A stretch of DNA of 64,000 nucleotides from Rhodohalobacter mucosus (GTDB lineage: Bacteria; Bacteroidota; Rhodothermia; Balneolales; Balneolaceae): positions 248,001 to 312,000 of the forward strand of contig NZ_QGGB01000009.1 in the NCBI RefSeq assembly GCF_003150675.1, written 5' to 3'. The position numbers and the translations under genes were made by a program. Shown here piece by piece: positions 1-64,000 of this stretch; within the stretch, counting starts at the first letter, position 1, and the number at the start of each line of letters is the position of its first letter. Below the pieces are notes generated by a model, which saw nothing but the letters and a program-made list of their open reading frames with translations, did not search any database and was not told the origin of the DNA.

Positions 1-320
1 TTTCCAACGCACTGAAGTTTACACGCGAGGGCGGACACGTAAATGCATCTCTGGCACTGCAACGGAAACAAGACGGCGGACATGTACTGAAACTGGATGT
101 TGAGGATAACGGCATCGGAATGGAAGCCGAGAAAGCATCCGCACTTTTTGATGAAAGCAGCAAGTTGTCGCGAAGTGGTACATCAGGTGAGAAAGGTACA
201 GGGCTGGGTTTGTCGATCATAAAATATTTTGTTGATCTTCATGCCGGAAATATTGAGGTTAAAAGCTGGCCGGGAAAAGGCACCGTATTTACGGTAACGA
301 TCCCGGTTGCCATAGCGTAA
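1..320 (+). CDS. Sensor histidine kinase, C-terminal part (5' end outside window)
   Basis: Reading frame 3 is open from the window edge to TAA at 318-320. It carries the ATP-binding half of a two-component sensor kinase: an N box (SNALKFT) at the very start, a G1 box (VEDNGIGM) about 35 residues on, and a G2 box (GTGLGLSI) near the end. These form the Bergerat fold that binds ATP and phosphorylates the dimerisation-domain histidine. The sensing and H-box regions lie outside the window, so neither signal nor partner regulator can be named. No response regulator follows directly. Confidence 0.9.
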   Translation, partial: SNALKFTREGGHVNASLALQRKQDGGHVLKLDVEDNGIGMEAEKASALFDESSKLSRSGTSGEKGTGLGLSIIKYFVDLHAGNIEVKSWPGKGTVFTVTIPVAIA

Positions 321-366
321 ACTGCGTTGTGGGTACATACTTTTAACCTTTATCCATCAACCGGAA

Positions 367-861
367 TTGGACCAGAAAGAAGATATTTTCAGAAAAGCAG
401 AAAAGCTGCTGGCTGAAAAGCAGCTCAGCATTGAATCGTCGGACCGGTCGCGGCCATGGGGCGGTTTTTATGTGGTAAAAGAAGAACAGGCTTCCCGGTT
501 TATCCGGACATTCTTTCCCTCGCTAAAGGTTGCCGATTTCCAGAAATTCTCAAAACTGAGCCCCAAATTGCTGATGGTGGCCCCGGAGAGAAGACTCTCC
601 TGGCAGTATCATCACCGCCGTTCAGAAATCTGGCGTGTGATCCACGGTACGGTTGGAGTTATTGTGAGTGATACGGATGAGCAGGGTCCGGTCAGGGTAC
701 TTGTAGAGGGAGACAGCATCAGCCTGAATGAGGGTGAACGCCACAGGCTGGTCGGTCTTGATAACTGGGCTGTACTTGCCGAGATCTGGCAGCACACCAA
801 ACCGGGCGAACCCTCGGATGAAGAGGATATCGTGCGGCTTGAAGACGACTTTGGCAGGTAG
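367..861 (+). CDS. Cupin protein of the mannose-6-phosphate isomerase type II family
   Basis: The 164-residue protein resembles the cupin domain of type II phosphomannose isomerases, which interconvert mannose-6-phosphate and fructose-6-phosphate. Visible hallmarks are RPWGGF near residue 30, the metal-site stretch PERRLSWQYHHRRSEIW near residues 75-90, the HGT and EGDS turns, a later histidine in GERHRL, and the ending EEDIVRLEDDFGR. It is one cupin unit without the nucleotidyltransferase part of bifunctional enzymes. The start is a TTG at 367. Similar stand-alone proteins are sometimes annotated as phosphoheptose isomerases, so the exact sugar substrate is uncertain. Confidence 0.75.
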   Translation: MDQKEDIFRKAEKLLAEKQLSIESSDRSRPWGGFYVVKEEQASRFIRTFFPSLKVADFQKFSKLSPKLLMVAPERRLSWQYHHRRSEIWRVIHGTVGVIVSDTDEQGPVRVLVEGDSISLNEGERHRLVGLDNWAVLAEIWQHTKPGEPSDEEDIVRLEDDFGR

Positions 862-1028
862 ATGGCAGCCGGTAACAACGCGCAAACTGCTGCTTCAGGG
901 TACTTTTGAGGGTACCGTTTACGTTAATACAACTCAGGCAGCGTCCATAGGCCGTATTGCCGGCAACCCGCTTGCAGAGCGCAGTTCCTTGCGAGGCAGG
1001 TTTTTTTGTTATAAAAAATGCATATTAA

Positions 1029-1070
1029 TACAAAGAAAGGTGGTCGGATGTCAGACTGCCTTTCTTTGTA
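1029..1070. promoter_or_regulatory. Perfect 12-bp inverted repeat in the rel leader
   Basis: The arms TACAAAGAAAGG (1029-1040) and CCTTTCTTTGTA (1059-1070) are perfectly complementary with an 18-base loop. A second, shorter stem lies at about 1082-1110 (AACTTCA with TGAAGTT). No T-run follows, so it is not a typical terminator. Position 74 bp before the RelA/SpoT start makes a leader hairpin or operator plausible, but function is inferred. Confidence 0.45.
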
Positions 1071-1143
1071 TAGCACCCATGTGAACTTCAGGCGGGAAAG
1101 TGAAGTTACAATAGTATTAATGATCATAAATCTGTAACCGTAT

Positions 1144-3387
1144 ATGGCAAAAGTGGATACGGATATCCGCGAACAAATTGAGCAGTATGAGCTCGACAGA
1201 ACTCAGCAGCTGGAGCTTGCCGAGCTGCTTAAGATATGCCATGATCAATTGGGAGAAACGGACGACGCACTTGTTACCCTCGCCTTCAAGCTTTGCTGCA
1301 AGTCGCATGAGGGAGTAACTCGTGCTTCCGGAGAACCCTACTACCAGCATCCGGTGGAAGTAGCCAAAATAATGGCTGATGACTTCAATATTGATGACGA
1401 ATCGGTAGTTGCCTCCCTGCTTCACGACACGGTTGAAGATACATCCGTTACCCTCGAAATGGTCGAGGAGTTGTTCAACCCTACGGTCCGGCACCTGATC
1501 GACGGTGTTACAAAGATTACCGGTGTGTTTGAAAGCCGGAATACGGAACAGGCGGAGACATTCATGAAGCTGATCCTCTCTATGGCGGAGGATATTCGCG
1601 TGGTATTGATCAAGTTTGCCGACAGGCTTCACAACATGAGGACCATCAGCCATTTGCCAAGGCAGAAGCAGCTTAAAAAGGCTACAGAAACCATGGAGCT
1701 TTATGCACCCCTGGCACACAGGTTCGGGTTGTTTAAAATTAAAAATGAATTTGAAGACCTCTGCTTCAAGGTTATCGATCCGAACTCATTTAAATTTATT
1801 GTACGAAAGCTGCGCGATAAGAAGGAAGCCAGGGAGCATTTTATTGAAAAGTTTATGGAGCCGGTTGAAAATGTTCTGAAGGGTCAGAATTTTTCATTTG
1901 AAATCAAGGGAAGGCCCAAGCATATCTACTCGATCTACCGGAAAATGCAGATGCAGCAGAAGCCATTCGAAGAGATTTATGATCTGTTTGCTATCCGCAT
2001 TATCCTTGAAGAGCCGCATACAAAAGAAGATTGCTGGCGTGTCTATTCCATTATTACCGACTGGTATACCCCCATTCCGCAGCGATTCCGGGATTTTATT
2101 TCGGTTCCAAAGGCAAACGGTTACCAATCGCTTCATACTACGGTTATTACCAAGCAGGGTCGAAAAGTTGAGGTGCAGATCCGAACCCGTAAGATGGATG
2201 ATATTGCGGAGCAGGGTGTGGCCGCCCACTGGAAATACAAGGAAGGAGGGGGAGGAGGCAGTTCAGAGCTCGATAAGTTCGTTCATTGGGTACGGGATGT
2301 GCTTGATAATCCGCGACCCGAAGCCGCCACAGAGTTTGTAAAAGATTTTCAGCTGAACCTCTATCAGGACGAGATCTATGTGTTTACCCCCGACGGGGAA
2401 CTGAAAACCCTGCCCAAGGGTGCTTCCTGCATTGACTTTGCATTCGAAATACACAGCGAGATTGGTGAACGCGCCGTTGCTGCAAAGGTAAACGGTAAAA
2501 TGGTACCCCTTCGCCAAAAACTGAAAGTGGGTGATCAGGTTGAAATCATTACAGGAAATAAAATCAACCTCAATGCAGACTGGATAGAAGATGTGGTGAC
2601 CCACAAGGCGAAGGCAAGGCTGCGCCAGTTCATAAAACAGAAAGAACGAAAAATTGCGGATGAAGGGCGCGAATTATGGGAAAAACGCGCAGCAAAGGGC
2701 AAGATTGAGGCCACCGATCAGGAAATTACCAAAGTAGCCAAGAAGTTTAAGTTTGAAAATGCGCAGGAGCTGTTTTATGAAATCGGCAATGGCGCATTTG
2801 ATGTGCAGGAACTGTTTAAAATTGTGAAAGAGCTCAAGAGCAAGGGCCGGATTGAGAAAGAAAGAACGGAGGCTGAAGAGCTCAATGAAGAGGATATACA
2901 GGAAAATTATATTACATCGGCACGGTCGATAGGCGACGGCAAAGCACTGCTTGTTGACGGCGAACTGACCGGGGTTAAGTACTCCTACGCAAATTGTTGC
3001 AACCCGATTCCCGGAGACGACGTGGTTGGATTTATCAGCAGAAACGGTGACGTGAAAGTGCACCGGTCGAACTGTAAAAATGCCCATCACCTGATACGAA
3101 CGGACAGTGAGCGGATTATTGACGTTACGTGGGCCAGGAATATCGATACACAGTTTCTTGGAGCTGTAAAAGTAATCGGGGAAGACAGGGTAGGCTTGGT
3201 GAACGACTTGACGGAAATTCTTGCCAAGTCATTGAAAACCAACATGAAAAGTATTAACGTTAGTAGTGAAGGCGGGATGTTTGAAGGTATTCTGACGATC
3301 TATGTGGATGACCTGAAACATTTGGAGAAGATTATCAGAAGACTGGAGAAAGTGGAAGGAATCAAAAACGTGATTCGCTACGAATAA
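1144..3387 (+). CDS. Bifunctional (p)ppGpp synthetase/hydrolase, RelA/SpoT family
   Basis: This 747-residue RSH protein makes and degrades the stringent-response alarmone (p)ppGpp in the cytoplasm. Domains in order: an HD hydrolase (QHP near residue 69, LLHDTVED at 92-99), a synthetase domain (YDLFAIRII, then RFRDFISVPKANGYQSLHT), a TGS domain (VFTPDGELKTLPKGASCIDF) and a C-terminal ACT domain from about residue 675. The HD pair is intact, and RFRD corresponds to the RXKD motif of bifunctional rather than EXDD synthetase-only enzymes, so both activities are expected. ATG at 1144. It seems to be transcribed alone. Confidence 0.96.
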   Translation: MAKVDTDIREQIEQYELDRTQQLELAELLKICHDQLGETDDALVTLAFKLCCKSHEGVTRASGEPYYQHPVEVAKIMADDFNIDDESVVASLLHDTVEDTSVTLEMVEELFNPTVRHLIDGVTKITGVFESRNTEQAETFMKLILSMAEDIRVVLIKFADRLHNMRTISHLPRQKQLKKATETMELYAPLAHRFGLFKIKNEFEDLCFKVIDPNSFKFIVRKLRDKKEAREHFIEKFMEPVENVLKGQNFSFEIKGRPKHIYSIYRKMQMQQKPFEEIYDLFAIRIILEEPHTKEDCWRVYSIITDWYTPIPQRFRDFISVPKANGYQSLHTTVITKQGRKVEVQIRTRKMDDIAEQGVAAHWKYKEGGGGGSSELDKFVHWVRDVLDNPRPEAATEFVKDFQLNLYQDEIYVFTPDGELKTLPKGASCIDFAFEIHSEIGERAVAAKVNGKMVPLRQKLKVGDQVEIITGNKINLNADWIEDVVTHKAKARLRQFIKQKERKIADEGRELWEKRAAKGKIEATDQEITKVAKKFKFENAQELFYEIGNGAFDVQELFKIVKELKSKGRIEKERTEAEELNEEDIQENYITSARSIGDGKALLVDGELTGVKYSYANCCNPIPGDDVVGFISRNGDVKVHRSNCKNAHHLIRTDSERIIDVTWARNIDTQFLGAVKVIGEDRVGLVNDLTEILAKSLKTNMKSINVSSEGGMFEGILTIYVDDLKHLEKIIRRLEKVEGIKNVIRYE

Positions 3388-3560
3388 TACCGTATTTGCT
3401 CAGCCCTGTCTTTACGCTTAGGTGTAAACACCTATAAAAAATGAATGAACCACCTATATCTATAGTCAAATCATTTATTAATAATTGGTTGATATAGGAC
3501 GTACACAGAAGTGTGTGCAATGGAGTGACTAACGCAATATTAATAGAAAAAACAATAACG

Positions 3561-3884
3561 ATGGTAACATACACAAAACGTGATATCGTGCGAACCGTGG
3601 CCGACAAGATGGACGTGCCCCTGAATCAGGCCGAGCCATGGGTTGATTCAGTAATTGATGCTCTAAGGTCTAAAATGCTTGCAGCCGATCCTACCTGCCG
3701 AATCGAACTCCGTGACTTCGGAGTCTTTGAAGTGAAGGAGACAAAAGCGAAGCCTAAGGCCAGAAATCCAAAAACCAACGAAGTGATTTACGTACCTGCT
3801 CATAGAAAAACGCACTTCAAGCCGAGTAAACGGCTTAAAAAATTCCTGAAAATTCCTCTTAGTGAGGTTAAGAAAGGGAAATAG
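3561..3884 (+). CDS. HU/IHF-family DNA-binding protein
   Basis: A 107-residue histone-like protein that bends or compacts DNA. The helical dimerisation part (YTKRDIVRTVADKM) is followed by the strand ELRDFGVFEVKE and a beta-arm with ARNPKT, the arm whose conserved Arg-Asn-Pro tip inserts in the minor groove. The C-terminal tail is Lys-rich. An in-frame ATG-like start exists upstream (3513) but would add 16 residues atypical of HU, so 3561 is preferred. It is followed with no spacing by ruvX and then def and fmt, suggesting co-transcription. Confidence 0.92.
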   Translation: MVTYTKRDIVRTVADKMDVPLNQAEPWVDSVIDALRSKMLAADPTCRIELRDFGVFEVKETKAKPKARNPKTNEVIYVPAHRKTHFKPSKRLKKFLKIPLSEVKKGK

Positions 3885-4316
3885 TTGGCAAAGTATGGAA
3901 GAATCCTCGGTGTGGATGTAGGGAGTAAACGGGTTGGCATTGCAAGGACAGATTTGCTCAGAACAACCGCCAATCCGGTTGGAACCTTCTCCCCCGAGGA
4001 CTCATTTAAAGAGATAGAGAGACAGATAAATAGGGAAGGACCCGTTATCGGCATAGTAGTTGGCTGGCCGCTCACCCCGCAGGGAGAATACACAAATGCC
4101 ACTGAAATGGCTTATGATTACATACGCCATCTGGAAAAAACGTATACATCCATTCCTGTATTTAAAATGGACGAAAGATTCAGTTCAAAACAGGCAATGG
4201 AGCTGATGAGAGACGCGGGGGTACCTAAAAGTAAACGCCACAAAAAAGGAAGGTTGGATCAGGCCGCAGCAGCCCTTATTTTACAGCAGTTCCTGGAATC
4301 ACATCCTGAAATGTAA
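3885..4316 (+). CDS. ruvX: Putative pre-16S rRNA nuclease RuvX/YqgF
   Basis: A 143-residue RNase H-fold protein of the YqgF/RuvX family, linked to 5' maturation of 16S rRNA. The first strand LGVDVGSKRVGIA carries the first catalytic Asp, VGWPLTPQGE and DERFSSKQA carry further conserved acidic and basic positions, and KGRLDQAAAALILQQFL is the usual C-terminal block. The start is TTG at 3885, immediately after the HU stop codon, preceded by AAAGGG as a likely ribosome-binding site. It lies three bases before def. Confidence 0.93.
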   Translation: MAKYGRILGVDVGSKRVGIARTDLLRTTANPVGTFSPEDSFKEIERQINREGPVIGIVVGWPLTPQGEYTNATEMAYDYIRHLEKTYTSIPVFKMDERFSSKQAMELMRDAGVPKSKRHKKGRLDQAAAALILQQFLESHPEM

Positions 4317-4318
4317 TC

Positions 4319-4903
4319 ATGTCTGTTTTACCTATAGTTACATACGATGACCCGGTGCTCCGGCAAGCATCAGCACCCGTTAAAGAGAATAGCGAAGAGC
4401 TTCAGCAGCTCATTTCCGACATGTTTGAAACCATGTACAATTCAAATGGCGTTGGGTTGGCGGCTCCGCAAATTGGCAGATCGATTCGTCTTTTTGTTAT
4501 GGATGCAGATGCGATAACCTCCGAGCTGGATGAAGAGGAGGATCTTGGCCCTATTGCCATGATAAATCCAAAAATTGAAAGTCTGTCGGGAGATAAAGTG
4601 AAAATGGAAGAAGGCTGCCTCAGCATACCGGACCTTCGAGATGAGATCGTACGTCCCGACATCGTTACCGTATCGTATCTTGACAGGGAGTTCAATTCAA
4701 AAAAATTAACGGCGGAAGGATGGGTTTCGCGGGTAATTCAGCACGAATTTGATCACCTTGAGGGTACATTATTTATAGATTATCTGAGTGCTTTCCGCAA
4801 ACGTCTTCACCGGTCAATGCTAAAGAAAATTGATTCAGGCCAGATGGAGGTCGATTATCCGGTCGTGCCCAAGCTTCCTGAAAAGGCCGGCCAGACGGTA
4901 TGA
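4319..4903 (+). CDS. def: Peptide deformylase
   Basis: A 194-residue metal hydrolase that removes the formyl group from the N-terminal Met of new proteins. All three motifs are present: GVGLAAPQIG near residue 45, EEGCLSIP near residue 98 (Cys metal ligand) and QHEFDHLEG near residue 141 (HExxH). Length is normal. Its stop overlaps the start of fmt by four bases (ATGA), the frequent def-fmt pairing that couples formylation with deformylation. Confidence 0.98.
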   Translation: MSVLPIVTYDDPVLRQASAPVKENSEELQQLISDMFETMYNSNGVGLAAPQIGRSIRLFVMDADAITSELDEEEDLGPIAMINPKIESLSGDKVKMEEGCLSIPDLRDEIVRPDIVTVSYLDREFNSKKLTAEGWVSRVIQHEFDHLEGTLFIDYLSAFRKRLHRSMLKKIDSGQMEVDYPVVPKLPEKAGQTV

Positions 4904-5838
4904 AGTCACTGGGAATTGTTTTTATGGGATCGCCTGATTTTGCGGTTCCTTCTCTGGATGCACTCTATCATTCTCACCACCGCATATTGGCAGTTGCAAG
5001 TAACCCCGATAAGCGCAGGGGCAGACGCAGCAGGCCGGAACCAACCGATGTAAAAAAAAGAGCCCTCGAGCTGGGCTTGCCGGTAATCGATGTAGAAGAC
5101 GTCAAAAGTGATACGTTTGAAACAAGACTTCGGGAGCTGGCACCCGATCTGCTGGTTGTGGTAGCATTCAGGATTTTACCTGCACATATTCTGGCCGTAC
5201 CCAGGCTGGGTTCAGTTAACCTGCATGCTTCCCTGCTACCCAAATACAGGGGCGCCGCACCCATCCATCACGCAATTATGCAGGGTGAGCAGGAGACGGG
5301 GTGCACCGTATTCTTTCTTGATGAAAAAGTGGATACGGGCGAGATCATCGGTCAGGCGAAAACAGACATCGGCCCGGATGAAACCACAGGTGAGGTCTAT
5401 AACCGCTTAAAACATCTTGGAGCAGAACTGCTGCTCGAAACCGTACAGGAAATTGCTGACGATACAGCAAAACCGGTGAAGCAAAACCATTCAGCTGCAA
5501 CACCCGCCCCAAAGCTGTTCAGCGAAAACACACGTATCGATTTTTCAGAAAAAAGCACGGATATTCACAATTTCATAAGAGGTTTAAATCCCTTCCCTGT
5601 TGCGTGGTGCAAATACGGCGATCAAAAAATGAACATATACCTTTCAAGGCCGGCCGGAAGCGAAGTGCCAGAAAGCCTGAAATTGAGTCCGGGCGAGCTC
5701 GCGGCGCATGATTCAAGGCTTTTTGCCGGTTGCGGTGACGGAGTCCTGGAGCTGTTGGTCGTTCAGCTTCCCGGAACAAAAAAAATGACGGGCACTGAGT
5801 TTGTCAACGGCTACGGGCTGGATAAAAAACTCTCCTGA
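4900..5838 (+). CDS. fmt: Methionyl-tRNA formyltransferase
   Basis: A 312-residue enzyme that formylates Met-tRNAfMet using 10-formyltetrahydrofolate. The N-terminal half has FMGSPDFAV at the start, the folate-site loop NLHASLLPKYRGAAPIHHAI near residue 110 and KVDTGEII near residue 145. The C-terminal tRNA-binding OB-like domain follows (INFIRGLNPFP-like block near 225). It overlaps def by four bases and is the last gene of the HU-ruvX-def-fmt run. Confidence 0.98.
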   Translation: MKSLGIVFMGSPDFAVPSLDALYHSHHRILAVASNPDKRRGRRSRPEPTDVKKRALELGLPVIDVEDVKSDTFETRLRELAPDLLVVVAFRILPAHILAVPRLGSVNLHASLLPKYRGAAPIHHAIMQGEQETGCTVFFLDEKVDTGEIIGQAKTDIGPDETTGEVYNRLKHLGAELLLETVQEIADDTAKPVKQNHSAATPAPKLFSENTRIDFSEKSTDIHNFIRGLNPFPVAWCKYGDQKMNIYLSRPAGSEVPESLKLSPGELAAHDSRLFAGCGDGVLELLVVQLPGTKKMTGTEFVNGYGLDKKLS

Positions 5839-5977
5839 CAGATTATTGTCAGTCGTCTCAAATTTCTTTGTACACCTAGAACAGAGAGTTGACTAAATGA
5901 TATTATTTTGAGATATACCGTTCAGAAAATTCAGGGTGTCTCGATTAAAAAATTTTTCATATTAAAAACCTGATATT

Positions 5978-6676
5978 ATGGATCTTCCCCCATTACTAAA
6001 GGCTGCAAAAGCCGGAGATATTAAAACGATGACGGAACTCCTTGAAAGCGGAGCTGACATCAACGAAACCCATAAAAACGGAGCTTCAGCCCTGATTTAT
6101 GCGGCTGAACACGGACACATGAATGCTGTGAAGTTTCTTATAGAGCATGGCGCTGATCCCGCAATCCAGACCAAAATGGGCGGAACAGCGCTGAACCGGG
6201 CAGCAGAGAGCGGTAATACCGAGATGATGGAATATCTTCTCGATAAAGGAACACCCATCGGTGATCTTGCGCTGATAGTCGCTGCGAGAGAAGGGAACCA
6301 GGAAGCCGTCCAGCTTCTGATTGATGCGGGTGCGGACGTTAATGCACAACAGCGCTGGGGACAAACGGGATTGATGCTTGCTGCCCGCGAAGGGCATTCT
6401 GCCGTTGTGAAATTGCTTCTTGATTCCGGCGCGAATGTGAGGCTTCGCGATAAAAACGGGGATTCTGCGCTGAATATCGCAATCGATAATGACAATGCAG
6501 ATATTGCCATGCAGCTGCGACGCGCAGGAGCGAAGGCTCAGGTTAAAAAAACCACGCCACCGCCTGCAGCAGCCGAAGATGAGGAGGACGAGGATTCAGA
6601 CGTCTCGGAACTGGATGAGATTATTGCGGACGATTCTGAAGACGAAATCCCGGACGATATGGAACTCGATGACTGA
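5978..6676 (+). CDS. Ankyrin-repeat protein with acidic tail
   Basis: A 232-residue protein with about five to six ankyrin repeats between residues 5 and 185, seen as recurring AAxxGHxxxVxxLLxxGAD-like units. The last ~35 residues are almost all Asp/Glu with a few Ser, giving a strongly acidic tail. No signal peptide or enzyme domain is visible, so it is probably a cytoplasmic protein-binding module. It stands alone between fmt and gap with more than 100 bp on either side. Its partner cannot be told from sequence. Confidence 0.85.
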   Translation: MDLPPLLKAAKAGDIKTMTELLESGADINETHKNGASALIYAAEHGHMNAVKFLIEHGADPAIQTKMGGTALNRAAESGNTEMMEYLLDKGTPIGDLALIVAAREGNQEAVQLLIDAGADVNAQQRWGQTGLMLAAREGHSAVVKLLLDSGANVRLRDKNGDSALNIAIDNDNADIAMQLRRAGAKAQVKKTTPPPAAAEDEEDEDSDVSELDEIIADDSEDEIPDDMELDD

Positions 6677-6895
6677 CACATTTCGGGTTTGAACACCCGG
6701 AAAATAGAAGGTCCGATCGATAATAGCCTCTCAACAACCAAAGCTGAAATGAAAAAAGCGCTTACAGTGTAAGTGCATGGATTTTGGGGCCGAAACATTC
6801 CCTGAAAAATGGATAGAGTGCTTGTAAACCGTTATTTTAATATGAATGTAAAACTGCAGGAATGCAGATAATTTGAATTTGAAAAGGAGCAATAA

Positions 6896-7897
<1,002 letters not shown>

Positions 7898-7960
7898 ATC
7901 AGATTGAATGCCGGCAGCAACTGATTACCGGCATCATTAATTTTTCAGGCATATAGAATG

Positions 7961-7999
7961 GCCCGGCCGGTAACTATTTACCGAGCCGGGCTTTTTTTT
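7961..7999 (+). terminator. Intrinsic terminator after gap
   Basis: GCCCGGC...GCCGGGC arms with a short AT-rich loop and one bulged base, followed by eight Ts ending at 7998. It lies 64 bp after the gap stop codon. Confidence 0.85.
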
Positions 8000-8119
8000 A
8001 TCCAAACAGAATCTCCGAATACAGGCCAGCCTCCGTTGCAAAAATTCATTGGCAATTAAGCCGCATAGTTGATTATTTACCTTCTGTTTTATTTCCAACC
8101 TCATGATTTCGCGGTTACC

Positions 8120-10150
8120 ATGATTCGATATGCAACTCCTCTTCTGATACTACTTCTTTTTCTTCCTGCAGCAGCTGATGCGCAGGAGCAGCCTTTTTCA
8201 CGAATGGATGTATTTGACCTGCAGTGGGTGCAGGATCCGCAGGTATCGCCCGACGGTGAACACATTGTATATGTGCGCCGGGGCATGGACATCATGAAAG
8301 ACAGACGCACCTCATCCCTGTGGATCATCAGCAGGGTGGGTACGCAGCATCGCAAACTCACAACCCGAAGCGAGTCGGAATCCGGCGCGGTCTGGTCGCC
8401 CGACGGTTCAAAGATTGCGTTTATCAGCGGGGATGATACGCACGATTCAGAAATTTTCATTCACTGGGTGGATTCGGGTGTTACAACACGTATTTCTCAG
8501 CTCGACAGATCGCCTTCGGGCCTGTCGTGGTCTCCTGACGGAAGCAAGATTGCATTCAGCAAGCATGTGCCCGAACCAAACCCGGTTCTTGTAACGCCCC
8601 CGGACAAACCCGAGGGTGCTGAATGGGCGGAAGCACCCAGGGTAACAACAAGACTCAACTATGAACAGGATGGCACCGGTTACCTGGAACCCGGCTATTC
8701 GCACTTGTTTGTGATCAGCGTTGACGGCGGGCATGTACGCCGGGTAACATCGGGCGATTATCACCATTCAGGCCGCCCCGTATGGACGCCCGACAGTGGC
8801 AGCCTCATCTTCTCCGCAAACAGGGATGAGGACTGGGAGTACAATTTCAGGGATTCCGATATCTATTCGGTTGCACTGGAGTCGGGTGATATTACCCGTC
8901 TCACAGACCAATTCGGACCAAGCCACAGCCCTGCCGTTTCGCCTGACGGAACCACCATTGCCTGGCTTGGCTATGAAGACAGGGTTCAAACCTACCAGGT
9001 CACAGAACTCTACCTGATGAACAGCGACGGGACGGACCTGCGGAAGCTTGAAACCGGACTGGACAGGTCACTCTCGAATATCGTCTGGGGTGCGGATGGA
9101 GAGGGGATCTATTTTCAGTATGATGACCTTGGGAATACCAAAATCGGCTATACGGATCTCTCGGGCAGTACGGAAGTAGTGGCGGAGAATGTTGGCGGCA
9201 CAGCGGTTGGCCGCCCTTACGGAGGCGGATCCTTTTCAGTATCGGCCAACGGGGTGATTGCCATGAATCAAACCACACCCTACTACCCCGCGGAACTGGC
9301 TGTTACCCGAAGAGGGAGCAGGGAAGCAGATAAAATCACCGATCTGAACGGGGAGCTGTTCAGTAACCGAACGCTCGGAAATGTGGAAGAGGTGTGGTAC
9401 ACTTCATCTGTGGACGGTATCGATCTACACGGATGGATTGTAACACCACCTGATTACGATCCCGGTCAAACGTATCCCCTGCTCGTGGAGATTCACGGCG
9501 GACCGATCAGCAACTACGGTGACCGGTTTTCACCGGAAGTACAGCTTTATGCTTCTGCGGGGTATGTCGTCTTTTATCCGAACATGCGCGGCAGTACCGG
9601 CTATGGAGAGGAGTTTGGGAATCTGCTCTATCATGACTACCCGGGCGATGATTACCACGATATTATGGACGGCGTGGACCTATTGATCGAGCGCGGAATA
9701 GCCGATGAGAACCGGTTGTTTGTAACGGGAGGAAGCGCAGGCGGAATTATGACGGCATGGATTATCGGCAAGAACAACCGTTTCAGGGCGGCTGCCGTTG
9801 TGAAGCCGGTCATGAACTGGATCAGTAAAACCCTTGCAGCGGATAATTACTACGCCTACGCAGACTACCGCTATCCGGGTCAGCCATGGGAAAATTTTGA
9901 AACCTACTGGTCGTTTTCTCCCATTTCACTTGTTGGAAACGTGGAAACCCCCACGCTGGTCATGGTGGGAACAGATGATTTGAGAACACCCACTTTTGAA
10001 GCAAAGCAGCTTTACAGCGCGCTGAAGCTGAGGAGAGTGGAGACCGCATATGTAGAGGTGCCGGGAGCCCCTCACTTTATCGCCAACAGGCCAAGTCAGT
10101 TGATCACAAAGGTAGATCACGTTCTTGCCTGGTTTGAGAAATACAATTAA
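8120..10150 (+). CDS. Secreted S9-family peptidase (prolyl oligopeptidase type)
   Basis: A 676-residue serine peptidase with a signal peptide (hydrophobic run ending PAAADA before QEQPF). Residues ~30-400 contain repeated SPDG blades of a TolB/WD40-like propeller. The C-terminal alpha/beta-hydrolase has the nucleophile in GGSAGG (Ser539), an acid in VGTDDLRTP (Asp619 or 620) and His652 in GAPHF, a complete triad. The family cleaves short peptides, often as dipeptidyl or acylaminoacyl peptidases; the specificity is not visible. An upstream TTG at 8069 would add residues before the signal peptide, so ATG 8120 is chosen. A GH13 amylase follows 67 bp later. Confidence 0.93.
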   Translation: MIRYATPLLILLLFLPAAADAQEQPFSRMDVFDLQWVQDPQVSPDGEHIVYVRRGMDIMKDRRTSSLWIISRVGTQHRKLTTRSESESGAVWSPDGSKIAFISGDDTHDSEIFIHWVDSGVTTRISQLDRSPSGLSWSPDGSKIAFSKHVPEPNPVLVTPPDKPEGAEWAEAPRVTTRLNYEQDGTGYLEPGYSHLFVISVDGGHVRRVTSGDYHHSGRPVWTPDSGSLIFSANRDEDWEYNFRDSDIYSVALESGDITRLTDQFGPSHSPAVSPDGTTIAWLGYEDRVQTYQVTELYLMNSDGTDLRKLETGLDRSLSNIVWGADGEGIYFQYDDLGNTKIGYTDLSGSTEVVAENVGGTAVGRPYGGGSFSVSANGVIAMNQTTPYYPAELAVTRRGSREADKITDLNGELFSNRTLGNVEEVWYTSSVDGIDLHGWIVTPPDYDPGQTYPLLVEIHGGPISNYGDRFSPEVQLYASAGYVVFYPNMRGSTGYGEEFGNLLYHDYPGDDYHDIMDGVDLLIERGIADENRLFVTGGSAGGIMTAWIIGKNNRFRAAAVVKPVMNWISKTLAADNYYAYADYRYPGQPWENFETYWSFSPISLVGNVETPTLVMVGTDDLRTPTFEAKQLYSALKLRRVETAYVEVPGAPHFIANRPSQLITKVDHVLAWFEKYN

Positions 10151-10217
10151 TCTAGATATTCAACATCGGGTTTCAATCAGTGGCCCGCAATATCCTGTTT
10201 AACGACACATTAAAACC

Positions 10218-12101
10218 ATGTTCAGAAATAGAATTAAATCAGCAGTAACACTTTTTGCGATACTTCTATTTGTATCATCCGCTGCAGCGCAGCCAATTCA
10301 GATAGATCGGGTGGAGCCCGGAAACTGGTGGACCGGTTTTCAGCACCCTGAGGTTCAGATATTAATTTACGGTGAAGACATACAGTCGGCACAGTTCTCA
10401 ATGGACGACTATGCGGGTGTGTCCCTGGAGAGGGTAACACTGGTTGAAAACCCAAACTATATGTTTGTGACCGTTCGAATTGCAGAGGAAGCTGAACCGG
10501 GTGAGCTGCAGTTTAGATTTGAGCGCGGCAGAAACAGCACAGAAATTTCCTATGAGCTAAGAGAGAGAAGTACGGAAACCAACCGCAATCAGGGTTTTGA
10601 TTCATCCGATGTTATCTATCTGCTGATGCCCGACCGATTTGCCAACGGCGACCCGTCGAACGACGTTATCCCCGGCATGCTGGAGGGGGTAAACCGGGCC
10701 AATCCCAATGCGCGGCACGGCGGCGACATTCAGGGTGTGATTGATAACCTCGAGTATATACGCGATCTGGGTATGACGGCTGTGTGGTTTACGCCGATAC
10801 TGGAAAATGACATGCCTCCCGAATATGGCGCCTACCACGGATATGCGGCAACGGATCTCTACAGGGTGGACCGCAGGTACGGAACCAACGAAAAGTACCT
10901 GGAGCTGATTGACAAAGCCCATGAAATGGGTATGAAAGTGATCATGGACATGATTCACAACCACGTGGGAACCGAGCATTGGTTTGTAAAAGATCCGCCT
11001 ACGGATGACTGGATCCATGACCTGTCGGAAGTGGGAACCACCAATTTCAGGACATCCACCGTCATGGATCCCTATGCGTCGGAGTATGACTTCGAGTCGA
11101 CCGTGAAGGGGTGGTTTGTTACCGATATGCCCGACCTGGATCAGCGGAACGAACTGCTGGCGAACTATCTCATTCAGAACACGCTGTGGTGGATAGAATA
11201 TTCAGGAATCGATGGTATTCGTATGGACACGCACCCTTACCCCTACAAAGAGTACATGGCAGACTGGGCTGAGCGGGTGATGGAAGAATTCCCCGATTTC
11301 AATATTGTAGGTGAGGCATGGATGCCCAATACACCCACAACTGCGTATTGGCAGACCGGATTTCCCAGCAAAGACGGGTACGAGAGCCACTTGCCAAGTG
11401 TAACCGACTTTCCGCTCTATAACTCCATTGCACGGGGATTGAATGAAGAACCCGGCTGGGACACCGGTATTTCGCAGCTCTATTTCACACTAAGCCAGGA
11501 TTTTCTGTTTCCGGATGCAGGCAAGAACGTGATTTTTCCCGGGAATCATGACCTTGACCGGATCTTCACCGTGATGGGAGAAGACTACAACAAATTCAGG
11601 CTGGCCATGACGTTTATTCTGACAACCCGGGGTATTCCGCAGCTTTACTACGGAGATGAAGTACTGCTGACCGGCGGCGGGCCGGATGGCCTGAAGAGAA
11701 AGGATTTTCCCGGCGGGTGGCAGGAGGACCCCGTTAATGCATTTACAGAATCAGGGCGCGAGAGACTGGCCGAAGTGTCCGGTTTCCCCGCGGCGGAAGC
11801 TCATCGTTTCGTGCAGCGCCTTGCAGTCTGGCGGCAGGATAATGAGGTGTTGCATAACGGAGAGCTGACTCATTTTATGCCCCAAAACAATCTCTATGTC
11901 TATTTCAGGCATAACGATGAGAAAACCGTAATGGTGGTTCTGAATGCAGAGGATGAGCCGCAGACGCTCGATATGAACCGCTTTGACGAAAGAGCCGGCG
12001 GTTATGCCACCGGAACCGACATTATCTCTCAGCACACGTTCGATCTCGGGCCCACGCTCGAGGTTGGCCCGATGCAGGCCATGGTTATTGAGCTGGAGTA
12101 G
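10218..12101 (+). CDS. Secreted GH13 alpha-amylase/cyclomaltodextrinase-like glycosidase
   Basis: A 627-residue glycoside hydrolase with a signal peptide ending SSAAAQ. The first ~100 mature residues form an immunoglobulin-like N-terminal domain typical of cyclomaltodextrinase/SusA-like enzymes. The catalytic barrel holds all GH13 residues: nucleophile Asp337 (GIDGIRMD), acid/base Glu366 (NIVGEAWM) and Asp445 in the FPGNHD motif. A small beta domain closes the protein. It most likely hydrolyses alpha-1,4 glucans or maltodextrins in the periplasm or at the surface. No SusC/SusD pair or transporter lies nearby, so it is not an evident polysaccharide-utilisation locus. Confidence 0.93.
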   Translation: MFRNRIKSAVTLFAILLFVSSAAAQPIQIDRVEPGNWWTGFQHPEVQILIYGEDIQSAQFSMDDYAGVSLERVTLVENPNYMFVTVRIAEEAEPGELQFRFERGRNSTEISYELRERSTETNRNQGFDSSDVIYLLMPDRFANGDPSNDVIPGMLEGVNRANPNARHGGDIQGVIDNLEYIRDLGMTAVWFTPILENDMPPEYGAYHGYAATDLYRVDRRYGTNEKYLELIDKAHEMGMKVIMDMIHNHVGTEHWFVKDPPTDDWIHDLSEVGTTNFRTSTVMDPYASEYDFESTVKGWFVTDMPDLDQRNELLANYLIQNTLWWIEYSGIDGIRMDTHPYPYKEYMADWAERVMEEFPDFNIVGEAWMPNTPTTAYWQTGFPSKDGYESHLPSVTDFPLYNSIARGLNEEPGWDTGISQLYFTLSQDFLFPDAGKNVIFPGNHDLDRIFTVMGEDYNKFRLAMTFILTTRGIPQLYYGDEVLLTGGGPDGLKRKDFPGGWQEDPVNAFTESGRERLAEVSGFPAAEAHRFVQRLAVWRQDNEVLHNGELTHFMPQNNLYVYFRHNDEKTVMVVLNAEDEPQTLDMNRFDERAGGYATGTDIISQHTFDLGPTLEVGPMQAMVIELE

Positions 12102-12177
12102 GGTTTTCTGGGGGCAGTCTACTACGCTATCTACTACGCTGAAGCTTTGTAGATCAGGAAAGCTTCGGAGACCAGGG

Positions 12178-12233
12178 GGTACAGGGTGCCCCGAAGTCTC
12201 GGGACTGCGCACTACACGCAGCAGGGTGCAGGC
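12178..12233 (+). repeat. Dispersed intergenic repeat, copy 1
   Basis: Shares the words TACAGGGT, CCCGA, TCGGGACTGC and CACGCAGCAGGGTGCAGG, in the same order and spacing, with 55571-55630. The middle part can fold as CCCGA/TCGGG in both copies. No coding potential is evident. Confidence 0.65.
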
Positions 12234-12444
12234 AACAGTTGGAAAAGTATTTATGTGTTTGATTTTTAAAGATGAAGTACCCGGTCGGTTGATTATTTGC
12301 CTTTTATCAGGGTACAAGATTGATCAGAGATCATTCGCTTGATAGCTTAAATTGTTCCGATCAAAAAAGTCCGGAGGACGATATACACGAGCGGTGAATT
12401 TATTCCCCGTAGCAGGGTGCAGGGTTTGGAAAAGGGAAACGACT

Positions 12445-12472
12445 AAAAGTCCCCTCTCGAGAGGGGACTTTT
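12445..12472. terminator. Perfect palindromic hairpin, likely bidirectional terminator
   Basis: AAAAGTCCCCTCTC and GAGAGGGGACTTTT are perfect complements with no loop, with an A-run on one side and a T-run on the other. It lies between the convergent amylase and amidohydrolase genes and can terminate either transcript. The CCCCTCT/AGAGGGG arms recur at 45145-45280. Confidence 0.75.
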
Positions 12473-12533
12473 TGGAATATCACTTAAATAACGGGCAGTC
12501 AGCTTAAATATAAATCGGCGCTCTTGTCAGGCG

Positions 12534-13835
12534 CTACATCTCTACCTTTATTCCGCCAACATATACCTCTTCTATTGATCGCAGATTGCGGATCGATTCG
12601 AGCGGGTTTTGTTCGAGGATCAGAAAGTCGGCAGATTTTCCGGGTTCCAATGTTCCAGCCTCTTCGATTATGCCGGTGCACTGTGCAGCATATCGCGTGG
12701 CGGAGGTTAGCACCTCTTCAGGGCTCATGCCTGCGGCCTCCATCATCTCCATTTCCATGTGCTCAAAATAACCCTGGAAGCGTGCCGGAGGGCCGCTGTC
12801 GGTACCCATCGCTATTTTGACACCTGCATCGTGAAGGGCCATCATATTGCGCTCGGCGAGGGGCAGGGCATCCCGGAAAAAATCGGCTTCGGGTCCTTTG
12901 AAAAAGTCCTGAACCTCAGCCACCTGGAGCCGCTCCACAACCCATTCCGGCACCTCTTTCAGGAAAAAAGGATCGTCAAAAAAGGGAGGCCTTTCTGCGT
13001 AGATATACGTAGAAACTTCACGGGTGAGTGTTGGGGTGATGCAGACATTGTTTTCCAGCATCAGATCGATCAGCTCGTTGTCGACGGGGGCATTTCGTAC
13101 ACTGTGGGCAACGAGGTCAGCACCCGCTTCCACCACATTTTTGGCATCTTCGAGGGTAACGATATGAACTGCAACGGGAAGATCCAGTTCATGCGCAGAT
13201 TCTATCACGGTTCGGTAGGTTTCGGGTGACATCTTCTCTGCCGTGCCAAGTTCGTCATCCACCCGTATTTTTACCCAATCGGGATTTAGCTGCACCAGTT
13301 TTTCAAGCTGGCTTTCGACATCTTCGGGTGTTGAAGGATCAAGGACAGTGCCTGCAAGTTTAAAACGAGCCATTTTTCCTTCTTCCGGTGTTACCGTGTC
13401 ACGAACAAGAAAGGCGTGTATCGGCTCATCGCCAAGGCTCACTACATAGGTGATTCCATACCGTGCATAAAGACGGAGCTGATAAAGAACATTGTCTGTA
13501 CTGGCTGCAGAAGGGCCCGTATCCACTGCGTCTCTGGCAACGGCAAGATGTCCATGAGCATTTATCAGGCCCGGGATGATATATTTTTCATCGGCCAAAA
13601 CAACCGCTGCCCCCCGGGGCGGTTTTTTTTCGTCGAGGCTGTAGACCTCCACAATTTTGCCGTCACGCACTTCCACGGCTGCATTCTGAAGAGGTTCTTC
13701 TCCGGTACCGGTCCATACGGTTGCACCGGTATAGACGGTCAGCCCCTCTGCCTCCGGATTTGTACACGACAGAAAAAAGAGGGTAACAAAGAGTGTTGTC
13801 AGAACAAGTAATGATCTGTATACAGGATCTTTCAT
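12534..13835 (-). CDS. Lipoprotein metal-dependent amidohydrolase
   Basis: A 433-residue amidohydrolase-superfamily protein with a lipoprotein signal (hydrophobic stretch, then LSC near residue 24), so it is probably anchored in the envelope. The barrel metal motif appears as NAHGHL near residue 93, further ligands as VAVHIVT and LVAHSVRN near residues 220-240, and the late catalytic Asp in MGTDSGPP near residue 345. The C-terminal EPGKSADFLIL returns to the composite beta-sandwich typical of imidazolonepropionase-like enzymes. Substrate unknown. Monocistronic. Confidence 0.87.
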   Translation of the reverse strand: MKDPVYRSLLVLTTLFVTLFFLSCTNPEAEGLTVYTGATVWTGTGEEPLQNAAVEVRDGKIVEVYSLDEKKPPRGAAVVLADEKYIIPGLINAHGHLAVARDAVDTGPSAASTDNVLYQLRLYARYGITYVVSLGDEPIHAFLVRDTVTPEEGKMARFKLAGTVLDPSTPEDVESQLEKLVQLNPDWVKIRVDDELGTAEKMSPETYRTVIESAHELDLPVAVHIVTLEDAKNVVEAGADLVAHSVRNAPVDNELIDLMLENNVCITPTLTREVSTYIYAERPPFFDDPFFLKEVPEWVVERLQVAEVQDFFKGPEADFFRDALPLAERNMMALHDAGVKIAMGTDSGPPARFQGYFEHMEMEMMEAAGMSPEEVLTSATRYAAQCTGIIEEAGTLEPGKSADFLILEQNPLESIRNLRSIEEVYVGGIKVEM

Positions 13836-14084
13836 ATGTATGGTTTATGCCATTAAATGAACTGTTTAATTTGATTTCGGGCCGGTTTTTACTGATCAAG
13901 GTCCGGTGCGGGAAATATAAATATTTCGTAAATGGCAGATGAAATTTATTGGGATTCAATTTTTTCTAATCCCGTTAAAACCGCAATCCGGTTTATGCAG
14001 CAGAAACTATGTCAGCAACAGTAACCCTGATCGCCCGGGCCGGCGAACTCAACCGGGCAAGAAGGAACTCTTACCTCCTCTTTT

Positions 14085-14501
14085 TTAGTCCTCGATCTCA
14101 AAGCTGGAGGTAACCGTTGCTGTTTTTTCGAGTGTTTTCGTTACCGAGCAATATTTGTTCAGAGACAAATCAATTGCCCGTTCTACTTTTTTCTTATCCA
14201 GTTTGCCGGTGAGGATATAGTGAAGGTGAATCGTTTTAAACTCTGTGTAGTCTCCCAGCGATATCCGTTCACCGGTAATTTCAACTCTTATATCGTCCAG
14301 TTCCTGGCGCTGTTTTTTCAGGATACCGATAATGTCGATAGTGGAACAGCCCCCCGCTGCTGCAAGAAGCATCTGCATTGGACGAAACCCCAGGTTTTTA
14401 CCCCCGATATCCGGCGTACCGTCCATATTGACTGAAACTCCGTCTTCGTTGACGGCTTCCATATGAACATCGTTGTTTAGTCGCTGAATTGTAATCTTCA
14501 T
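14085..14501 (-). CDS. OsmC/Ohr-family peroxiredoxin-like protein
   Basis: A 138-residue OsmC-superfamily protein. The two active-site cysteines are visible in AAGGCSTIDI near residue 52 and NKYCSVTKTL near residue 116, spaced as in OsmC/YhfA proteins that reduce organic hydroperoxides through a thiol pair. Within the family it is closer to the YhfA-like branch (LGFRPMQMLLAAAGG) than to Ohr. It lies downstream of leuB on the same strand but with a 372-bp gap, so it probably has its own promoter. Confidence 0.88.
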   Translation of the reverse strand: MKITIQRLNNDVHMEAVNEDGVSVNMDGTPDIGGKNLGFRPMQMLLAAAGGCSTIDIIGILKKQRQELDDIRVEITGERISLGDYTEFKTIHLHYILTGKLDKKKVERAIDLSLNKYCSVTKTLEKTATVTSSFEIED

Positions 14502-14873
14502 GAAGATCTGAGATGAGATAGGTTTTTCAATGTAAGCGCAGAAAATACCGATTTTTCAGACAGAATGTGAAAGAGTTCCGGGGACGGAGAACCGGCATTC
14601 CGGGAATCCGGTTGTAACAATTTGTCCTGCGTACGGTCCTTAGTGCACTTTTCAAAAAGATGTGTTCTGAATGGATTTTCTTACAAAGTGGGTAAACTCT
14701 CTGTATCTGGCCAGACTGCTCTGTTATTTGGGTAAAATGGCTTACAAAAGCGCAATGGTGAAACTCAGGGGCAAGATGGCATGACCGGCGCAGGGAAAGA
14801 GTATGGCCACTTGATTGATTAATCGATAAATACCTGCAAGTCGGACCTGTTTTCAGTAGCGGCATACATAGCC
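14502..14873. other. Intergenic region after leuB, no supported gene
   Basis: 372 bp between leuB and the OsmC gene. A weak hairpin lies at 14590-14613 (AACCGG..CCGGTT with a bulge) but no T-run follows on either strand. A 112-codon open frame on the minus strand has no recognisable features and is not accepted as a gene. Confidence 0.5.
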
Positions 14874-15971
14874 TTAGTCTGCATATGTGTGAGCCTTTAA
14901 ATTGCGGATCAGTTTATCGCCCATTTCATGAGTGCCTACAAGCTTTGTGCCGGATCTGCCGCGAAAAATATCTTCCGTACGGTATCCCTGATTAAGCACA
15001 GCCTGAACAGCTCTTTCTATATCCTCGGAAGCCTCTTTCAGCTGAAGTGAATACCGGCAAAGGAGGGCCGCTGATGCCACGGCTGCAAGCGGATTTGCTG
15101 CTCCCGTGCCTGCAATATCGGGAGCTGATCCATGCACGGGTTCGTACAAACCGTTGCCATTGCCAAGGCTGGCTGAGGGCAGCATACCGATAGATCCGGT
15201 GAGCATTGCAGCCTCGTCACTGATGATGTCACCAAAGAGGTTGCCCGTTAAAATCACATCGAACTGCTTTGGATTTCTGATGAGCTGCATGGCACAGTTA
15301 TCAACAAGCATATGAGTCAGTTCCACTTCAGGAAACTCAGCCCCGATTTCTTCAACGGAATTTCGCCATAATCTGGAGCTTTCAAGTACATTGGCTTTAT
15401 CTACGGAACAGACTTTTTTGCTGCGCAACATAGCAGCTTCAAAGGCTTTCCGGGCGATTCGCCGCACTTCGTTACGTGAATATTTCATTGTATCGACAGA
15501 AAACGTGTCGCCGTTCTCTTCAACGGTAAACCTGGGTTCGCCAAAATAGATGCCACCTGTAAGTTCACGAACGATGAGGATATCCGTACCCGATATAATC
15601 TCTTCCTTGAGGGCGGATGCACCTGCGAGTGCAGAATGTACACGTATCGGGCGAAGGTTTGCATAAACCCCCAATTCTCTGCGTAGAGCCAATAATGCCG
15701 CTTCGGGCCGCAATTCAGAGCTCAGATTTTCCCATTTCGGACCACCTACTGCACCCAGAAGTACGGATTTATGTTTTTTACACAGCTCAAGCGTTTCTTT
15801 TGTTACGGGCACACCGTCAATGTCGTAACCGGATCCGCCGAAATTTCTTTCGATGGTTTCAATTTCAACATCGAAGGGGAGGCAGGCAGCTTTCAAAACA
15901 TTCACGGCTACGTCAGTTACTTCAGGACCGATCCCGTCGCCAGGAAGGGTAATAATGGTTTTTTTGATCAT
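14874..15971 (-). CDS. leuB: 3-isopropylmalate dehydrogenase
   Basis: A 365-residue enzyme oxidising and decarboxylating 3-isopropylmalate in leucine synthesis, NAD- and Mg-dependent. Features are [10 protein letters not shown] at residues 9-18, the substrate loop [13 protein letters not shown] near residue 95, GGIYFGEP near 140 and the metal-site block [25 protein letters not shown] near 245-268, followed by [13 protein letters not shown]. It is the last gene of the ilv-leu run; the usual leuCD-leuB adjacency is kept, 73 bp after leuD. Confidence 0.98.
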
Positions 15972-16044
15972 GCTATGGGTTTATGATGTTGAATTAAGAT
16001 TTTAACTGCCTAATCAACAGGATAGGCTAACGTTATGAAAAGGC

Positions 16045-16617
16045 TTATTTCGGGACCATTCCCGTTTCCCTGGCATATGCGAAAATACCCCCCGCGTTTA
16101 CAATATCCGCCACACTTCCCAAGGGTTTCAATCGATGAGATGTATTCTGCGTATGATTGACAAGAGCAGGAATTGCGGGGTCAATTTCAAGTTCATCGCC
16201 GGTTTGTACAGCTTCACTCAGATCCCCAACGCTTTCGTATGGAGTGAGAAACCCTCCATCAACTGAATTACGATAAAATATCCGGGCATATGAGGGTGAT
16301 ATGATGGCTTTAATGCCTGCAATTTCGAGACAGGCCGGAGCATGTTCACGCGAGGAGCCACATCCGAAGTTGTCGCTTGCCACGATTATGCTGTATTCAC
16401 TTTCACATGCATCCCCGTTTATGAAAGGTATGTTGCCATTGGGTAAACCTGATTCGGAGGATGGTACTCCGGACAGTGCATACTTTCCATACAGTTTACG
16501 CTCTTCGGGGTCGGTGAGGCTGTAGACCAGATGGGCAGCCGGTATTATCTGGTCGGTATCGACGTTTTTACCGAGTACAAATGCTTTTCCTGCAATGTGC
16601 GCTGATTTGGTTGTCAT
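16045..16617 (-). CDS. leuD: 3-isopropylmalate dehydratase small subunit
   Basis: A 190-residue swivel-domain subunit of isopropylmalate isomerase. GKNVDTDQIIPA near residue 17 and the catalytic/ligand stretch DNFGCGSSREHAPACL near residues 82-97 are the family marks. Works with LeuC, encoded just upstream. Confidence 0.97.
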   Translation of the reverse strand: MTTKSAHIAGKAFVLGKNVDTDQIIPAAHLVYSLTDPEERKLYGKYALSGVPSSESGLPNGNIPFINGDACESEYSIIVASDNFGCGSSREHAPACLEIAGIKAIISPSYARIFYRNSVDGGFLTPYESVGDLSEAVQTGDELEIDPAIPALVNHTQNTSHRLKPLGSVADIVNAGGIFAYARETGMVPK

Positions 16618-16711
16618 GGTGTTTTATCGTTTTTTAAAGTTGGTTTCAAAAAGTCCCCGCCTGAGTGGAAATTTCTCCAGCATCTTGTGCTTTGTCGTTT
16701 GTAAATCAAAA

Positions 16712-18025
16712 TCATATCACCGTCTCCTGAATAAATACCCGAGGGTCAGTAATTACACCGGTAACGGCAGACGCTGCAACAGTGTAGGGAGACGCCAGAT
16801 AAACCCTGGCTGCCTTGGATCCCATGCGCCCGGGGTAGTTGCGGTTGGTAGTTGAAATACAGACCTCCTCCTGGTTTAATCTGCCAAACGTGTCGGATGG
16901 ACCACCCAGACATGCTGCACAGGACGCATTTCCGATTTTGCATCCGGCTTCCCGGAATATTTCAATAAGCGGGGTTCCGAGAAGTGTTTCGGTTTCAAGT
17001 CCGCGTGCGATTTCGGTCGTTGCCGGAACGATATAGGTGTCTATTTTCAGCTTGTTGCCACGGATAATACCGGCCGCTGCCCTGAAGTCAGACAGCTTTC
17101 CTCCTGTGCACGACCCGATGTAAGCCCGGTCGAGCTTGACGCCCTCAAGCTCTTCGGCCGTTGCCTTATTGTCCGGACTATGGGGTTTGGCCACCATGGG
17201 CACCATCTCTTCAAGATTGTAGAAGTACTCACTGTGATAATGTGCATCGGGGTCGCTGTAAACGGGCTCATATAGTTTGTCGGTTCGCGCCTTTACATAT
17301 TTTTCCGTGATTTGATCGGGTTCCACAACACCGTTTTTTCCGCCGGCCTCGATGGCCATGTTTGTGAGTGTCATGCGGTCCTCCATGGTCATCGCTTTTA
17401 CACCCTCACCAGCAAACTCCATGGTTCGATAGGTGGCTCCATCCACACCAATATCGCCGATGATCCGGAGTATGATATCTTTTGCCATCAGGTAAGGCGG
17501 GAGCGATGCCCCCCCGAATACAAAACGCATCGTTTCAGGCACTTTTACCCACAGTTTGCCGGTACCCATGATGAAAGCGGCGTCCGTATTTCCTATTCCG
17601 GTGGCAAACTGTCCGAACGCACCTGCAGTACACGTGTGGGAATCCGTGCCGAAAAGAACCTCTCCGGGACGAGTAAATCCCTCTTCAGGCAGTGCAACAT
17701 GGCAGACACCTTTGTACCGGTCGGTTCCAACATCATAAAAATGAGGCAAATCCTGTTCAGCGGCAAAGGCACGCAGAATATCTACATTTCGGTTAGCGAA
17801 CTTATCGTTTGTAAAGATATAGTGATCAGGAATAATGACCAGTTTTTCCCTGTCCCAAACCCTTGCGTTTTCACCGAATTCGCGCTGAAATATCGAGATA
17901 GCCGGCGGTCCGCATACATCGTGCGTCATCAGAACATCTACATCAACCCAAACCGTATCGCCCGGGTTTACGTGTTCGCGTCCGCTGTGTCTGGCAAGAA
18001 TTTTCTCAGTCAGTGTCATTCCCAT
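16712..18025 (-). CDS. leuC: 3-isopropylmalate dehydratase large subunit
   Basis: A 437-residue aconitase-family subunit binding a 4Fe-4S cluster. The first cluster Cys is in AYIGSCTGG near residue 298, and the CxxC pair is in GNASCAACLGGP near residue 358; VLFGTDSHTCTAGAFG near 125 belongs to the substrate site. The length is of the shorter archaeal/bacterial LeuC type (about 420-440 residues). Two in-frame ATGs (codons 1 and 3) are possible starts. A 173-bp gap separates it from leuA. Confidence 0.96.
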   Translation of the reverse strand: MGMTLTEKILARHSGREHVNPGDTVWVDVDVLMTHDVCGPPAISIFQREFGENARVWDREKLVIIPDHYIFTNDKFANRNVDILRAFAAEQDLPHFYDVGTDRYKGVCHVALPEEGFTRPGEVLFGTDSHTCTAGAFGQFATGIGNTDAAFIMGTGKLWVKVPETMRFVFGGASLPPYLMAKDIILRIIGDIGVDGATYRTMEFAGEGVKAMTMEDRMTLTNMAIEAGGKNGVVEPDQITEKYVKARTDKLYEPVYSDPDAHYHSEYFYNLEEMVPMVAKPHSPDNKATAEELEGVKLDRAYIGSCTGGKLSDFRAAAGIIRGNKLKIDTYIVPATTEIARGLETETLLGTPLIEIFREAGCKIGNASCAACLGGPSDTFGRLNQEEVCISTTNRNYPGRMGSKAARVYLASPYTVAASAVTGVITDPRVFIQETVI

Positions 18026-18198
18026 GTTTTTGGTTCTTTTTTTGGCTTAACCTTTTGATTATAAGACATCAGGAGTACACCCTTTCTGTAGTCAGAGGTC
18101 GGGATGTTCGTTATGAAGTCTGGAGTAAATGTTAATGTTTGGTGTTTGATTTAAGTTTGGTGCTGACCGTATGCTCCGTGGGAGCGGCTAATGGGCCT

Positions 18199-19389
18199 TC
18201 AGCCCGAAGATGCCAGCCGTCCATGTTTTTCAGCCGTGTCGTTCATGCCCGACATCACTGAAATCAGGTCGTGGTCATTCACGGTTTTCTTTTCGTCGGC
18301 CAGCCGGGTTATTTTATCATAAGCACGGTTCAGTTTCTCATTACTGAGCATGTAGCCCATACTCTCCAGTTTTTTTCTGAGAGCAAAGCGTCCGGAGTGT
18401 TTACCGATTACAATTTTATTGCTGGTTAATCCTACAGATTCAGGGGTCATAATCTCATAGCAAAGCGGATTATTGAGTACCCCGTGCTGATGGATGCCGG
18501 CTTCGTGGGCAAATGCGTTTTCACCTACAATGGCTTTGTTGAGTTGCACACGTTTGCCCGTAATCTGTGTAAGAAGCTGGCTGGACGGATAGATTTCTCT
18601 GGTGTTGACCGATGTGGTGAAATCCATATTGTTTTTCCTGGTTTCCATGGCCATCACCACTTCTTCAAGAGAGGCATTTCCAGCCCTTTCGCCAATTCCG
18701 TTAATGGTGCATTCTATTTGCCGTGCCCCGTTTTGAGCGGCTGCCAGTGAGTTAGCAACGGCCAGTCCAAGATCATTATGACAGTGCACGCTGATTACCG
18801 CTTTTTGAATGTTGGGAATGCGTTTTTTCATAGTCCGGATCAATTCACCGAACTCCCATGGAAGCGCATACCCGACGGTGTCTGGAATATTGATGGTAGT
18901 GGCTCCGGCCTCAATGACAGCCGTAAAGATATCGATCAAAAATTCAGGGTCGCTGCGCGAGGCGTCCTCAGCCGAAAACTCTACATCGTCGTAGTGAGTT
19001 TTTGCGAACTCTACGGCTTTCACAGCCGATTCCAGTACCTGATCACGGTTTAGTTTCAACTTATACTTCATGTGTATATCGCTGGTAGCGATAAATGTGT
19101 GAACACGCGGTTTTGCGGCAAACTCAAGGGCAGCAACGGCGCGGTCAAGGTCCTCCTGCCGGGTCCGGCAGAGTGCAGCCACGGAACTGGTTTTGATTGT
19201 TTTCCCAATTTCCCGAACGGTTTGAAAATCACCGTCGGAAGCTATGGGAAATCCGGCCTCAATCACATCAGCACCCAGTCGTTCCAGCTGCAGGGCGAGA
19301 CTCAGCTTTTCGCTGCGATTCATACTGTAGCCGGGGCTCTGTTCTCCATCGCGGAGTGTGGTATCGAAGATGGTGATGTGATTGTTCAT
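18199..19389 (-). CDS. leuA: 2-isopropylmalate synthase, short form lacking the regulatory domain
   Basis: Condenses acetyl-CoA with 2-oxoisovalerate, the first committed step of leucine synthesis. [16 protein letters not shown] near the start, [17 protein letters not shown] near residue 195 and [17 protein letters not shown] near 230 identify the HMGL-like family; [11 protein letters not shown] follows in the subdomain. The protein is 396 residues and stops after the subdomains, where the ~120-residue leucine-binding domain of ~510-residue LeuA proteins would begin. An upstream in-frame start (19494) gives an unlikely Pro/Thr-rich extension, so ATG 19389 is used. Homocitrate-synthase-like specificity cannot be excluded, but operon context favours LeuA. 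Confidence 0.9.
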
Positions 19390-19502
19390 GGGTTTGTGAG
19401 TGTATTTAAGTGTTGGATTAAGAGTTTCCTTTTTTAAGGGAGTGGACGCAGGGATAGATTCGTTGTGAATTCCAACCGGAAAATGATCCGGCATTTCATC
19501 AT

Positions 19503-19546
19503 GGTTCCGAAAGAACCACCCCCAACCCCTCCTTAAAAAGGAGGGG
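19503..19546. repeat. Two adjacent hairpins between cimA and leuA
   Basis: GGTTC/GAACC at 19503-19517 and CCCCTCCTT/AAGGAGGGG at 19526-19546, with a 3-base loop in the second. No long T-run follows. They resemble the dispersed CCCCTC/GAGGGG hairpins at 12445 and 45145-45280 and may be mobile-repeat relics rather than operon terminators. Confidence 0.5.
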
Positions 19547-19552
19547 AGATCA

Positions 19553-21169
19553 TTAGCTTGTCAGAATTTTGCCATCGTTAATAGGTTTGATTTTTTTCGG
19601 TTTGCTGCTGTTATTCATAAGGAAGTAGGTAACTCCCTCCGATAGTGCCTGCCAGCTTGCATCGATAATATTTTCGGATACTCCAACCGTCCCCCATCCG
19701 TTATCGCCGGCCGCAGAGTCGATCAGCACGCGTACTTTTGCACCGGTTCCTTTCTTTTCGTTCAGCACCCGTACTTTATAGTCTCTCAGCGACATTGCTG
19801 AGATCTCCGGATAGAACTCACAAAGCGCTCTTCGAAGAGCAGCGTCAAGGGCGTGAACCGGGCCGTTGCCTTCGGCGGCACTAAGTTCCACCTGCCCATT
19901 TACGCGCACCTTGATTGTGGCTTCAGATCGCGATTCACCTTTGGCATTTTGTTCCACGATGACCCGAAACCCTTCAAGGTCAAAGTAGTCGGGAGCCTGA
20001 CCCGTCATATGCTTCACCAAAAGCTCAAAGGAGGCCTCTGCTGCCTCATACCGGAAACCTTCGTTTTCAAGAGTCTTCAGCTTTTGTACAATGGCTGTAC
20101 TCTCCTCAGACTGTTTGTCGAAATGAAATCCGAGTTCCTCCGATTTGTAGCTGAGATTACTTTTGCCCGACAGATCGGATATGAGCACCCGCCGCCGATT
20201 GCCCACCTTTTCGGGGGCAATGTGCTCATAGGTTGCAGCATTTTTCATCACGGCACTCACGTGGACCCCCCCTTTGTGAGCGAATGCACTTTTACCCACA
20301 TAAGGCTGTTTGCTGTCGGGTACAAGATTGGCGAGTTCACCAACAAATTTCATAAGGGTTGAGAGCTGGGGTAAATTTTGCCCGGAAACACAGTGATGGC
20401 CCATTTTGAGCTGCAGATTGGGAATCACAGAACAGAGATTGGCATTTCCGCATCGTTCGCCATACCCGTTGACGGTTCCCTGTACATGATTCGCGCCTGC
20501 TTGTACCGCTGCGAGCGTGTTGGCAACAGCCAGTTCACAGTCGTTATGTGCATGAATGCCGATTGGTGCAGAGACGTGCTTTTTTACTTCATGCACAATA
20601 CCGGAAATTTCGTGGGGAAGCGTGCCGCCATTTGTATCACAGAGTACCAGAACGTCGGCTCCTGAACATTCTGCTGCCAAAAGCGTTCGGATAGCATAAT
20701 CAGGATCATGCCTGTATCCGTCAAAAAAGTGCTCGGCATCATAGATGACTTCCTTGTTGTGCGCTTTGAGGTGATTCACCGACCCTGATATTATCTTCAG
20801 GTTTTCTTCCGGAGTAATGTTCAGGGCCTCTTCAACATGCAGGAGCCAGGTTTTTCCGAATACTGAGACGGCGGGCGTTTCTACCTGTATCAGGGCGCGA
20901 AGGTTGGTGTCCTCTTCAGGGCTATTTCCTGCACGGCAGGTACTTCCAAATGCAACCACTTTAGCATGCCGGAACGTATGTTTCTTCGCTTTCTCAAAAA
21001 ATGCCATGTCCTTGGGATTAGATCCCGGCCATCCGCCCTCGATGTAGTGAATGCCAAATTCATCAAGGCGTTTTGCAATACGGAATTTATCCTCAGCCGA
21101 GAAGGAGATGTGCTCACCCTGCGTGCCGTCGCGAAGGGTGGTGTCGAATATCCGGATAGGTTTGGGCAT
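19553..21169 (-). CDS. cimA: Citramalate synthase
   Basis: A 538-residue enzyme of the HMGL-like/LeuA family that joins pyruvate and acetyl-CoA to (R)-citramalate, giving 2-oxobutyrate for isoleucine without threonine deaminase. The opening [18 protein letters not shown] and [14 protein letters not shown] are typical of CimA rather than LeuA. The catalytic part includes [18 protein letters not shown] and [14 protein letters not shown]; the C-terminal third (from about residue 385) is a LeuA-type dimerisation/regulatory domain. ATG 21169 is preferred over 21199 because the known N-terminus starts just there. No ilvA is seen in the window, consistent with the pyruvate route. Confidence 0.93.
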
Positions 21170-21275
21170 GTGATTTTGGTTTTGTTTTGTTCCTCTCATT
21201 GGTATCCCGAAGAGATCATTCAGGTTGTGCAGACCGGGCCTCGCCCTGAGTGAAGCATGGCGGGGTTTCTTTCCA

Positions 21276-22307
21276 TTACTCTGCTGGTTCGGGTTCGGGC
21301 CGGGATTGTTTGTTGTCCGGGATCCAGTTCATCATGGAGCGCAGCTCTTTGCCTACCTGTTCAATTTTATGGTTGCCCAGCTTTTTTCTCATTCTGATAT
21401 GGTTCGGCAGGCCTTCAGCATTTTCTTTCATCCACTCATCTGCAAAAAATCCGCTCTGGACCTCCTCAAGGATCATCTTCATTCGCTTCTTCGTATTATG
21501 ATCGATCACGCGCGTACCTCTTGACAGTCCGCCGTACTCAGCCGTATCGCTTACTGAGTAATACATTCGTTCAATACCTCCCTCATACATCAGGTCCACG
21601 ATAAGCTTTAATTCATGGAGGCATTCGAAATAGGCGATTTCAGGCTGGTAACCGGCTTCCACCAACACCTCAAAGCCTGCTTTCACCAGCTCGGATGCAC
21701 CGCCGCACAATACAGCCTGCTCCCCAAAAAGATCGGTTTCAGTTTCTTCCCTGAAGGTGGTTTCAAGAACACCGGCACGGGTGCCGCCAATAGCTTTGGC
21801 ATAGGCCAGGGCGGTTTTCTTTGCCGTACCCGTTGCATCCCGGTGAACGGCGAAAAGGCAGGGAACGCCCGACCCTTCCGTGAATACACGGCGAACCAGG
21901 TGTCCGGGCCCCTTTGGAGCCACCATAAATACATCTACATCATCAGGAGGGGTAATGCCGCCAAAATGAATATTGAATCCATGAGCGAACATCAGGGCAT
22001 TTCCGGCTTCCAGATGAGGTTCAATGCTTTTTTTGTAGACATCGGCCTGATGCTGGTCGGGGATCAAAACCATCAGGATATCACCTGCCTTGGCCGCTTC
22101 GGAAGTCTCCATTACGGTGAGTCCGGCCTCTTCGGCCTCGTTCCATGAGGAGCTCTCTTTCCGGAGGCCTACCACAACATTCATCCTGCTATCGCTGAGG
22201 TTTTGTGCGTGTGCATGACCCTGGCTTCCATACCCAATTACTGAGATGGTTTTCCCGGACAGGTCATTGAGATTGGCATCACCGTTATAATATGTTTGTG
22301 CTTTCAT
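21276..22307 (-). CDS. ilvC: Ketol-acid reductoisomerase
   Basis: A 343-residue class I (short) enzyme that isomerises and reduces acetohydroxy acids in Ile/Val synthesis. [15 protein letters not shown] near residue 25 is the NADP-binding loop, [15 protein letters not shown] near 130 and the acidic Mg-site region [14 protein letters not shown] near 190 follow. ATG 22307 is chosen because it places the known N-terminus; upstream frame is open to 22364 but unlike the family. Confidence 0.97.
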
Positions 22308-22390
22308 TTTTTCTTTTGTTGGTTTTGTTGTGCTGTAAAAAAGTCGCCCTTTAAAGGGGGGCATTTAGAATCAGTTTCTTTCCCATTATT

Positions 22391-22915
22391 TCAATTAATA
22401 TTCACCGCTCCCTGAAATTCACGTTTCAGCGCTACGCTCCCGGTTCTTGACATTTCAGTGATACCATACGGTTTCAGTACTTCAATCATGGCGTCTACCT
22501 TGTCGGTGTTTCCGGTGACTTCAAGTGCCAGCTTATCGTCTGTTATGTCGATCACTTTGGATTTGAATGCCTGAGCAATGAGCATGATTTCGGATCGACC
22601 GGCTTTTGCGGTGGAAACCTTTATAATGGCCAGTTCACGCTCGATGCATTTCTTATGGGTCAGGTCGGTTACCTTTAACACATCGATCACATTGTGGAGA
22701 TGCTTATTGATCTGCTCAACCGTTTCCTCATCGCCATATGTGGTAATGGTTATGCGCGCCATGCCCCGTTCAGCCTCAGCCGCAAAGGTGACGCTCTCAA
22801 GCTCAAACCCTTTTCCGCTGAAAATCCCGATAATTCTGGAAAACGTATTCAGGTTGTGTTTCACAAGCACGGAAAGCGTATGCCGGGAATCTTTGGAGAC
22901 TGTTTTAACTTGCAT
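22391..22915 (-). CDS. ilvN: Acetolactate synthase small (regulatory) subunit
   Basis: A 174-residue regulatory subunit that activates IlvB and mediates valine feedback. The N-terminal ACT domain is seen as HTLSVLVKHNLNTFSRIIGIFSGKGFELESV. A second ACT-like C-terminal part follows. Its ATG overlaps the ilvB stop (TAATG), so it is translationally coupled; a GTG nine bases upstream is a less likely start. Confidence 0.95.
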   Translation of the reverse strand: MQVKTVSKDSRHTLSVLVKHNLNTFSRIIGIFSGKGFELESVTFAAEAERGMARITITTYGDEETVEQINKHLHNVIDVLKVTDLTHKKCIERELAIIKVSTAKAGRSEIMLIAQAFKSKVIDITDDKLALEVTGNTDKVDAMIEVLKPYGITEMSRTGSVALKREFQGAVNIN

Positions 22916-24699
22916 TATCCGCACTCCTCGTCAGATTCAACCATTTCGTTAAGGGCAGCTCCGGAGGGCACCATCGGGTAGCAGTTTTCCGTTTCAACAA
23001 CCCGGAAATCCATTAATACGGGTCCGTCATGGATGTTCATTGCTTTATCCAGAACCTGCTTCATCTCTGCGGGATTGGTAGAGCGCATCCCGACGGCGCC
23101 GTAGGCTTCAGCCAGTTTCACAAAGTCAGGGTTGTTGGATCCGAAGACGGAGAAGCTGGTGCGGTTGTCGTAGAAGAGCTGCTGCCACTGGCGAACCATG
23201 CCCAGGCAGCTGTTATTCATCAGGGCAATTTTTACCGGTATTTTATACTCAACGGCGGTTGCGAGTTCACAGGAGAGCATTTGGAATCCGCCGTCGCCCG
23301 TGATGCAAACTACATTGCGGTCGGGACAGGCAAGAGCCGCACCCATGGCTGCCGGAAAACCGTACCCCATGGTACCCAGTCCGCCCGATGATATCCAGGA
23401 TCGCGGATAGTTGAAATTGTAATGCTGGGCCGCCCACATCTGGTGCTGACCCACATCAGTCACAACGATCGCATTGCCTTCGGTGGCATCAGAAATCATT
23501 TTCATCATATGTTGCGGATAGATTTTATCGTCTGCCTCCGGAACAACCAAAGGATGGTCACTCTTCCAGCTATGAATGGTATCCCACCAATCTGAAATAC
23601 CGGGAGGAGCAGCCAGCCGGTCGATAGCGGGAATGACTCTTTTGACATCTCCCACAATGGGGACCTCCACCGGCACATTTTTCCCTATACAGGATGGATC
23701 GATATCAATGTGGATTTTTCGTGAGTGGGGTGAAAATCCATCCAGCCGCCCGGTTACACGGTCATCGAAGCGGGCACCAACGGCAATGAGCACATCACAC
23801 TCGGTCATAGCCATATTTGCGTACCATGTGCCGTGCATACCCAGCATGCCGAGTGATTGCGGCTGGCTTTCCGGAAAGGCACCCAGCCCCATGAGGGTCG
23901 TGGTGACCGGAATATTCAATCGTTTGGCAAATGCGGTAAGCTCGTGCCAGGCGTTTCCTGAAATAACACCTCCACCGGCATATATTAACGGCTTTGTTGC
24001 GTTGGAGAGCATTTCAGCCGCTTTTTCAATTTGTGGATGATGCCCCTGAAGGGTTGGCTTGAAGCTCGGGATTTCCACTTTTTTCATTCCCGTAAATCGC
24101 CCTTTTGTATTGAGCATATCTTTTGGGAGATCCACAAGTACGGGGCCTGGGCGGCCGTTGGTTGCAATGTGAAAAGCCTCACGAATTACGTGCTCCAATT
24201 CCGAGACATCCCGGACCAGGTAGTTTTGCTTGGTAATAGGACGGGTAATGCCAACGATATCGGCTTCCTGGAACGCATCGTTACCAATCACACCGGTGGG
24301 TACCTGCCCTGTAAAGACAACCAGCGGAATGGAATCCATCATAGCGGTTGCGATACCTGTAACCGTATTCGTACCGCCGGGACCCGATGTGGCCAGAACA
24401 ACTCCGGGCTTACCTGTTGCCCTTGCATATCCATCAGCGGCATGCGCACCGGCCTGTTCATGACGAATGAGAATGTGTTTTAAGTCATGGTTATCAAAGA
24501 GGGTGTCGTATACGGGAAGAACCGCTCCGCCGGGATAGCCGAAAATCGTATCAACACCAAGGTCGGCGAGCGTTTTGATCAGAATGCCGGCGCCATTGTC
24601 AGTACCGGAGTCCGGAAGTACAGAAGCTTGCTCAACGGGTTCAAACGAAGGGACAGAAACTGTTTTTTGAGCCGGGTATGTTGAATTGGTTGATTTCAT
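22915..24699 (-). CDS. ilvB: Acetolactate synthase large (catalytic) subunit
   Basis: A 594-residue thiamine-diphosphate enzyme making acetolactate and acetohydroxybutyrate, the shared step of Val, Leu and Ile synthesis. [13 protein letters not shown] near residue 50, the catalytic-Glu region [20 protein letters not shown] near 75, [10 protein letters not shown] in the FAD part and GDGGFQML...MNNSCLG as the ThDP/Mg motif are present. Start uncertain: ATG 24699 and in-frame ATG 24750 are both open, and the second lies inside the loop of the leader stem. It is the first gene of the ilv-leu run. Confidence 0.95.
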
Positions 24700-24706
24700 A
24701 TGTCTT

Positions 24707-24785
24707 GCGGGTATACGTTTCCCGCCAGAGGTCGTAAGATGAAATCGCATTGTGAAGTGTGACTGCGGCTTTTAACCTCTGGCGG
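24707..24785 (-). promoter_or_regulatory. Alternative RNA stems upstream of ilvB
   Basis: On the minus-strand transcript, CCGCCAGAGGT (24785-24775) pairs perfectly with ACCTCTGGCGG (24732-24722), 11 bp. A second stem, GCGGG (24725-24721) with CCCGC (24711-24707), shares four bases with the first, so the two cannot form together. The first arm begins seven bases after the stop codon of the Ile/Leu-rich leader frame. No U-run follows, which points to control of ilvB translation or Rho access rather than intrinsic termination. Function is inferred. Confidence 0.6.
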
Positions 24786-24791
24786 ATGGGG

Positions 24792-24938
24792 TTATCTAAT
24801 AATTAGAATTAGAATGCCAGAGATTAGAGATAGAATCAGAATCAGAATGCTAATAATGCTGATGGCAGAAAGATCAGATAAAGATATCGTGGAAACTGAA
24901 TATTCTATCGCAGCGATAAGAGTAAGGGATCCAATCAA
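24792..24938 (-). CDS. Candidate ilv-leu leader peptide, Ile/Leu-rich
   Basis: The frame ends TAA at 24794-24792, six bases before a stem that precedes ilvB. Of its last 25 codons, 11 are Ile (mostly ATT) and six are Leu (CTA/CTG), in an alternating pattern; there is no Val codon in that stretch. Such a codon run before a branched-chain operon is the hallmark of a leader peptide sensing charged tRNA. No ATG exists in the frame: TTG at 24938 gives 48 residues, and the frame is open up to a TTG at 25085. A genuine small hydrophobic membrane protein is the main alternative. Confidence 0.45.
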   Translation of the reverse strand: MIGSLTLIAAIEYSVSTISLSDLSAISIISILILILSLISGILILIIR

Positions 24939-25056
24939 AAATAAAACAGCAGGCAGCAGGAACCCGAAATCTTCCCGAAGAAGATGGGCCGTTATATTGC
25001 TATGAAGAGTCGCTGTTTTCAACAGGTGAACGTATTGATTGATTATCGCTTCGAAA

Positions 25057-25085
25057 AAGCTAGACAACGACTTATGTGATGTCAA
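25057..25085 (-). promoter_or_regulatory. Candidate promoter of the ilv-leu operon
   Basis: On the minus strand TTGACA (25085-25080) is followed after 17 bases by TAGCTT (25062-25057). The -35 is perfect, the -10 only partial. Initiation near 25050 would include the whole Ile/Leu leader frame from TTG 24938. The lineage normally uses a different promoter consensus, so this is tentative. Confidence 0.35.
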
Positions 25086-25110
25086 GATTTTTTTTAAAAA
25101 AATGTTTAGA

Positions 25111-25152
25111 TATAATTGTGATGGAAGACTGAATTATTAAAAAGCGCTTCCA
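25111..25152 (+). promoter_or_regulatory. Candidate ilvD promoter and small inverted repeat
   Basis: TATAATTG at 25111-25118 matches seven of eight positions of the TAnnTTTG element of Bacteroidota promoters. Just downstream, TGGAAG (25122-25127) and CTTCCA (25147-25152) form an imperfectly spaced inverted repeat. Both lie in the divergent ilvB/ilvD spacer, 50-90 bp before ilvD. Confidence 0.3.
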
Positions 25153-25203
25153 TGGATATAAAAATGAAATATTAAGTTCTTGTAATAAAACAACTAAACA
25201 GAT

Positions 25204-26898
25204 ATGGCCAGAAAATCCGGTAAAATCAATACATTCAGCTCAAGATTAACTCAGGAGCAGTCGCAGGTTGGATCGAAAGCCATGCTTTATGCAACCGGTT
25301 TGAGAGCGGAAGACATGGAAAAAGCTCAGGTGGGCATAGCAAGCACGGGGTGGGACGGCAATCCGTGCAACATGCATTTGAACGGTCTGGCAGACCTGGT
25401 AAAAGGCGCTGTTTGGAACAGTGACATGGTTGGATTTGTGTTTCACTCTATTGGGGTGAGCGATGGAATTTCAATGGGTACGCAGGGAATGAAATACTCT
25501 CTTCCCTCCCGTGATATCATTGCCGATTCCATTGAGACAGTGATGACGGCCCAGTGGTACGATGCCAATATTTCTGTAGTGGGATGCGACAAAAATATGC
25601 CGGGATCGGTCATGGCTATGGCAAGAGTGAACAGGCCCTCAATCATGGTCTACGGAGGGACCATTCGGCCGGGAAACCTGAACGGCCAGAAACTGGATAT
25701 TGTATCCGCATTTGAGTCTTACGGCCAATTTTTGTCGAATGAGATTGATGAAGATCAGATGAACCGCATTTTAAAGCATGCCTGCCCGGGTGCAGGGGCA
25801 TGCGGCGGAATGTACACTGCCAACACCATGGCATCAGCCATCGAGACCCTGGGAATGAGTTTGCCGTTCAGCTCTTCCATACCGGCAACACACCAAGAAA
25901 AGCGGAAAGAGTGCGAAAGAGCAGGAAAAGCGATCCGTCTTCTGCTGGAGGAAGATATCAAACCACGCGATATTATCACCCGAACTTCACTTGAAAATGC
26001 GGTTGCGATAATTATTGCCCTGGGGGGATCTACCAATGCTGTTATGCATATGCTTGCAATTGCCCGTGCTGCTGAGGTTGACTTTACCATAGACGACTTT
26101 CAGGAGGTCAGTGACCGTACTCCTTTCCTTGCTGACCTCAAACCATCCGGGAAGTATGTGATGGAAGACCTGTATAATGCGGGTGGTGTGCCGGCCGTTC
26201 AAAAGCTACTGCTGGAGCACGGCTACCTGGATGGCAGCTGTATAACCGTTACCGGCAAAACGCTTGAAGAGAATGTGGCTGAACTACCGGGACTGATCGA
26301 AGAACAGAAGGTGATTTATCCCGTATCCGACCCGATTAAAGAGACAGGTCATCTTCAGATTCTATATGGAAATCTGTCAGCGGAAGGAAGCGTGGCAAAG
26401 ATTACCGGTAAGGAGGGAACCCGTTTTTCAGGGCCCGCAAAGGTTTTTGAATCGGAGGAGGACGCGCTGGCTGGTATTCGCAACGGCAGTGTGACGAAAG
26501 GAGATGTAGTGGTGATACGGTATGAGGGGCCGAAGGGTGGCCCCGGTATGCGTGAGATGCTCTCGATCACCGCGGCCATCATGGGAGCGGGGCTTGGAAA
26601 TGATGTGGCACTGATCACAGACGGCCGTTTTTCGGGTGGAACTCATGGTTTTGTAATTGGCCATATAACTCCCGAAGCACAGCTTGGCGGGGCCATTGGG
26701 CTGTTGAAAAATGGAGATGAAATAACAATTGACGCAGATGAGAGAACGCTGAATGTGGATCTGACTCAGGAAGAGTTAAGCAGTCGAAGAAAAAACTGGA
26801 CTGCACCGGAACTGAAAGTGAAAAGCGGATCGCTTTACAAATATGCGAAACTGGTATCTACGGCAAGTGAAGGGTGTATCACGGATGGCCCGGGGTAA
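25204..26898 (+). CDS. ilvD: Dihydroxy-acid dehydratase
   Basis: A 564-residue Fe-S enzyme that dehydrates dihydroxy acids in Ile/Val synthesis. The cluster and Mg ligands appear in [16 protein letters not shown] near residue 120 and [18 protein letters not shown] near 195. The C-terminal [12 protein letters not shown] and [11 protein letters not shown] blocks are intact. It is transcribed away from ilvB, so it is controlled separately from the ilvB-leuB run although it serves the same pathway. Confidence 0.98.
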
Positions 26899-26935
26899 AC
26901 CAACGCAGCAAATGTTCAAAACAGAGATTGTGTGA

Positions 26936-28261
26936 TCACCTGCCTGCACTGTAACCCATCTCTGTATCATCCTCAGTTTGCATCACATTGAACCAGTTGA
27001 CATTACGGGTGAGGAACATGACCGTCGCCAGCACGCTGAACAACGCGATGCTTCCCATGAACAGTGCGTAATCCTGAAGCTGAAGCAGTATGTAGAGATA
27101 GCTGTAGAGAAGCACCAATACCCCAAACAGGATGGCCGAGTTGCGTATGCTGGATAAAACACTGTATGAATAAAGGGTGATCAGCAGTATGACAGCCGCG
27201 GACGAAAGCAGATAGGAGAGGTTGAATGCCACATATTCTGATGCGGATAGAAGCAGCGTATAGAAAACCAGCAGGGCAAACCCGATAAGCAGATACTGAA
27301 CGGGATGAATGGCCTGTTTGCTGTAGATCTCAAACATGAAAAATGTCAGAAACGTGAGTCCGATAAACATGATCGCATACTTTGCCGTACGCATTGTTTT
27401 CTGATATTCGTTTACTGGAAGCAGCAGGCTCACGCCGAATGAGAAATTTGAGATCTCATGACTGGAACCCAGCCACTGCTGCGGGAAATTCCTGTTAAGA
27501 TGAAGCACATTCCACTCCGCTTTAAAGCCGGAAGAGTGAACTTCTCTCCGTTCCGGAAGAAAGTTGCCCGTAAATGCAGGATTGGGCCAGCCGGAGGCAA
27601 GACTGACTCTTGTTTGCTCTCCGATAGGTGAAAAAAGCAGCTCAGAACTGCCGTTCAATGTCAGGTGCACGCTGAATGAAACCGGTATTTCGGGATTGAT
27701 AACGGGCGAAACCGATACCCCGGACGACAGTACATCCCCGGAGGCAATACCCGGTGCGGCGGTATAATCCCGGTCCCCCCATTCAATCCTTATACGTTCC
27801 CTGATACCGGTCATATCCGATATGCCAATCGAAACAAATGCATCTTCGGTCAGAAAATCATCGGCGGGGATATTCAGGCCTCTCAGGTTGAGTGGCGAAA
27901 AATTTCCCGATAGCGAGAGCCCGGAGGTATAAACGATGGATTCATAGATGCCCCGGTAGCGCACTTCAGGCTCAACAGTGCCCTGAATCGTCAGATTTTC
28001 AGGCAGAAAGTGTGCATGGCGCACCGTTTGTGTAACTACTCCCTCTTTTTCAGATCGATGCAGATAGGGTATTGTTATAATGGGACCCGTGATGGTCTGC
28101 GTATCTCCCCACTTTTCACTGATCTCATGAGCTACGGAGTTCCTTCGATTTTCACGCTCAGAGATTAGTTCCTGGATCAAAATGGCTGGAATAAGCAGGA
28201 GTAGAGTCAGAAACGCAATAGCGGTTAACCGGATACCTGCTGACTGTTTCAGTGATTTCAT
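26936..28261 (-). CDS. creD: Inner-membrane protein CreD family
   Basis: A 441-residue protein of the CreD family. An N-terminal membrane segment is followed by the family-typical ISEKWGDTQTITGPIITIPY near residue 45, a long periplasmic beta-rich part, and then about five to six membrane helices in the last 170 residues. CreD is linked to envelope stress and beta-lactam/colicin tolerance in enterobacteria, but its activity is unknown. Here it is the last gene of an operon that starts with a small membrane protein and a winged-helix regulator instead of the CreBC pair. Confidence 0.9.
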   Translation of the reverse strand: MKSLKQSAGIRLTAIAFLTLLLLIPAILIQELISERENRRNSVAHEISEKWGDTQTITGPIITIPYLHRSEKEGVVTQTVRHAHFLPENLTIQGTVEPEVRYRGIYESIVYTSGLSLSGNFSPLNLRGLNIPADDFLTEDAFVSIGISDMTGIRERIRIEWGDRDYTAAPGIASGDVLSSGVSVSPVINPEIPVSFSVHLTLNGSSELLFSPIGEQTRVSLASGWPNPAFTGNFLPERREVHSSGFKAEWNVLHLNRNFPQQWLGSSHEISNFSFGVSLLLPVNEYQKTMRTAKYAIMFIGLTFLTFFMFEIYSKQAIHPVQYLLIGFALLVFYTLLLSASEYVAFNLSYLLSSAAVILLITLYSYSVLSSIRNSAILFGVLVLLYSYLYILLQLQDYALFMGSIALFSVLATVMFLTRNVNWFNVMQTEDDTEMGYSAGR

Positions 28262-28306
28262 GAGTCGGAATATGATGAGGAGTCGTTCTTGATGGTTTGA
28301 TGCTGA

Positions 28307-28891
28307 TTATGGGTTCTGAGACATGTTTGCCTGATCAGGCTTCTGATCCCGCGCTGCCTTGCCGAACAGCAACGCAGAAATGATAAAGAGCATGATGAAT
28401 AATCCGTTTACAGCCACTATTTCTGATATGGAACTGCCGGGCAGGTCCTGCATTCCGGTCAGGAGAGCGATAACTGTTATCAGCAGCTGAGAGCCGGCCA
28501 TAGCGTATAGGGTAAAGGCAAGCTTCAGGGGTTGAAACCGGCTGGTAGAAGCGCCCGTGATTCCGATGGCAATGACGACAAAATAGAGCAGATTGATGCT
28601 GTTGTTTTCTGAGCCAATGATACCTACTGCCAAGTTCGACCATACCAGAAAAAGTGCCGAACCGAGCGCAACAGCAGATGCAGAGCGATAGATAAGCCGC
28701 TGATCTTTTTTGGTGATCAGCAGATACGCCAAACCGGTTCCGAACAGGAGCACCCCCGCAACAATAAAATCACTTGCGCTCCACACCACTTCCGATGTGA
28801 ACTGCATTGCGACCAGGGGGATGAGAAGCAGAAGTGCTGTTGCAATAGCAAGGGTGGCAACAGACATAAATGGGAGTTTTTCAGTATTCAT
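28307..28891 (-). CDS. Six-helix membrane protein, unknown function
   Basis: A 194-residue protein made almost wholly of hydrophobic segments, about six helices, with short charged loops (ITKKDQR, GSENNS, AARDQKPDQ). I do not recognise the family. It sits between a 65-residue membrane protein and creD in the same direction, so it probably belongs to the CreD membrane system. Confidence 0.75.
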   Translation of the reverse strand: MNTEKLPFMSVATLAIATALLLLIPLVAMQFTSEVVWSASDFIVAGVLLFGTGLAYLLITKKDQRLIYRSASAVALGSALFLVWSNLAVGIIGSENNSINLLYFVVIAIGITGASTSRFQPLKLAFTLYAMAGSQLLITVIALLTGMQDLPGSSISEIVAVNGLFIMLFIISALLFGKAARDQKPDQANMSQNP

Positions 28892-28952
28892 GGTTTTATT
28901 CTTTAATTCAGATTGGCATCAAGAAAAGATGCAGATGTTGAGAAATTGGTAA

Positions 28953-29150
28953 TCAGTTCGTGTTATGAGAGCTTTTTTTTGATAAAGCAAAGTACAGCCA
29001 TCCTGCACCCGTAAGGATCATTGCCAGCGGAATAGCTCCCGGTTCATTTTCGAAGATGATCATATAGATCAGAAGCAGCAGGCCGGTTGCAGTTAAGGCT
29101 GATGAAGCCGCCAGGTGTATTTTCCGTTTCTTGTCCGTTTCCGCTGTCAT
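28953..29150 (-). CDS. Small two-helix membrane protein
   Basis: A 65-residue protein with a charged N-terminus (ETDKKRKIH) and two hydrophobic helices. The ATG overlaps the stop of the preceding regulator gene by four bases, so translation is coupled. Function unknown; likely a membrane component of the CreD operon. Confidence 0.7.
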   Translation of the reverse strand: MTAETDKKRKIHLAASSALTATGLLLLIYMIIFENEPGAIPLAMILTGAGWLYFALSKKSSHNTN

Positions 29151-29452
29151 GATTCTTTTTGTGAGTTTATTATCTGCTCCAGCACACCGAGGTGTTCATC
29201 AAATGCTTTTTTACCCTCCATGGTCATTGAATACCGGGTGTTGGGTTTATTGTCTATGAAGGATTTGTTTACGCTGACAAAGCCTTCCTGCTCCAGTTTT
29301 TTGATATGGGTGGACAGGTTCCCGTCGGTTACATCCAGAAACTCTTTCAGGGAGCTGAAATCAAGAGAATCATTTACGGCCAGGGCCGACATGATTCCCA
29401 GCCTGACCCGGCTCTCAAACGCTTTATGCAAATCGTCGAATGAAACCTTCAC
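29147..29452 (-). CDS. Winged-helix transcriptional regulator
   Basis: A 101-residue DNA-binding protein of the short winged-helix type found before creD in many Bacteroidota. The recognition-helix region is SSLKEFLDVTDGNLSTHIKKLEQEGFVSV and the wing is NKPNTRYSMTMEGKKAF. No ligand domain is present. It starts with GTG, lies six bases after the preceding membrane gene, and overlaps the next by four bases. The perfect palindrome upstream of the operon is its likely autoregulatory site. Confidence 0.88.
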   Translation of the reverse strand: MKVSFDDLHKAFESRVRLGIMSALAVNDSLDFSSLKEFLDVTDGNLSTHIKKLEQEGFVSVNKSFIDNKPNTRYSMTMEGKKAFDEHLGVLEQIINSQKES

Positions 29453-29458
29453 AATCGG

Positions 29459-30067
29459 TCACCTTTCGTATTTGAAATACATGTATATGCCATAGAGAAT
29501 GTGGACCAATCCGAAACCTGCGGCCCAAATAAGCAGTGAATACCCGATCAATAACACTGCTGTCAGGCCCAGAATGATCTGCACCACGCCCATGATCCTG
29601 ACCTCCGGAATCGTGTAGTTGCCTGCATTGTAAAGCGCCAGTCCGTAGAACAGAAGCGTAAGCGGGGCTGCCAGGCCGGTAAATCCGCTCGTAATGAGAA
29701 GAACAATCAGCACACCGCCCGAGAGGAGGGGTGCGGCCATGTGAGACAGCATTCTGCGGGAAGTTGCATTCCAGGCACGTTCTCCGTTTTGGGACGCCTT
29801 ACTGTGAGAAAACCAAAAGGCGGTGGCGAGGGCAAGAATTAACACTCCGAACGCAATTAAAAGTATTTGCGACAGGTGCGGAGTACTGTATCGGAGTTCG
29901 TCGGGATAGAAACCGTAAAGAGAGTAGACTGCCCATGTACCTGCAAGAGCATATATCCCGGCCATGATGCCGGCCCATCCGGAAAGGGAGAGAAATTTGG
30001 ATGACTTTTCCATCATCGACCGTATTTCGGCGATATCCCGGAGATAGTCACGATCGTGTTTATCCAT
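29459..30067 (-). CDS. Membrane protein, first gene of the CreD operon
   Basis: A 202-residue protein with a charged N-terminus (KHDRDYLRDIAEIRSMMEKSSKF) followed by about six membrane helices. The same kind of protein precedes the winged-helix regulator and creD in related operons. Biochemical role unknown. ATG 30067 is chosen over a GTG at 30088 because the latter falls in the operator palindrome. Confidence 0.8.
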   Translation of the reverse strand: MDKHDRDYLRDIAEIRSMMEKSSKFLSLSGWAGIMAGIYALAGTWAVYSLYGFYPDELRYSTPHLSQILLIAFGVLILALATAFWFSHSKASQNGERAWNATSRRMLSHMAAPLLSGGVLIVLLITSGFTGLAAPLTLLFYGLALYNAGNYTIPEVRIMGVVQIILGLTAVLLIGYSLLIWAAGFGLVHILYGIYMYFKYER

Positions 30068-30091
30068 AGCGGTTATATTATGTTTCACAAA

Positions 30092-30112
30092 GTACTTTGT
30101 ATTTCAAAGTAC
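30092..30112. promoter_or_regulatory. Perfect 8+5+8 palindrome, operator of the CreD operon
   Basis: GTACTTTG (30092-30099), TATTT, then CAAAGTAC (30105-30112), perfectly symmetric. It begins 25 bp upstream of the first gene of the operon; an extra CAAA just before the left arm gives a second overlapping palindrome (30088-30099). Position and symmetry suit a dimeric winged-helix repressor, most simply the one encoded by the second gene. Confidence 0.65.
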
Positions 30113-30164
30113 ATCAAAATGCGGACATGCACAACAGGCGTGGTGAAAAGTGAGTCTTGAGTTA

Positions 30165-30715
30165 AGTGAAAAGGCAAGGGGCAAAAGGCAGAAGTCAGTC
30201 TTGAGTTATGCCCTTAAACTGCTAATAAGTTTGAAAATTAAATATATGATAAACAGGTTTTTGCAACCTTCAACATTCAACCCTCATCCTGCAGCTTCTG
30301 CCCTGTACCACTGATAACCAACCACTGACCACCAATCCAATTTTTTCCACATGATCATGTAGTGTCTGCAATCCAAACATCGCGTAGATTGATCACAGAA
30401 AGTTACACATAGATAGTGATTTACTTGTTTGACATAGAGAGAGCACATTAAACTGAGAGCGGCTGTTACCCCCAGCCAGACCTTACAAGATCATCAGAGA
30501 CGTTTTAGCCCGCAGGTGTGAAAGCCGGCGGGCTTTTTTATTTCACCGCAGAGGCGCGAAGAGCGGGAAAACGGAGGAACAAAGCAACAGAGCAACCGAT
30601 AAATGTTAAAGTGGAAAACATAACCTCGATTAATAGTTAGAAAACTATCCCACTTCTTCGGTTATTCTGTTCCTCGGTTCGTTTGTTCTTCTGTTTTATT
30701 TTTTTCTCAGCTTCG
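30165..30715. repeat. Long direct repeat, copy A
   Basis: About 550 bp shared with 32245-32812 in the same orientation, with small indels. It contains the word GTGAAAAGGCAAGGGG at the left end, CTGACCACC-type simple sequence, the 12-bp palindrome ACATGATCATGT (30349-30360), a very conserved ~165-bp core ending in a terminator, CACCGCAGAGGCGCG, and a T-rich right end. No transposase or coding frame is seen in it. It fills most of the 675-bp gap between the CreD operon and the propeller gene. Confidence 0.85.
30430..30540 (+). ncRNA. Candidate small RNA, copy A
   Basis: Within repeat copy A, a conserved stretch holds the hairpin GGCTG/CAGCC (30461-30477) and ends in a terminator AGCCCGCAGG/CCGGCGGGCT (one mismatch) plus T-run at 30507-30540. 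The upstream ~165 bp differ from copy B at only four sites, while the terminator arms differ but still pair. The 5' end is not known and no match to a named RNA family was recognised. Confidence 0.4.
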
Positions 30716-30742
30716 GTTTTCTCTGGATTAAGAGCAAATTCA

Positions 30743-31828
30743 TCAGGAAGTAACTTCCGCTTCGTCAAGGGTATAGATGTCGGATGTAAAGCGATTGATC
30801 AAAAAGAAGATGCCATCTGAATAAACCATCTGCTGAAAAATCATCTCAATACCCTCATGGTCGGTAAGAGTAATCGATTTTTCCAGCTCCTCTTTTTCGT
30901 GGTTAAAAACTACAAGCTGATTTTCAAGTATAAAAAAGGCTCTTGAGTCATTTACAAATAGGTCCATGGTAATAGAGCTCACAGAAATGCTCTCTTCTGC
31001 AGGTAACGGTGTGAGATCTACATTATAGTCACTAAGCTCTGTTTCAGGCCTGAAATCAAAAACTCGCTTGTTTTCACTGTCAAAACCCTCGATGAAAATT
31101 AATGGTAGCCCGTGGTAGGCATAAACGAGCTGATTGGAAACGGGTTCAATATCAAAGAAAACCCGGTTGTGTGTGTATGGCTGATATCCCAGCGGTACGA
31201 TGCGGTTTACGTAACCATCAATTAATTCGCCATTTTGATTAATAACTCCCAGAATTTGATTCTGTTGATCTGTAAGCGGAACGAGAAAAGCTTCGTTTTC
31301 GAGTGCAAGAATTTTGGTCCCGTAAAACTCTGTAAGGATCTCTTTGCTTTGGATTCTGTTCTGTTCACCTTCGTCAATAGAGAATTGAAGGATGCTTTTA
31401 AGTCCTGAATCCAGGATCCAGACACTATTGGATGTGTCCCGATTCTGACCGCTGTAATAGATGCTTGCAGGGTACTGCAGTTCATTGGGCCCACGTCCCC
31501 TTGAGGCAATTACTCTTGAGAAGACGCCATTCGCACTGAAAGCTGACACTTCTCCCTTTACAGGATCCGCAATCCAGATTTCATCCTTCACCTTCTCGAT
31601 CCAGAAGGGGGTACCGACAAAGTTCTCGGTGTCAGCACTTCCAGAAATCAACAGCGTAGGGGTAAGCGAAACTTTTTTTGAATCAAGTTCAGCCTGGCTA
31701 AACGCTAAATAGGTGAAGGATTCAATGTCAGGAATCTGGCTTATATAGCCCGGCCTATCTGCTGAATCGCAGGTTGTCAGCAAAAAGATGATGGTCAGGG
31801 CATATGCGTATTTTAAATGGTTCGTCAT
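30743..31828 (-). CDS. 6-bladed beta-propeller lipoprotein
   Basis: A 361-residue protein with a lipoprotein signal (LLTTC at residues 16-20). It resembles the 6-bladed propeller family common in Bacteroidota: an early GTPFWIEKVKDEIWIADP blade, then the conserved SRGRGPNELQYPASI stretch near residue 113, and repeated short blades to the end. Such proteins often accompany tiny secreted NVEALA-type peptides, and here a 76-residue secreted protein overlaps its start by four bases. Ligand and role are unknown. Confidence 0.8.
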   Translation of the reverse strand: MTNHLKYAYALTIIFLLTTCDSADRPGYISQIPDIESFTYLAFSQAELDSKKVSLTPTLLISGSADTENFVGTPFWIEKVKDEIWIADPVKGEVSAFSANGVFSRVIASRGRGPNELQYPASIYYSGQNRDTSNSVWILDSGLKSILQFSIDEGEQNRIQSKEILTEFYGTKILALENEAFLVPLTDQQNQILGVINQNGELIDGYVNRIVPLGYQPYTHNRVFFDIEPVSNQLVYAYHGLPLIFIEGFDSENKRVFDFRPETELSDYNVDLTPLPAEESISVSSITMDLFVNDSRAFFILENQLVVFNHEKEELEKSITLTDHEGIEMIFQQMVYSDGIFFLINRFTSDIYTLDEAEVTS

Positions 31829-32055
31829 ATTTCCATGGTCATCAGTTCGCAGTCGCCGTCGTAAATAGCTCCATTTGTACGCCCTCTATCTCTTGAGCGA
31901 TCAGAATAACATTCAATATACCAACTATAGCCCTCGTCGTCCTCGATCACAAACATGGCACAGTCGTCTGTTATCCTGCAAATATAGAAGTTGCCGAACA
32001 GGGGAGATACGTTGGTAAGCGAAAAGATGCATATAAATATGAATAATTTTTTCAT
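31825..32055 (-). CDS. Small secreted Cys-containing protein
   Basis: A 76-residue protein with a signal peptide (MKKLFIFICIFSLTNV then LFG). The mature part has four cysteines (YICRI, DDCAM, IECYS, GDCEL) and many acidic and aromatic residues. It overlaps the propeller lipoprotein by four bases. The arrangement matches NVEALA-type small secreted proteins, though the name-giving motif is not visible, so the assignment is by context. Confidence 0.6.
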   Translation of the reverse strand: MKKLFIFICIFSLTNVSPLFGNFYICRITDDCAMFVIEDDEGYSWYIECYSDRSRDRGRTNGAIYDGDCELMTMEI

Positions 32056-32244
32056 GGCTGATTGCCCTCCGATTATTTGTTGTGTTTATGCTCCGGTTTG
32101 CCCGGTTGCTTTTTTCTCTTGAGCTAATTGAAAGGGCATCCCGCAGTGCATGAATACATATTTCCTGCAAAATGTGTCCTCTCTTCTAAGTAAGATCCCT
32201 GAAACCGGATTTCCTTACACATTTTTTTAATGAGTTTTGGGTTT

Positions 32245-32812
32245 AGTGAAAAGGCAAGGGGGAAAAGGCAGAAGTGAGTCTTGAGTTATTCCCTTAAGCT
32301 GCCAATATACCTGAAACTTAAATATATGATAAACAGGTTTTTGCAGCCCTAAAACCTTCAACATTCAACCCTCATCCTGCAGCTTCTGCCCTGTACCACT
32401 GACAACCAACCACTGACCACCAGCCAAATTTTTTTCCACATGATCATGTAGTGTCTGCAATCCAAACATCGCGTAGATTGATCACAGAGAGTTACACATA
32501 GATAGTGATTTACTTTTTTGACATAGAGAGAGCACATTGAACTGAGAGCGGCTGTTACCCCCAGCCAGACCTTACAAGATCATCAGAGACGTTAGCCCGG
32601 GAGCGTGAAAACTCCCGGGCTTTTTTATTTCACCGCAGAGGCGCGGAGCGAACGAGGAAAACAGAGGAACAAAGCAACAGAGCAACAGAAAACCGATAAA
32701 TGTTAAAGTGGAAAACATAACCTCGATTAATAGTTAGAAAACTATCCCACTTCTTCGGTTTTTCTGTTCGTCGGTTCGTCTGTTCTTCTGTTTTATTTTT
32801 TTCTCAGCTTCG
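32245..32812. repeat. Long direct repeat, copy B
   Basis: Second copy of the 30165-30715 repeat, same orientation, with the same internal order including ACATGATCATGT at 32438-32449. Its right end runs into the last codons of the Y-family polymerase (stop 32804-32806). Copies A and B enclose the propeller lipoprotein and the small secreted protein as a ~1.5-kb cassette. The remaining part of the 748-bp gap (32056-32244) shows nothing else. Confidence 0.85.
32518..32627 (+). ncRNA. Candidate small RNA, copy B
   Basis: Counterpart of the candidate at 30430-30540. The hairpin GGCTG/CAGCC is at 32550-32566; the terminator is a perfect 10-bp stem AGCCCGGGAG/CTCCCGGGCT with an 8-base loop and T-run (32594-32627). 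Its stem sequence differs from copy A at matched positions. Confidence 0.4.
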
Positions 32813-34132
32813 ATTTACAAAGTGCGTCTTCCCTTTTACGCTTTCGTAAATGGCCGCTTTGGCCACGGTGTCTGGGCCGTAGCAGTTGTTGAGGCAGTCG
32901 GCCGCGCGGTAGAGGTGGCGCACCTCTTCATCCTCCCGGAAAAACAGCTCCATCTGTTCGGTCTGATGCATCTCAATGGTGTGGAGGCCAATCCCGCGGA
33001 TTTTAATTCCCTTTCGCAGCGCGCTTTGAACCACCCGCATGGCCGGGTGCAGACAGGCACGGAGGACGTAGTCGTCGAGGTTGGTGTAGCCCGGCGTGTT
33101 GAAGGTGAAGGAGAAACCCTCCCAGTGGGCTTCCTGGTAGCGTATATGACAGCCCCACTTGCGGGCCTTCCGCCGGTATCCCCGCAGCCTGTAGCACACT
33201 TTTCGAACGGCCTTCACAATCTCCCCTTTCACCTCCACGGGGTTTTCGGTCCAGTCTGAAAACGTGTGCATGTAGCTTACCTCATCCGGAATATGCACCT
33301 CGTTGGTGAGTACCCGGGCGCGGTCGCGTCCCGTTACCGTTTCCCAGAAAAGCTGCCCCTGCATCTCACCGAACAATTTCTGAAAGGGTACCTTACCCTG
33401 CCTAACCGCATCCGAAATGGTGTAAATACCGTATTTTTTCAGGTGCTCCGACCGTCGGCGCCCGATACCCCACACTTCATCCACCGGAAGCGGATAGATG
33501 TGCTGCGCAGCATCGTCGGGAGTGAGAATCAGTGTGAGTCCGGCAGGCTTTTTCAGATCGGATGCCAGCTTTGAGTAGGTTTTGCTGGTGGCAATACCCA
33601 CCGAGCACACCAGGCCCAGGCGGTCGTAGACCTCCTGTTTCATTTTTTGTGCGAACCGGCGGAGCTCATTGCGCGGTTTGTTCAGAAGAAAGGTGATGTC
33701 CATGAAATATTCGTCCATGGAGTATTTTTCCACGTCGGGGGAGTAGTTCTCCAGAATATCCTTAAGCTGACGGCTGATTCCCTTGTATTTGTCGTAGTCG
33801 ATCTGCAAAAACACCAGGTAGGGGCAGATCTGAGACGCTTCAAAGGCGCTCATGGCGGTTTTGATGCCCAGTGCGCGGGCCTCGTAGCTTGCCGTGGCCA
33901 CAATGCCGCGTGCGGTTCCATTGGGTTTTCTCCATCCGCCCATGGCAACCGGCAGGCCATATAGATTATACGCACGCTGTTCCACCTGCGCGTAAAAGCA
34001 GTTCATGTCGAGGTGAAGATAGAGGCGCTTCCTGCCCGACATATGCTGATGCTCCTTTGCCACCGTGCTGTAAAGCGTGATCCGGTGCACGTCCTGCTCA
34101 AGGTCATAATTGTTGTATTGCGAGGGATCCAT
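32804..34132 (-). CDS. dinB: Y-family DNA polymerase (DinB/Pol IV-like)
   Basis: A 442-residue translesion polymerase. HLDMNCFYAQVEQR near residue 40 gives the first catalytic Asp, and KYSMDEYFMDI near residue 138 the second acidic pair; this position is usually SIDE(A/C) in DinB. The palm/fingers, thumb (VWGIGRRRSEHLKKYGI) and little-finger regions are all present. The N-terminus has ~30 extra residues before MSGRKRLYLHLD; ATG at 34042 would give the usual start. No LexA-like box was seen upstream. Confidence 0.88.
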   Translation of the reverse strand: MDPSQYNNYDLEQDVHRITLYSTVAKEHQHMSGRKRLYLHLDMNCFYAQVEQRAYNLYGLPVAMGGWRKPNGTARGIVATASYEARALGIKTAMSAFEASQICPYLVFLQIDYDKYKGISRQLKDILENYSPDVEKYSMDEYFMDITFLLNKPRNELRRFAQKMKQEVYDRLGLVCSVGIATSKTYSKLASDLKKPAGLTLILTPDDAAQHIYPLPVDEVWGIGRRRSEHLKKYGIYTISDAVRQGKVPFQKLFGEMQGQLFWETVTGRDRARVLTNEVHIPDEVSYMHTFSDWTENPVEVKGEIVKAVRKVCYRLRGYRRKARKWGCHIRYQEAHWEGFSFTFNTPGYTNLDDYVLRACLHPAMRVVQSALRKGIKIRGIGLHTIEMHQTEQMELFFREDEEVRHLYRAADCLNNCYGPDTVAKAAIYESVKGKTHFVNRS

Positions 34133-34182
34133 AATTGCAGTGTAACGATATCAGAGTATATGTGCAATATATGTGTACTTGA

Positions 34183-34262
34183 GTTAGGAGTTAGGAGTAC
34201 TTGGAGTTGAGAGTTGAGAGTTGAGAGTTGGGAGTTGAGAGTTGGGAGACGTCAGACGTCAA
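34183..34262. repeat. GAGAGTTG-type simple repeats
   Basis: GAGTTAGGAGTTAGGAG followed by several GAGAGTTG/GGAGTTG copies and then ACGTCAGACGTCAAACG. Inverse-complement words (CTCCTAACTCCAAATACTCCC) occur at 55769-55800, and the ACGTCAGACGTC word recurs at 38573-38587. Non-coding. Confidence 0.7.
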
Positions 34263-34340
34263 ACGTGAGATGGGGTGGGATGATCTCTGATTGGAGATAT
34301 GCGATATGCAAACTTTGAAGTGTTTAAGATCCTGCCCTTA

Positions 34341-34382
34341 GTCGCCAGTCGCCAGTCGCCAGTCGCCAGTCGCCAGTCGCCT
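34341..34382. repeat. Six tandem copies of the heptamer GTCGCCA
   Basis: Exact head-to-tail copies at 34341, 34348, 34355, 34362, 34369 and 34376, the last with a final T. It lies between the DUF2490 gene and the Y-family polymerase. Too short-period for CRISPR and with no spacer. Confidence 0.9.
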
Positions 34383-34398
34383 GAACCCTAAATCTTGC

Positions 34399-35076
34399 CT
34401 ATCGATTGAAATAGAAAGAAGTGCCGGCCAGAAAGAGGTGGGTAATGCCGTTGCCGCTGAAGATATCCTGGGTACGGTATTGGGCATTGAGTTCAAACTT
34501 GTAACTCCTGTTGATGAACCATCCCAAACCAACCGAAACACGGTTTTCTGCATCTGCTTCGGCGGCGTTGAATGCCGTCATGATCTCATTTTTCAGAATA
34601 ATATAGCGCTCGCCCGGATCAAGCCGTTCACCCTGCAGCGGAAAATCGTAGCTTAGCCGGTAGCGGAGGCGGTTTTGGTAGGAGGAGGAGCGGATCCGCT
34701 GCTCAAGCCGAAGACGGTGGGCAAGCCGGCGGTCGCCGATATAGCTCACGTAGCCAACCTGCTGGAGAAGCCGGTGCTCATAGCGATAGCCGTCCCGCAG
34801 AGGTTCGCTCCACCTGTAATAGTATCCGCCGCCCAGTTTAAGACGGGTCGAGACGCTGTACGACATCACAAATTGCGGCTCCAGAAAGGAGAGCGCCGTG
34901 CGATTGCCGAGTTCTCCGAGATTATTGAACACCGACAGTTTTGTGTTGTAGGCAACACGATCGGAAGCTTTCCATGAGTAGGATACTTCAGGATTCCAGA
35001 TCCAATCGGTTTGAGATTGTGCGTAAACAAATAACGGAGCCGTGCTGAACAGTATCAGCAGAAAAAATTTTCTCAT
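34399..35076 (-). CDS. DUF2490 outer-membrane beta-barrel protein
   Basis: A 225-residue protein with a signal peptide (ends VYAQ) and alternating hydrophobic/polar strands, closing with the aromatic FYFNR. WIWNPEVSYSWK after the signal and YYYRWSEPLRDGYRYEHRLLQQ near residue 85 are typical of DUF2490, predicted outer-membrane barrels of Bacteroidota. Function unknown. It lies 14 bp after the PepSY-like gene and is probably co-transcribed with it. Confidence 0.82.
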   Translation of the reverse strand: MRKFFLLILFSTAPLFVYAQSQTDWIWNPEVSYSWKASDRVAYNTKLSVFNNLGELGNRTALSFLEPQFVMSYSVSTRLKLGGGYYYRWSEPLRDGYRYEHRLLQQVGYVSYIGDRRLAHRLRLEQRIRSSSYQNRLRYRLSYDFPLQGERLDPGERYIILKNEIMTAFNAAEADAENRVSVGLGWFINRSYKFELNAQYRTQDIFSGNGITHLFLAGTSFYFNR

Positions 35077-35090
35077 GGTTGATGAATCAA

Positions 35091-35696
35091 TTACCAGATA
35101 TTGTCGAGCGATCGTCTGACGATTCTTCTTCTTTCGATAAGGGACCCGGAGTCGCTGTAGAGCAGTTCAAAAGAACCCAGTTCCTGCCTGTTTTCACCGT
35201 CGAGCTCAATTTCATAGCGAATTTCGTAGTCTTCCGCGTCTTCCTCAAGAATGTCGTCGATAAAATCCTCATCGTCTTCGTCATCCTCATCCATTGCGAT
35301 GTACTGCCGCTGCAAACGGGTTATGCGGTATGAGCGGAAGCGGCTCTCCAGATCGCTGACAATGTTGTCTGCAGTCGATTCCGGGATCGCATCGAAAGTG
35401 ATGAGCTGTTCCACATCCAGTACATAGCCTCCCGTAGAGAATTCGATACTGTACTGGGATCCGCGCCAGTCCAGCTTCGCCTCATAGGTAGTGAGTGTGC
35501 CATCTGTTTCGAGAAAGTACTTAATGCCTTCAAGATCCGGCCAGAATTCATCAATCAGCTCCACCGCTTTTTCAGGCATTTCGGTTTTGCTGATTGATCG
35601 CTCCACTTCATCTTTTTCCGATTGAGCGTGAACCGATGAAATGAGGCCTGACGAGATAAAGACCGCCAGAATGATCAATAAGTTTAATGATTTCAT
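35091..35696 (-). CDS. Secreted PepSY-like protein
   Basis: A 201-residue exported protein (signal peptide ending SSVHAQ). The fragment ETDGTLTTYEAKLDWRGSQYSIEFSTGGYVLDVEQ resembles PepSY-like/beta-lactamase-inhibitor-like domains of Bacteroidota, and a second acidic domain (DEDDEDDEDFIDD) precedes a matching repeat. ATG 35696 places the signal peptide at the N-terminus; the frame is open upstream to 35732. Role unknown. Confidence 0.7.
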   Translation of the reverse strand: MKSLNLLIILAVFISSGLISSVHAQSEKDEVERSISKTEMPEKAVELIDEFWPDLEGIKYFLETDGTLTTYEAKLDWRGSQYSIEFSTGGYVLDVEQLITFDAIPESTADNIVSDLESRFRSYRITRLQRQYIAMDEDDEDDEDFIDDILEEDAEDYEIRYEIELDGENRQELGSFELLYSDSGSLIERRRIVRRSLDNIW

Positions 35697-35829
35697 GATG
35701 AAAGATGCATATTTGTTTTCAATGCAACACACACTATAAACGGCACCAATCGGTGTTTCGTTTATTTTTTTGAAGAAATTGAATCTGAATCTGCATGTAT
35801 GAAAAACCGCTGCATTGACCTGAAACGGG

Positions 35830-36747
35830 TTATTCGGATGGAAGCTGCCAGATATCTACCCGGTTCAGGGCGATGTAGGGTACAGCTACCCGATTTCGCT
35901 GGGTATCGAGTCCGATGTCGGCGGGCCTGCCGGGCATGGTGATGTAAACAAGATCCTGCCCGCCGGAAATTACATGCAGGCTGGAGTCGCGCTGACTGGC
36001 AGCCAAAAGCCTCTCTTCGTAGAACTCAATCCCGTCGATATTGCCTCCGTTTTGAGCTACGGCAAACTCCGAGAGGTTTTCCTCGTCCGGATCCCATGCA
36101 TGAAACGTAAGAGCTCCTCCCCAGGGTGCGAGGATCAGCAATCCCGTTGCTGGATCCCGTGTAATGCCGTTTGGCGGGTAGGGCAGTTCCCCGGTTACGA
36201 CCTCAGCCGTTCCGGCACTGATTCTGTAGAGGGTATTGGTTCCGGTGTCTGTAACGTAAAGGGTGCCATTTGCCGATGCGGCAATATCATTCAGAAAACC
36301 CGGATTGAGAGAGGTGAAATCGATGAATGCGGTCTGTTCGCCAGTAAGACGGTTAAACCCGTGAACGCCGTCCACATCAGCAGCCCAGAGCGTGTCGCCG
36401 GTGATATACATACCCCTTGGAGCGTGCAGCGGATGTTCGTCTGTTCCTGTGATGAACTGAAGCGCTTGAATGGATCCATCGGGAAGCAGTGTTGAAATAA
36501 ATCCGTTTGCATCCCGGTCGTTTCCGCCTCCCGTGAAGTTTGAAACGAAATAGAGATCACTGTCGGGATCGTAGCGAACGGCTTCAGGGCCGTCAAAGCC
36601 TGAAACAGCATGAACGCGCATGGTGGAATCCTGCTGCGATTCCCAGCTAAGGGCTGTCTCTGTATCGGTATTATCGGGTGCGCAGGCTGATAAAAGCAGG
36701 ACAGGCAGTGCTATAGTGAGCGAAAAAAGGAATGGGAGAGATTTCAT
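35830..36747 (-). CDS. SMP-30/NHL-type propeller lipoprotein
   Basis: A 305-residue protein with lipoprotein signal (LLLSAC near residue 21). It is a six-bladed-propeller of the SMP-30/gluconolactonase type: GPEAVRYDPDSDLYFVSNF, APRGMYITGDTLWAADVDGVHGF, LNDIAASANGTLYVTDTGTNTLYRI, PNGITRDPATGLLILAPWG and IDGIEFYEERLLAAS mark successive blades. Key metal residues of true lactonases are not clear, so it may only bind a ligand. Divergent from the AbgT transporter gene. Confidence 0.8.
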   Translation of the reverse strand: MKSLPFLFSLTIALPVLLLSACAPDNTDTETALSWESQQDSTMRVHAVSGFDGPEAVRYDPDSDLYFVSNFTGGGNDRDANGFISTLLPDGSIQALQFITGTDEHPLHAPRGMYITGDTLWAADVDGVHGFNRLTGEQTAFIDFTSLNPGFLNDIAASANGTLYVTDTGTNTLYRISAGTAEVVTGELPYPPNGITRDPATGLLILAPWGGALTFHAWDPDEENLSEFAVAQNGGNIDGIEFYEERLLAASQRDSSLHVISGGQDLVYITMPGRPADIGLDTQRNRVAVPYIALNRVDIWQLPSE

Positions 36748-36935
36748 GAAATATCGGATTTAATTTTCTGGACAAGGAGATGCTGCAGATGATAATGTAT
36801 CGTATTTAGCGCAACATATCGAACGCATAACACGCCGGGTGTTAAAGAATCAATCTCTTCCCTCTTGCATAGAGAAACAAATCTCTTATTTTCAGCCATT
36901 GGTTTCTTTTCCAACACTAATCTAACCCAATCGCT

Positions 36936-38531
36936 GTGTCTGAAGAAAATCAAAACCAACCCGCAAAAAAGCCTGAGGCTGAAGGACGCGGTACCCTATT
37001 CGACAAATTTTTGAACGGGATTGAATCGCTTGGAAACAAGCTGCCGGATCCCGCGATGCTCTTTTTTATTCTGATGGTAATAGTATGGGTCTTCTCCGCC
37101 ATACTTTCTCCGATCGATTTTGGAGAAGTACACCCGCGTACGGGCGAGGAGCTCTCCGTACAGAACATGCTTACGGGTGATAACCTTGCCGCATTTCTGG
37201 CCAATATGGTCCAGACGTTCGTTCTTTTTGCGCCGCTGGGCATTGTGCTGGTGGCGATGCTGGGGGTAGGGGTGGCCGAGCATTCCGGCTGGATCGATGC
37301 AGGACTAAAAAAACTGCTCAATTTCACGCCGGCCTCTTTTCTGACACCGATGCTGATCCTGATTGCAATCGTCAGCCATACGGCAGCGGATGCGGGTTAT
37401 GTGCTTGTGATACCGCTTGGAGGGGTGATCTTCTACGCAGCCGGGCGTCACCCGCTGGCGGGGATAGCCGCCGCATTTGCAGGAGTGAGCGGCGGTTTTT
37501 CGGCTAACTTTATTCCTTCCGCGATTGATCCTCTGATCATGAGCTTTACGCTTGAGGCGGCCAGGATACTGGATCCGGATATCATGCTCAATCCCATTAA
37601 CAACTGGTACTTCACCTCTGCCTCATCCATTTTGATTGTGACGGTTGGATGGTATATCACAGACAAGATTGTGGAGCCCAGGCTTTCGGGAATTGAAATT
37701 GATGGGGATGAAGATGAAATGCCCCAGATGGAAGATGTGACAGACAAGGAGAGCCGCGCGTTCTGGTACGGTTTTCTTGCGATGGTTCTGGGGATTGTAG
37801 GCCTCTTTGTTTGGGCATGGCCCGAGGGTTCCGCTCTCCGGGATCCCAACTGGGACAATCCCGATGTGAGTTCGCTGCTCTCTTTCAGTGCCCCGCTGAT
37901 GCAGTCGATCGTGCCCCTCATCTTTGTGCTTCTGCTGATTCCCGGTGTGGTGTACGGATACGCGTCAGGCAAATACAGCTCCTCCAAGGATATGATCAAT
38001 AACATGACCAAAGCGATGGAGAGCATGGGGTATTATATCGTTATGGCCTTTTTCTGCGCACTTTTTATTGATGCGTTCGGTAAATCGAACATCGGCCTGC
38101 TCATCGCCCTGAAAGGCGCGAACTTTCTGCAGGCGTTGGCGCTTCCGGGACAGGTTACCATTGTGGGGATTGTTATCCTGAGCGCATTTGTGAATCTTCT
38201 GGTGGGTTCTGCCTCGGCCAAGTGGGCGCTGATTGCTCCCATATTCGTGCCGATGCTCATGCAGCTTGGAATTTCACCCGACCTTACGCAGGCGGCCTAT
38301 CGCGTGGGCGATTCCGTGTCGAATATCATCACGCCGCTGCTGCCGTACTTCCCGTTGGTGGTGGTGTTTTGCCAGCGCTATGTGAAGAATACAGGTATCG
38401 GAACCCTGATCTCGATGATGCTGCCGTACTCCATCATCTTCCTGGTTACCTGGACAATCTTTCTGCTGGTTTACTGGGCGATCGGAATACCACTCAGCTT
38501 TGAAGCTCCCTATGTGTATCCGGCTCCTTGA
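36936..38531 (+). CDS. AbgT-family transporter
   Basis: A 531-residue inner-membrane protein with about 12 hydrophobic segments, of the AbgT (p-aminobenzoyl-glutamate) family. The opening FDKFLNGIESLGNKLPDPAMLFFILM and the two hairpin-like loops AFAGVSGGFSANFIPSAIDPL near residue 185 and NLLVGSASAKWALIAPIFVPML near residue 420 are characteristic. Members import p-aminobenzoyl-glutamate or export sulfonamides. The start is GTG 36936. The last part GTLISMMLPYSIIFLVTWTIFLLVYW is intact. Confidence 0.93.
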   Translation: MSEENQNQPAKKPEAEGRGTLFDKFLNGIESLGNKLPDPAMLFFILMVIVWVFSAILSPIDFGEVHPRTGEELSVQNMLTGDNLAAFLANMVQTFVLFAPLGIVLVAMLGVGVAEHSGWIDAGLKKLLNFTPASFLTPMLILIAIVSHTAADAGYVLVIPLGGVIFYAAGRHPLAGIAAAFAGVSGGFSANFIPSAIDPLIMSFTLEAARILDPDIMLNPINNWYFTSASSILIVTVGWYITDKIVEPRLSGIEIDGDEDEMPQMEDVTDKESRAFWYGFLAMVLGIVGLFVWAWPEGSALRDPNWDNPDVSSLLSFSAPLMQSIVPLIFVLLLIPGVVYGYASGKYSSSKDMINNMTKAMESMGYYIVMAFFCALFIDAFGKSNIGLLIALKGANFLQALALPGQVTIVGIVILSAFVNLLVGSASAKWALIAPIFVPMLMQLGISPDLTQAAYRVGDSVSNIITPLLPYFPLVVVFCQRYVKNTGIGTLISMMLPYSIIFLVTWTIFLLVYWAIGIPLSFEAPYVYPAP

Positions 38532-38704
38532 TTGAGTGAAAAGTAGAAGACAAAAGTGAAAATCGAAACGTGAGACGTCAGACGTCATGTGAAATAGTCT
38601 TCGTTTGTTTAGGGTGCAGGCAAGAGTGTCCTGAAAGGACACGTTAAATCAAAAAAGCTGACTGCTGATAGCTGACAGCTTTTTGCCTTTTCACTTCTGC
38701 CTTC
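38532..38704. repeat. Simple-phrase intergenic sequence
   Basis: Words such as ACGTCAGACGTCA, AGCTGACTGCTGATAGCTGACAGC and TTTTGCCTTTTCACTTCTGCC fill the space between AbgT and hisE. The same TGCCTTTTCACTT word or its complement lies at 42910-42935 and 43018-43040, and its relatives at 30165 and 32245. Confidence 0.6.
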
Positions 38705-39004
38705 TCACTTTTTACTTCGAAGCATCATCTCCTGAATCACTGTATCGAGCGGGATATCGCGTTCTACGAGGAGTACGAGCATGTGGTAGATAAGGTCGGC
38801 GGTTTCATTGATCACTTCCGAATCTTTCTTGTTCTTGGAAGCGATGATGGTCTCTACAGCTTCTTCACCAAGCTTTTGGGCAATTTTGTCAATTCCCTTT
38901 TTAAACAGCTTGGTAGAGTAGGAACCTTTGGGGAGGTCCTGTTTTCGCTGAATGAGAAGACGTTCCAGATCGTATAAAAATTCGATTTCTTCTTTGGTTT
39001 CCAT
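38705..39004 (-). CDS. hisE: Phosphoribosyl-ATP pyrophosphatase
   Basis: A 99-residue stand-alone HisE that hydrolyses phosphoribosyl-ATP to phosphoribosyl-AMP in histidine synthesis. LGEEAVETIIA near residue 45 and NETADLIYHMLVLL near residue 66 carry the acidic Mg ligands of the MazG-like fold. In many bacteria it is fused to HisI; no HisI domain is present here or elsewhere in the window. It is the last gene of the cluster, 17 bp after hisF. Confidence 0.95.
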   Translation of the reverse strand: METKEEIEFLYDLERLLIQRKQDLPKGSYSTKLFKKGIDKIAQKLGEEAVETIIASKNKKDSEVINETADLIYHMLVLLVERDIPLDTVIQEMMLRSKK

Positions 39005-39021
39005 GGTAAAAGGTATTCAAT

Positions 39022-39786
39022 TCAATGGTTCATCAACCGAACGGGAATTCCCTCATCGGCCATTTTCTGTTTTAATTCACTGATCTCAATCTCCCTGAAG
39101 TGAAAAATGCTGGCCGCAAGTACGGCATCAGCCTTTCCAAGGCTCACAGCGTCGCAACAGTGCTGAATGGTTCCGGCTCCTCCGCTGGCTATTACCGGAA
39201 TGGTAACTTTTTCATCGACAGTGCGCAAAAGGTCAAGGTCAAAACCTGATTTTGTTCCATCGCGGTCCATGCTTGTTAGAAGGATTTCACCGGCGCCCAG
39301 TTGTTCTGTTTTTTCGATCCATTCAACTGCGTTCAGCCCGGTAGGCTGCGAGCCTCCTTTAACAAAAACTTCCCAGTGATCACCCGCTCGTTTGGCGTCG
39401 ACGGCCGCAACAATGGCCTGAGAGCCGAATGCATCCGCTGAACGGGTTATGAGTCCGGGATCACGGACAATAGCGCTGTTTAAAGAAACTTTATCGGCTC
39501 CGGCTTTCAAAATTTCTTCAATTTCGGCAACCGTTTTAATGCCTCCGCCAACCGTAAACGGAATGTTGATGTGTGCTGCAATATCCCTGACAAGCGCGAC
39601 AAGAGTGCGCCGTTTCTCCTTTGTGGCGGTAATGTCCAGAAATACGAGCTCGTCAGCACCTTCGGAGGTGTAACGCTGCGCCAGTTCGACCGGATCGCCC
39701 GCATCCCGAAGGCCTTCAAAGTTCACCCCTTTAACGGTTCGTCCGTCTTTGATGTCGAGGCAGGGTATGATACGTTTTGTGAGCAT
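39022..39786 (-). CDS. hisF: Imidazole glycerol phosphate synthase, cyclase subunit
   Basis: A 254-residue barrel enzyme that, with HisH, makes imidazole glycerol phosphate and AICAR. The catalytic acids are in PCLDIKDGR (near residue 9) and VAAVDAKR (near residue 127). [14 protein letters not shown] and [10 protein letters not shown] form the phosphate-binding loops. It is separated from hisA by the serpin gene on the other strand, so it needs its own promoter. Confidence 0.97.
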
Positions 39787-39925
39787 GAATAAAGGGTTGG
39801 AAGATAACTTTTAGCGCTTCATGCTACAAGCAGGAGTGCCCATGTTTTTTTCTATCTGAATGTTCTTTGCAGGATTTAACCTCAATTTCAGTAGGTATCC
39901 CGATCTTCTTAACAGTAACTTATAT

Positions 39926-39947
39926 AAACGTATAGACCAATACGTTT
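39926..39947. promoter_or_regulatory. Perfect 22-bp palindrome between hisF and the serpin
   Basis: AAACGTAT (39926-39933), a 6-base spacer AGACCA, and ATACGTTT (39940-39947). It lies 36 bp upstream of the serpin ATG and 140 bp before hisF, in the divergent spacer. Symmetry and location suit an operator for one or both genes. Confidence 0.5.
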
Positions 39948-39983
39948 TGCAGTGCGTTTACAATTAAAAAGACGGATGGATTT

Positions 39984-41231
39984 ATGAAACTGGTTCAAAA
40001 TCTGATACTTCTTACTGTTTGCCTCTTCCTTTTTACAATGTGTGAAAACAGCATCACAGGTCCTGACGGGCCAAAAGGAGAGCTTCCCCGGGATCTGACA
40101 ACCGGAGAAAAATTGCTGGTTGAGGCGGATGGTTCCTTCAGTTACGACATTTTCAGGCGAACGGTAAACCGGGAGACGGAGAAGGAGAACCTGATGATAT
40201 CGCCGCTCAGTATTTCCATGGCGCTGGCAATGACTCTGAATGGCGCCCAGGGCTCTACCTATGATAAAATGCAGCAGGCGCTTTACCTGAGCGGAATGGA
40301 GATAGAGGAAATAAATGAGGCTTTTCGCTCTCTGACAGAACTGCTGGTTTCAGTCGACCCTCAAGTGACCATCAGGATTGCAAACTCTATCTGGTACAAA
40401 AACGGGTTGCCGGTAGAGGAAGAGTTTCTTGATTCAATGCGTGACTTTTTTGACGCCCGTGTTGAAGGGATCGATTTTGACGACCCCGCATCGGTTGATA
40501 TCATTAACAACTGGGTGAATGAGAATACGGAAGGACTTATTGAAGAGATTGTTAAACAGATTGAACCGCAAATGGTGATGTTTCTGATCAATGCGCTCTA
40601 CTTTAAGGGCGACTGGCTGCGACCATTTGATGTGGAGGATACCCGAAAGGCAGACTTTTCTCTTGAAAGCGGCGAAACAACCGAAGTGGATATGATGCAC
40701 CAGGAAGGGCGCTTTGCACTCTATTTCTCGGATGAAGTGCGGATGGCCGAGATTCCGTATGGCGATAGCCTGTTTACCATGTCCGTACTGATGCCGGCTG
40801 ATCCGGATATGCCGATCGGGCAGTTTGTGGAAGAGAATGTAACCTCAGCCAGCCTGGATAACTGGCGGTCGAATCTTACCGTCGACTCGCGCGAAATCAC
40901 CCTGGAGCTTCCAAAGTTCGAATTTGAATACGAAATCAAGTACAACGATATCCTGAAGGCGATGGGAATGGACACGGCTTTCAATAAAAGCGAAGCCAAC
41001 TTCAAGGGTATTGCAGATGTGTCGCCCCGAAATCTGTACATCGACGAGGTGAAGCATAAAACTTTTATCCGCGTGGATGAAAAAGGAACCGAAGCGGCAG
41101 CCGTCACAAGCGTTGGATTCGGAATAGAGTCGCTTCCTCCGCAGATGATCGTGGACCGCCCGTTCGCGTTTATCATTCATGAGAGGGAGAGCGGTACGAA
41201 TCTCTTTATGGGTGTAGTGCGCAATCCCTGA
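39984..41231 (+). CDS. Serpin, lipoprotein-type
   Basis: A 415-residue serine-protease-inhibitor-fold protein with a lipoprotein signal (FTMC near residue 20). Recognisable serpin blocks are NLMISPLSISMALAMTLNGAQGSTYD, NLYIDEVKHKTFIRVDEKGTEAAAVTSV and PFAFIIHERESGTNLFMGVV. The hinge EKGTEAAAVT has the small residues expected of inhibitory serpins, so it probably traps a protease through its reactive loop, at the cell surface or periplasm. It lies on the opposite strand inside the his cluster, between hisA and hisF. Confidence 0.93.
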   Translation: MKLVQNLILLTVCLFLFTMCENSITGPDGPKGELPRDLTTGEKLLVEADGSFSYDIFRRTVNRETEKENLMISPLSISMALAMTLNGAQGSTYDKMQQALYLSGMEIEEINEAFRSLTELLVSVDPQVTIRIANSIWYKNGLPVEEEFLDSMRDFFDARVEGIDFDDPASVDIINNWVNENTEGLIEEIVKQIEPQMVMFLINALYFKGDWLRPFDVEDTRKADFSLESGETTEVDMMHQEGRFALYFSDEVRMAEIPYGDSLFTMSVLMPADPDMPIGQFVEENVTSASLDNWRSNLTVDSREITLELPKFEFEYEIKYNDILKAMGMDTAFNKSEANFKGIADVSPRNLYIDEVKHKTFIRVDEKGTEAAAVTSVGFGIESLPPQMIVDRPFAFIIHERESGTNLFMGVVRNP

Positions 41232-41254
41232 TATGAATGGGATCTTCTATTTGA

Positions 41255-41971
41255 TCAGCTGCCGATTTCTGCCATCTCTTCGAGGCGGATGTGGCCCTCG
41301 TAATAGGCTTTGCCGACCACAACCCCGTAGAGGCTGTTGTTTTGCAGAGTCACCAGGTCCGACAGGTTCGAGACGCCGCCCGACGCTATCCAGTTGAGTT
41401 GAGGAAATCGTTTCTGGAGGTCGTTGTACATCTTTACGTTTGGACCGCTCAGCATGCCGTCGCGGGAAATATCGGTACTGAGCACGGTTTTCAGACCGGC
41501 ATCGATCATCGGATTCAGGAATGCTTCAATTGGCTCATCCGATGTTTCCAGCCAGCCGCCGTAAGCCATTTTTCCATCTTTCAGATCCAGTCCCAGAATC
41601 ATCTCATCCGGATGGTCACCAATCGCCTGAAGCCATTCATCATGTTTTTTAACGGCCATGGAGGAGCAGATAATTCCGCTGACTCCTGCATCCAGAAGCG
41701 TGTCGATATCTGCCCTGGACCGCACTCCACCGCCTGTCTGCACCGAGAGGCCCAGCTCCGTGATCATGGATCGGATGATCGGCAAATTCTCAAACTCACC
41801 GCTTTTGGCACCGTTCAGGTCCACAACATGGATATGAGTGAATCCGGCATCCCTGAACCGGGAGGCTTCATCGAGCGGCAGGTGATTGTAGATGGTTTTT
41901 TTCTCATAGTCGCCTTTCTGAAGGCGAACGACCTGTCCGTCGAGAAGGTCGATGGCTGGAATAATCTTCAT
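41255..41971 (-). CDS. hisA: ProFAR isomerase
   Basis: A 238-residue barrel enzyme for the fourth step of histidine synthesis. PAIDLLDGQVVRLQKGDYEK at the start, GGGVRSRADIDTLLDAG near residue 80 and STDISRDGMLSGPN near 125 give catalytic acids and phosphate loops. Its stop lies 23 bp from the convergent serpin stop, and a 287-bp low-feature gap separates it from hisH. Confidence 0.97.
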   Translation of the reverse strand: MKIIPAIDLLDGQVVRLQKGDYEKKTIYNHLPLDEASRFRDAGFTHIHVVDLNGAKSGEFENLPIIRSMITELGLSVQTGGGVRSRADIDTLLDAGVSGIICSSMAVKKHDEWLQAIGDHPDEMILGLDLKDGKMAYGGWLETSDEPIEAFLNPMIDAGLKTVLSTDISRDGMLSGPNVKMYNDLQKRFPQLNWIASGGVSNLSDLVTLQNNSLYGVVVGKAYYEGHIRLEEMAEIGS

Positions 41972-42258
41972 CTGTTGATATTAAATTAAATCTGTTTGCG
42001 GTTGTGTAATTGAAGCCGGCAGGCCGGAAATGCGGCAGAGCGGAATCACGGGGAACCGGAGAGATAAGATAACATGAGTTTGGGACAAGAACTTGATATA
42101 GGGTGTTTTGATTTCTCCATAAGGTTTGGGCAGAACTGCCGGATTGATCGTAGATATACCGGGGCAATAATGAATTCCGGATCTGCATCAGTTCCCGGGA
42201 GATAGTCCGGGTTGCTTTCCCCGGATTCTTAAGATTGGTTTCACCAAACCTTGACGGT

Positions 42259-42903
42259 TTACTTTTGGGCCGTTTTTCTGTGACCATTCTCGCTAAGCCC
42301 GGATTCGGAGGACTCGTGTACAAGGTCGAGGAAATTCTGGATGAGATGAGAGCCCACCTGGCCTGATTTTTCGGGGTGAAACTGCACGCCCATGAAATTT
42401 TCCTTTGCAACAACCGCTGCAAAATCGGTTATGTATTTACACGTGGCAAGTGTGTATTCATTGGCCGGTGCATAATAGCCGTGCACGTAGTACTCAAACT
42501 GTTTATTGCTGATTCCCTTGATCAGGCTGTGTTTCTTCAGGGGCTGAAACTGGTTCCATCCCATGTGCGGCACCTTTGCTTCGGATGCATCAAACTTTTT
42601 TAGCCGGCCGGGAACCACACCCAGCGTAATGCAGTCTCCTTCTTCAGATGATTCATACAGCAGCTGCATTCCCAGGCAGATACCAAGAACCGGTTTTTTG
42701 GTTTGTTTCAGCCAGACATCCAAATCCCTGGACCGTAAATTATCCATGGCCGCAGCGGCATGGCCCACACCCGGAAAAATAATTCCATCCGCCTTCTCCA
42801 GCTCCTCAGGATCGTCGGATGTAAAATATTCCGCACCGAGGCGATCCAGTGCGTTCTGCACTGATGCAAGGTTTCCGGCCTGATATTTGATGATTCCGAT
42901 CAT
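42259..42903 (-). CDS. hisH: Imidazole glycerol phosphate synthase, glutaminase subunit
   Basis: A 214-residue class I glutamine amidotransferase supplying ammonia to HisF. The nucleophile Cys is in LGICLGMQLLYESSEEG near residue 77, and His-Glu in VQFHPEKSG near residue 183. ATG 42903 (MIGIIKYQAGNL) is the family start; the longer frame would add residues from simple-repeat DNA upstream. The last ~18 residues are an unusual polar tail. Confidence 0.96.
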   Translation of the reverse strand: MIGIIKYQAGNLASVQNALDRLGAEYFTSDDPEELEKADGIIFPGVGHAAAAMDNLRSRDLDVWLKQTKKPVLGICLGMQLLYESSEEGDCITLGVVPGRLKKFDASEAKVPHMGWNQFQPLKKHSLIKGISNKQFEYYVHGYYAPANEYTLATCKYITDFAAVVAKENFMGVQFHPEKSGQVGSHLIQNFLDLVHESSESGLSENGHRKTAQK

Positions 42904-43038
42904 AGTAGTAAAAAGTGAAAAGGCAAAAGTGAAAAGAAGGAAGCTGTCAGCTATAAGCATTCAGCTGTCTGGTTTAATTATGTTACAGTGTCGATTCGCA
43001 TGTCGCCAGAAAGTCCATTATCACTTTTGCCTTTTCAC
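42904..43038. repeat. Simple-phrase spacer between hisB and hisH
   Basis: AAAGTGAAAAGGCAAAAGTGAAAAG at the hisH side and CACTTTTGCCTTTTCACT at the hisB side form an interrupted inverted repeat of the same words seen at 38670-38700, 30165 and 32245. No gene. Confidence 0.6.
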
Positions 43039-43926
43039 TCAAATGGTTCCTTTGGTTGTAGGGAGAATGCCCTTAATTCTTTCATTGCGGCTGATTGCAA
43101 AGCGAAGTGCTCTTGCAAAGCCTTTAAACACCGACTCAATAATATGGTGTTCATTTTTTCCGACAGCCCTAACATGGAGTGTAGCCTTTGCGTTCATGGC
43201 AAGAGTGTAATAAAAGTGTTCTAACATTTCGGTGGGGAAATCACCTACGTACTCTCTATTCAGATCCACCTCCCAGCGCAGAAACGGACGGTCAGACAAA
43301 TCGATTGAAACCGTTGCCTCTGCTTCGTCCATGGGCAGCACAAAGCCGTATCGCTGTATTCCCGCCTTATTCTCCGATACGGCCTGCCTGATCGCCTGGC
43401 CCAGTGCGATGGCTGTATCTTCTATGGTGTGGTGTTCATCCACGTCAAGATCTCCACTGCACCGGAGCTCCAGATCAATCAGCCCGTGTCTTGCGATCTG
43501 ATCGAGCATATGGTCAAAAAAGCTGAGGCCTGTATCTATGCTGCTTTTTCCGGTACCGTCCAGATTAAGCGAGAGAGAGATATCGGTCTCTTTTGTTTTC
43601 CGGTTCAGGGATGCGGTGCGAGACGGAAACAGAATCGATCGTACCAGACCGGGCCAGCTCTCAGACTGTTCCGTTACCGATCCGTCTGTTTCGAATATAT
43701 ATTGACCATCTCTTTTGATGATGCCATCTGTTTTTGCTGCTTCAAACCCTGCATTTCGGATACCTTCATTGTGCATCAGGGTAAGGTTGGTTGCATCAAG
43801 AGCTTCTTCATCGAATGAAATCTCAGAGCCGGATTGTATCAGGTGTGCAATTCCATAAAGCGCACCCCCGGGGAGCATGGAGTCCGGTCCGGTTTCAAGT
43901 GCTGATGAGTGAATGTATATATTCAT
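43039..43926 (-). CDS. hisB: Imidazoleglycerol-phosphate dehydratase with a degenerate N-terminal domain
   Basis: A 295-residue protein. From about residue 109 it is a complete IGP dehydratase, with metal motifs DEHHTIED (163-170) and NEHHIIES, and SFFDHMLDQIARHG. The first ~108 residues take the place of the HAD histidinol-phosphatase of bifunctional HisB: the junction SWPGLVRSILF...RKTKET resembles the linker of E. coli HisB, but the DxDGT nucleophile motif is missing and the domain is shortened. So only the dehydratase step is expected, with histidinol-phosphatase supplied elsewhere. Confidence 0.9.
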   Translation of the reverse strand: MNIYIHSSALETGPDSMLPGGALYGIAHLIQSGSEISFDEEALDATNLTLMHNEGIRNAGFEAAKTDGIIKRDGQYIFETDGSVTEQSESWPGLVRSILFPSRTASLNRKTKETDISLSLNLDGTGKSSIDTGLSFFDHMLDQIARHGLIDLELRCSGDLDVDEHHTIEDTAIALGQAIRQAVSENKAGIQRYGFVLPMDEAEATVSIDLSDRPFLRWEVDLNREYVGDFPTEMLEHFYYTLAMNAKATLHVRAVGKNEHHIIESVFKGFARALRFAISRNERIKGILPTTKGTI

Positions 43927-44022
43927 GATAATGGACTTTGTGTAATGGAATCTCCGTTCGACGGAATTCGGATGTTCAACAATCTATTCTTTGTGAATCC
44001 ATACAGGTAATCTCACGTCAAT

Positions 44023-45093
44023 TTACGACTGAACGTGATCCAAAACCTCTTTGAGCGCCTTTAAAAAACGAATATTCTCATCCGGCAGCCCGATTGTTAC
44101 ACGCAAGCAGTCGTTGCAAAGCGGCTCATTGCCGCGGTAACGGACAATAATGCCTTTTTCAGCCAATTTTTGATAAGCCTTTTCCGCGTTTTTGATTTTA
44201 AAGAGCAGAAAGTTGGCGTTTGATGGATATACCTTTTCCACGGCATCACTGTGTTCCAGCTGTTCGGACATATACGCGCGTTCTTCCCTGATTGCTTCAA
44301 TGTTGTGCTTCAGCAGGTCCGGATTATCAAACGCCTTGAGCGCCACATCGGCAGTGAGCTTGTTTACATTGTAGGGTGCTTTCACCCGCAGCATGTATCC
44401 GATCGTTTCTGGGTTGGAGATGGCAATACCGAGGCGGATTCCCGCCAGGCCAAACGCTTTAGAAAATGTTTGCAAAACTACAAGGTTCGGATACTGCTGA
44501 ACCATGGAAGCCATCGACTCCTGACGGCTAAAATCAATGTAGGCCTCGTCAATAACCACAATGCCGGGAAATTGTGTAACGAGCTTCAGTAAATCTGTCC
44601 GCTTTAAATCATTTGCGGTGGGATTGTTTGGAGAACAGAGGAACAGAAGCCTGGTCGAATCATCAGCTGATTCAAGGATTTTATCCGGTTTCAGCTGAAA
44701 GTTTTCGGTCAGCAGAACCTCTTTAACACCCACATTGTTGATGTTTGCTGCAACCCGGTACATGCCGTAAGTGGGAGGTGTAATGATGACAGAGTCTCTG
44801 CCCGGTTCGCAAAAAATGCGCATGAGCAGGTCGATGGGCTCATCGCTTCCAACACCCAAAAAAATATTTTCAAAGTCCACATCCCGGTAGGCCGCAATTT
44901 TTTTTCGCAGGCGGTTATGAGTGGGTGTCGGGTACCGGTGCAGGTCGAGTGAATTCCGGACAACGGATCCGTAGCTGTTTTCATTTGCGTCAAGCAGAGT
45001 CCCCTTCTCAAAATCATCCCGAGCACTGCGATAGGGGGTCAGGTTGCGGATATTTTCTCGAACCAGTGATTCGATGTTAAAATCGTTTGGCAT
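44023..45093 (-). CDS. hisC: Histidinol-phosphate aminotransferase
   Basis: A 356-residue PLP-dependent aminotransferase. LCSPNNPTAND near residue 155, VVIDEAYIDFSR near 185 and the PLP-lysine region QTFSKAFGLAGIRLG near 215 are intact. N-terminal LDANENSYG is typical of HisC. Catalyses transamination of imidazole-acetol phosphate with glutamate. Seventh step; lies between hisB and hisD. Confidence 0.96.
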   Translation of the reverse strand: MPNDFNIESLVRENIRNLTPYRSARDDFEKGTLLDANENSYGSVVRNSLDLHRYPTPTHNRLRKKIAAYRDVDFENIFLGVGSDEPIDLLMRIFCEPGRDSVIITPPTYGMYRVAANINNVGVKEVLLTENFQLKPDKILESADDSTRLLFLCSPNNPTANDLKRTDLLKLVTQFPGIVVIDEAYIDFSRQESMASMVQQYPNLVVLQTFSKAFGLAGIRLGIAISNPETIGYMLRVKAPYNVNKLTADVALKAFDNPDLLKHNIEAIREERAYMSEQLEHSDAVEKVYPSNANFLLFKIKNAEKAYQKLAEKGIIVRYRGNEPLCNDCLRVTIGLPDENIRFLKALKEVLDHVQS

Positions 45094-45138
45094 CGGGATT
45101 GTTGATTGTTGTTTGAAAATTTATGATTTCAGATTTTA

Positions 45139-45288
45139 AGAAAGTCCCCTCTTGCCCCGTATGAATCCTTATGGGAAGGGGTGGGTTGAACTGATTCAGG
45201 AGCCTTAATGGGGACACACCCCTCGTTCAGTAAAGCCGGCTGCGCCACTTTACTTTCACTTTTCCCCTCTCCAGAGGGGATTTTTTTT
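45139..45288. repeat. Element bounded by CCCCTCT/AGAGGGG arms, between hisD and hisC
   Basis: AGTCCCCTCTTG at 45144 and CCCCTCTCCAGAGGGG at 45264-45279 followed by nine Ts bracket about 150 bp of GC/AT-mixed non-coding sequence. The last hairpin is a plus-strand terminator, against the direction of the operon. The arms match 12445-12472. Looks like a small mobile or MITE-like insertion. Confidence 0.45.
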
Positions 45289-46585
45289 ATCTCATTGCCT
45301 TGCTTAGCTTGTTTAGCCTGATACTCACCGCATTTTTGTGCCCCTGAAGGCCTTCAATTTCTGCAAGTGTTTCGACTACGGGTCCCAGGCTGCGTAGCCC
45401 GTCTTCCGAAATTTTCTGCATGGTAATAAATTTCTGGTAACTGTGTAGCGAAACACCGCTGTACATTCGTGCATATCCGTAGGTGGGCAGGGTGTGATTG
45501 GTGCCGGAAGCATAGTCACCCATGCTTTCGGGTGTCCACCGGCCGATAAATACGGAGCCTGCATTGACCACCTCCTCAGACAATTCCTCGGCATCTTCAG
45601 TACTGATAATAAGGTGTTCGGGTGCATACCGATTCGAAAACTCCATGGCCTGTATCGTGTTTTCAACCGTAAGGATAAAACTTTTTTCAAGGGCATCCGC
45701 CGCATAACCCTTCCTGGGAAGCGCGTTGAGCTGTTTAACCGTTGCATTGTGTATCGCCTCCAGATCAGCATCATCGGTTATCACAAGAACAGCCTGGCTG
45801 TCGGATCCGTGTTCAGCCTGGGAAAGAAGGTCGGCCGCAATAAACTCGGGGTCGGTTGATGCATCAGCAACCACAAGCACCTCGGAGGGGCCTGCGGGCA
45901 TGTCGATGGCTACCATTGCTTCACTGTTCTGCAACAGCATTTTGGCAGCCGTTACATACTGGTTGCCCGGGCCGAAGATTTTGTCCACTTTCGGAATGGT
46001 TTCAGTGCCGAACGCCATTCCTGCGATGGCCTGAGCACCACCCGCTTTTACCACGGTTTGGGCTCCTACTTTTTTTGCCACATAAAGAATGGAGGCCGGA
46101 ATATTGCCGTTTTGATCGGGAGGTGTAGCGATGACGATGGTTTTGCAGCCTGCGATCATTGCCGGTACACCCAGCATCATGGCTGTAGAGGGAAGAGGAG
46201 CGGTGCCGCCGGGAATGTAAAGCCCCACACGTTCTATGGGACGTGCAACCCTGCTGCAGACAACGCCATCCATGGTTTCCACATCAATCCGTGAAGTACC
46301 CTGTTCCCTGTGAAAACGGAAAATATTGCTCATCGCCCTATCGATAGCCTCCTTTGCTTCAGCATCGAGTGAAACGTCAGCGACTGACGGATCAATTGTC
46401 ACGGAATCGAGATCAATGCCATCGAATTTTTTTGTGTAGGTGCGAATGGCTTCGTCGCCCCGTTCTTCCACGGCGTCCAGTATCGGCTGTACCCGGCCGA
46501 ATACCGATGCAAAATCCATTTTTGGTCGCTTTATCAGCGCTTCAATCCGTTCGGGTGAGAGGGAGTTGTAGTTGAATGTTTTCAT
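45287..46585 (-). CDS. hisD: Histidinol dehydrogenase
   Basis: A 432-residue zinc, NAD-dependent enzyme making histidine from histidinol in two oxidations. GGTAPLPSTAMMLGVPA near residue 130, GPGNQYVTAAK near 205, LSQAEHGSDSQAVLV near 255 (Gln/His metal-site region), and the base pair region NRYAPEHLII near 320 are present. The last block GTNHTLPTYGYARMYSGVS completes the site. Confidence 0.98.
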   Translation of the reverse strand: MKTFNYNSLSPERIEALIKRPKMDFASVFGRVQPILDAVEERGDEAIRTYTKKFDGIDLDSVTIDPSVADVSLDAEAKEAIDRAMSNIFRFHREQGTSRIDVETMDGVVCSRVARPIERVGLYIPGGTAPLPSTAMMLGVPAMIAGCKTIVIATPPDQNGNIPASILYVAKKVGAQTVVKAGGAQAIAGMAFGTETIPKVDKIFGPGNQYVTAAKMLLQNSEAMVAIDMPAGPSEVLVVADASTDPEFIAADLLSQAEHGSDSQAVLVITDDADLEAIHNATVKQLNALPRKGYAADALEKSFILTVENTIQAMEFSNRYAPEHLIISTEDAEELSEEVVNAGSVFIGRWTPESMGDYASGTNHTLPTYGYARMYSGVSLHSYQKFITMQKISEDGLRSLGPVVETLAEIEGLQGHKNAVSIRLNKLSKAMR

Positions 46586-46660
46586 ATTGGTGAGTATTGA
46601 GTATCGAGTATTGAGTAAATGCTGTCTCGCTACTCACTACTCAATACTTTAGTACTGTAG

Positions 46661-47539
46661 TTAAGCAATCATTGATTCAATTGGCAGCATCACAATTCCT
46701 GTGGCACCTGCTTCCTTCAGGTTTTCCATCACGTTCCAGAATGTAGAGAGTGGTACAACCGTATGAATGGCAACCATGCCGTTATCTGCCAGAGGCATAA
46801 CGGTAGGGCTTTTCAGTGACGGAATAATCTGCTTGATCTTCGGAACGGCCTCTTCAGGGGCGTTCATCATGATGTATCTGCTTTGAGATGCTTTCTTGTG
46901 GCCCTCAATTCGCTGCAGAATCTTCCGGATCATCTTCTGTTTGCCTTCAGAAAGCGGCTTGTTGGTTTGAATGAGCTGGGTTTCGGAATCAAATATCTTC
47001 TCAATTTCGACCAGTCCGTTGGCCTTAAGGGTGCCTCCCGTGGAAACAAGGTCTGATATTCCGTCAGCAATTTCGAGGCGGGGAGCGATCTCAACAGACC
47101 CTGAAAGCGTGATGATATCGACATTCAATCCTTTATCCTCAAAGAATTTACGTGTCAGAACCGGATAGCTGGTGGCTATTTTCTTTCCATCCAGGTCTTC
47201 CACGTTTTGGGCGGATCCGTTTTTGGGAATGGCAATCGCAAGCCGGCATACGCCATAGCCCAGTCCCCGCAGAATGGTAACGTCGGCTTCGTCTTCTGCA
47301 ACGGTATTGGCTCCCACAAATCCGAGGTCGCAGACGCCATCCTCTACATATTCCGGAATATCGTCATCACGGATCAGCAGCAGTTCCACGTCGAAGTTCA
47401 GGCATTTTACGAGCAGACTTCGCTTATAGTCGTCAAAATGAAGGCCGATACCTTCGAGCAGGTTTAGGGTTTTGTCGGTTAGCCGTCCGCTTTTTTGTAC
47501 GGCAATTCGAAGTGATGTAGTCGAATCAAGAGTTCTCAT
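46661..47539 (-). CDS. hisG: ATP phosphoribosyltransferase, long form
   Basis: A 292-residue HisG of the long, hexameric type, committing ATP and PRPP to histidine. RIAVQKSGRLTDKTLNLL near the start, VCDLGFVGANTVAED near residue 70 and the PRPP loop LEIADGISDLVSTGGTLKANGL near 155 are typical. The last ~75 residues form the ACT-like histidine-feedback domain (MIRKILQRIEGHKKASQSRYIMMN). First structural gene, 84 bp after the leader frame. Confidence 0.97.
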   Translation of the reverse strand: MRTLDSTTSLRIAVQKSGRLTDKTLNLLEGIGLHFDDYKRSLLVKCLNFDVELLLIRDDDIPEYVEDGVCDLGFVGANTVAEDEADVTILRGLGYGVCRLAIAIPKNGSAQNVEDLDGKKIATSYPVLTRKFFEDKGLNVDIITLSGSVEIAPRLEIADGISDLVSTGGTLKANGLVEIEKIFDSETQLIQTNKPLSEGKQKMIRKILQRIEGHKKASQSRYIMMNAPEEAVPKIKQIIPSLKSPTVMPLADNGMVAIHTVVPLSTFWNVMENLKEAGATGIVMLPIESMIA

Positions 47540-47622
47540 TGGAAAATCAGTAATAGTTTAAATAAGTAAGTTGTGTCAGAATCGATAAAAGGGCAGAAAA
47601 AGGAAGGAGTATATAAACTGAA

Positions 47623-47694
47623 TCAGTGCACAAAATGCCCGTGGCTGCCGTGATGGCGATGAAAAAAGAGAGTGGTATGTGTGTGTAGTTGCAT
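47623..47694 (-). CDS. hisL: Candidate histidine leader peptide
   Basis: An ATG at 47694 opens a 23-codon frame to TGA 47625-47623. Eight codons are His (positions 4, 6, 12, 14, 15, 18, 20, 23) and it begins MQLHTHTT. This ratio, the length and the place (84 bp before hisG on the same strand) are the hallmark of a his leader. Between its stop and hisG no strong hairpin with U-run is seen; only a weak GGGCA/TGCCC pairing is possible. Confidence 0.7.
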   Translation of the reverse strand: MQLHTHTTLFFHRHHGSHGHFVH

Positions 47695-47701
47695 CACGCA
47701 A

Positions 47702-47732
47702 TAAAGGTATGGAGTTCAATTTTAAAAGCCAA
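47702..47732 (-). promoter_or_regulatory. Candidate his operon promoter
   Basis: On the minus strand TACCTTTA (47709-47702) matches seven of eight positions of TAnnTTTG, with a TTG about 20 bases upstream (47732-47730). It would start transcription just before the leader ATG at 47694, leaving a very short 5' end. Confidence 0.4.
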
Positions 47733-47770
47733 CATGCGAGTCAAACAACTTTATGATTTCAAATCATTCC

Positions 47771-47809
47771 AAAAAAAATAGCCCGGTTCAATGGGAGGAA
47801 CCGGGCTAT
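47771..47809 (-). terminator. Terminator of the DUF4382 gene
   Basis: On the minus strand, ATAGCCCGGTTC pairs perfectly with GAACCGGGCTAT around an 8-base loop (47809-47778), followed by T8 (47777-47771). It lies 85 bp after the DUF4382 stop and before the his leader. Confidence 0.85.
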
Positions 47810-47894
47810 CGGGGTATTGCACTTTGAGCGGGTACAGCAGTGATTCTGCCGTTCCTACTCATAAAAAGGCACCTTTATCAATCAGAAAATCGAC

Positions 47895-48758
47895 TTATTG
47901 CACCTCCTGGAGGCTTAGCGTATCAACAACGGTTGTATCCGGAGCAGAGACTTCAATTCCCTCAACACGTATCTGGTCGTATACGGTAGTGTCCGGGAAT
48001 ACAGCCACATCATAGGTGCCGCTCAGCAGGCCAATCATCAGATACTCGCCCAGCTCGTCCGCGCGGGTTCCGGCGAGGGTATCCTCATCCGCAATAGCAT
48101 AAACCCAAGGCATTGCATCGGCCGGTTCTACAGTCCCGGCAATGGCCCCTGTTCGTGCAAGATCAACGGTCTTGATAACAGGTTTCAGCAGGTACTTACC
48201 GGAATTTCCGGCTTTTACAATAGAGCGGCTGGCGTCAAAATCCAGCAGCAGTGTATAAACGGCATTGCTTTCCACTTCGGCATGAATGTTAAGCTTCAGG
48301 CCAGACTGCTGCGCACTGGGTGTTGTCAGTTTCTTTGTCGCACCATCCACGGTAATTTCGTTTTCATCTCCCAGAATCAGGCGCATCTGGGAATAGGTGC
48401 CTGCTTCAAGTTCTGTTTCACCCAAAAATTCGGTTATACCATTGGTGAGTTGCAGAAGATCTACCTTTTGCGGTTCATCGGAAATAATAATCCATTCGCC
48501 GTCACTTTCCTGATCTTCTCCGTCATTGTCTCCGTCAGAATCCGAGTCTTCTTCCATCACGGCATCTTCATTTTTGTGAATTCGGATTTCGCGGATGTCT
48601 ATGACCACTGATTCGTAGTCAGCCGGGGCGTCGGTTAAAAACACGCGCATGGTACCGGGTTCGTCACTGTTATCGGAGTTCACTTCCAGACTTTCACAGG
48701 AAGCGAAAACGAACACCAGGCTAAAGGTTGCGAGCATCAGTTTGTTTACAATCTTCAT
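47895..48758 (-). CDS. DUF4382 lipoprotein with carboxypeptidase-like domain
   Basis: A 287-residue protein with lipoprotein signal (FASC near residue 20). GTMRVFLTDAPADYESVVIDIREIRIH near residue 35 and LLDFDASRSIVKAGNSGKYLLKPVI near 175 are typical of DUF4382; the last ~85 residues (GAIAGTVEP...GTYDVAVFPDTT) form a carboxypeptidase-regulatory-like beta sandwich. A run DSDSDGDNDGEDQESDG is very acidic and may bind calcium. Role unknown, cell envelope. Confidence 0.85.
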   Translation of the reverse strand: MKIVNKLMLATFSLVFVFASCESLEVNSDNSDEPGTMRVFLTDAPADYESVVIDIREIRIHKNEDAVMEEDSDSDGDNDGEDQESDGEWIIISDEPQKVDLLQLTNGITEFLGETELEAGTYSQMRLILGDENEITVDGATKKLTTPSAQQSGLKLNIHAEVESNAVYTLLLDFDASRSIVKAGNSGKYLLKPVIKTVDLARTGAIAGTVEPADAMPWVYAIADEDTLAGTRADELGEYLMIGLLSGTYDVAVFPDTTVYDQIRVEGIEVSAPDTTVVDTLSLQEVQ

Positions 48759-48892
48759 AAGATTTCTCTTTCTATATTTTTTGTGTTTTGGTCGCGTTTC
48801 GGCCTATTTTAAGCCGAATTCTCCTGTTATGTTCCATATTTATACGTTAATGATAACCGCGATTTTTCAAAAAAGTATTAGCAAATCCTAAG

Positions 48893-49138
48893 ATGAAAAC
48901 AATAGCCCAGCTTACCTATATCCCTCTCTACACCGATCATCCGAAAGAGCAGGTTCAGGACCTGATTGAGTTTGTAGCCCAGCACGATGTGGAGGTGGAT
49001 GTAAATCTTCTCTCAACAAGCATCAAGGGTGATACCGATGTGGTGTTTGATCTGGTTCGCGAAATCTATGATGAGATGACCCTGGAAGGCCAGGAATTCC
49101 GGTTCCATGTAGAGCTTTTGAGTCCTACGAAGGAGTAG
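48893..49138 (+). CDS. MTH1187/YkoF-like thiamine-binding protein
   Basis: An 81-residue protein. IAQLTYIPLYTDHPKEQVQDLIEF, then NLLSTSIKGDTDVVFDLVREIYDEM and FRFHVELLSP follow the single ferredoxin-like domain of the MTH1187/YkoF family, where the conserved T.I.GD turn binds thiamine-type ligands. It is not next to thiamine genes here. Divergent from the DUF4382 gene. Confidence 0.6.
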   Translation: MKTIAQLTYIPLYTDHPKEQVQDLIEFVAQHDVEVDVNLLSTSIKGDTDVVFDLVREIYDEMTLEGQEFRFHVELLSPTKE

Positions 49139-49215
49139 GGAAAGTTTGAGTCATGAGTCATGAGTCTTGAGTTGTGAGATATAAATCTTCGGAATTCGGA
49201 CTCCACAATAATCAA

Positions 49216-49263
49216 ATTGAGATGATGCAGATTGAACAATACATGTCCCTGCATCATCTCAAT
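49216..49263. terminator. Perfect 14-bp inverted repeat between convergent genes
   Basis: ATTGAGATGATGCA (49216-49229) and TGCATCATCTCAAT (49250-49263), 20-base loop. It lies between the thiamine-binding-like gene and the M14 peptidase, which end facing each other. No T-run, so termination is only likely by position. Confidence 0.4.
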
Positions 49264-49280
49264 ACTCATGTCTAATCTCC

Positions 49281-51863
49281 TCACGGAGCACTCGGGCCAA
49301 GTATGACCGCATTCAGAAACAGGCGATTTGTTCCTCTCCAGTAGCCTCTGAAATTGAGATCTTCTGCAAACATGATCACTCTCCCGGAGCCGATTCTTTG
49401 TTCATAGGCGAAAACCGCGCCCGGCAGACGTTCCAGATTCTCCTGCCACATGTGGCCGGATATCCGGATATCATCGCCGGAGGCAATTTGAACCGGTGCA
49501 CGGCGTGCGGGGGACGGTGGACCCTCCGGCATTTTGTACAGTCTGCTCGAGTTGATCAGCAAAGGCATATCCGTTTCATACCCTGATACAAGCCATTGAT
49601 TACGGTCAAGCTCAGCCTTTACAAATGCTCCCGGAACCGAAATGCGCTGAACATCCTGGTTTTCTTCAGCATCGTACCAAGACTCCAGCTCGCCCAGTTC
49701 CAGCCTGCTCCGGGTAAATTCGGTAGCCGAACCCAGTGTTACCAGGGTCCCGCCATCCCTGACCCATTGTTTGATTCTCTCCATTCCTGTTTCGCCCAGG
49801 TAGGTTTCAAGCTCTCCGGAGCTTCCGGCTTCAGGCATAATCAGCACATCGAATCGCTCCATCGGCGTTGACTCAATACTCCGCGTATTGATGATGGTGT
49901 GCGGAATTTCATAAACCCGGTCGAGCGTGTGCCAGACCCATCCGAAAGAGTATCCCTGCATCGGGTAGTTGCCGAGGATGGCAATTTCAGGTTTCTGAAC
50001 ACGGTTACCCTCAATGGTTCCAAGCGGAGGGAAACCGGGGTCTGCCAATCCGCTGTCAACGGCATCCACATCAAGGTCGAACCGTTCCGCCAGTTCCCTA
50101 ACAGCAGAGTGAACCTCTTCGCTGCGGCCGTCGGTTCGTACTACAAGCGTACCCGAGGGGTACTCTGTGCCGCCGATCCGGGTTGGCTTATATATGATGT
50201 GCAACCGGATCTCCCGCTCGCGCAGCGGAATGATCGCGGATAGTAATTTCGACTGGTTTCCGCTGATCAGATAGGCATACTCTGCCATCTGGTCTGTCAT
50301 TCCGCCGGGGTTTTCAACGGGCTGCGTCACTCGTTCAACAGAAAGGCTTCTCGAATCGGAGGTGCTGAAACCCTGCAAATTGTAGAGCAGCGGGAGAGAC
50401 CAGGAGGTGATGTCGTAAAACCGGGGGTTTTCTCCACGGTTCACCCGTTCGCGTGCTTCTTCCAGAAAGTCTTCGGGAATCGGCACGTGTGGCTCGAGCA
50501 GGCTGCGGATAAAAGCCATGCGGGGCTGTGACGCTTCAATCACATAGGTGCCTGCTTCAAAGGTCTGTGAACCGGCATCGTTGCCTTCACGGTCAAGAAC
50601 ATTGCGCAGGGTTACCTCAGATTCGAGGCGATCCACTTCGATGCCGCTTCGCTGAAGCAGGTTGATAACATAGGCAACCAGGGCCGGATCTCCTTCCTGT
50701 TTAATGATGTACCGTACAATTCCCGTGCTGCCCATATCGAGTGCCTCGACGTGAGAGCGGTAGTAGTCGGCAAGGATGTCCGTACGCCGCTCGCTTGAGA
50801 GACCGATCATAGCGCGCAGCGCCGTAAACTGCTGAAAGGCCGCCTGTTCAAGAGTCCGCACGGTGCCGTCGCTCAATTCCCAGGCGAATCCGCGTGATGA
50901 CCCCTGTTCATAGAGCATTCCGACAGCCCCCTGATAGGTCATATAGGATGTGAAATAGGCGGGGTAGAAGAAATTGAAAATTTCACCTGTTGTGTATTCA
51001 ACGTTTTCACGGTCGAAAGCGGCAGCATGTGCCTTCCCATACTCGCGGAACCATCGGGTGGTATACTCAGGAAAGAATGGCGCTACCGGATCGGCTGGGG
51101 GGTCCACGTAAAATTCTCGCTCTGAACCCATTTCGTGCGCGTCAACACCAGCCTGTGGTTTCCACATCTGAAGAATGGCTGCGCGGTTTCTTGTTTCCGG
51201 ATGGGTGTGTGCAAACCAATCGCGATTGAGGTCAAAATAATAGTGGCCGGTGCGGAATTTCAGCCCTTCCCACCCTGTAAAGTCGTTTGACCAGTGTGCC
51301 GGATCGGGATTGGTGATGCGTCCTTCATGCTGGTGGTTGAACTGTGCGAAGGTGTCGCGGCCATCCGAATTGATTACCGGATCGGCAATGATTACCGTAT
51401 TACGCAGTTCTTCCATGGTCTGCGAATCGTTAGCCGTGGTATAGTGTTCGATCATGCGAAGCACGCCCTCCGTGCCGGAGAGCTCAAATCCGTGAATGGA
51501 TCCGCCCAGGTAAAGAACAGCCGGCTGGGAAGCGATGATCTGATCGGCCTCGGACTGTGATGTGAGTCTGGGGTCGGCCAGACGCTGTGCATTTGTCCGT
51601 ATTTCATCAAGACGATCGTGGTTGTCGGGATGAGTGATGATGGCGGCTACCTGCAAGCGGTGGTCGAATGTGGTGCCGATTTCAAGCAGGGTAACGCGGT
51701 CGGACGCTTCCTCAAGGTAGTCCAGATAATCCAGAATCTGATGGGAAAGAGTGATGCGTTCACCCGAGGCATGGCCCACGACCTCTTCGAAAGATTGTAC
51801 CTGCGCATGTAGCTGAAACGGCAGAATGAGTAGTATCAATAACAGGAAGTGATTCAGTTTCAT
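49281..51863 (-). CDS. Secreted M14-family zinc carboxypeptidase
   Basis: An 860-residue exported peptidase (signal peptide ending LHAQ). The N-terminal M14 domain has the metal HxxE in GGSIHGFELSGTEG near residue 123, PVINSDGRDTF, FDLNRDWFAHTHPE near 215 and VDAHEMGSE near 240. The latter half is a class-I glutaminase-like domain (DVLIMPEAGSSGELETYL..., WVRDGGTLVTLGSATEF) common in large Bacteroidota members of this family. Probably removes C-terminal residues from peptides outside the cytoplasm. Confidence 0.9.
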   Translation of the reverse strand: MKLNHFLLLILLILPFQLHAQVQSFEEVVGHASGERITLSHQILDYLDYLEEASDRVTLLEIGTTFDHRLQVAAIITHPDNHDRLDEIRTNAQRLADPRLTSQSEADQIIASQPAVLYLGGSIHGFELSGTEGVLRMIEHYTTANDSQTMEELRNTVIIADPVINSDGRDTFAQFNHQHEGRITNPDPAHWSNDFTGWEGLKFRTGHYYFDLNRDWFAHTHPETRNRAAILQMWKPQAGVDAHEMGSEREFYVDPPADPVAPFFPEYTTRWFREYGKAHAAAFDRENVEYTTGEIFNFFYPAYFTSYMTYQGAVGMLYEQGSSRGFAWELSDGTVRTLEQAAFQQFTALRAMIGLSSERRTDILADYYRSHVEALDMGSTGIVRYIIKQEGDPALVAYVINLLQRSGIEVDRLESEVTLRNVLDREGNDAGSQTFEAGTYVIEASQPRMAFIRSLLEPHVPIPEDFLEEARERVNRGENPRFYDITSWSLPLLYNLQGFSTSDSRSLSVERVTQPVENPGGMTDQMAEYAYLISGNQSKLLSAIIPLREREIRLHIIYKPTRIGGTEYPSGTLVVRTDGRSEEVHSAVRELAERFDLDVDAVDSGLADPGFPPLGTIEGNRVQKPEIAILGNYPMQGYSFGWVWHTLDRVYEIPHTIINTRSIESTPMERFDVLIMPEAGSSGELETYLGETGMERIKQWVRDGGTLVTLGSATEFTRSRLELGELESWYDAEENQDVQRISVPGAFVKAELDRNQWLVSGYETDMPLLINSSRLYKMPEGPPSPARRAPVQIASGDDIRISGHMWQENLERLPGAVFAYEQRIGSGRVIMFAEDLNFRGYWRGTNRLFLNAVILGPSAP

Positions 51864-51979
51864 GATGATCCGGGAAATGTTTGGTTAATGCCAGTGAGAG
51901 AGTGAATTTCTGTTGAAATGAAATCTTCATCGTAAATACCTGCAAATAACATTTAAATGCAATGACCGTTTCAACTTTG

Positions 51980-51987
51980 TATATTTG
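51980..51987 (+). promoter_or_regulatory. Candidate lepA promoter element
   Basis: TATATTTG fully matches the TAnnTTTG -7 consensus of Bacteroidota and lies 38 bp before the lepA ATG. A matching -33 TTG is not clear. Confidence 0.5.
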
Positions 51988-52024
51988 TTGCCTTTAGAAA
52001 GTTTAGCATTTTTCCCCTGTCCGA

Positions 52025-53836
52025 ATGACCCAAATCCGAAATTTCTGCATTATTGCACATATTGATCACGGCAAATCCACGCTGGCCGACCGTCTGCTTG
52101 AGCGCACGGGAACCATCAGCGAACGGGAGATGCAGGAACAGATCCTGGATGATATGGACCTGGAGCGCGAGCGCGGTATTACCATCAAAAGCCACGCCAT
52201 CCGGATGGAGTATGTCCGCCCGAACAAGGAGAAATTCATCTTCAATTTGATTGACACACCGGGGCACGTCGATTTTGCCTATGAGGTGTCGCGGGCTCTC
52301 AAGGCGTGTGAAGGAGCGATTCTGGTGGTGGATGCAGCACAGGGGGTGGAAGCACAGACGATATCGAACCTCTATCAGGCGATTGAACAGGGCTTGGAGA
52401 TTATACCCGTTTTGAACAAAATTGATCTTCCGGGTGCCGATCCGGAGAACATCAGCCAGCAGGTAATCGATCTGATAGGCTGCGAATACGAAGACATTTT
52501 GAGGGTATCGGGAAAAACGGGAGAGGGTGTTGAAGATCTTCTTGAGGCCATTGTGGAACGCATACCGGCCCCGAAGCAGGAGATTGACAAACCGCTTAAA
52601 GCACTCATTTTTGACTCTATTTTCAATACCTACCGCGGGTCGATCGCCTATGTGCGGGTGATGCAGGGTTCTCTCAAAAAAGGCGATCCCATGCTATTTA
52701 TGGCTACCCACAAGGAGTATGATGCAGAAGAGATCGGTTATCTCAAACTGAAAAAGGAGCCGTGTACCGAGCTAAAAGCCGGGGATGTGGGGTACGTGAT
52801 CGGCAGCGTGAAGTCACTGCAGGATGCACGGGTGGGGGATACCATTACCCATCAGAAAAACGGTGCCGACGAACCGATACCCGGTTACCAGGAGTCGAAA
52901 CCGATGGTGTTCAGCGGCATATTTCCCACCAATTCAGAGGATTTTGAAGATCTGCGGTCGGCTCTCGAAAAACTGCAGCTCAATGATGCTTCCTTGTCCT
53001 ACCAGCCCGAAACATCCAAGGCGCTCGGGTTCGGATTCCGTGCGGGCTTCCTGGGGATGCTGCATATGGAGATTGTACAGGAGCGTCTCGACCGCGAATT
53101 TAATATCGATATCATTACCACAGTGCCGAACGTACAGTATGAGGTGGAGATCAATCACAAAGGAGAGAGGAGAAAGAAAACGGTCGACAATCCCAGTGAA
53201 ATGCCCGATGCGGGAAAAGTGGAAACCGTCTGGGAGCCCTATATCAAGGCGAGTATTATCACACCGGCTGATTATATCGGCCCCATAATGAAGCTCTGCC
53301 AGGATAAACGGGGGGTCTATAAAAACCAGGTATTTATGCAGGGTAACAGGGTTGAAATAACCTATGAGCTGCCCATGGCTGAGGTGGTTTTTGACTTTTA
53401 CGACAAACTGAAGAGCGGTACCCGCGGGTATGCATCACTCGATTATGAACTTCTTGAATACCGAAAGGGTGATCTGGTACGTTTGGATATCCTGCTGAAC
53501 GGTGATCCTGTGGATGCACTCTCAAGTATCACCCACCGCGAAAAGGCATATGAGCAGGGACGCAAAATCTGCGCCAAGCTCAAGGAACTTATTCCGCGTC
53601 AGCAGTATGAAGTAGCAGTACAGGCGGCGATCGGTTCAAGGGTAATTGCGCGCGACACCATCCGAGCACTCCGAAAAGATGTTACGGCCAAGTGTTACGG
53701 CGGCGACATCACCCGAAAGCGTAAGCTGATCGAAAAACAGAAGGAAGGAAAAAAACGAATGAAACAGGTTGGAACCGTTGAAATACCGCAGGAGGCGTTT
53801 CTGGCCGTTCTCTCTATGGATGAAGATGACCGATAG
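52025..53836 (+). CDS. lepA: Elongation factor 4
   Basis: A 603-residue translational GTPase that back-translocates stalled ribosomes. G1 is [13 protein letters not shown] near residue 9, G2 lies in the RERGITIKS stretch, G3 is DTPGHVDF near 77 and G4 is NKIDLPGA near 131. The LepA-specific C-terminal [23 protein letters not shown] is complete. The 3' end is followed within 25 bp by a small secreted protein gene and then lepB. Confidence 0.98.
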
Positions 53837-53858
53837 AACAACCAATCAGACAGTACCG

Positions 53859-54440
53859 ATGTTTATGCTCCGAAAATACATATTGCTCATAATTTTTTGT
53901 CTCTTTGCAGTACCATCACTGTATGCTCAGTTTGATGATCCCGTATTTGAAAAGGTTGAACGTTCAGAAAGGGCTAAGTTCGAACAGATGTTTGCGGATA
54001 TCAGCTGGACCGGTCAGGGCCTGTACAATTCGACCACCATCGATCGCATTCCAACGGTTGAGCTGCGGTCGCGTCTGCAGGCCGTTTTCGGGGAACCCAC
54101 GCAAACCATCGGTGATCTGATCAACAACCGTAATTTCCGGCCCGGGAAAGCGGTGCAGTTCGAATACTGGTTTATCATTGACGACCGTATTCCGCTGATG
54201 CTGCTCGACCTTGACGGTCCATTTGAGAACGGATTGGTATACGTGGGTGCAAGCCGTTACATTGATATGATGCCGCAGGTGAAGCGTACGCTGAACAGAA
54301 TGCTCATGAATGAATATGGAGAACTGGCATCTTTTTCCGACTATTTTTATTCACCGGAAAGAGACCAGTGGTATTTGGTTGAATACAGGGACGGGGAGTT
54401 TAATCATGAAGCCATTGAGAGGCCTGCTTCACTTCGATAA
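53859..54440 (+). CDS. Small exported protein, unknown function
   Basis: A 193-residue protein with a signal peptide (MLRKYILLIIFCLFAVPSLYA). The mature part has no recognised domain; a stretch FEYWFIIDDRIPLMLLDLDGPFENGLVYVG suggests a compact beta fold. It lies between lepA and lepB on the same strand, so it may be co-transcribed. Upstream in-frame starts fall inside lepA and are disfavoured. Confidence 0.7.
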   Translation: MFMLRKYILLIIFCLFAVPSLYAQFDDPVFEKVERSERAKFEQMFADISWTGQGLYNSTTIDRIPTVELRSRLQAVFGEPTQTIGDLINNRNFRPGKAVQFEYWFIIDDRIPLMLLDLDGPFENGLVYVGASRYIDMMPQVKRTLNRMLMNEYGELASFSDYFYSPERDQWYLVEYRDGEFNHEAIERPASLR

Positions 54441-54464
54441 TGATAAAAAAAGGATGAAAAAGCG

Positions 54465-55562
54465 TTGAGCAGAAAAAAAGATCTGACAAAAAAAGAGTCG
54501 TTCTGGAACAGAAAACGGAGTGACAAGGAAAAAGCAGAGGATGCAAAAGCCAAACACTGGGCGAGGGAGTGGCTTGACGCTCTGATCTGGGCAGCCGTAG
54601 CGGCTATCATTCTCAGAACATTCTTTTTTGGTGCATATCGAATTCCAACTCCATCGATGGAGAAAACCCTGCTTACCGGCGACTTTCTGATTGTAACCAA
54701 ACTGGCCTACGGTCCCCGCACACCGATGACCGTGTCGGTGCCTTTTACGGAAATTTATGTACCGGGAATCAATCTGCCCTGGTTCCGAATTCCGGGCTAC
54801 AGCGAGGTGAAGCGGAATGATATCGTGGTTTTTAACTATCCGATCGATGTTGCTCCGATTTCCGCAAAAACGAATTATATCAAACGTGCGGTTGGTATGC
54901 CGGGTGACCGCCTTCGGGTGGATGCCAAGGATCTGTACGTGAATGGTGAGCGCGCCGAACAGTATGAGACACTTATGTTCAATTATCGTGCCATCACCCG
55001 TGGTGGGGTTCGGCTTAGCCCCGCAAAGGTGCGGGAAGCGGGCGGAAGTGTAGTTCAAAGCGGCAACGGGGAGTATATCCTGAACCTGACGTCCGAACTG
55101 GCCGGTGAGATGGAGAGCTGGCCGGAAATCGAAAGCGTAGAGCAATTTGTGCTCCCCGAGGATTTCAACATTTTCAGCCGCCGCGGCTTTAACTTTTCAA
55201 GAGGGTTCAATAATCATGATCATATTCCCGAATTCACGGTTCCCTATGCCGGACAGCAGGTGGAGCTTACTCCCGAAAACTGGAACATCTACCAGGACAT
55301 TCTGGAGCGATACGAGCGTGTATCCGTGCAGCAGGATAACGGGCAGTTTATCATCAACGGGGAAGAGACCAATCTGTATACCATACAGAAAGACTACTAC
55401 TTTATGATGGGCGACAATCGCGACGACAGCGAAGACAGCCGCTACTGGGGTTTTGTGCCCGACGACCACGTGATCGGTAAAGCAGGAATGATCTACTTTT
55501 CATGGGACGGCGAACGATGGCTTCCACGGGTGGGAAGGATGTTTGATCTCATTCATAGTTAA
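54465..55562 (+). CDS. lepB: Signal peptidase I
   Basis: A 365-residue membrane serine peptidase. After one hydrophobic segment (ALIWAAVAAIILRTFFFG), the catalytic Ser is in PTPSMEKTL near residue 64 and Lys in NYIKRAVGMPGDRL near 145; a ~130-residue insertion precedes MMGDNRDDSEDSRYWGFVP near 310. The large insertion is usual in Bacteroidota lepB. The start is TTG 54465. Processes the many exported proteins of this window. Confidence 0.96.
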   Translation: MSRKKDLTKKESFWNRKRSDKEKAEDAKAKHWAREWLDALIWAAVAAIILRTFFFGAYRIPTPSMEKTLLTGDFLIVTKLAYGPRTPMTVSVPFTEIYVPGINLPWFRIPGYSEVKRNDIVVFNYPIDVAPISAKTNYIKRAVGMPGDRLRVDAKDLYVNGERAEQYETLMFNYRAITRGGVRLSPAKVREAGGSVVQSGNGEYILNLTSELAGEMESWPEIESVEQFVLPEDFNIFSRRGFNFSRGFNNHDHIPEFTVPYAGQQVELTPENWNIYQDILERYERVSVQQDNGQFIINGEETNLYTIQKDYYFMMGDNRDDSEDSRYWGFVPDDHVIGKAGMIYFSWDGERWLPRVGRMFDLIHS

Positions 55563-55570
55563 GGCTCAAG

Positions 55571-55630
55571 GTACAGGGTATCCCGAGGGGTCGGGACTGC
55601 AAACAGCACGCAGCAGGGTGCAGGCTGCAG
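55571..55630 (+). repeat. Dispersed intergenic repeat, copy 2
   Basis: Matches 12178-12233 over TACAGGGT, CCCGA, TCGGGACTGC and CACGCAGCAGGGTGCAGG. It lies just after lepB. Confidence 0.65.
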
Positions 55631-55659
55631 GCGACAAGCTCCAGGAAAGCACCAAATAA

Positions 55660-55743
55660 CAAATCCCAAATTCCAAAAGGGGAATATTTAGCAGTATTTC
55701 GAGTGAAATTCCAGTAAGGAAGGCGTTTGGAATTTGTGATTTG
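55660..55743. repeat. Inverted repeat built of CAAATCCCAAATTCCAAA-type words
   Basis: CAAATCCCAAATTCCAAA (55660-55677) and TTTGGAATTTGTGATTTG (55726-55743) pair with one or two mismatches around a 48-base loop. Non-coding, between lepB and rlmN. Confidence 0.6.
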
Positions 55744-55805
55744 ATAATTGGAATTTAAGTTGCCAACTATCCCAGGCACTCCTAACTCCAAATACTCCCA
55801 ACTCC

Positions 55806-56921
55806 CTATTCCTTCACCAGGCTCTTCCCCTTCTTCTGTCCTTCACGGATAGCAAGCTGACCGCATCCCGCATCGATATCGTCCCCGCGGCTTCGGCGAA
55901 CGGTGGCGGTCACGTCTTTGTCTGCAAGCACTTTCATGAACTGATTCAGCCGCTCCTCCCTGGCCCGTTTCAGGGTGACCCCGGCCACGCTGTTGTACAT
56001 GATGATGTTGACCTTCGATGGGACCCATCGGGCGATTTTGACCAGATTCAGGGCGTCCCTGCGTGTATCGTTGAATTCATCGAACAGAAGGTATTCGTAG
56101 GTGAGCGGTTTTTCCGTTTTTTGGAAATAGTATGTAACCGCCTCCTCCAGCTTTTCCAGATTCAGCGATTCATTGATCGGCATAATCTTGTTTCGTTTCT
56201 CGTCATCGGCGGCATGCAGGGAGATGGCCAGGTTTACACCGGTCTCTTCGTCGGCCAGCTGCTTGATCTGTTTGGTTAGCCCTACCGTGGAGACGGTGAT
56301 TCGCCTTGGGGACAGGTCGATGCCCATAGGGTCAGAGAGAATCCGGGCCGATTCTACAACAGCCTTGTAATTGTGAAGCGGTTCGCCCATGCCCATGTAT
56401 ACGACGTTGGTTATTTTTTTTCCATATCGTTCTTCAGCGATTTCGTTGATAATCTGCACCTGGTCCACGATCTCACCGTGCGTCAGATTCCGGAAATAGC
56501 CCATTTTGCCGGTGGCGCAGAAGGAGCAGCCGAACATGCAGCCTACCTGCGAGGAGACGCATACGGTGAGCCGGTTGGCGGCACCGTCGGGATAAAAATC
56601 AGGGATGAGGACGGCTTCAACCTTATAGTCATTCGGATCGTCGAGCTGAAAGAGGAATTTAATGGTGCCGTCTTTCGACTCCTGCTGGTTGAAAATAGTG
56701 AGCCGCCGGACTTCAGCCAGTTCAGGCAGTTTGGCCCGGAGGTCTTTGGAGAGGTTGGTCATCTCGTCGAACGAGCTGACGCCCTTTTGATAAAGCCATT
56801 GAAAAACCTGATCAGACCGGTAGGAGGCCAGTCCGAGTCCTTCAAGAAAGGTGGTTAATTCCTGCTTTGTGAGGGATTTGAGGTCTCTCTTTTTTTCGGT
56901 GGTGGTAGCTTCAGAATTCAT
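55806..56921 (-). CDS. rlmN: Dual-specificity 23S rRNA/tRNA adenine C2-methyltransferase
   Basis: A 371-residue radical-SAM enzyme methylating A2503 of 23S rRNA and A37 of tRNAs. The cluster Cys triad is in FGCSFCATGKMGYFRN near residue 130; GMGEPLHNY near 180 and the SAM/substrate loop ISLHAADD near 235 are present, and a conserved Cys lies in the C-terminal DIDAGCGQLAI. Monocistronic. Confidence 0.97.
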   Translation of the reverse strand: MNSEATTTEKKRDLKSLTKQELTTFLEGLGLASYRSDQVFQWLYQKGVSSFDEMTNLSKDLRAKLPELAEVRRLTIFNQQESKDGTIKFLFQLDDPNDYKVEAVLIPDFYPDGAANRLTVCVSSQVGCMFGCSFCATGKMGYFRNLTHGEIVDQVQIINEIAEERYGKKITNVVYMGMGEPLHNYKAVVESARILSDPMGIDLSPRRITVSTVGLTKQIKQLADEETGVNLAISLHAADDEKRNKIMPINESLNLEKLEEAVTYYFQKTEKPLTYEYLLFDEFNDTRRDALNLVKIARWVPSKVNIIMYNSVAGVTLKRAREERLNQFMKVLADKDVTATVRRSRGDDIDAGCGQLAIREGQKKGKSLVKE

Positions 56922-57035
56922 GGATCAAAGATACGAACAATGCTGCGGAAACAACAATGTGTGATGGAGGAGCCATAATGGTCCGGGAGTTTCAGCCGGG
57001 CGGCGTTGAATGTGCGGCAAAGGGGATAATCGTTG

Positions 57036-57533
57036 ATGTCTGAAATTACCCGGGGCCGTGCTCGTGCCGCTACGTGCTGTTCAACACCTCCGGTGTTGCC
57101 GGATGTTGGCATTCGTTTACCCCGGGTTTCACCCGGGGCTAATAATATTGGACGCCTCCCGGCGTCCGGTGGCATAAAATCAGATCGATTGGTCGGAAGG
57201 GTACTCCGTGGTGGCCGAAATCCCTCTTCTGGATTTTGGTGCTGCGGAATTCGGGTTGAATGCATGCAAATGGAATACTTATGAATATGCAATGCTGTGC
57301 CAGCTCCAAGCCCAATCCGCCGGATGGCGGATTAAGGTAAATAGCCCCGGGCGGAAGCCCGGGGAGGGTTGGGCAACAGATCCCGACAACGCCGGATGGC
57401 GTTGAATGTACGGTAGGGGCCGCATTTCTTTAAAATGGTTGCAGAAACTTTTTAGGATAAAGAAATGAAAAATGAACTGCGAATGACGAACGACGAACGA
57501 CGAATTGTGAACTACTAACAAGGGTAGGATAAG
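57036..57533 (+). repeat. Hairpin-array unit 1
   Basis: First of four tandem related units. Six GC-rich hairpins: CAACACC/GGTGTTG (57082-57098), CCCCGGGT/ACCCGGGG (57120-57138), GGACGCC/GGCGTCC (57150-57167), AATCCGCC/GGCGGATT (57314-57333), CCCCGGGC/GCCCGGGG (57345-57364), CAACGCC/GGCGTTG (57387-57404). The last three carry GGAT/GGA loops and mirror the first three. A tail fragment of an earlier unit lies at about 56985-57030. Confidence 0.85.
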
Positions 57534-58031
57534 ATGCCTGAAATTATCCGGGGCCGTGATCGTGCCACTGCGTGCTGTTCAACACCTCCGGTGTTGCCGG
57601 ATGTTGGCTTTCGTTTACCCCGGGTTTCACCCGGGGCTAATAAGATTGGACGCCTCCCGGCGTCCGGTGGTATAAGATCAGATCGATTGGTCGGAAGGGT
57701 ACTCCGTTGTGGCCGGAATTTCTCTTGTGGATTTTGGTGCTGCGGAATTCGGGTTGAATGCATGCAAGTTTAATACCCATGGGTATGCAATGTTGTGCCT
57801 GTACCGAGCCCAATCCGCCGGATGGCGGATTAAGGTCAATAGCCCCGGGCGGAAGCCCAGGGAGGGATAGGCAACTGATCCCGACAACGCCGGATGGCGT
57901 TGAATGTACGGTAGGGGCCGCATTTCTTTAAAATGGTTGCAGAAACTTTTTAGGATAAAGAAATGAAAAATGAACTGCGAATGACGAACGACGAACGACG
58001 AATTGTGAACTACTAACAAGGGTAGGATAAG
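57534..58031 (+). repeat. Hairpin-array unit 2
   Basis: A 498-bp unit with the same order of hairpins and the same flanks as unit 1. It differs mainly in the central region and in one arm of the fifth hairpin. Confidence 0.85.
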
Positions 58032-58713
58032 ATGCCTGAAATTATCCGGGGCCGTGATCGTGCCACTGCGTGCTGTTCAACACCTCCGGTGTTGCCGGAT
58101 GTTGGCTTTCGTTTACCCCGGGTTTCACCCGGGGCTAATAAGATTGGACGCCTCCCGGCGTCCGTAATATGGTAATCAGGGTAATTGATTCGAAAGGGTA
58201 CTCCGTGGTGGCCGGAATTCCCATCGGGACTTTTGTGCTGCAGAATTCGGGTTGAATGCATGCAAGTTTACCCCGGGTTTCATCCGGGGCTAATAAGATT
58301 GGACGCCTCCCGGCGTCCGTTATGGGATAATCGGTGTTTGAAGTCGTAGATATAAGATGCCGCCAAAAATAGAATTAAGAAAATTTTCAGTATCAGAGGT
58401 ATTGATCCCTTTTCTTGAGATGTCTGATTTATTACATGACTTGAGGGGCAAAATTTTTCTGGGGTACTGATTTCGAAATCTGTCCAAATCCCCAATCCGC
58501 CGGATGGCGGATTAAGGTCAATAGCCCCGGGCGGAAGCCCGGGGAGGGTTGGGCAACTGATCCCGACAACGCCGGATGGCGTTGAATATGTGGTGGTAGC
58601 CGCATTCCTTTAAATGGGTTGCAGTAACTATTTAGGCAAAAGAAATGAAAAATGAACTGCGAACGACGAATGACGAACTGCGAACACCGAACTACTAACA
58701 AGGGGAGGATAAG
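58032..58713 (+). repeat. Hairpin-array unit 3, rearranged
   Basis: 682 bp. The left hairpins appear, then a second copy of CCCCGGGT(TTCAT)CCGGGG and GGACGCC/GGCGTCC at 58270-58318, then ~180 bp of unlike AT-rich sequence (58320-58490), and the right hairpins. This reads as insertion or recombination in one unit. Confidence 0.8.
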
Positions 58714-59090
58714 GTGCCTGAAATTACCAGGGGCCGTGCTCGTGCCACTACGTGCTGTTCAACACCTCCGGTGTTGACGGATGTTGGCTTTCGTTTACCC
58801 CGGGTTTCACCCGGGGCTAATAAGATTGGACGCCCCCCGGCGTCCGGTGGCATAAAATCAGATCGATTGGTCGGAAGGGTACTCCGTTGTGGCCGAAATC
58901 CCTCTTCTGGATTTTGGTGCTGCGGAATTCGGGTTGAATGCATGCAAATGGAATACTTATGGATATGCAATGCTGTGCCAGCTCCAAGCCCAATCCGCCG
59001 GATGGCGGATTAAGGTCAATAGCCCCGGGCGGAAGCCCGGGGAGGGTTAGGCAACTGATCCCGACAACGCCGGATGGCGTTGAATATGTG
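58714..59090 (+). repeat. Hairpin-array unit 4, 3'-truncated
   Basis: Same order of six hairpins as unit 1; similarity stops shortly after the last one (near 59090). The remaining space to 59234 is simple sequence with ACCACTGACC repeats. Open frames occur on both strands of all units but are not supported as genes. Confidence 0.8.
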
Positions 59091-59234
59091 GTGGGGTGTT
59101 CTGAAAAAGGCCTGATATACTTTTTTGGATAAAAGTAACAGGCAATGAACTGCGAACTTTTATCACCGAACAACTAACTACCAACAACAAACCACTGACC
59201 ACTGACCACTGACCACCAACAAACAACCAAAACC

Positions 59235-60494
59235 CTAAAATCTCGGATTTACAATATTGTTGTAGATCGATCCAAAGGTGTAGCTGAATCCAAATGAAAT
59301 GGAATAATCGTAGGAGGTAGGACGCTGAACACCGCGAAGGATGGATTCGGGATCATTGGGATCCACGTCGCTGGGCAGCTGAAGGGCCAGCTGATCATTG
59401 ATGATCCGGTAACGTCCGGAAAGGCTCAGGGAAAGCCCGCGAACAATGCGAATATTGAAGGATGGGTTCACCTCAAAACGGTTAATGGAGGTGTCATGAA
59501 AAAAGTGGCTTCCGGCGGCCCGTATATCAATGCGTCCCCATCGTTGGTCATATCGAAGCCGCGCACTCAGCTCCTGCGACATAATGGTCTCCTGATCCTT
59601 AAAAAAGATGGTTGTGTTGAAGTACCTGCGAAACATAGGCGTTACCTGGTACTGAATCACAAAACGCCGCTCCTGAAATTCTGAATAGGGGAAGAAGTTG
59701 TACTCAACAGCCGGTGCAATGTATGTATTAAGCGCAATGTTTCCGGTCCGGCTGAACCTGGCACTTCCAAACAGTGCAACCGTGGCATGGTCGTTCAGAC
59801 TGTACCCGACCATTCCCCAGGTATTTCCCCAGTCGCGGTTGATATTCAGGGTCCGGTCGCTCAGGTCCAACCGCCTGCGGTTTATTTCACCGCGTGCATT
59901 AAAGCGTATTTTCCAGATGTGCGTAGTACGTTCCGCTTCTAGTCCGCTGAAAAAGCCTGCATTCAGCTCACGCTCCTGTCCGCTGATATTGGATCGCATA
60001 TTGATATCAAATACCCAGTTATTCCATGGGTCGTCAATCTCTTCAGTCTGAATATCCTCACCTTCGCCGGGGGCATCGAAGAAAACATCAAGATTATTCA
60101 TAGCCACCGTATTCACAACAAAAGGGACCAAACCGAGTTTAATGTACCGGTTCAGGCCAATACGCCGTTCATCACCTGAGTCTGTGCTTGGAGAGACGTA
60201 CCTGAGCGTATCAGATTGTGAGCTTTCCACGGTCAGGTCAGAAAAAACGAGGGTATATTCGCGGCCGCCGCCTCCCGTCGACTGATCGTTGATCAGCAAA
60301 TAGATGGAGGCGTCCTGCTGATCCCTTACATAGTTCACAAATGTTATGTTGGTACGTATGTAATTGACATCGCAGGCTCTGCAGTCAAGAAAAACATTCG
60401 GAATAGGATCCGGCCCGTCAACTGACTGTGCCGCTGCAGTACTGCAGTAAAAGAGCAGAAATAGAAAAAAAATGGCTGATAATGAGCGGTTCAC
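59235..60494 (-). CDS. Outer-membrane beta-barrel protein, unknown function
   Basis: A 419-residue protein with a signal peptide (ends STAAAQ). After a short Cys-containing stretch (FLDCRACDVNYIRT) comes a long series of amphipathic strands ending in the aromatic NPRF typical of outer-membrane barrels. I do not recognise the family. The start is GTG 60494. Divergent from the potassium channel gene. Confidence 0.75.
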   Translation of the reverse strand: MNRSLSAIFFLFLLFYCSTAAAQSVDGPDPIPNVFLDCRACDVNYIRTNITFVNYVRDQQDASIYLLINDQSTGGGGREYTLVFSDLTVESSQSDTLRYVSPSTDSGDERRIGLNRYIKLGLVPFVVNTVAMNNLDVFFDAPGEGEDIQTEEIDDPWNNWVFDINMRSNISGQERELNAGFFSGLEAERTTHIWKIRFNARGEINRRRLDLSDRTLNINRDWGNTWGMVGYSLNDHATVALFGSARFSRTGNIALNTYIAPAVEYNFFPYSEFQERRFVIQYQVTPMFRRYFNTTIFFKDQETIMSQELSARLRYDQRWGRIDIRAAGSHFFHDTSINRFEVNPSFNIRIVRGLSLSLSGRYRIINDQLALQLPSDVDPNDPESILRGVQRPTSYDYSISFGFSYTFGSIYNNIVNPRF

Positions 60495-60674
60495 TGTCTG
60501 TTTTAGAGTATTGCAGGTGATTATACGCAGGCAGGGAAGGTAACCATTCTAAGGTTAGAATTTCCAATGAATCAGCTTTTACGACGTTACAAAGGGTAAA
60601 AATTTTTAAACACAAACAATTTGGAATATTTTACTTCTACCTGATCTGTTCAGGATAACCCAGACTTTTGCCAT

Positions 60675-62378
60675 TTGAAATTTCTAGGCTCACAACTTTC
60701 CTACTTTTTTGCCAACAGGCGTACCCGTACCAATGTTGTAAAACTGCTCAAATTTATTGCGGTTCTGGTACTGATGTATGTGGCCTATTCCATTCTTTTC
60801 CATTACGTATCTCTTTACGAGGGGCAGGAGCATAGCTGGATTACAGGTTTTTACTGGGTTCTTGTTACCATGTCGACTCTCGGTTTTGGCGATATAGTGT
60901 TTTCATCCGATCTGGGCCGCGCTTATTCCATGCTGGTTCTTTTTTCCGGTGTGCTGTTCTTGCTTGTGATGCTGCCGTTTACGTTCATCGAGTTTTTCTA
61001 TGCTCCATGGATGAAAGCCATGAACCAGGCACGTGCGCCAAAGAAGCTGCCCCAGGGTACGCACGACCATGTGATCATCACAAACCTGGATGCCATTACG
61101 GAAGCACTGATCAGAAAGCTGGCCGCCTATAAAATTGAGTATGCTATTCTGGAGCCCGATCTTCAAAAAGCATTGGACCTGGCTGATGCGGGTTATACGG
61201 TTGTAAACAGCGATCCCACTGACTATGAGACATACCATAACCTCTGCATTGAAAAGGCCAACCTTGTAGTCGCTACCGGTGCCGATACAGAGAATACCAA
61301 CGTTGCCTTTACGGTTCGTGAATTCAACAAGAATACAAAGATTGTTGCCACAGCGGTTTCTTCAGACTCGGTTGATATTCTGCAGCTTGCCGGAGCGAAT
61401 TATGTGTTGCAAATGGGTGAAATTCTGGGCCGTTCACTGGCCCGCAGAACCCTTGGAGGCAATGCGCGCGTTCACGTAATTGGGCATATTGATGAACTGG
61501 TGATTGGTGAATCGACGGCACAGGAAACACCGCTGGTCGGGAAAACCCTTAAAGACAGCCGCATTCGTGAGTCGACAGGAGCCAGTGTTGTCGGTATCTG
61601 GGAGCGGGGCAAATTTTCACAGCCAATGCCCGATACATTGATCACAGATAAAACGGTTCTGGTTCTTGCAGGTACGGTTGAACAGCTTCGAAATTACGAC
61701 GAGCTGGTCAGTATCTACCATGTTTCCGACAAACCCGTGGTGATTATCGGTGCGGGACGTGTGGGACGTGCAGCAGCCAAATCGCTTGAAGAGAGGCATA
61801 TTGACTACCGGATTATCGATAAAAACCCGGATCGCATCCGTGACAAGGAGAAATATATACTGGGTGACGCTGCAGATCACGAAGTGTTGAAAAAAGCAGG
61901 TATTGAGGAGTCGCATACGGCACTAATTACAACGCATGATGATGATATCAACATCTACCTTACCATCTACAGCCGCAGACTCTGCCCAAATATGCAGATT
62001 ATCAGCCGTGCTACCTACGAAAAGAATATTAACACGATGCACCGTGCGGGCGCTGATTTCGTGATGTCGTACGCGACGATGGGTGCCAATTCCATCTTTA
62101 ATATTCTGGAAGGCCAGGATGTGTTGACGCTCGCTGAAGGGCTGAATATCTTTAATCACAAGGTAAAGGAGACGCTTGCAGGCAAATCACTCATCGAGTC
62201 GGATATACGAAAGGAGACCGGCTGTACGGTTCTTGCCATTAATTGTAACAACAAGGGAATGCTCGTGAGCCCTGCCCCCGACCATCGAATGAAGGCCGGT
62301 GAAGAGCTGATACTGATCGGTTCACCTGAGGGTGAGAATGATTTTAACTACCGTTACGAAAAAAACAACGAAAAGTAA
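60675..62378 (+). CDS. Two-helix potassium channel with two RCK domains
   Basis: A 567-residue protein: two membrane helices with the selectivity filter TLGFGD at residues 68-73, then two tandem RCK/TrkA-N domains (from about residue 129 and about 350, the second with VVIIGAGRVGRAAAKSL) each followed by a TrkA-C domain. This is a ligand-gated K+ channel of the MthK/Kch type. The start is TTG 60675. Its stop codon abuts that of the convergent TrkH gene. Confidence 0.92.
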   Translation: MKFLGSQLSYFFANRRTRTNVVKLLKFIAVLVLMYVAYSILFHYVSLYEGQEHSWITGFYWVLVTMSTLGFGDIVFSSDLGRAYSMLVLFSGVLFLLVMLPFTFIEFFYAPWMKAMNQARAPKKLPQGTHDHVIITNLDAITEALIRKLAAYKIEYAILEPDLQKALDLADAGYTVVNSDPTDYETYHNLCIEKANLVVATGADTENTNVAFTVREFNKNTKIVATAVSSDSVDILQLAGANYVLQMGEILGRSLARRTLGGNARVHVIGHIDELVIGESTAQETPLVGKTLKDSRIRESTGASVVGIWERGKFSQPMPDTLITDKTVLVLAGTVEQLRNYDELVSIYHVSDKPVVIIGAGRVGRAAAKSLEERHIDYRIIDKNPDRIRDKEKYILGDAADHEVLKKAGIEESHTALITTHDDDINIYLTIYSRRLCPNMQIISRATYEKNINTMHRAGADFVMSYATMGANSIFNILEGQDVLTLAEGLNIFNHKVKETLAGKSLIESDIRKETGCTVLAINCNNKGMLVSPAPDHRMKAGEELILIGSPEGENDFNYRYEKNNEK

Positions 62379-63893
62379 TCAGTTTCTCCAGAACCAGGGC
62401 GTGAAGATCACCAGTATGGTAAACAGTTCAAGCCTGCCAATCAGCATAAGAATTGTCAAAACCCACTTGCCGAAGGCAGGTACATGCGCGTAATTGTCAA
62501 TCGGACCGAATTCACCCCAGCCGGGGCCGATATTCCCAAGACTTGCAATACTTGCGCCCATCGAAGAGACAAGATCAAAACCGAGTGAACTCATGATCAG
62601 AGAGCCGATGGCAAATATGAAAAAGTACAGTACAAAGAACCCCAGAATGGTTTTCAGGATTGGCGTCTCAATCACCCGGTCGCCTATACGTACCGGGATA
62701 ACGGCCTGAGGGTGAATCAGCTGGCGAAATTCTCTGGCTATGTTCTTTGTAATGATCATAATGCGGATCATTTTGATGCCTCCTCCGGTAGAACCGGCAC
62801 ATCCCCCTGTAAAAAAGAGAAGAAAGAGGAGAAAGGATGCGAGCGGCTGCCATATGGCATAATTATCCGATCCGAAACCCGTGGTGGTAATAATTGAGAC
62901 AACCTGAAAACTGCCGTAGCGAAAAGCGTCGCCGATGGAGTAGCTGTTTGAAATCCAGAGTGCCGCGGATATTGCCAATATAAAAATGACGGTCAGAAAG
63001 GTATAGAATCGGATTTCCCTGTTTCTGAAAAAACCTGAAGCATTGCCTGAGAATAACCGGTAGTGCATTGCGAAGTTGATACCGGCCAGGAACATGAATA
63101 CGGTAATGATGATATCGACATATACCGAGTCGAAGGCGGCAACGGACGCATTTTTTGTGGAAAAACCTCCGGTGGCAAGCGTGGAAAAGGCGTGATTAAT
63201 CGCTTCAAACCAATCCATTGATGGATGAGCCCAAAGAAGTATAAACTGAACGGCTGTCATCCCGATATAGACGGACCATAGAAGAAATGCCGTTTCCTGA
63301 ACCCTGGGCGTAAGCTTGTCCGATTTTGAACCCGAATATTCGGCCTGAAAGAGCTGCATACCGCCGATACCGAGCAGCGGAAGCAGGGCCAGACTGAGCA
63401 CAATGATACCCATACCGCCCAGCCAGTGCGACAGGGATCTCCAGAAAAGCAGGCTTTTATCAATGTTTTCAATGGCCGGATTTACAAAGCCATGACTGGT
63501 AGCTCCGCCCAGGATTGTGGCGCCGGTGGTGGTGAGGCCGCTCATTGTTTCAAAAACTGCATCCGTATAGGAATCGAGCGTGCCGCTAAGCGTAAAGGGA
63601 AATGCTCCAACCAGTGAACCGACAAACCAGGCAAGCGATACGATAAGAAAAGCCTCCCGGATCCTGATTTCGTGTTTGGGTCGGAATACAATAAAAAGAA
63701 ATGCACCGCCGGCCATGGCGGAAACGGCGGTCAGGAGAAATGCGCTCCAGGATGCTTCATCATATAGCAGTGCGACCAATACAGGGGCCAGCATAGAAGC
63801 TCCCAGAAAAAAGATCAACCCTCCGAGAATACCGGTTACAGGTTTCAGATCAATCCTGGGCCTGTTAACTCCGATTTCAAGGCGTTCAATCAT
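62379..63893 (-). CDS. trkH: TrkH/KtrB-family potassium uptake protein
   Basis: A 504-residue membrane protein with four repeated M1-P-M2 parts; filter segments appear as SGLTTTGATIL near residue 118, STLATGGFSTKN near residue 239, ITTTGFGSDNY and ASLGNIGPGWGEFG. It is the ion-conducting part of a TrkAH system and lies three bases after the TrkA-like gene, whose end is at the window edge. Confidence 0.95.
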   Translation of the reverse strand: MIERLEIGVNRPRIDLKPVTGILGGLIFFLGASMLAPVLVALLYDEASWSAFLLTAVSAMAGGAFLFIVFRPKHEIRIREAFLIVSLAWFVGSLVGAFPFTLSGTLDSYTDAVFETMSGLTTTGATILGGATSHGFVNPAIENIDKSLLFWRSLSHWLGGMGIIVLSLALLPLLGIGGMQLFQAEYSGSKSDKLTPRVQETAFLLWSVYIGMTAVQFILLWAHPSMDWFEAINHAFSTLATGGFSTKNASVAAFDSVYVDIIITVFMFLAGINFAMHYRLFSGNASGFFRNREIRFYTFLTVIFILAISAALWISNSYSIGDAFRYGSFQVVSIITTTGFGSDNYAIWQPLASFLLFLLFFTGGCAGSTGGGIKMIRIMIITKNIAREFRQLIHPQAVIPVRIGDRVIETPILKTILGFFVLYFFIFAIGSLIMSSLGFDLVSSMGASIASLGNIGPGWGEFGPIDNYAHVPAFGKWVLTILMLIGRLELFTILVIFTPWFWRN

Positions 63894-63895
63894 GA

Positions 63896-64000
63896 TCAGA
63901 AAAGGTTTTCCACTTTTTTGATGGCTTTGGGCAGCGCCAGGATGATAACCCTGTCATTTTCGCGGATCACCGAATTTCCGGTGGCAATCTCCACCGATTT
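63896..64000 (-). CDS. trkA: TrkA-like regulatory subunit, C-terminal end
   Basis: Only the last 34 codons are in the window, ending NDRVIILALPKAIKKVENLF and TGA (63898-63896). This is a TrkA-C-type ending, and the gene is directly upstream of trkH with a two-base gap, so it is the NAD/ATP-sensing partner of TrkH. Its 5' part lies outside the window. Confidence 0.8.
   Translation of the reverse strand, partial: KSVEIATGNSVIRENDRVIILALPKAIKKVENLF

Follow-up and report, generated by a model that had tools for sequence, protein, structure and literature searches.

Leader peptides and Rho in operon control

The classical his attenuator, known from enterobacteria (RF00514) and with counterparts in Bacteroidia, has a short His-rich frame just before hisG that is co-transcribed with it, and a helix that involves the leader end. 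Neither Rfam nor the usual screens pick up attenuators without a terminator, because recognition usually relies on the pair of terminator and antiterminator. In mycobacteria, leaderless polycysteine leader frames were reportedly described as attenuators by Canestrari et al. in 2020 (cited in PMC9094748). They resemble the locus analysed here in that a small open reading frame rich in the sensed amino acid, leaderless there and probably leaderless here, precedes an operon, and differ from it in the amino acid (cysteine) and the phylum.

In Salmonella mgtL, stalling of the ribosome favours a stem-loop and complete translation exposes a Rho loading region (PMC5021804), and in E. coli tnaC the RNA is shielded from Rho by a ribosome that is retained on the leader (PMC5021804). 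Translation of CruR, an upstream open reading frame of Bordetella, controls Rho-dependent termination, and the rut site there is an unstructured bubble with more C than G (PMC9426467). For amino-acid operons of F. psychrophilum, clues to leader-peptide attenuation were reported, along with a conserved 5' element upstream of hisG (PMC9723704). Among the open-access papers searched, Rho-dependent regulation in Balneolota and Bacteroidota is little described, and no paper on leader peptides of Balneola was found in that literature.

Here, we followed up a His-rich frame in front of hisG that an earlier note had picked out in 64,000 nucleotides of Rhodohalobacter mucosus DNA (the window, meaning the whole stretch that was analysed). 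The frame is very probably a genuine, histidine-sensing his leader. In its working it resembles an amino-acid attenuator, yet it is not a classical his attenuator. Position, His richness, co-transcription and the involvement of the leader end in a helix are shared with the classical type, whereas the leader of Balneolaceae very likely has no intrinsic terminator, does not match RF00514, is probably leaderless and in most genera has its stop codon inside a conserved helix. Our preferred reading, to which we assign a probability of roughly 0.45, is ribosome-mediated his attenuation without an intrinsic terminator, with Rho as the terminating agent; the leaderless start, the stalling, the sign of the switch and the part played by Rho are what we infer in it.

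The leader frame and its promoter

The his leader peptide gene lies on the minus strand at 47697 to 47623 and consists of a probable GTG start, 24 codons in all, and a TGA, read from the sequence as (V/M)MQLHTHTTLFFHRHHGSHGHFVH with eight His residues. The product can also be written as M(M)QLHTHTTLFFHRHHGSHGHFVH, starting at 47697 or 47694. From the TGA at 47623, 83 nt lead to the ATG of hisG at 47539 on the same strand. hisG (46661 to 47539, minus strand) is of the long form with a C-terminal regulatory domain (NCBIfam TIGR00070 and TIGR03455, above cut-off) and heads the operon hisGDCBHA, beyond which lies hisF (NCBIfam). Among frames of 12 to 45 amino acids, eight His residues are unique to the leader in the 64-kb window, the runner-up frames having six, and in first-order Markov simulations of the window (n = 15) the maximum of His per short frame was 5 to 7. 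The sequence thus confirms a His-rich frame before hisG, as had been noticed at the outset, and places it far above chance.

A promoter of the Bacteroidota type precedes the frame. A TTG that resembles the -33 element (47732 to 47730, minus strand) is followed after 20 nt by TACCTTTA (47709 to 47702, minus strand), a -7-like element of the TAnnTTTG type that recurs in the family, and after another 4 nt by the GTG at 47697. TAnnTTTN was found just upstream of an in-frame start in 52 of 69 distinct family leaders, compared with 19 of 343 control windows of the same size. Where the element is present, the start codon (GTG or ATG) mostly follows after 4 to 5 nt (43/52 loci), and 28 of these 52 loci have a TTG 17 to 22 nt upstream. 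Given where the -7 element usually sits in the phylum, the transcript should start on the start codon of the leader or very few bases from it. For this reason, ATG 47694 is probably the second codon and GTG 47697 the likely start, and the leader mRNA would be leaderless. Of the frame as it had been described before, the His richness stands, and the 23 codons from ATG 47694 probably give way to 24 codons from GTG 47697. A transcription start downstream of 47694, which the earlier note had named as an argument against a leader, is unsupported, since no TAnnTTTG promoter recurs between leader and hisG (three exact matches in 69 spacers).

Further upstream, the strong intrinsic terminator of the preceding gene (47895 to 48758) is located at 47777 to 47810 on the minus strand and has 13 pairs, 7 of them GC, and then a T-run. 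It insulates the leader promoter and separates the unit from its neighbour.

Conservation in Balneolaceae

Upstream regions of hisG were collected from the family, the order and the phylum, plus 80 named genomes. In a maximum-likelihood tree of hisG, Balneolaceae formed a clade of 66 rows (support 100/97). The window belongs among Rhodohalobacter relatives in this family. A His-rich frame was found at the same place upstream of hisG in all 66 rows, and the leader peptides drift strongly outside their His residues; homologous upstream regions without such a frame, proposed earlier as a possible refutation, did not turn up among them. Where the reading changes, the leader end is still preserved as RNA (...GTG CAC TAA, read as VH*; ...GCA TAA, read as A*; ...CGC GTAA, also read as A*). 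The distance from leader to hisG is short, at 56 to 127 nt.

Four divergent hisG genes in the family (42–44% identity) lie outside the usual pattern and look as if they had been replaced. Three of them have no leader. The fourth (locus L052 of genome G015, 44% identity) is preceded by a His-rich frame with a classical terminator, which would fit a replacement of hisG together with its attenuator by transfer.

Absence of an intrinsic terminator

No intrinsic terminator was found between leader and hisG in the window, where the nearest terminator-like site is the one at 47810 to 47777 (minus strand), upstream of the leader. It is likewise absent at the his leader in 65 of the 66 Balneolaceae rows; the only flagged row (L170) has an extended stop-codon hairpin of -10.6 kcal/mol with a broken U-tract, and its status as a terminator is doubtful. 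The lack of a classical terminator/antiterminator pair, which had been noted for the window, is therefore borne out and is a trait of the family. Rfam gave no family above threshold (window region scanned with E up to 10, 14 relatives at gathering score), and RF00514 (His_leader) matched neither the window nor the 14 relatives at gathering score.

Most of the sampled Bacteroidia and Ignavibacteria that have a his leader combine it with a strong terminator (around -9 to -23 kcal/mol). Both types occur in the sister family within the order, with terminators at L071, L072 and L203 and none at L206 to L208. In Balneolaceae themselves, the trpE leaders of six genomes (L220–L224 and L226) contain a Trp-Trp-Trp run and a classical hairpin with a T-run, and classical attenuation therefore works in this family. 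As terminators are present at trpE in the same genomes and at related his leaders, their absence is specific to his, and without an intrinsic terminator there is no terminator/antiterminator switch at the Balneolaceae his leader.

Two further observations concern other leaders. At the trp leader end in Balneolaceae, a GGCAGTGG-like sequence can pair with the 5' arm of the trpE terminator hairpin. In another family of the phylum (f11), four loci (L077, L098, L101, L102) have His leaders with no strong terminator; three show a hairpin over the stop codon (ATCGCC..GGCGAT), and some then have a weak A/U-rich hairpin and a T-run. This group possibly lost the strong terminator in parallel.

A co-varying helix at the stop codon

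Two helices, P1 and P2, were followed in the leader RNA. P2 surrounds the stop codon and lies at 47591 to 47640 (minus strand) in the window, where GGGCA (47640–47636) pairs with TGCCC (47595–47591) and an inner pairing of ACTG (47627–47624) with CAGT (47620–47617) lies around the stop codon. P1 is a hairpin formed in relatives by the His-codon part of the leader RNA; the corresponding stretch of the window (47641 to 47690, minus strand) folds weakly, and P1 is recognised by the arm-swap test described below. The GGGCA/TGCCC pairing had been called weak. It does exist, but it is more than that, namely the window version of the conserved, co-varying P2. The window alone does not reveal this, as its leader-to-hisG RNA is no more stable than shuffles (z -0.52), and the evidence for P2 is hence comparative. 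Measured against dinucleotide shuffles in 69 loci, the mean z was -1.26 for P1 and -1.56 for P2 (around the stop), and the 5' part of the leader folded no better than the shuffles.

Consensus folding with MAFFT and RNAalifold was unusable for groups A and C, because loop lengths differ and the arms misalign; the Fodinibius group alone aligned well, and its hairpin shows compensatory changes. Arm-swap tests were adopted for this reason, in which 3' arms are exchanged among loci and own pairing is compared with swapped pairing, so that co-variation is tested without an alignment. By fold, P2 gave z -5.4 over all loci (p < 2e-4), -4.3 for group C alone and -2.6 for group A alone, and P1 gave -3.7 in group A, -2.4 in group C and no signal in group B, values that overstate independence, as do all z values of this test, because the loci are mutually related. 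Control stretches were null (spacer +1.6, leader 5' part +1.3), and the duplex version of the test between leader end and spacer reached z -8.5. Examples of paired P2 arms are GTGC/GCAC, ACGC/GCGT, GCGC/GCGC and CTGTGC/GCACAG, and the arms of P1 change jointly in relatives with GATGTCC/GGACATC. In groups A, C, D and F, each of the 59 loci has at least three pairs across the stop codon. Group B (Fodinibius) has them in only 4 of 10 loci, and its hairpin lies just downstream (GTAGC/GCTAC against GCAGC/GCTGC).

Other pairings were not sustained. A 1:2 / 2:3 switch, with pairing between the His-codon part and the leader end, left no signal across the family (z +0.6). For the leader end and the hisG start, z was -2.4 when all loci were pooled and about 0 inside the single groups, so this pairing was taken as clade structure and rejected. 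No mutually exclusive antiterminator and terminator helices were found; the spacer past P2 (+15 to +60) is essentially unstructured, with a mean fold energy of -0.8 kcal/mol in the family, and it has no partner in hisG. In one genus (L046, L048–L050 and L188), leader and spacer can form a helix of 12 bp, GGGGATTTGTGC / GCGCAAATCCCC, well beyond the length reached in other loci, with which a local pairing of GGGGAT and ATCCC competes.

It could be asked whether P2 and a following U-rich stretch act as a weak, factor-assisted intrinsic terminator (of the NusA/NusG type), left over from a degraded classical attenuator. True terminators in sister lineages of the order (L071, L072, L203) would fit such an origin, and in several loci a U-rich tract indeed lies 0 to 7 nt past P2, as in L036 (GTGCATTAATTGCAC followed by CTTTTTTG), L003 (GCACA followed by CTTTTTTG) and, with its stronger hairpin and broken U-tract, L170. 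However, where the terminator scan finds P2 it mostly has -2 to -6 kcal/mol, and the terminators of related his leaders are far stronger (about -9 to -23 kcal/mol); in many loci there is no U-run near P2. The sign would be wrong as well, because a ribosome stalled upstream by starvation would permit P2 and thereby end transcription, and P2 cannot sensibly be a terminator if it marks the starved state, when the operon ought to be transcribed. Its energy, the U-tracts and the sign led us to reject P2 itself as the terminator in the main model, and a weak terminator of this kind is considered unlikely.

Rho as the candidate terminating agent

In the preferred reading, with Rho terminating, the leaderless transcript would start on the first codon of the leader or only a few bases away, and ribosomes would read the eight His codons. 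When His-tRNA is scarce, the ribosome would stall in the His stretch, so that the last codons are free to pair past the stop as P2, and the stalled ribosome and P2 (in relatives also P1) would keep the RNA of leader and spacer occupied. When His-tRNA is plentiful, the ribosome would reach the stop, open P2 and leave about 80 nt of naked, pyrimidine-rich and G-poor spacer, on which Rho would load to end transcription before or early in hisG.

The geometry suggests that P2 is controlled by ribosome position, as outside Fodinibius a ribosome that has arrived at the stop codon sits on the 5' arm of P2. Fodinibius deviates, and its ribosome at the stop may not open the hairpin, because this lies just past the stop codon. 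In Gracilimonas and Balneola, the loop of P2 is short and so leaves most of the spacer uncovered; either P2 as a roadblock or the stalled ribosome as a shield is needed there, which weakens the Rho model.

The spacer of the window (47540 to 47622, minus strand, 83 nt) is pyrimidine-rich, G-poor (C 24%, G 6%) and unstructured, and represents a possible Rho loading region. Across the family, the first 35 nt past the leader stop have fractions of.33 C,.11 G and.18 A, compared with.155 C and.395 A in the same 35 nt of terminator-type his leaders and with.10 C and.42 A between stop and terminator of the family trp leaders. Spacers of the individual groups are 64–70% pyrimidine with G-free runs of 26–47 nt on average, and group C (Gracilimonas/Balneola; 28% C, 8% G) shows a moderate excess of C. 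This composition is suggestive and not diagnostic, because two other 5' regions in the window are equally C-rich and G-poor.

The sequence features of an mgtL-type system are present, namely a leader with His codons, a co-varying stop-codon helix and an open, C-rich and G-poor spacer. Control codons (proline in mgtL) lie in the leader in both cases and the proposed logic is the same, but amino acid, operon and phylum differ, and Rho dependence is shown for mgtL and proposed by us for the his leader. With tnaC, the his leader would share the shielding from Rho by a ribosome on the leader; the arrest in tnaC depends on the nascent peptide and free tryptophan, whereas a plain shortage of charged His-tRNA is proposed here. 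CruR is alike in that translation of an upstream frame controls Rho-dependent termination, and differs in being a copper-binding, protein-length frame rather than an amino-acid sensor.

Rho was found above the curated cut-off in all six Balneolaceae genomes checked. Six Balneolaceae genomes also encode a second Rho-like protein of about 400–420 aa, compared with about 500–560 aa for normal Rho, which scores below the Rho cut-off (418–427 bits; for example G000:C9:98421-99503, plus strand); the copy in G006 has two stop codons inside.

Control of translation and other alternatives

The leader might instead set the translation of hisG by coupling, re-initiation or folding of its start, with no stop in transcription. 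The missing terminator and the short distance to hisG (56–127 nt) agree with this, as do an ilvB leader in the same window, whose strong hairpin lacks a U-run and lies close to the ilvB start, and the mycobacterial leaderless polycysteine frames that reportedly act as attenuators (Canestrari 2020). Against it, the hisG start had an unpaired probability of about 0.60 in 23 loci whether the ribosome was absent, stalled early or at the leader stop. Occlusion of the start by a changing RNA fold is therefore unsupported and was discarded. Pairing of spacer and hisG was also weaker than in swaps (z +2.2), and re-initiation after a completed leader would favour expression at plentiful histidine, which is the wrong sign for biosynthesis. 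Control of translation is thus judged improbable, and among the options listed at first (translational coupling, Rho and ribosome stalling) Rho fits best.

That the stalled ribosome and P2 stabilise a leaderless his mRNA by guarding its 5' end appears quite unlikely; it would be in line with the conserved 5'-proximal structure and with a naked U/C-rich spacer that RNases could cut, but a nuclease site in leader or spacer is only hypothetical. That the His-rich frame is a chance product or a relic without function is refuted by the comparative data, since the frame is preserved in 66/66 family rows of the hisG tree, and promoter spacing and a co-varying helix go with it, even if the window sequence alone folds unremarkably.

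Significance of a terminator-less his leader

We tentatively propose that Balneolaceae swapped the intrinsic terminator of his for a Rho-dependent switch, made of a leaderless His-codon sensor and a stop-codon helix, with trp staying classical. If this is true, the terminator arm would be a replaceable part of ribosome-mediated attenuation, and Rho-dependent attenuation of amino-acid genes would not be confined to Proteobacteria. The terminator-less his leader is fixed across the family; the trp attenuator of these genomes is of the classical kind, and sister lineages have classical attenuators at his. The contrast of Balneolaceae with these sisters is a natural comparison for how one attenuator design becomes another, and the locus offers a testable case of Rho in amino-acid control in Balneolota and Bacteroidota.

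Other leaders in the window

At aspartokinase genes, no Thr-type or other leader was evident. A second leader precedes ilvB (22915 to 24696, minus strand) in the region 24732 to 24900 (minus strand), where an Ile/Leu-rich frame (...SIISILILILSLISGILILIIR*, stop at 24794–24792) is followed by a strong hairpin, CCGCCAGAGGTT (24785–24774) / ACCTCTGGCGG (24732–24722), with no U-run. All 10 Rhodohalobacter genomes that matched ilvB have a leader ending in S-I-L-I-S-G-I-L/I, together with hairpin arms that read GCCAGAGGTT/GACCTCTGGC or differ from this only slightly. The leader codons TCTGGC can pair with the 5' arm of the hairpin, and the ilvB leader may be another terminator-less attenuator, perhaps a translational one.
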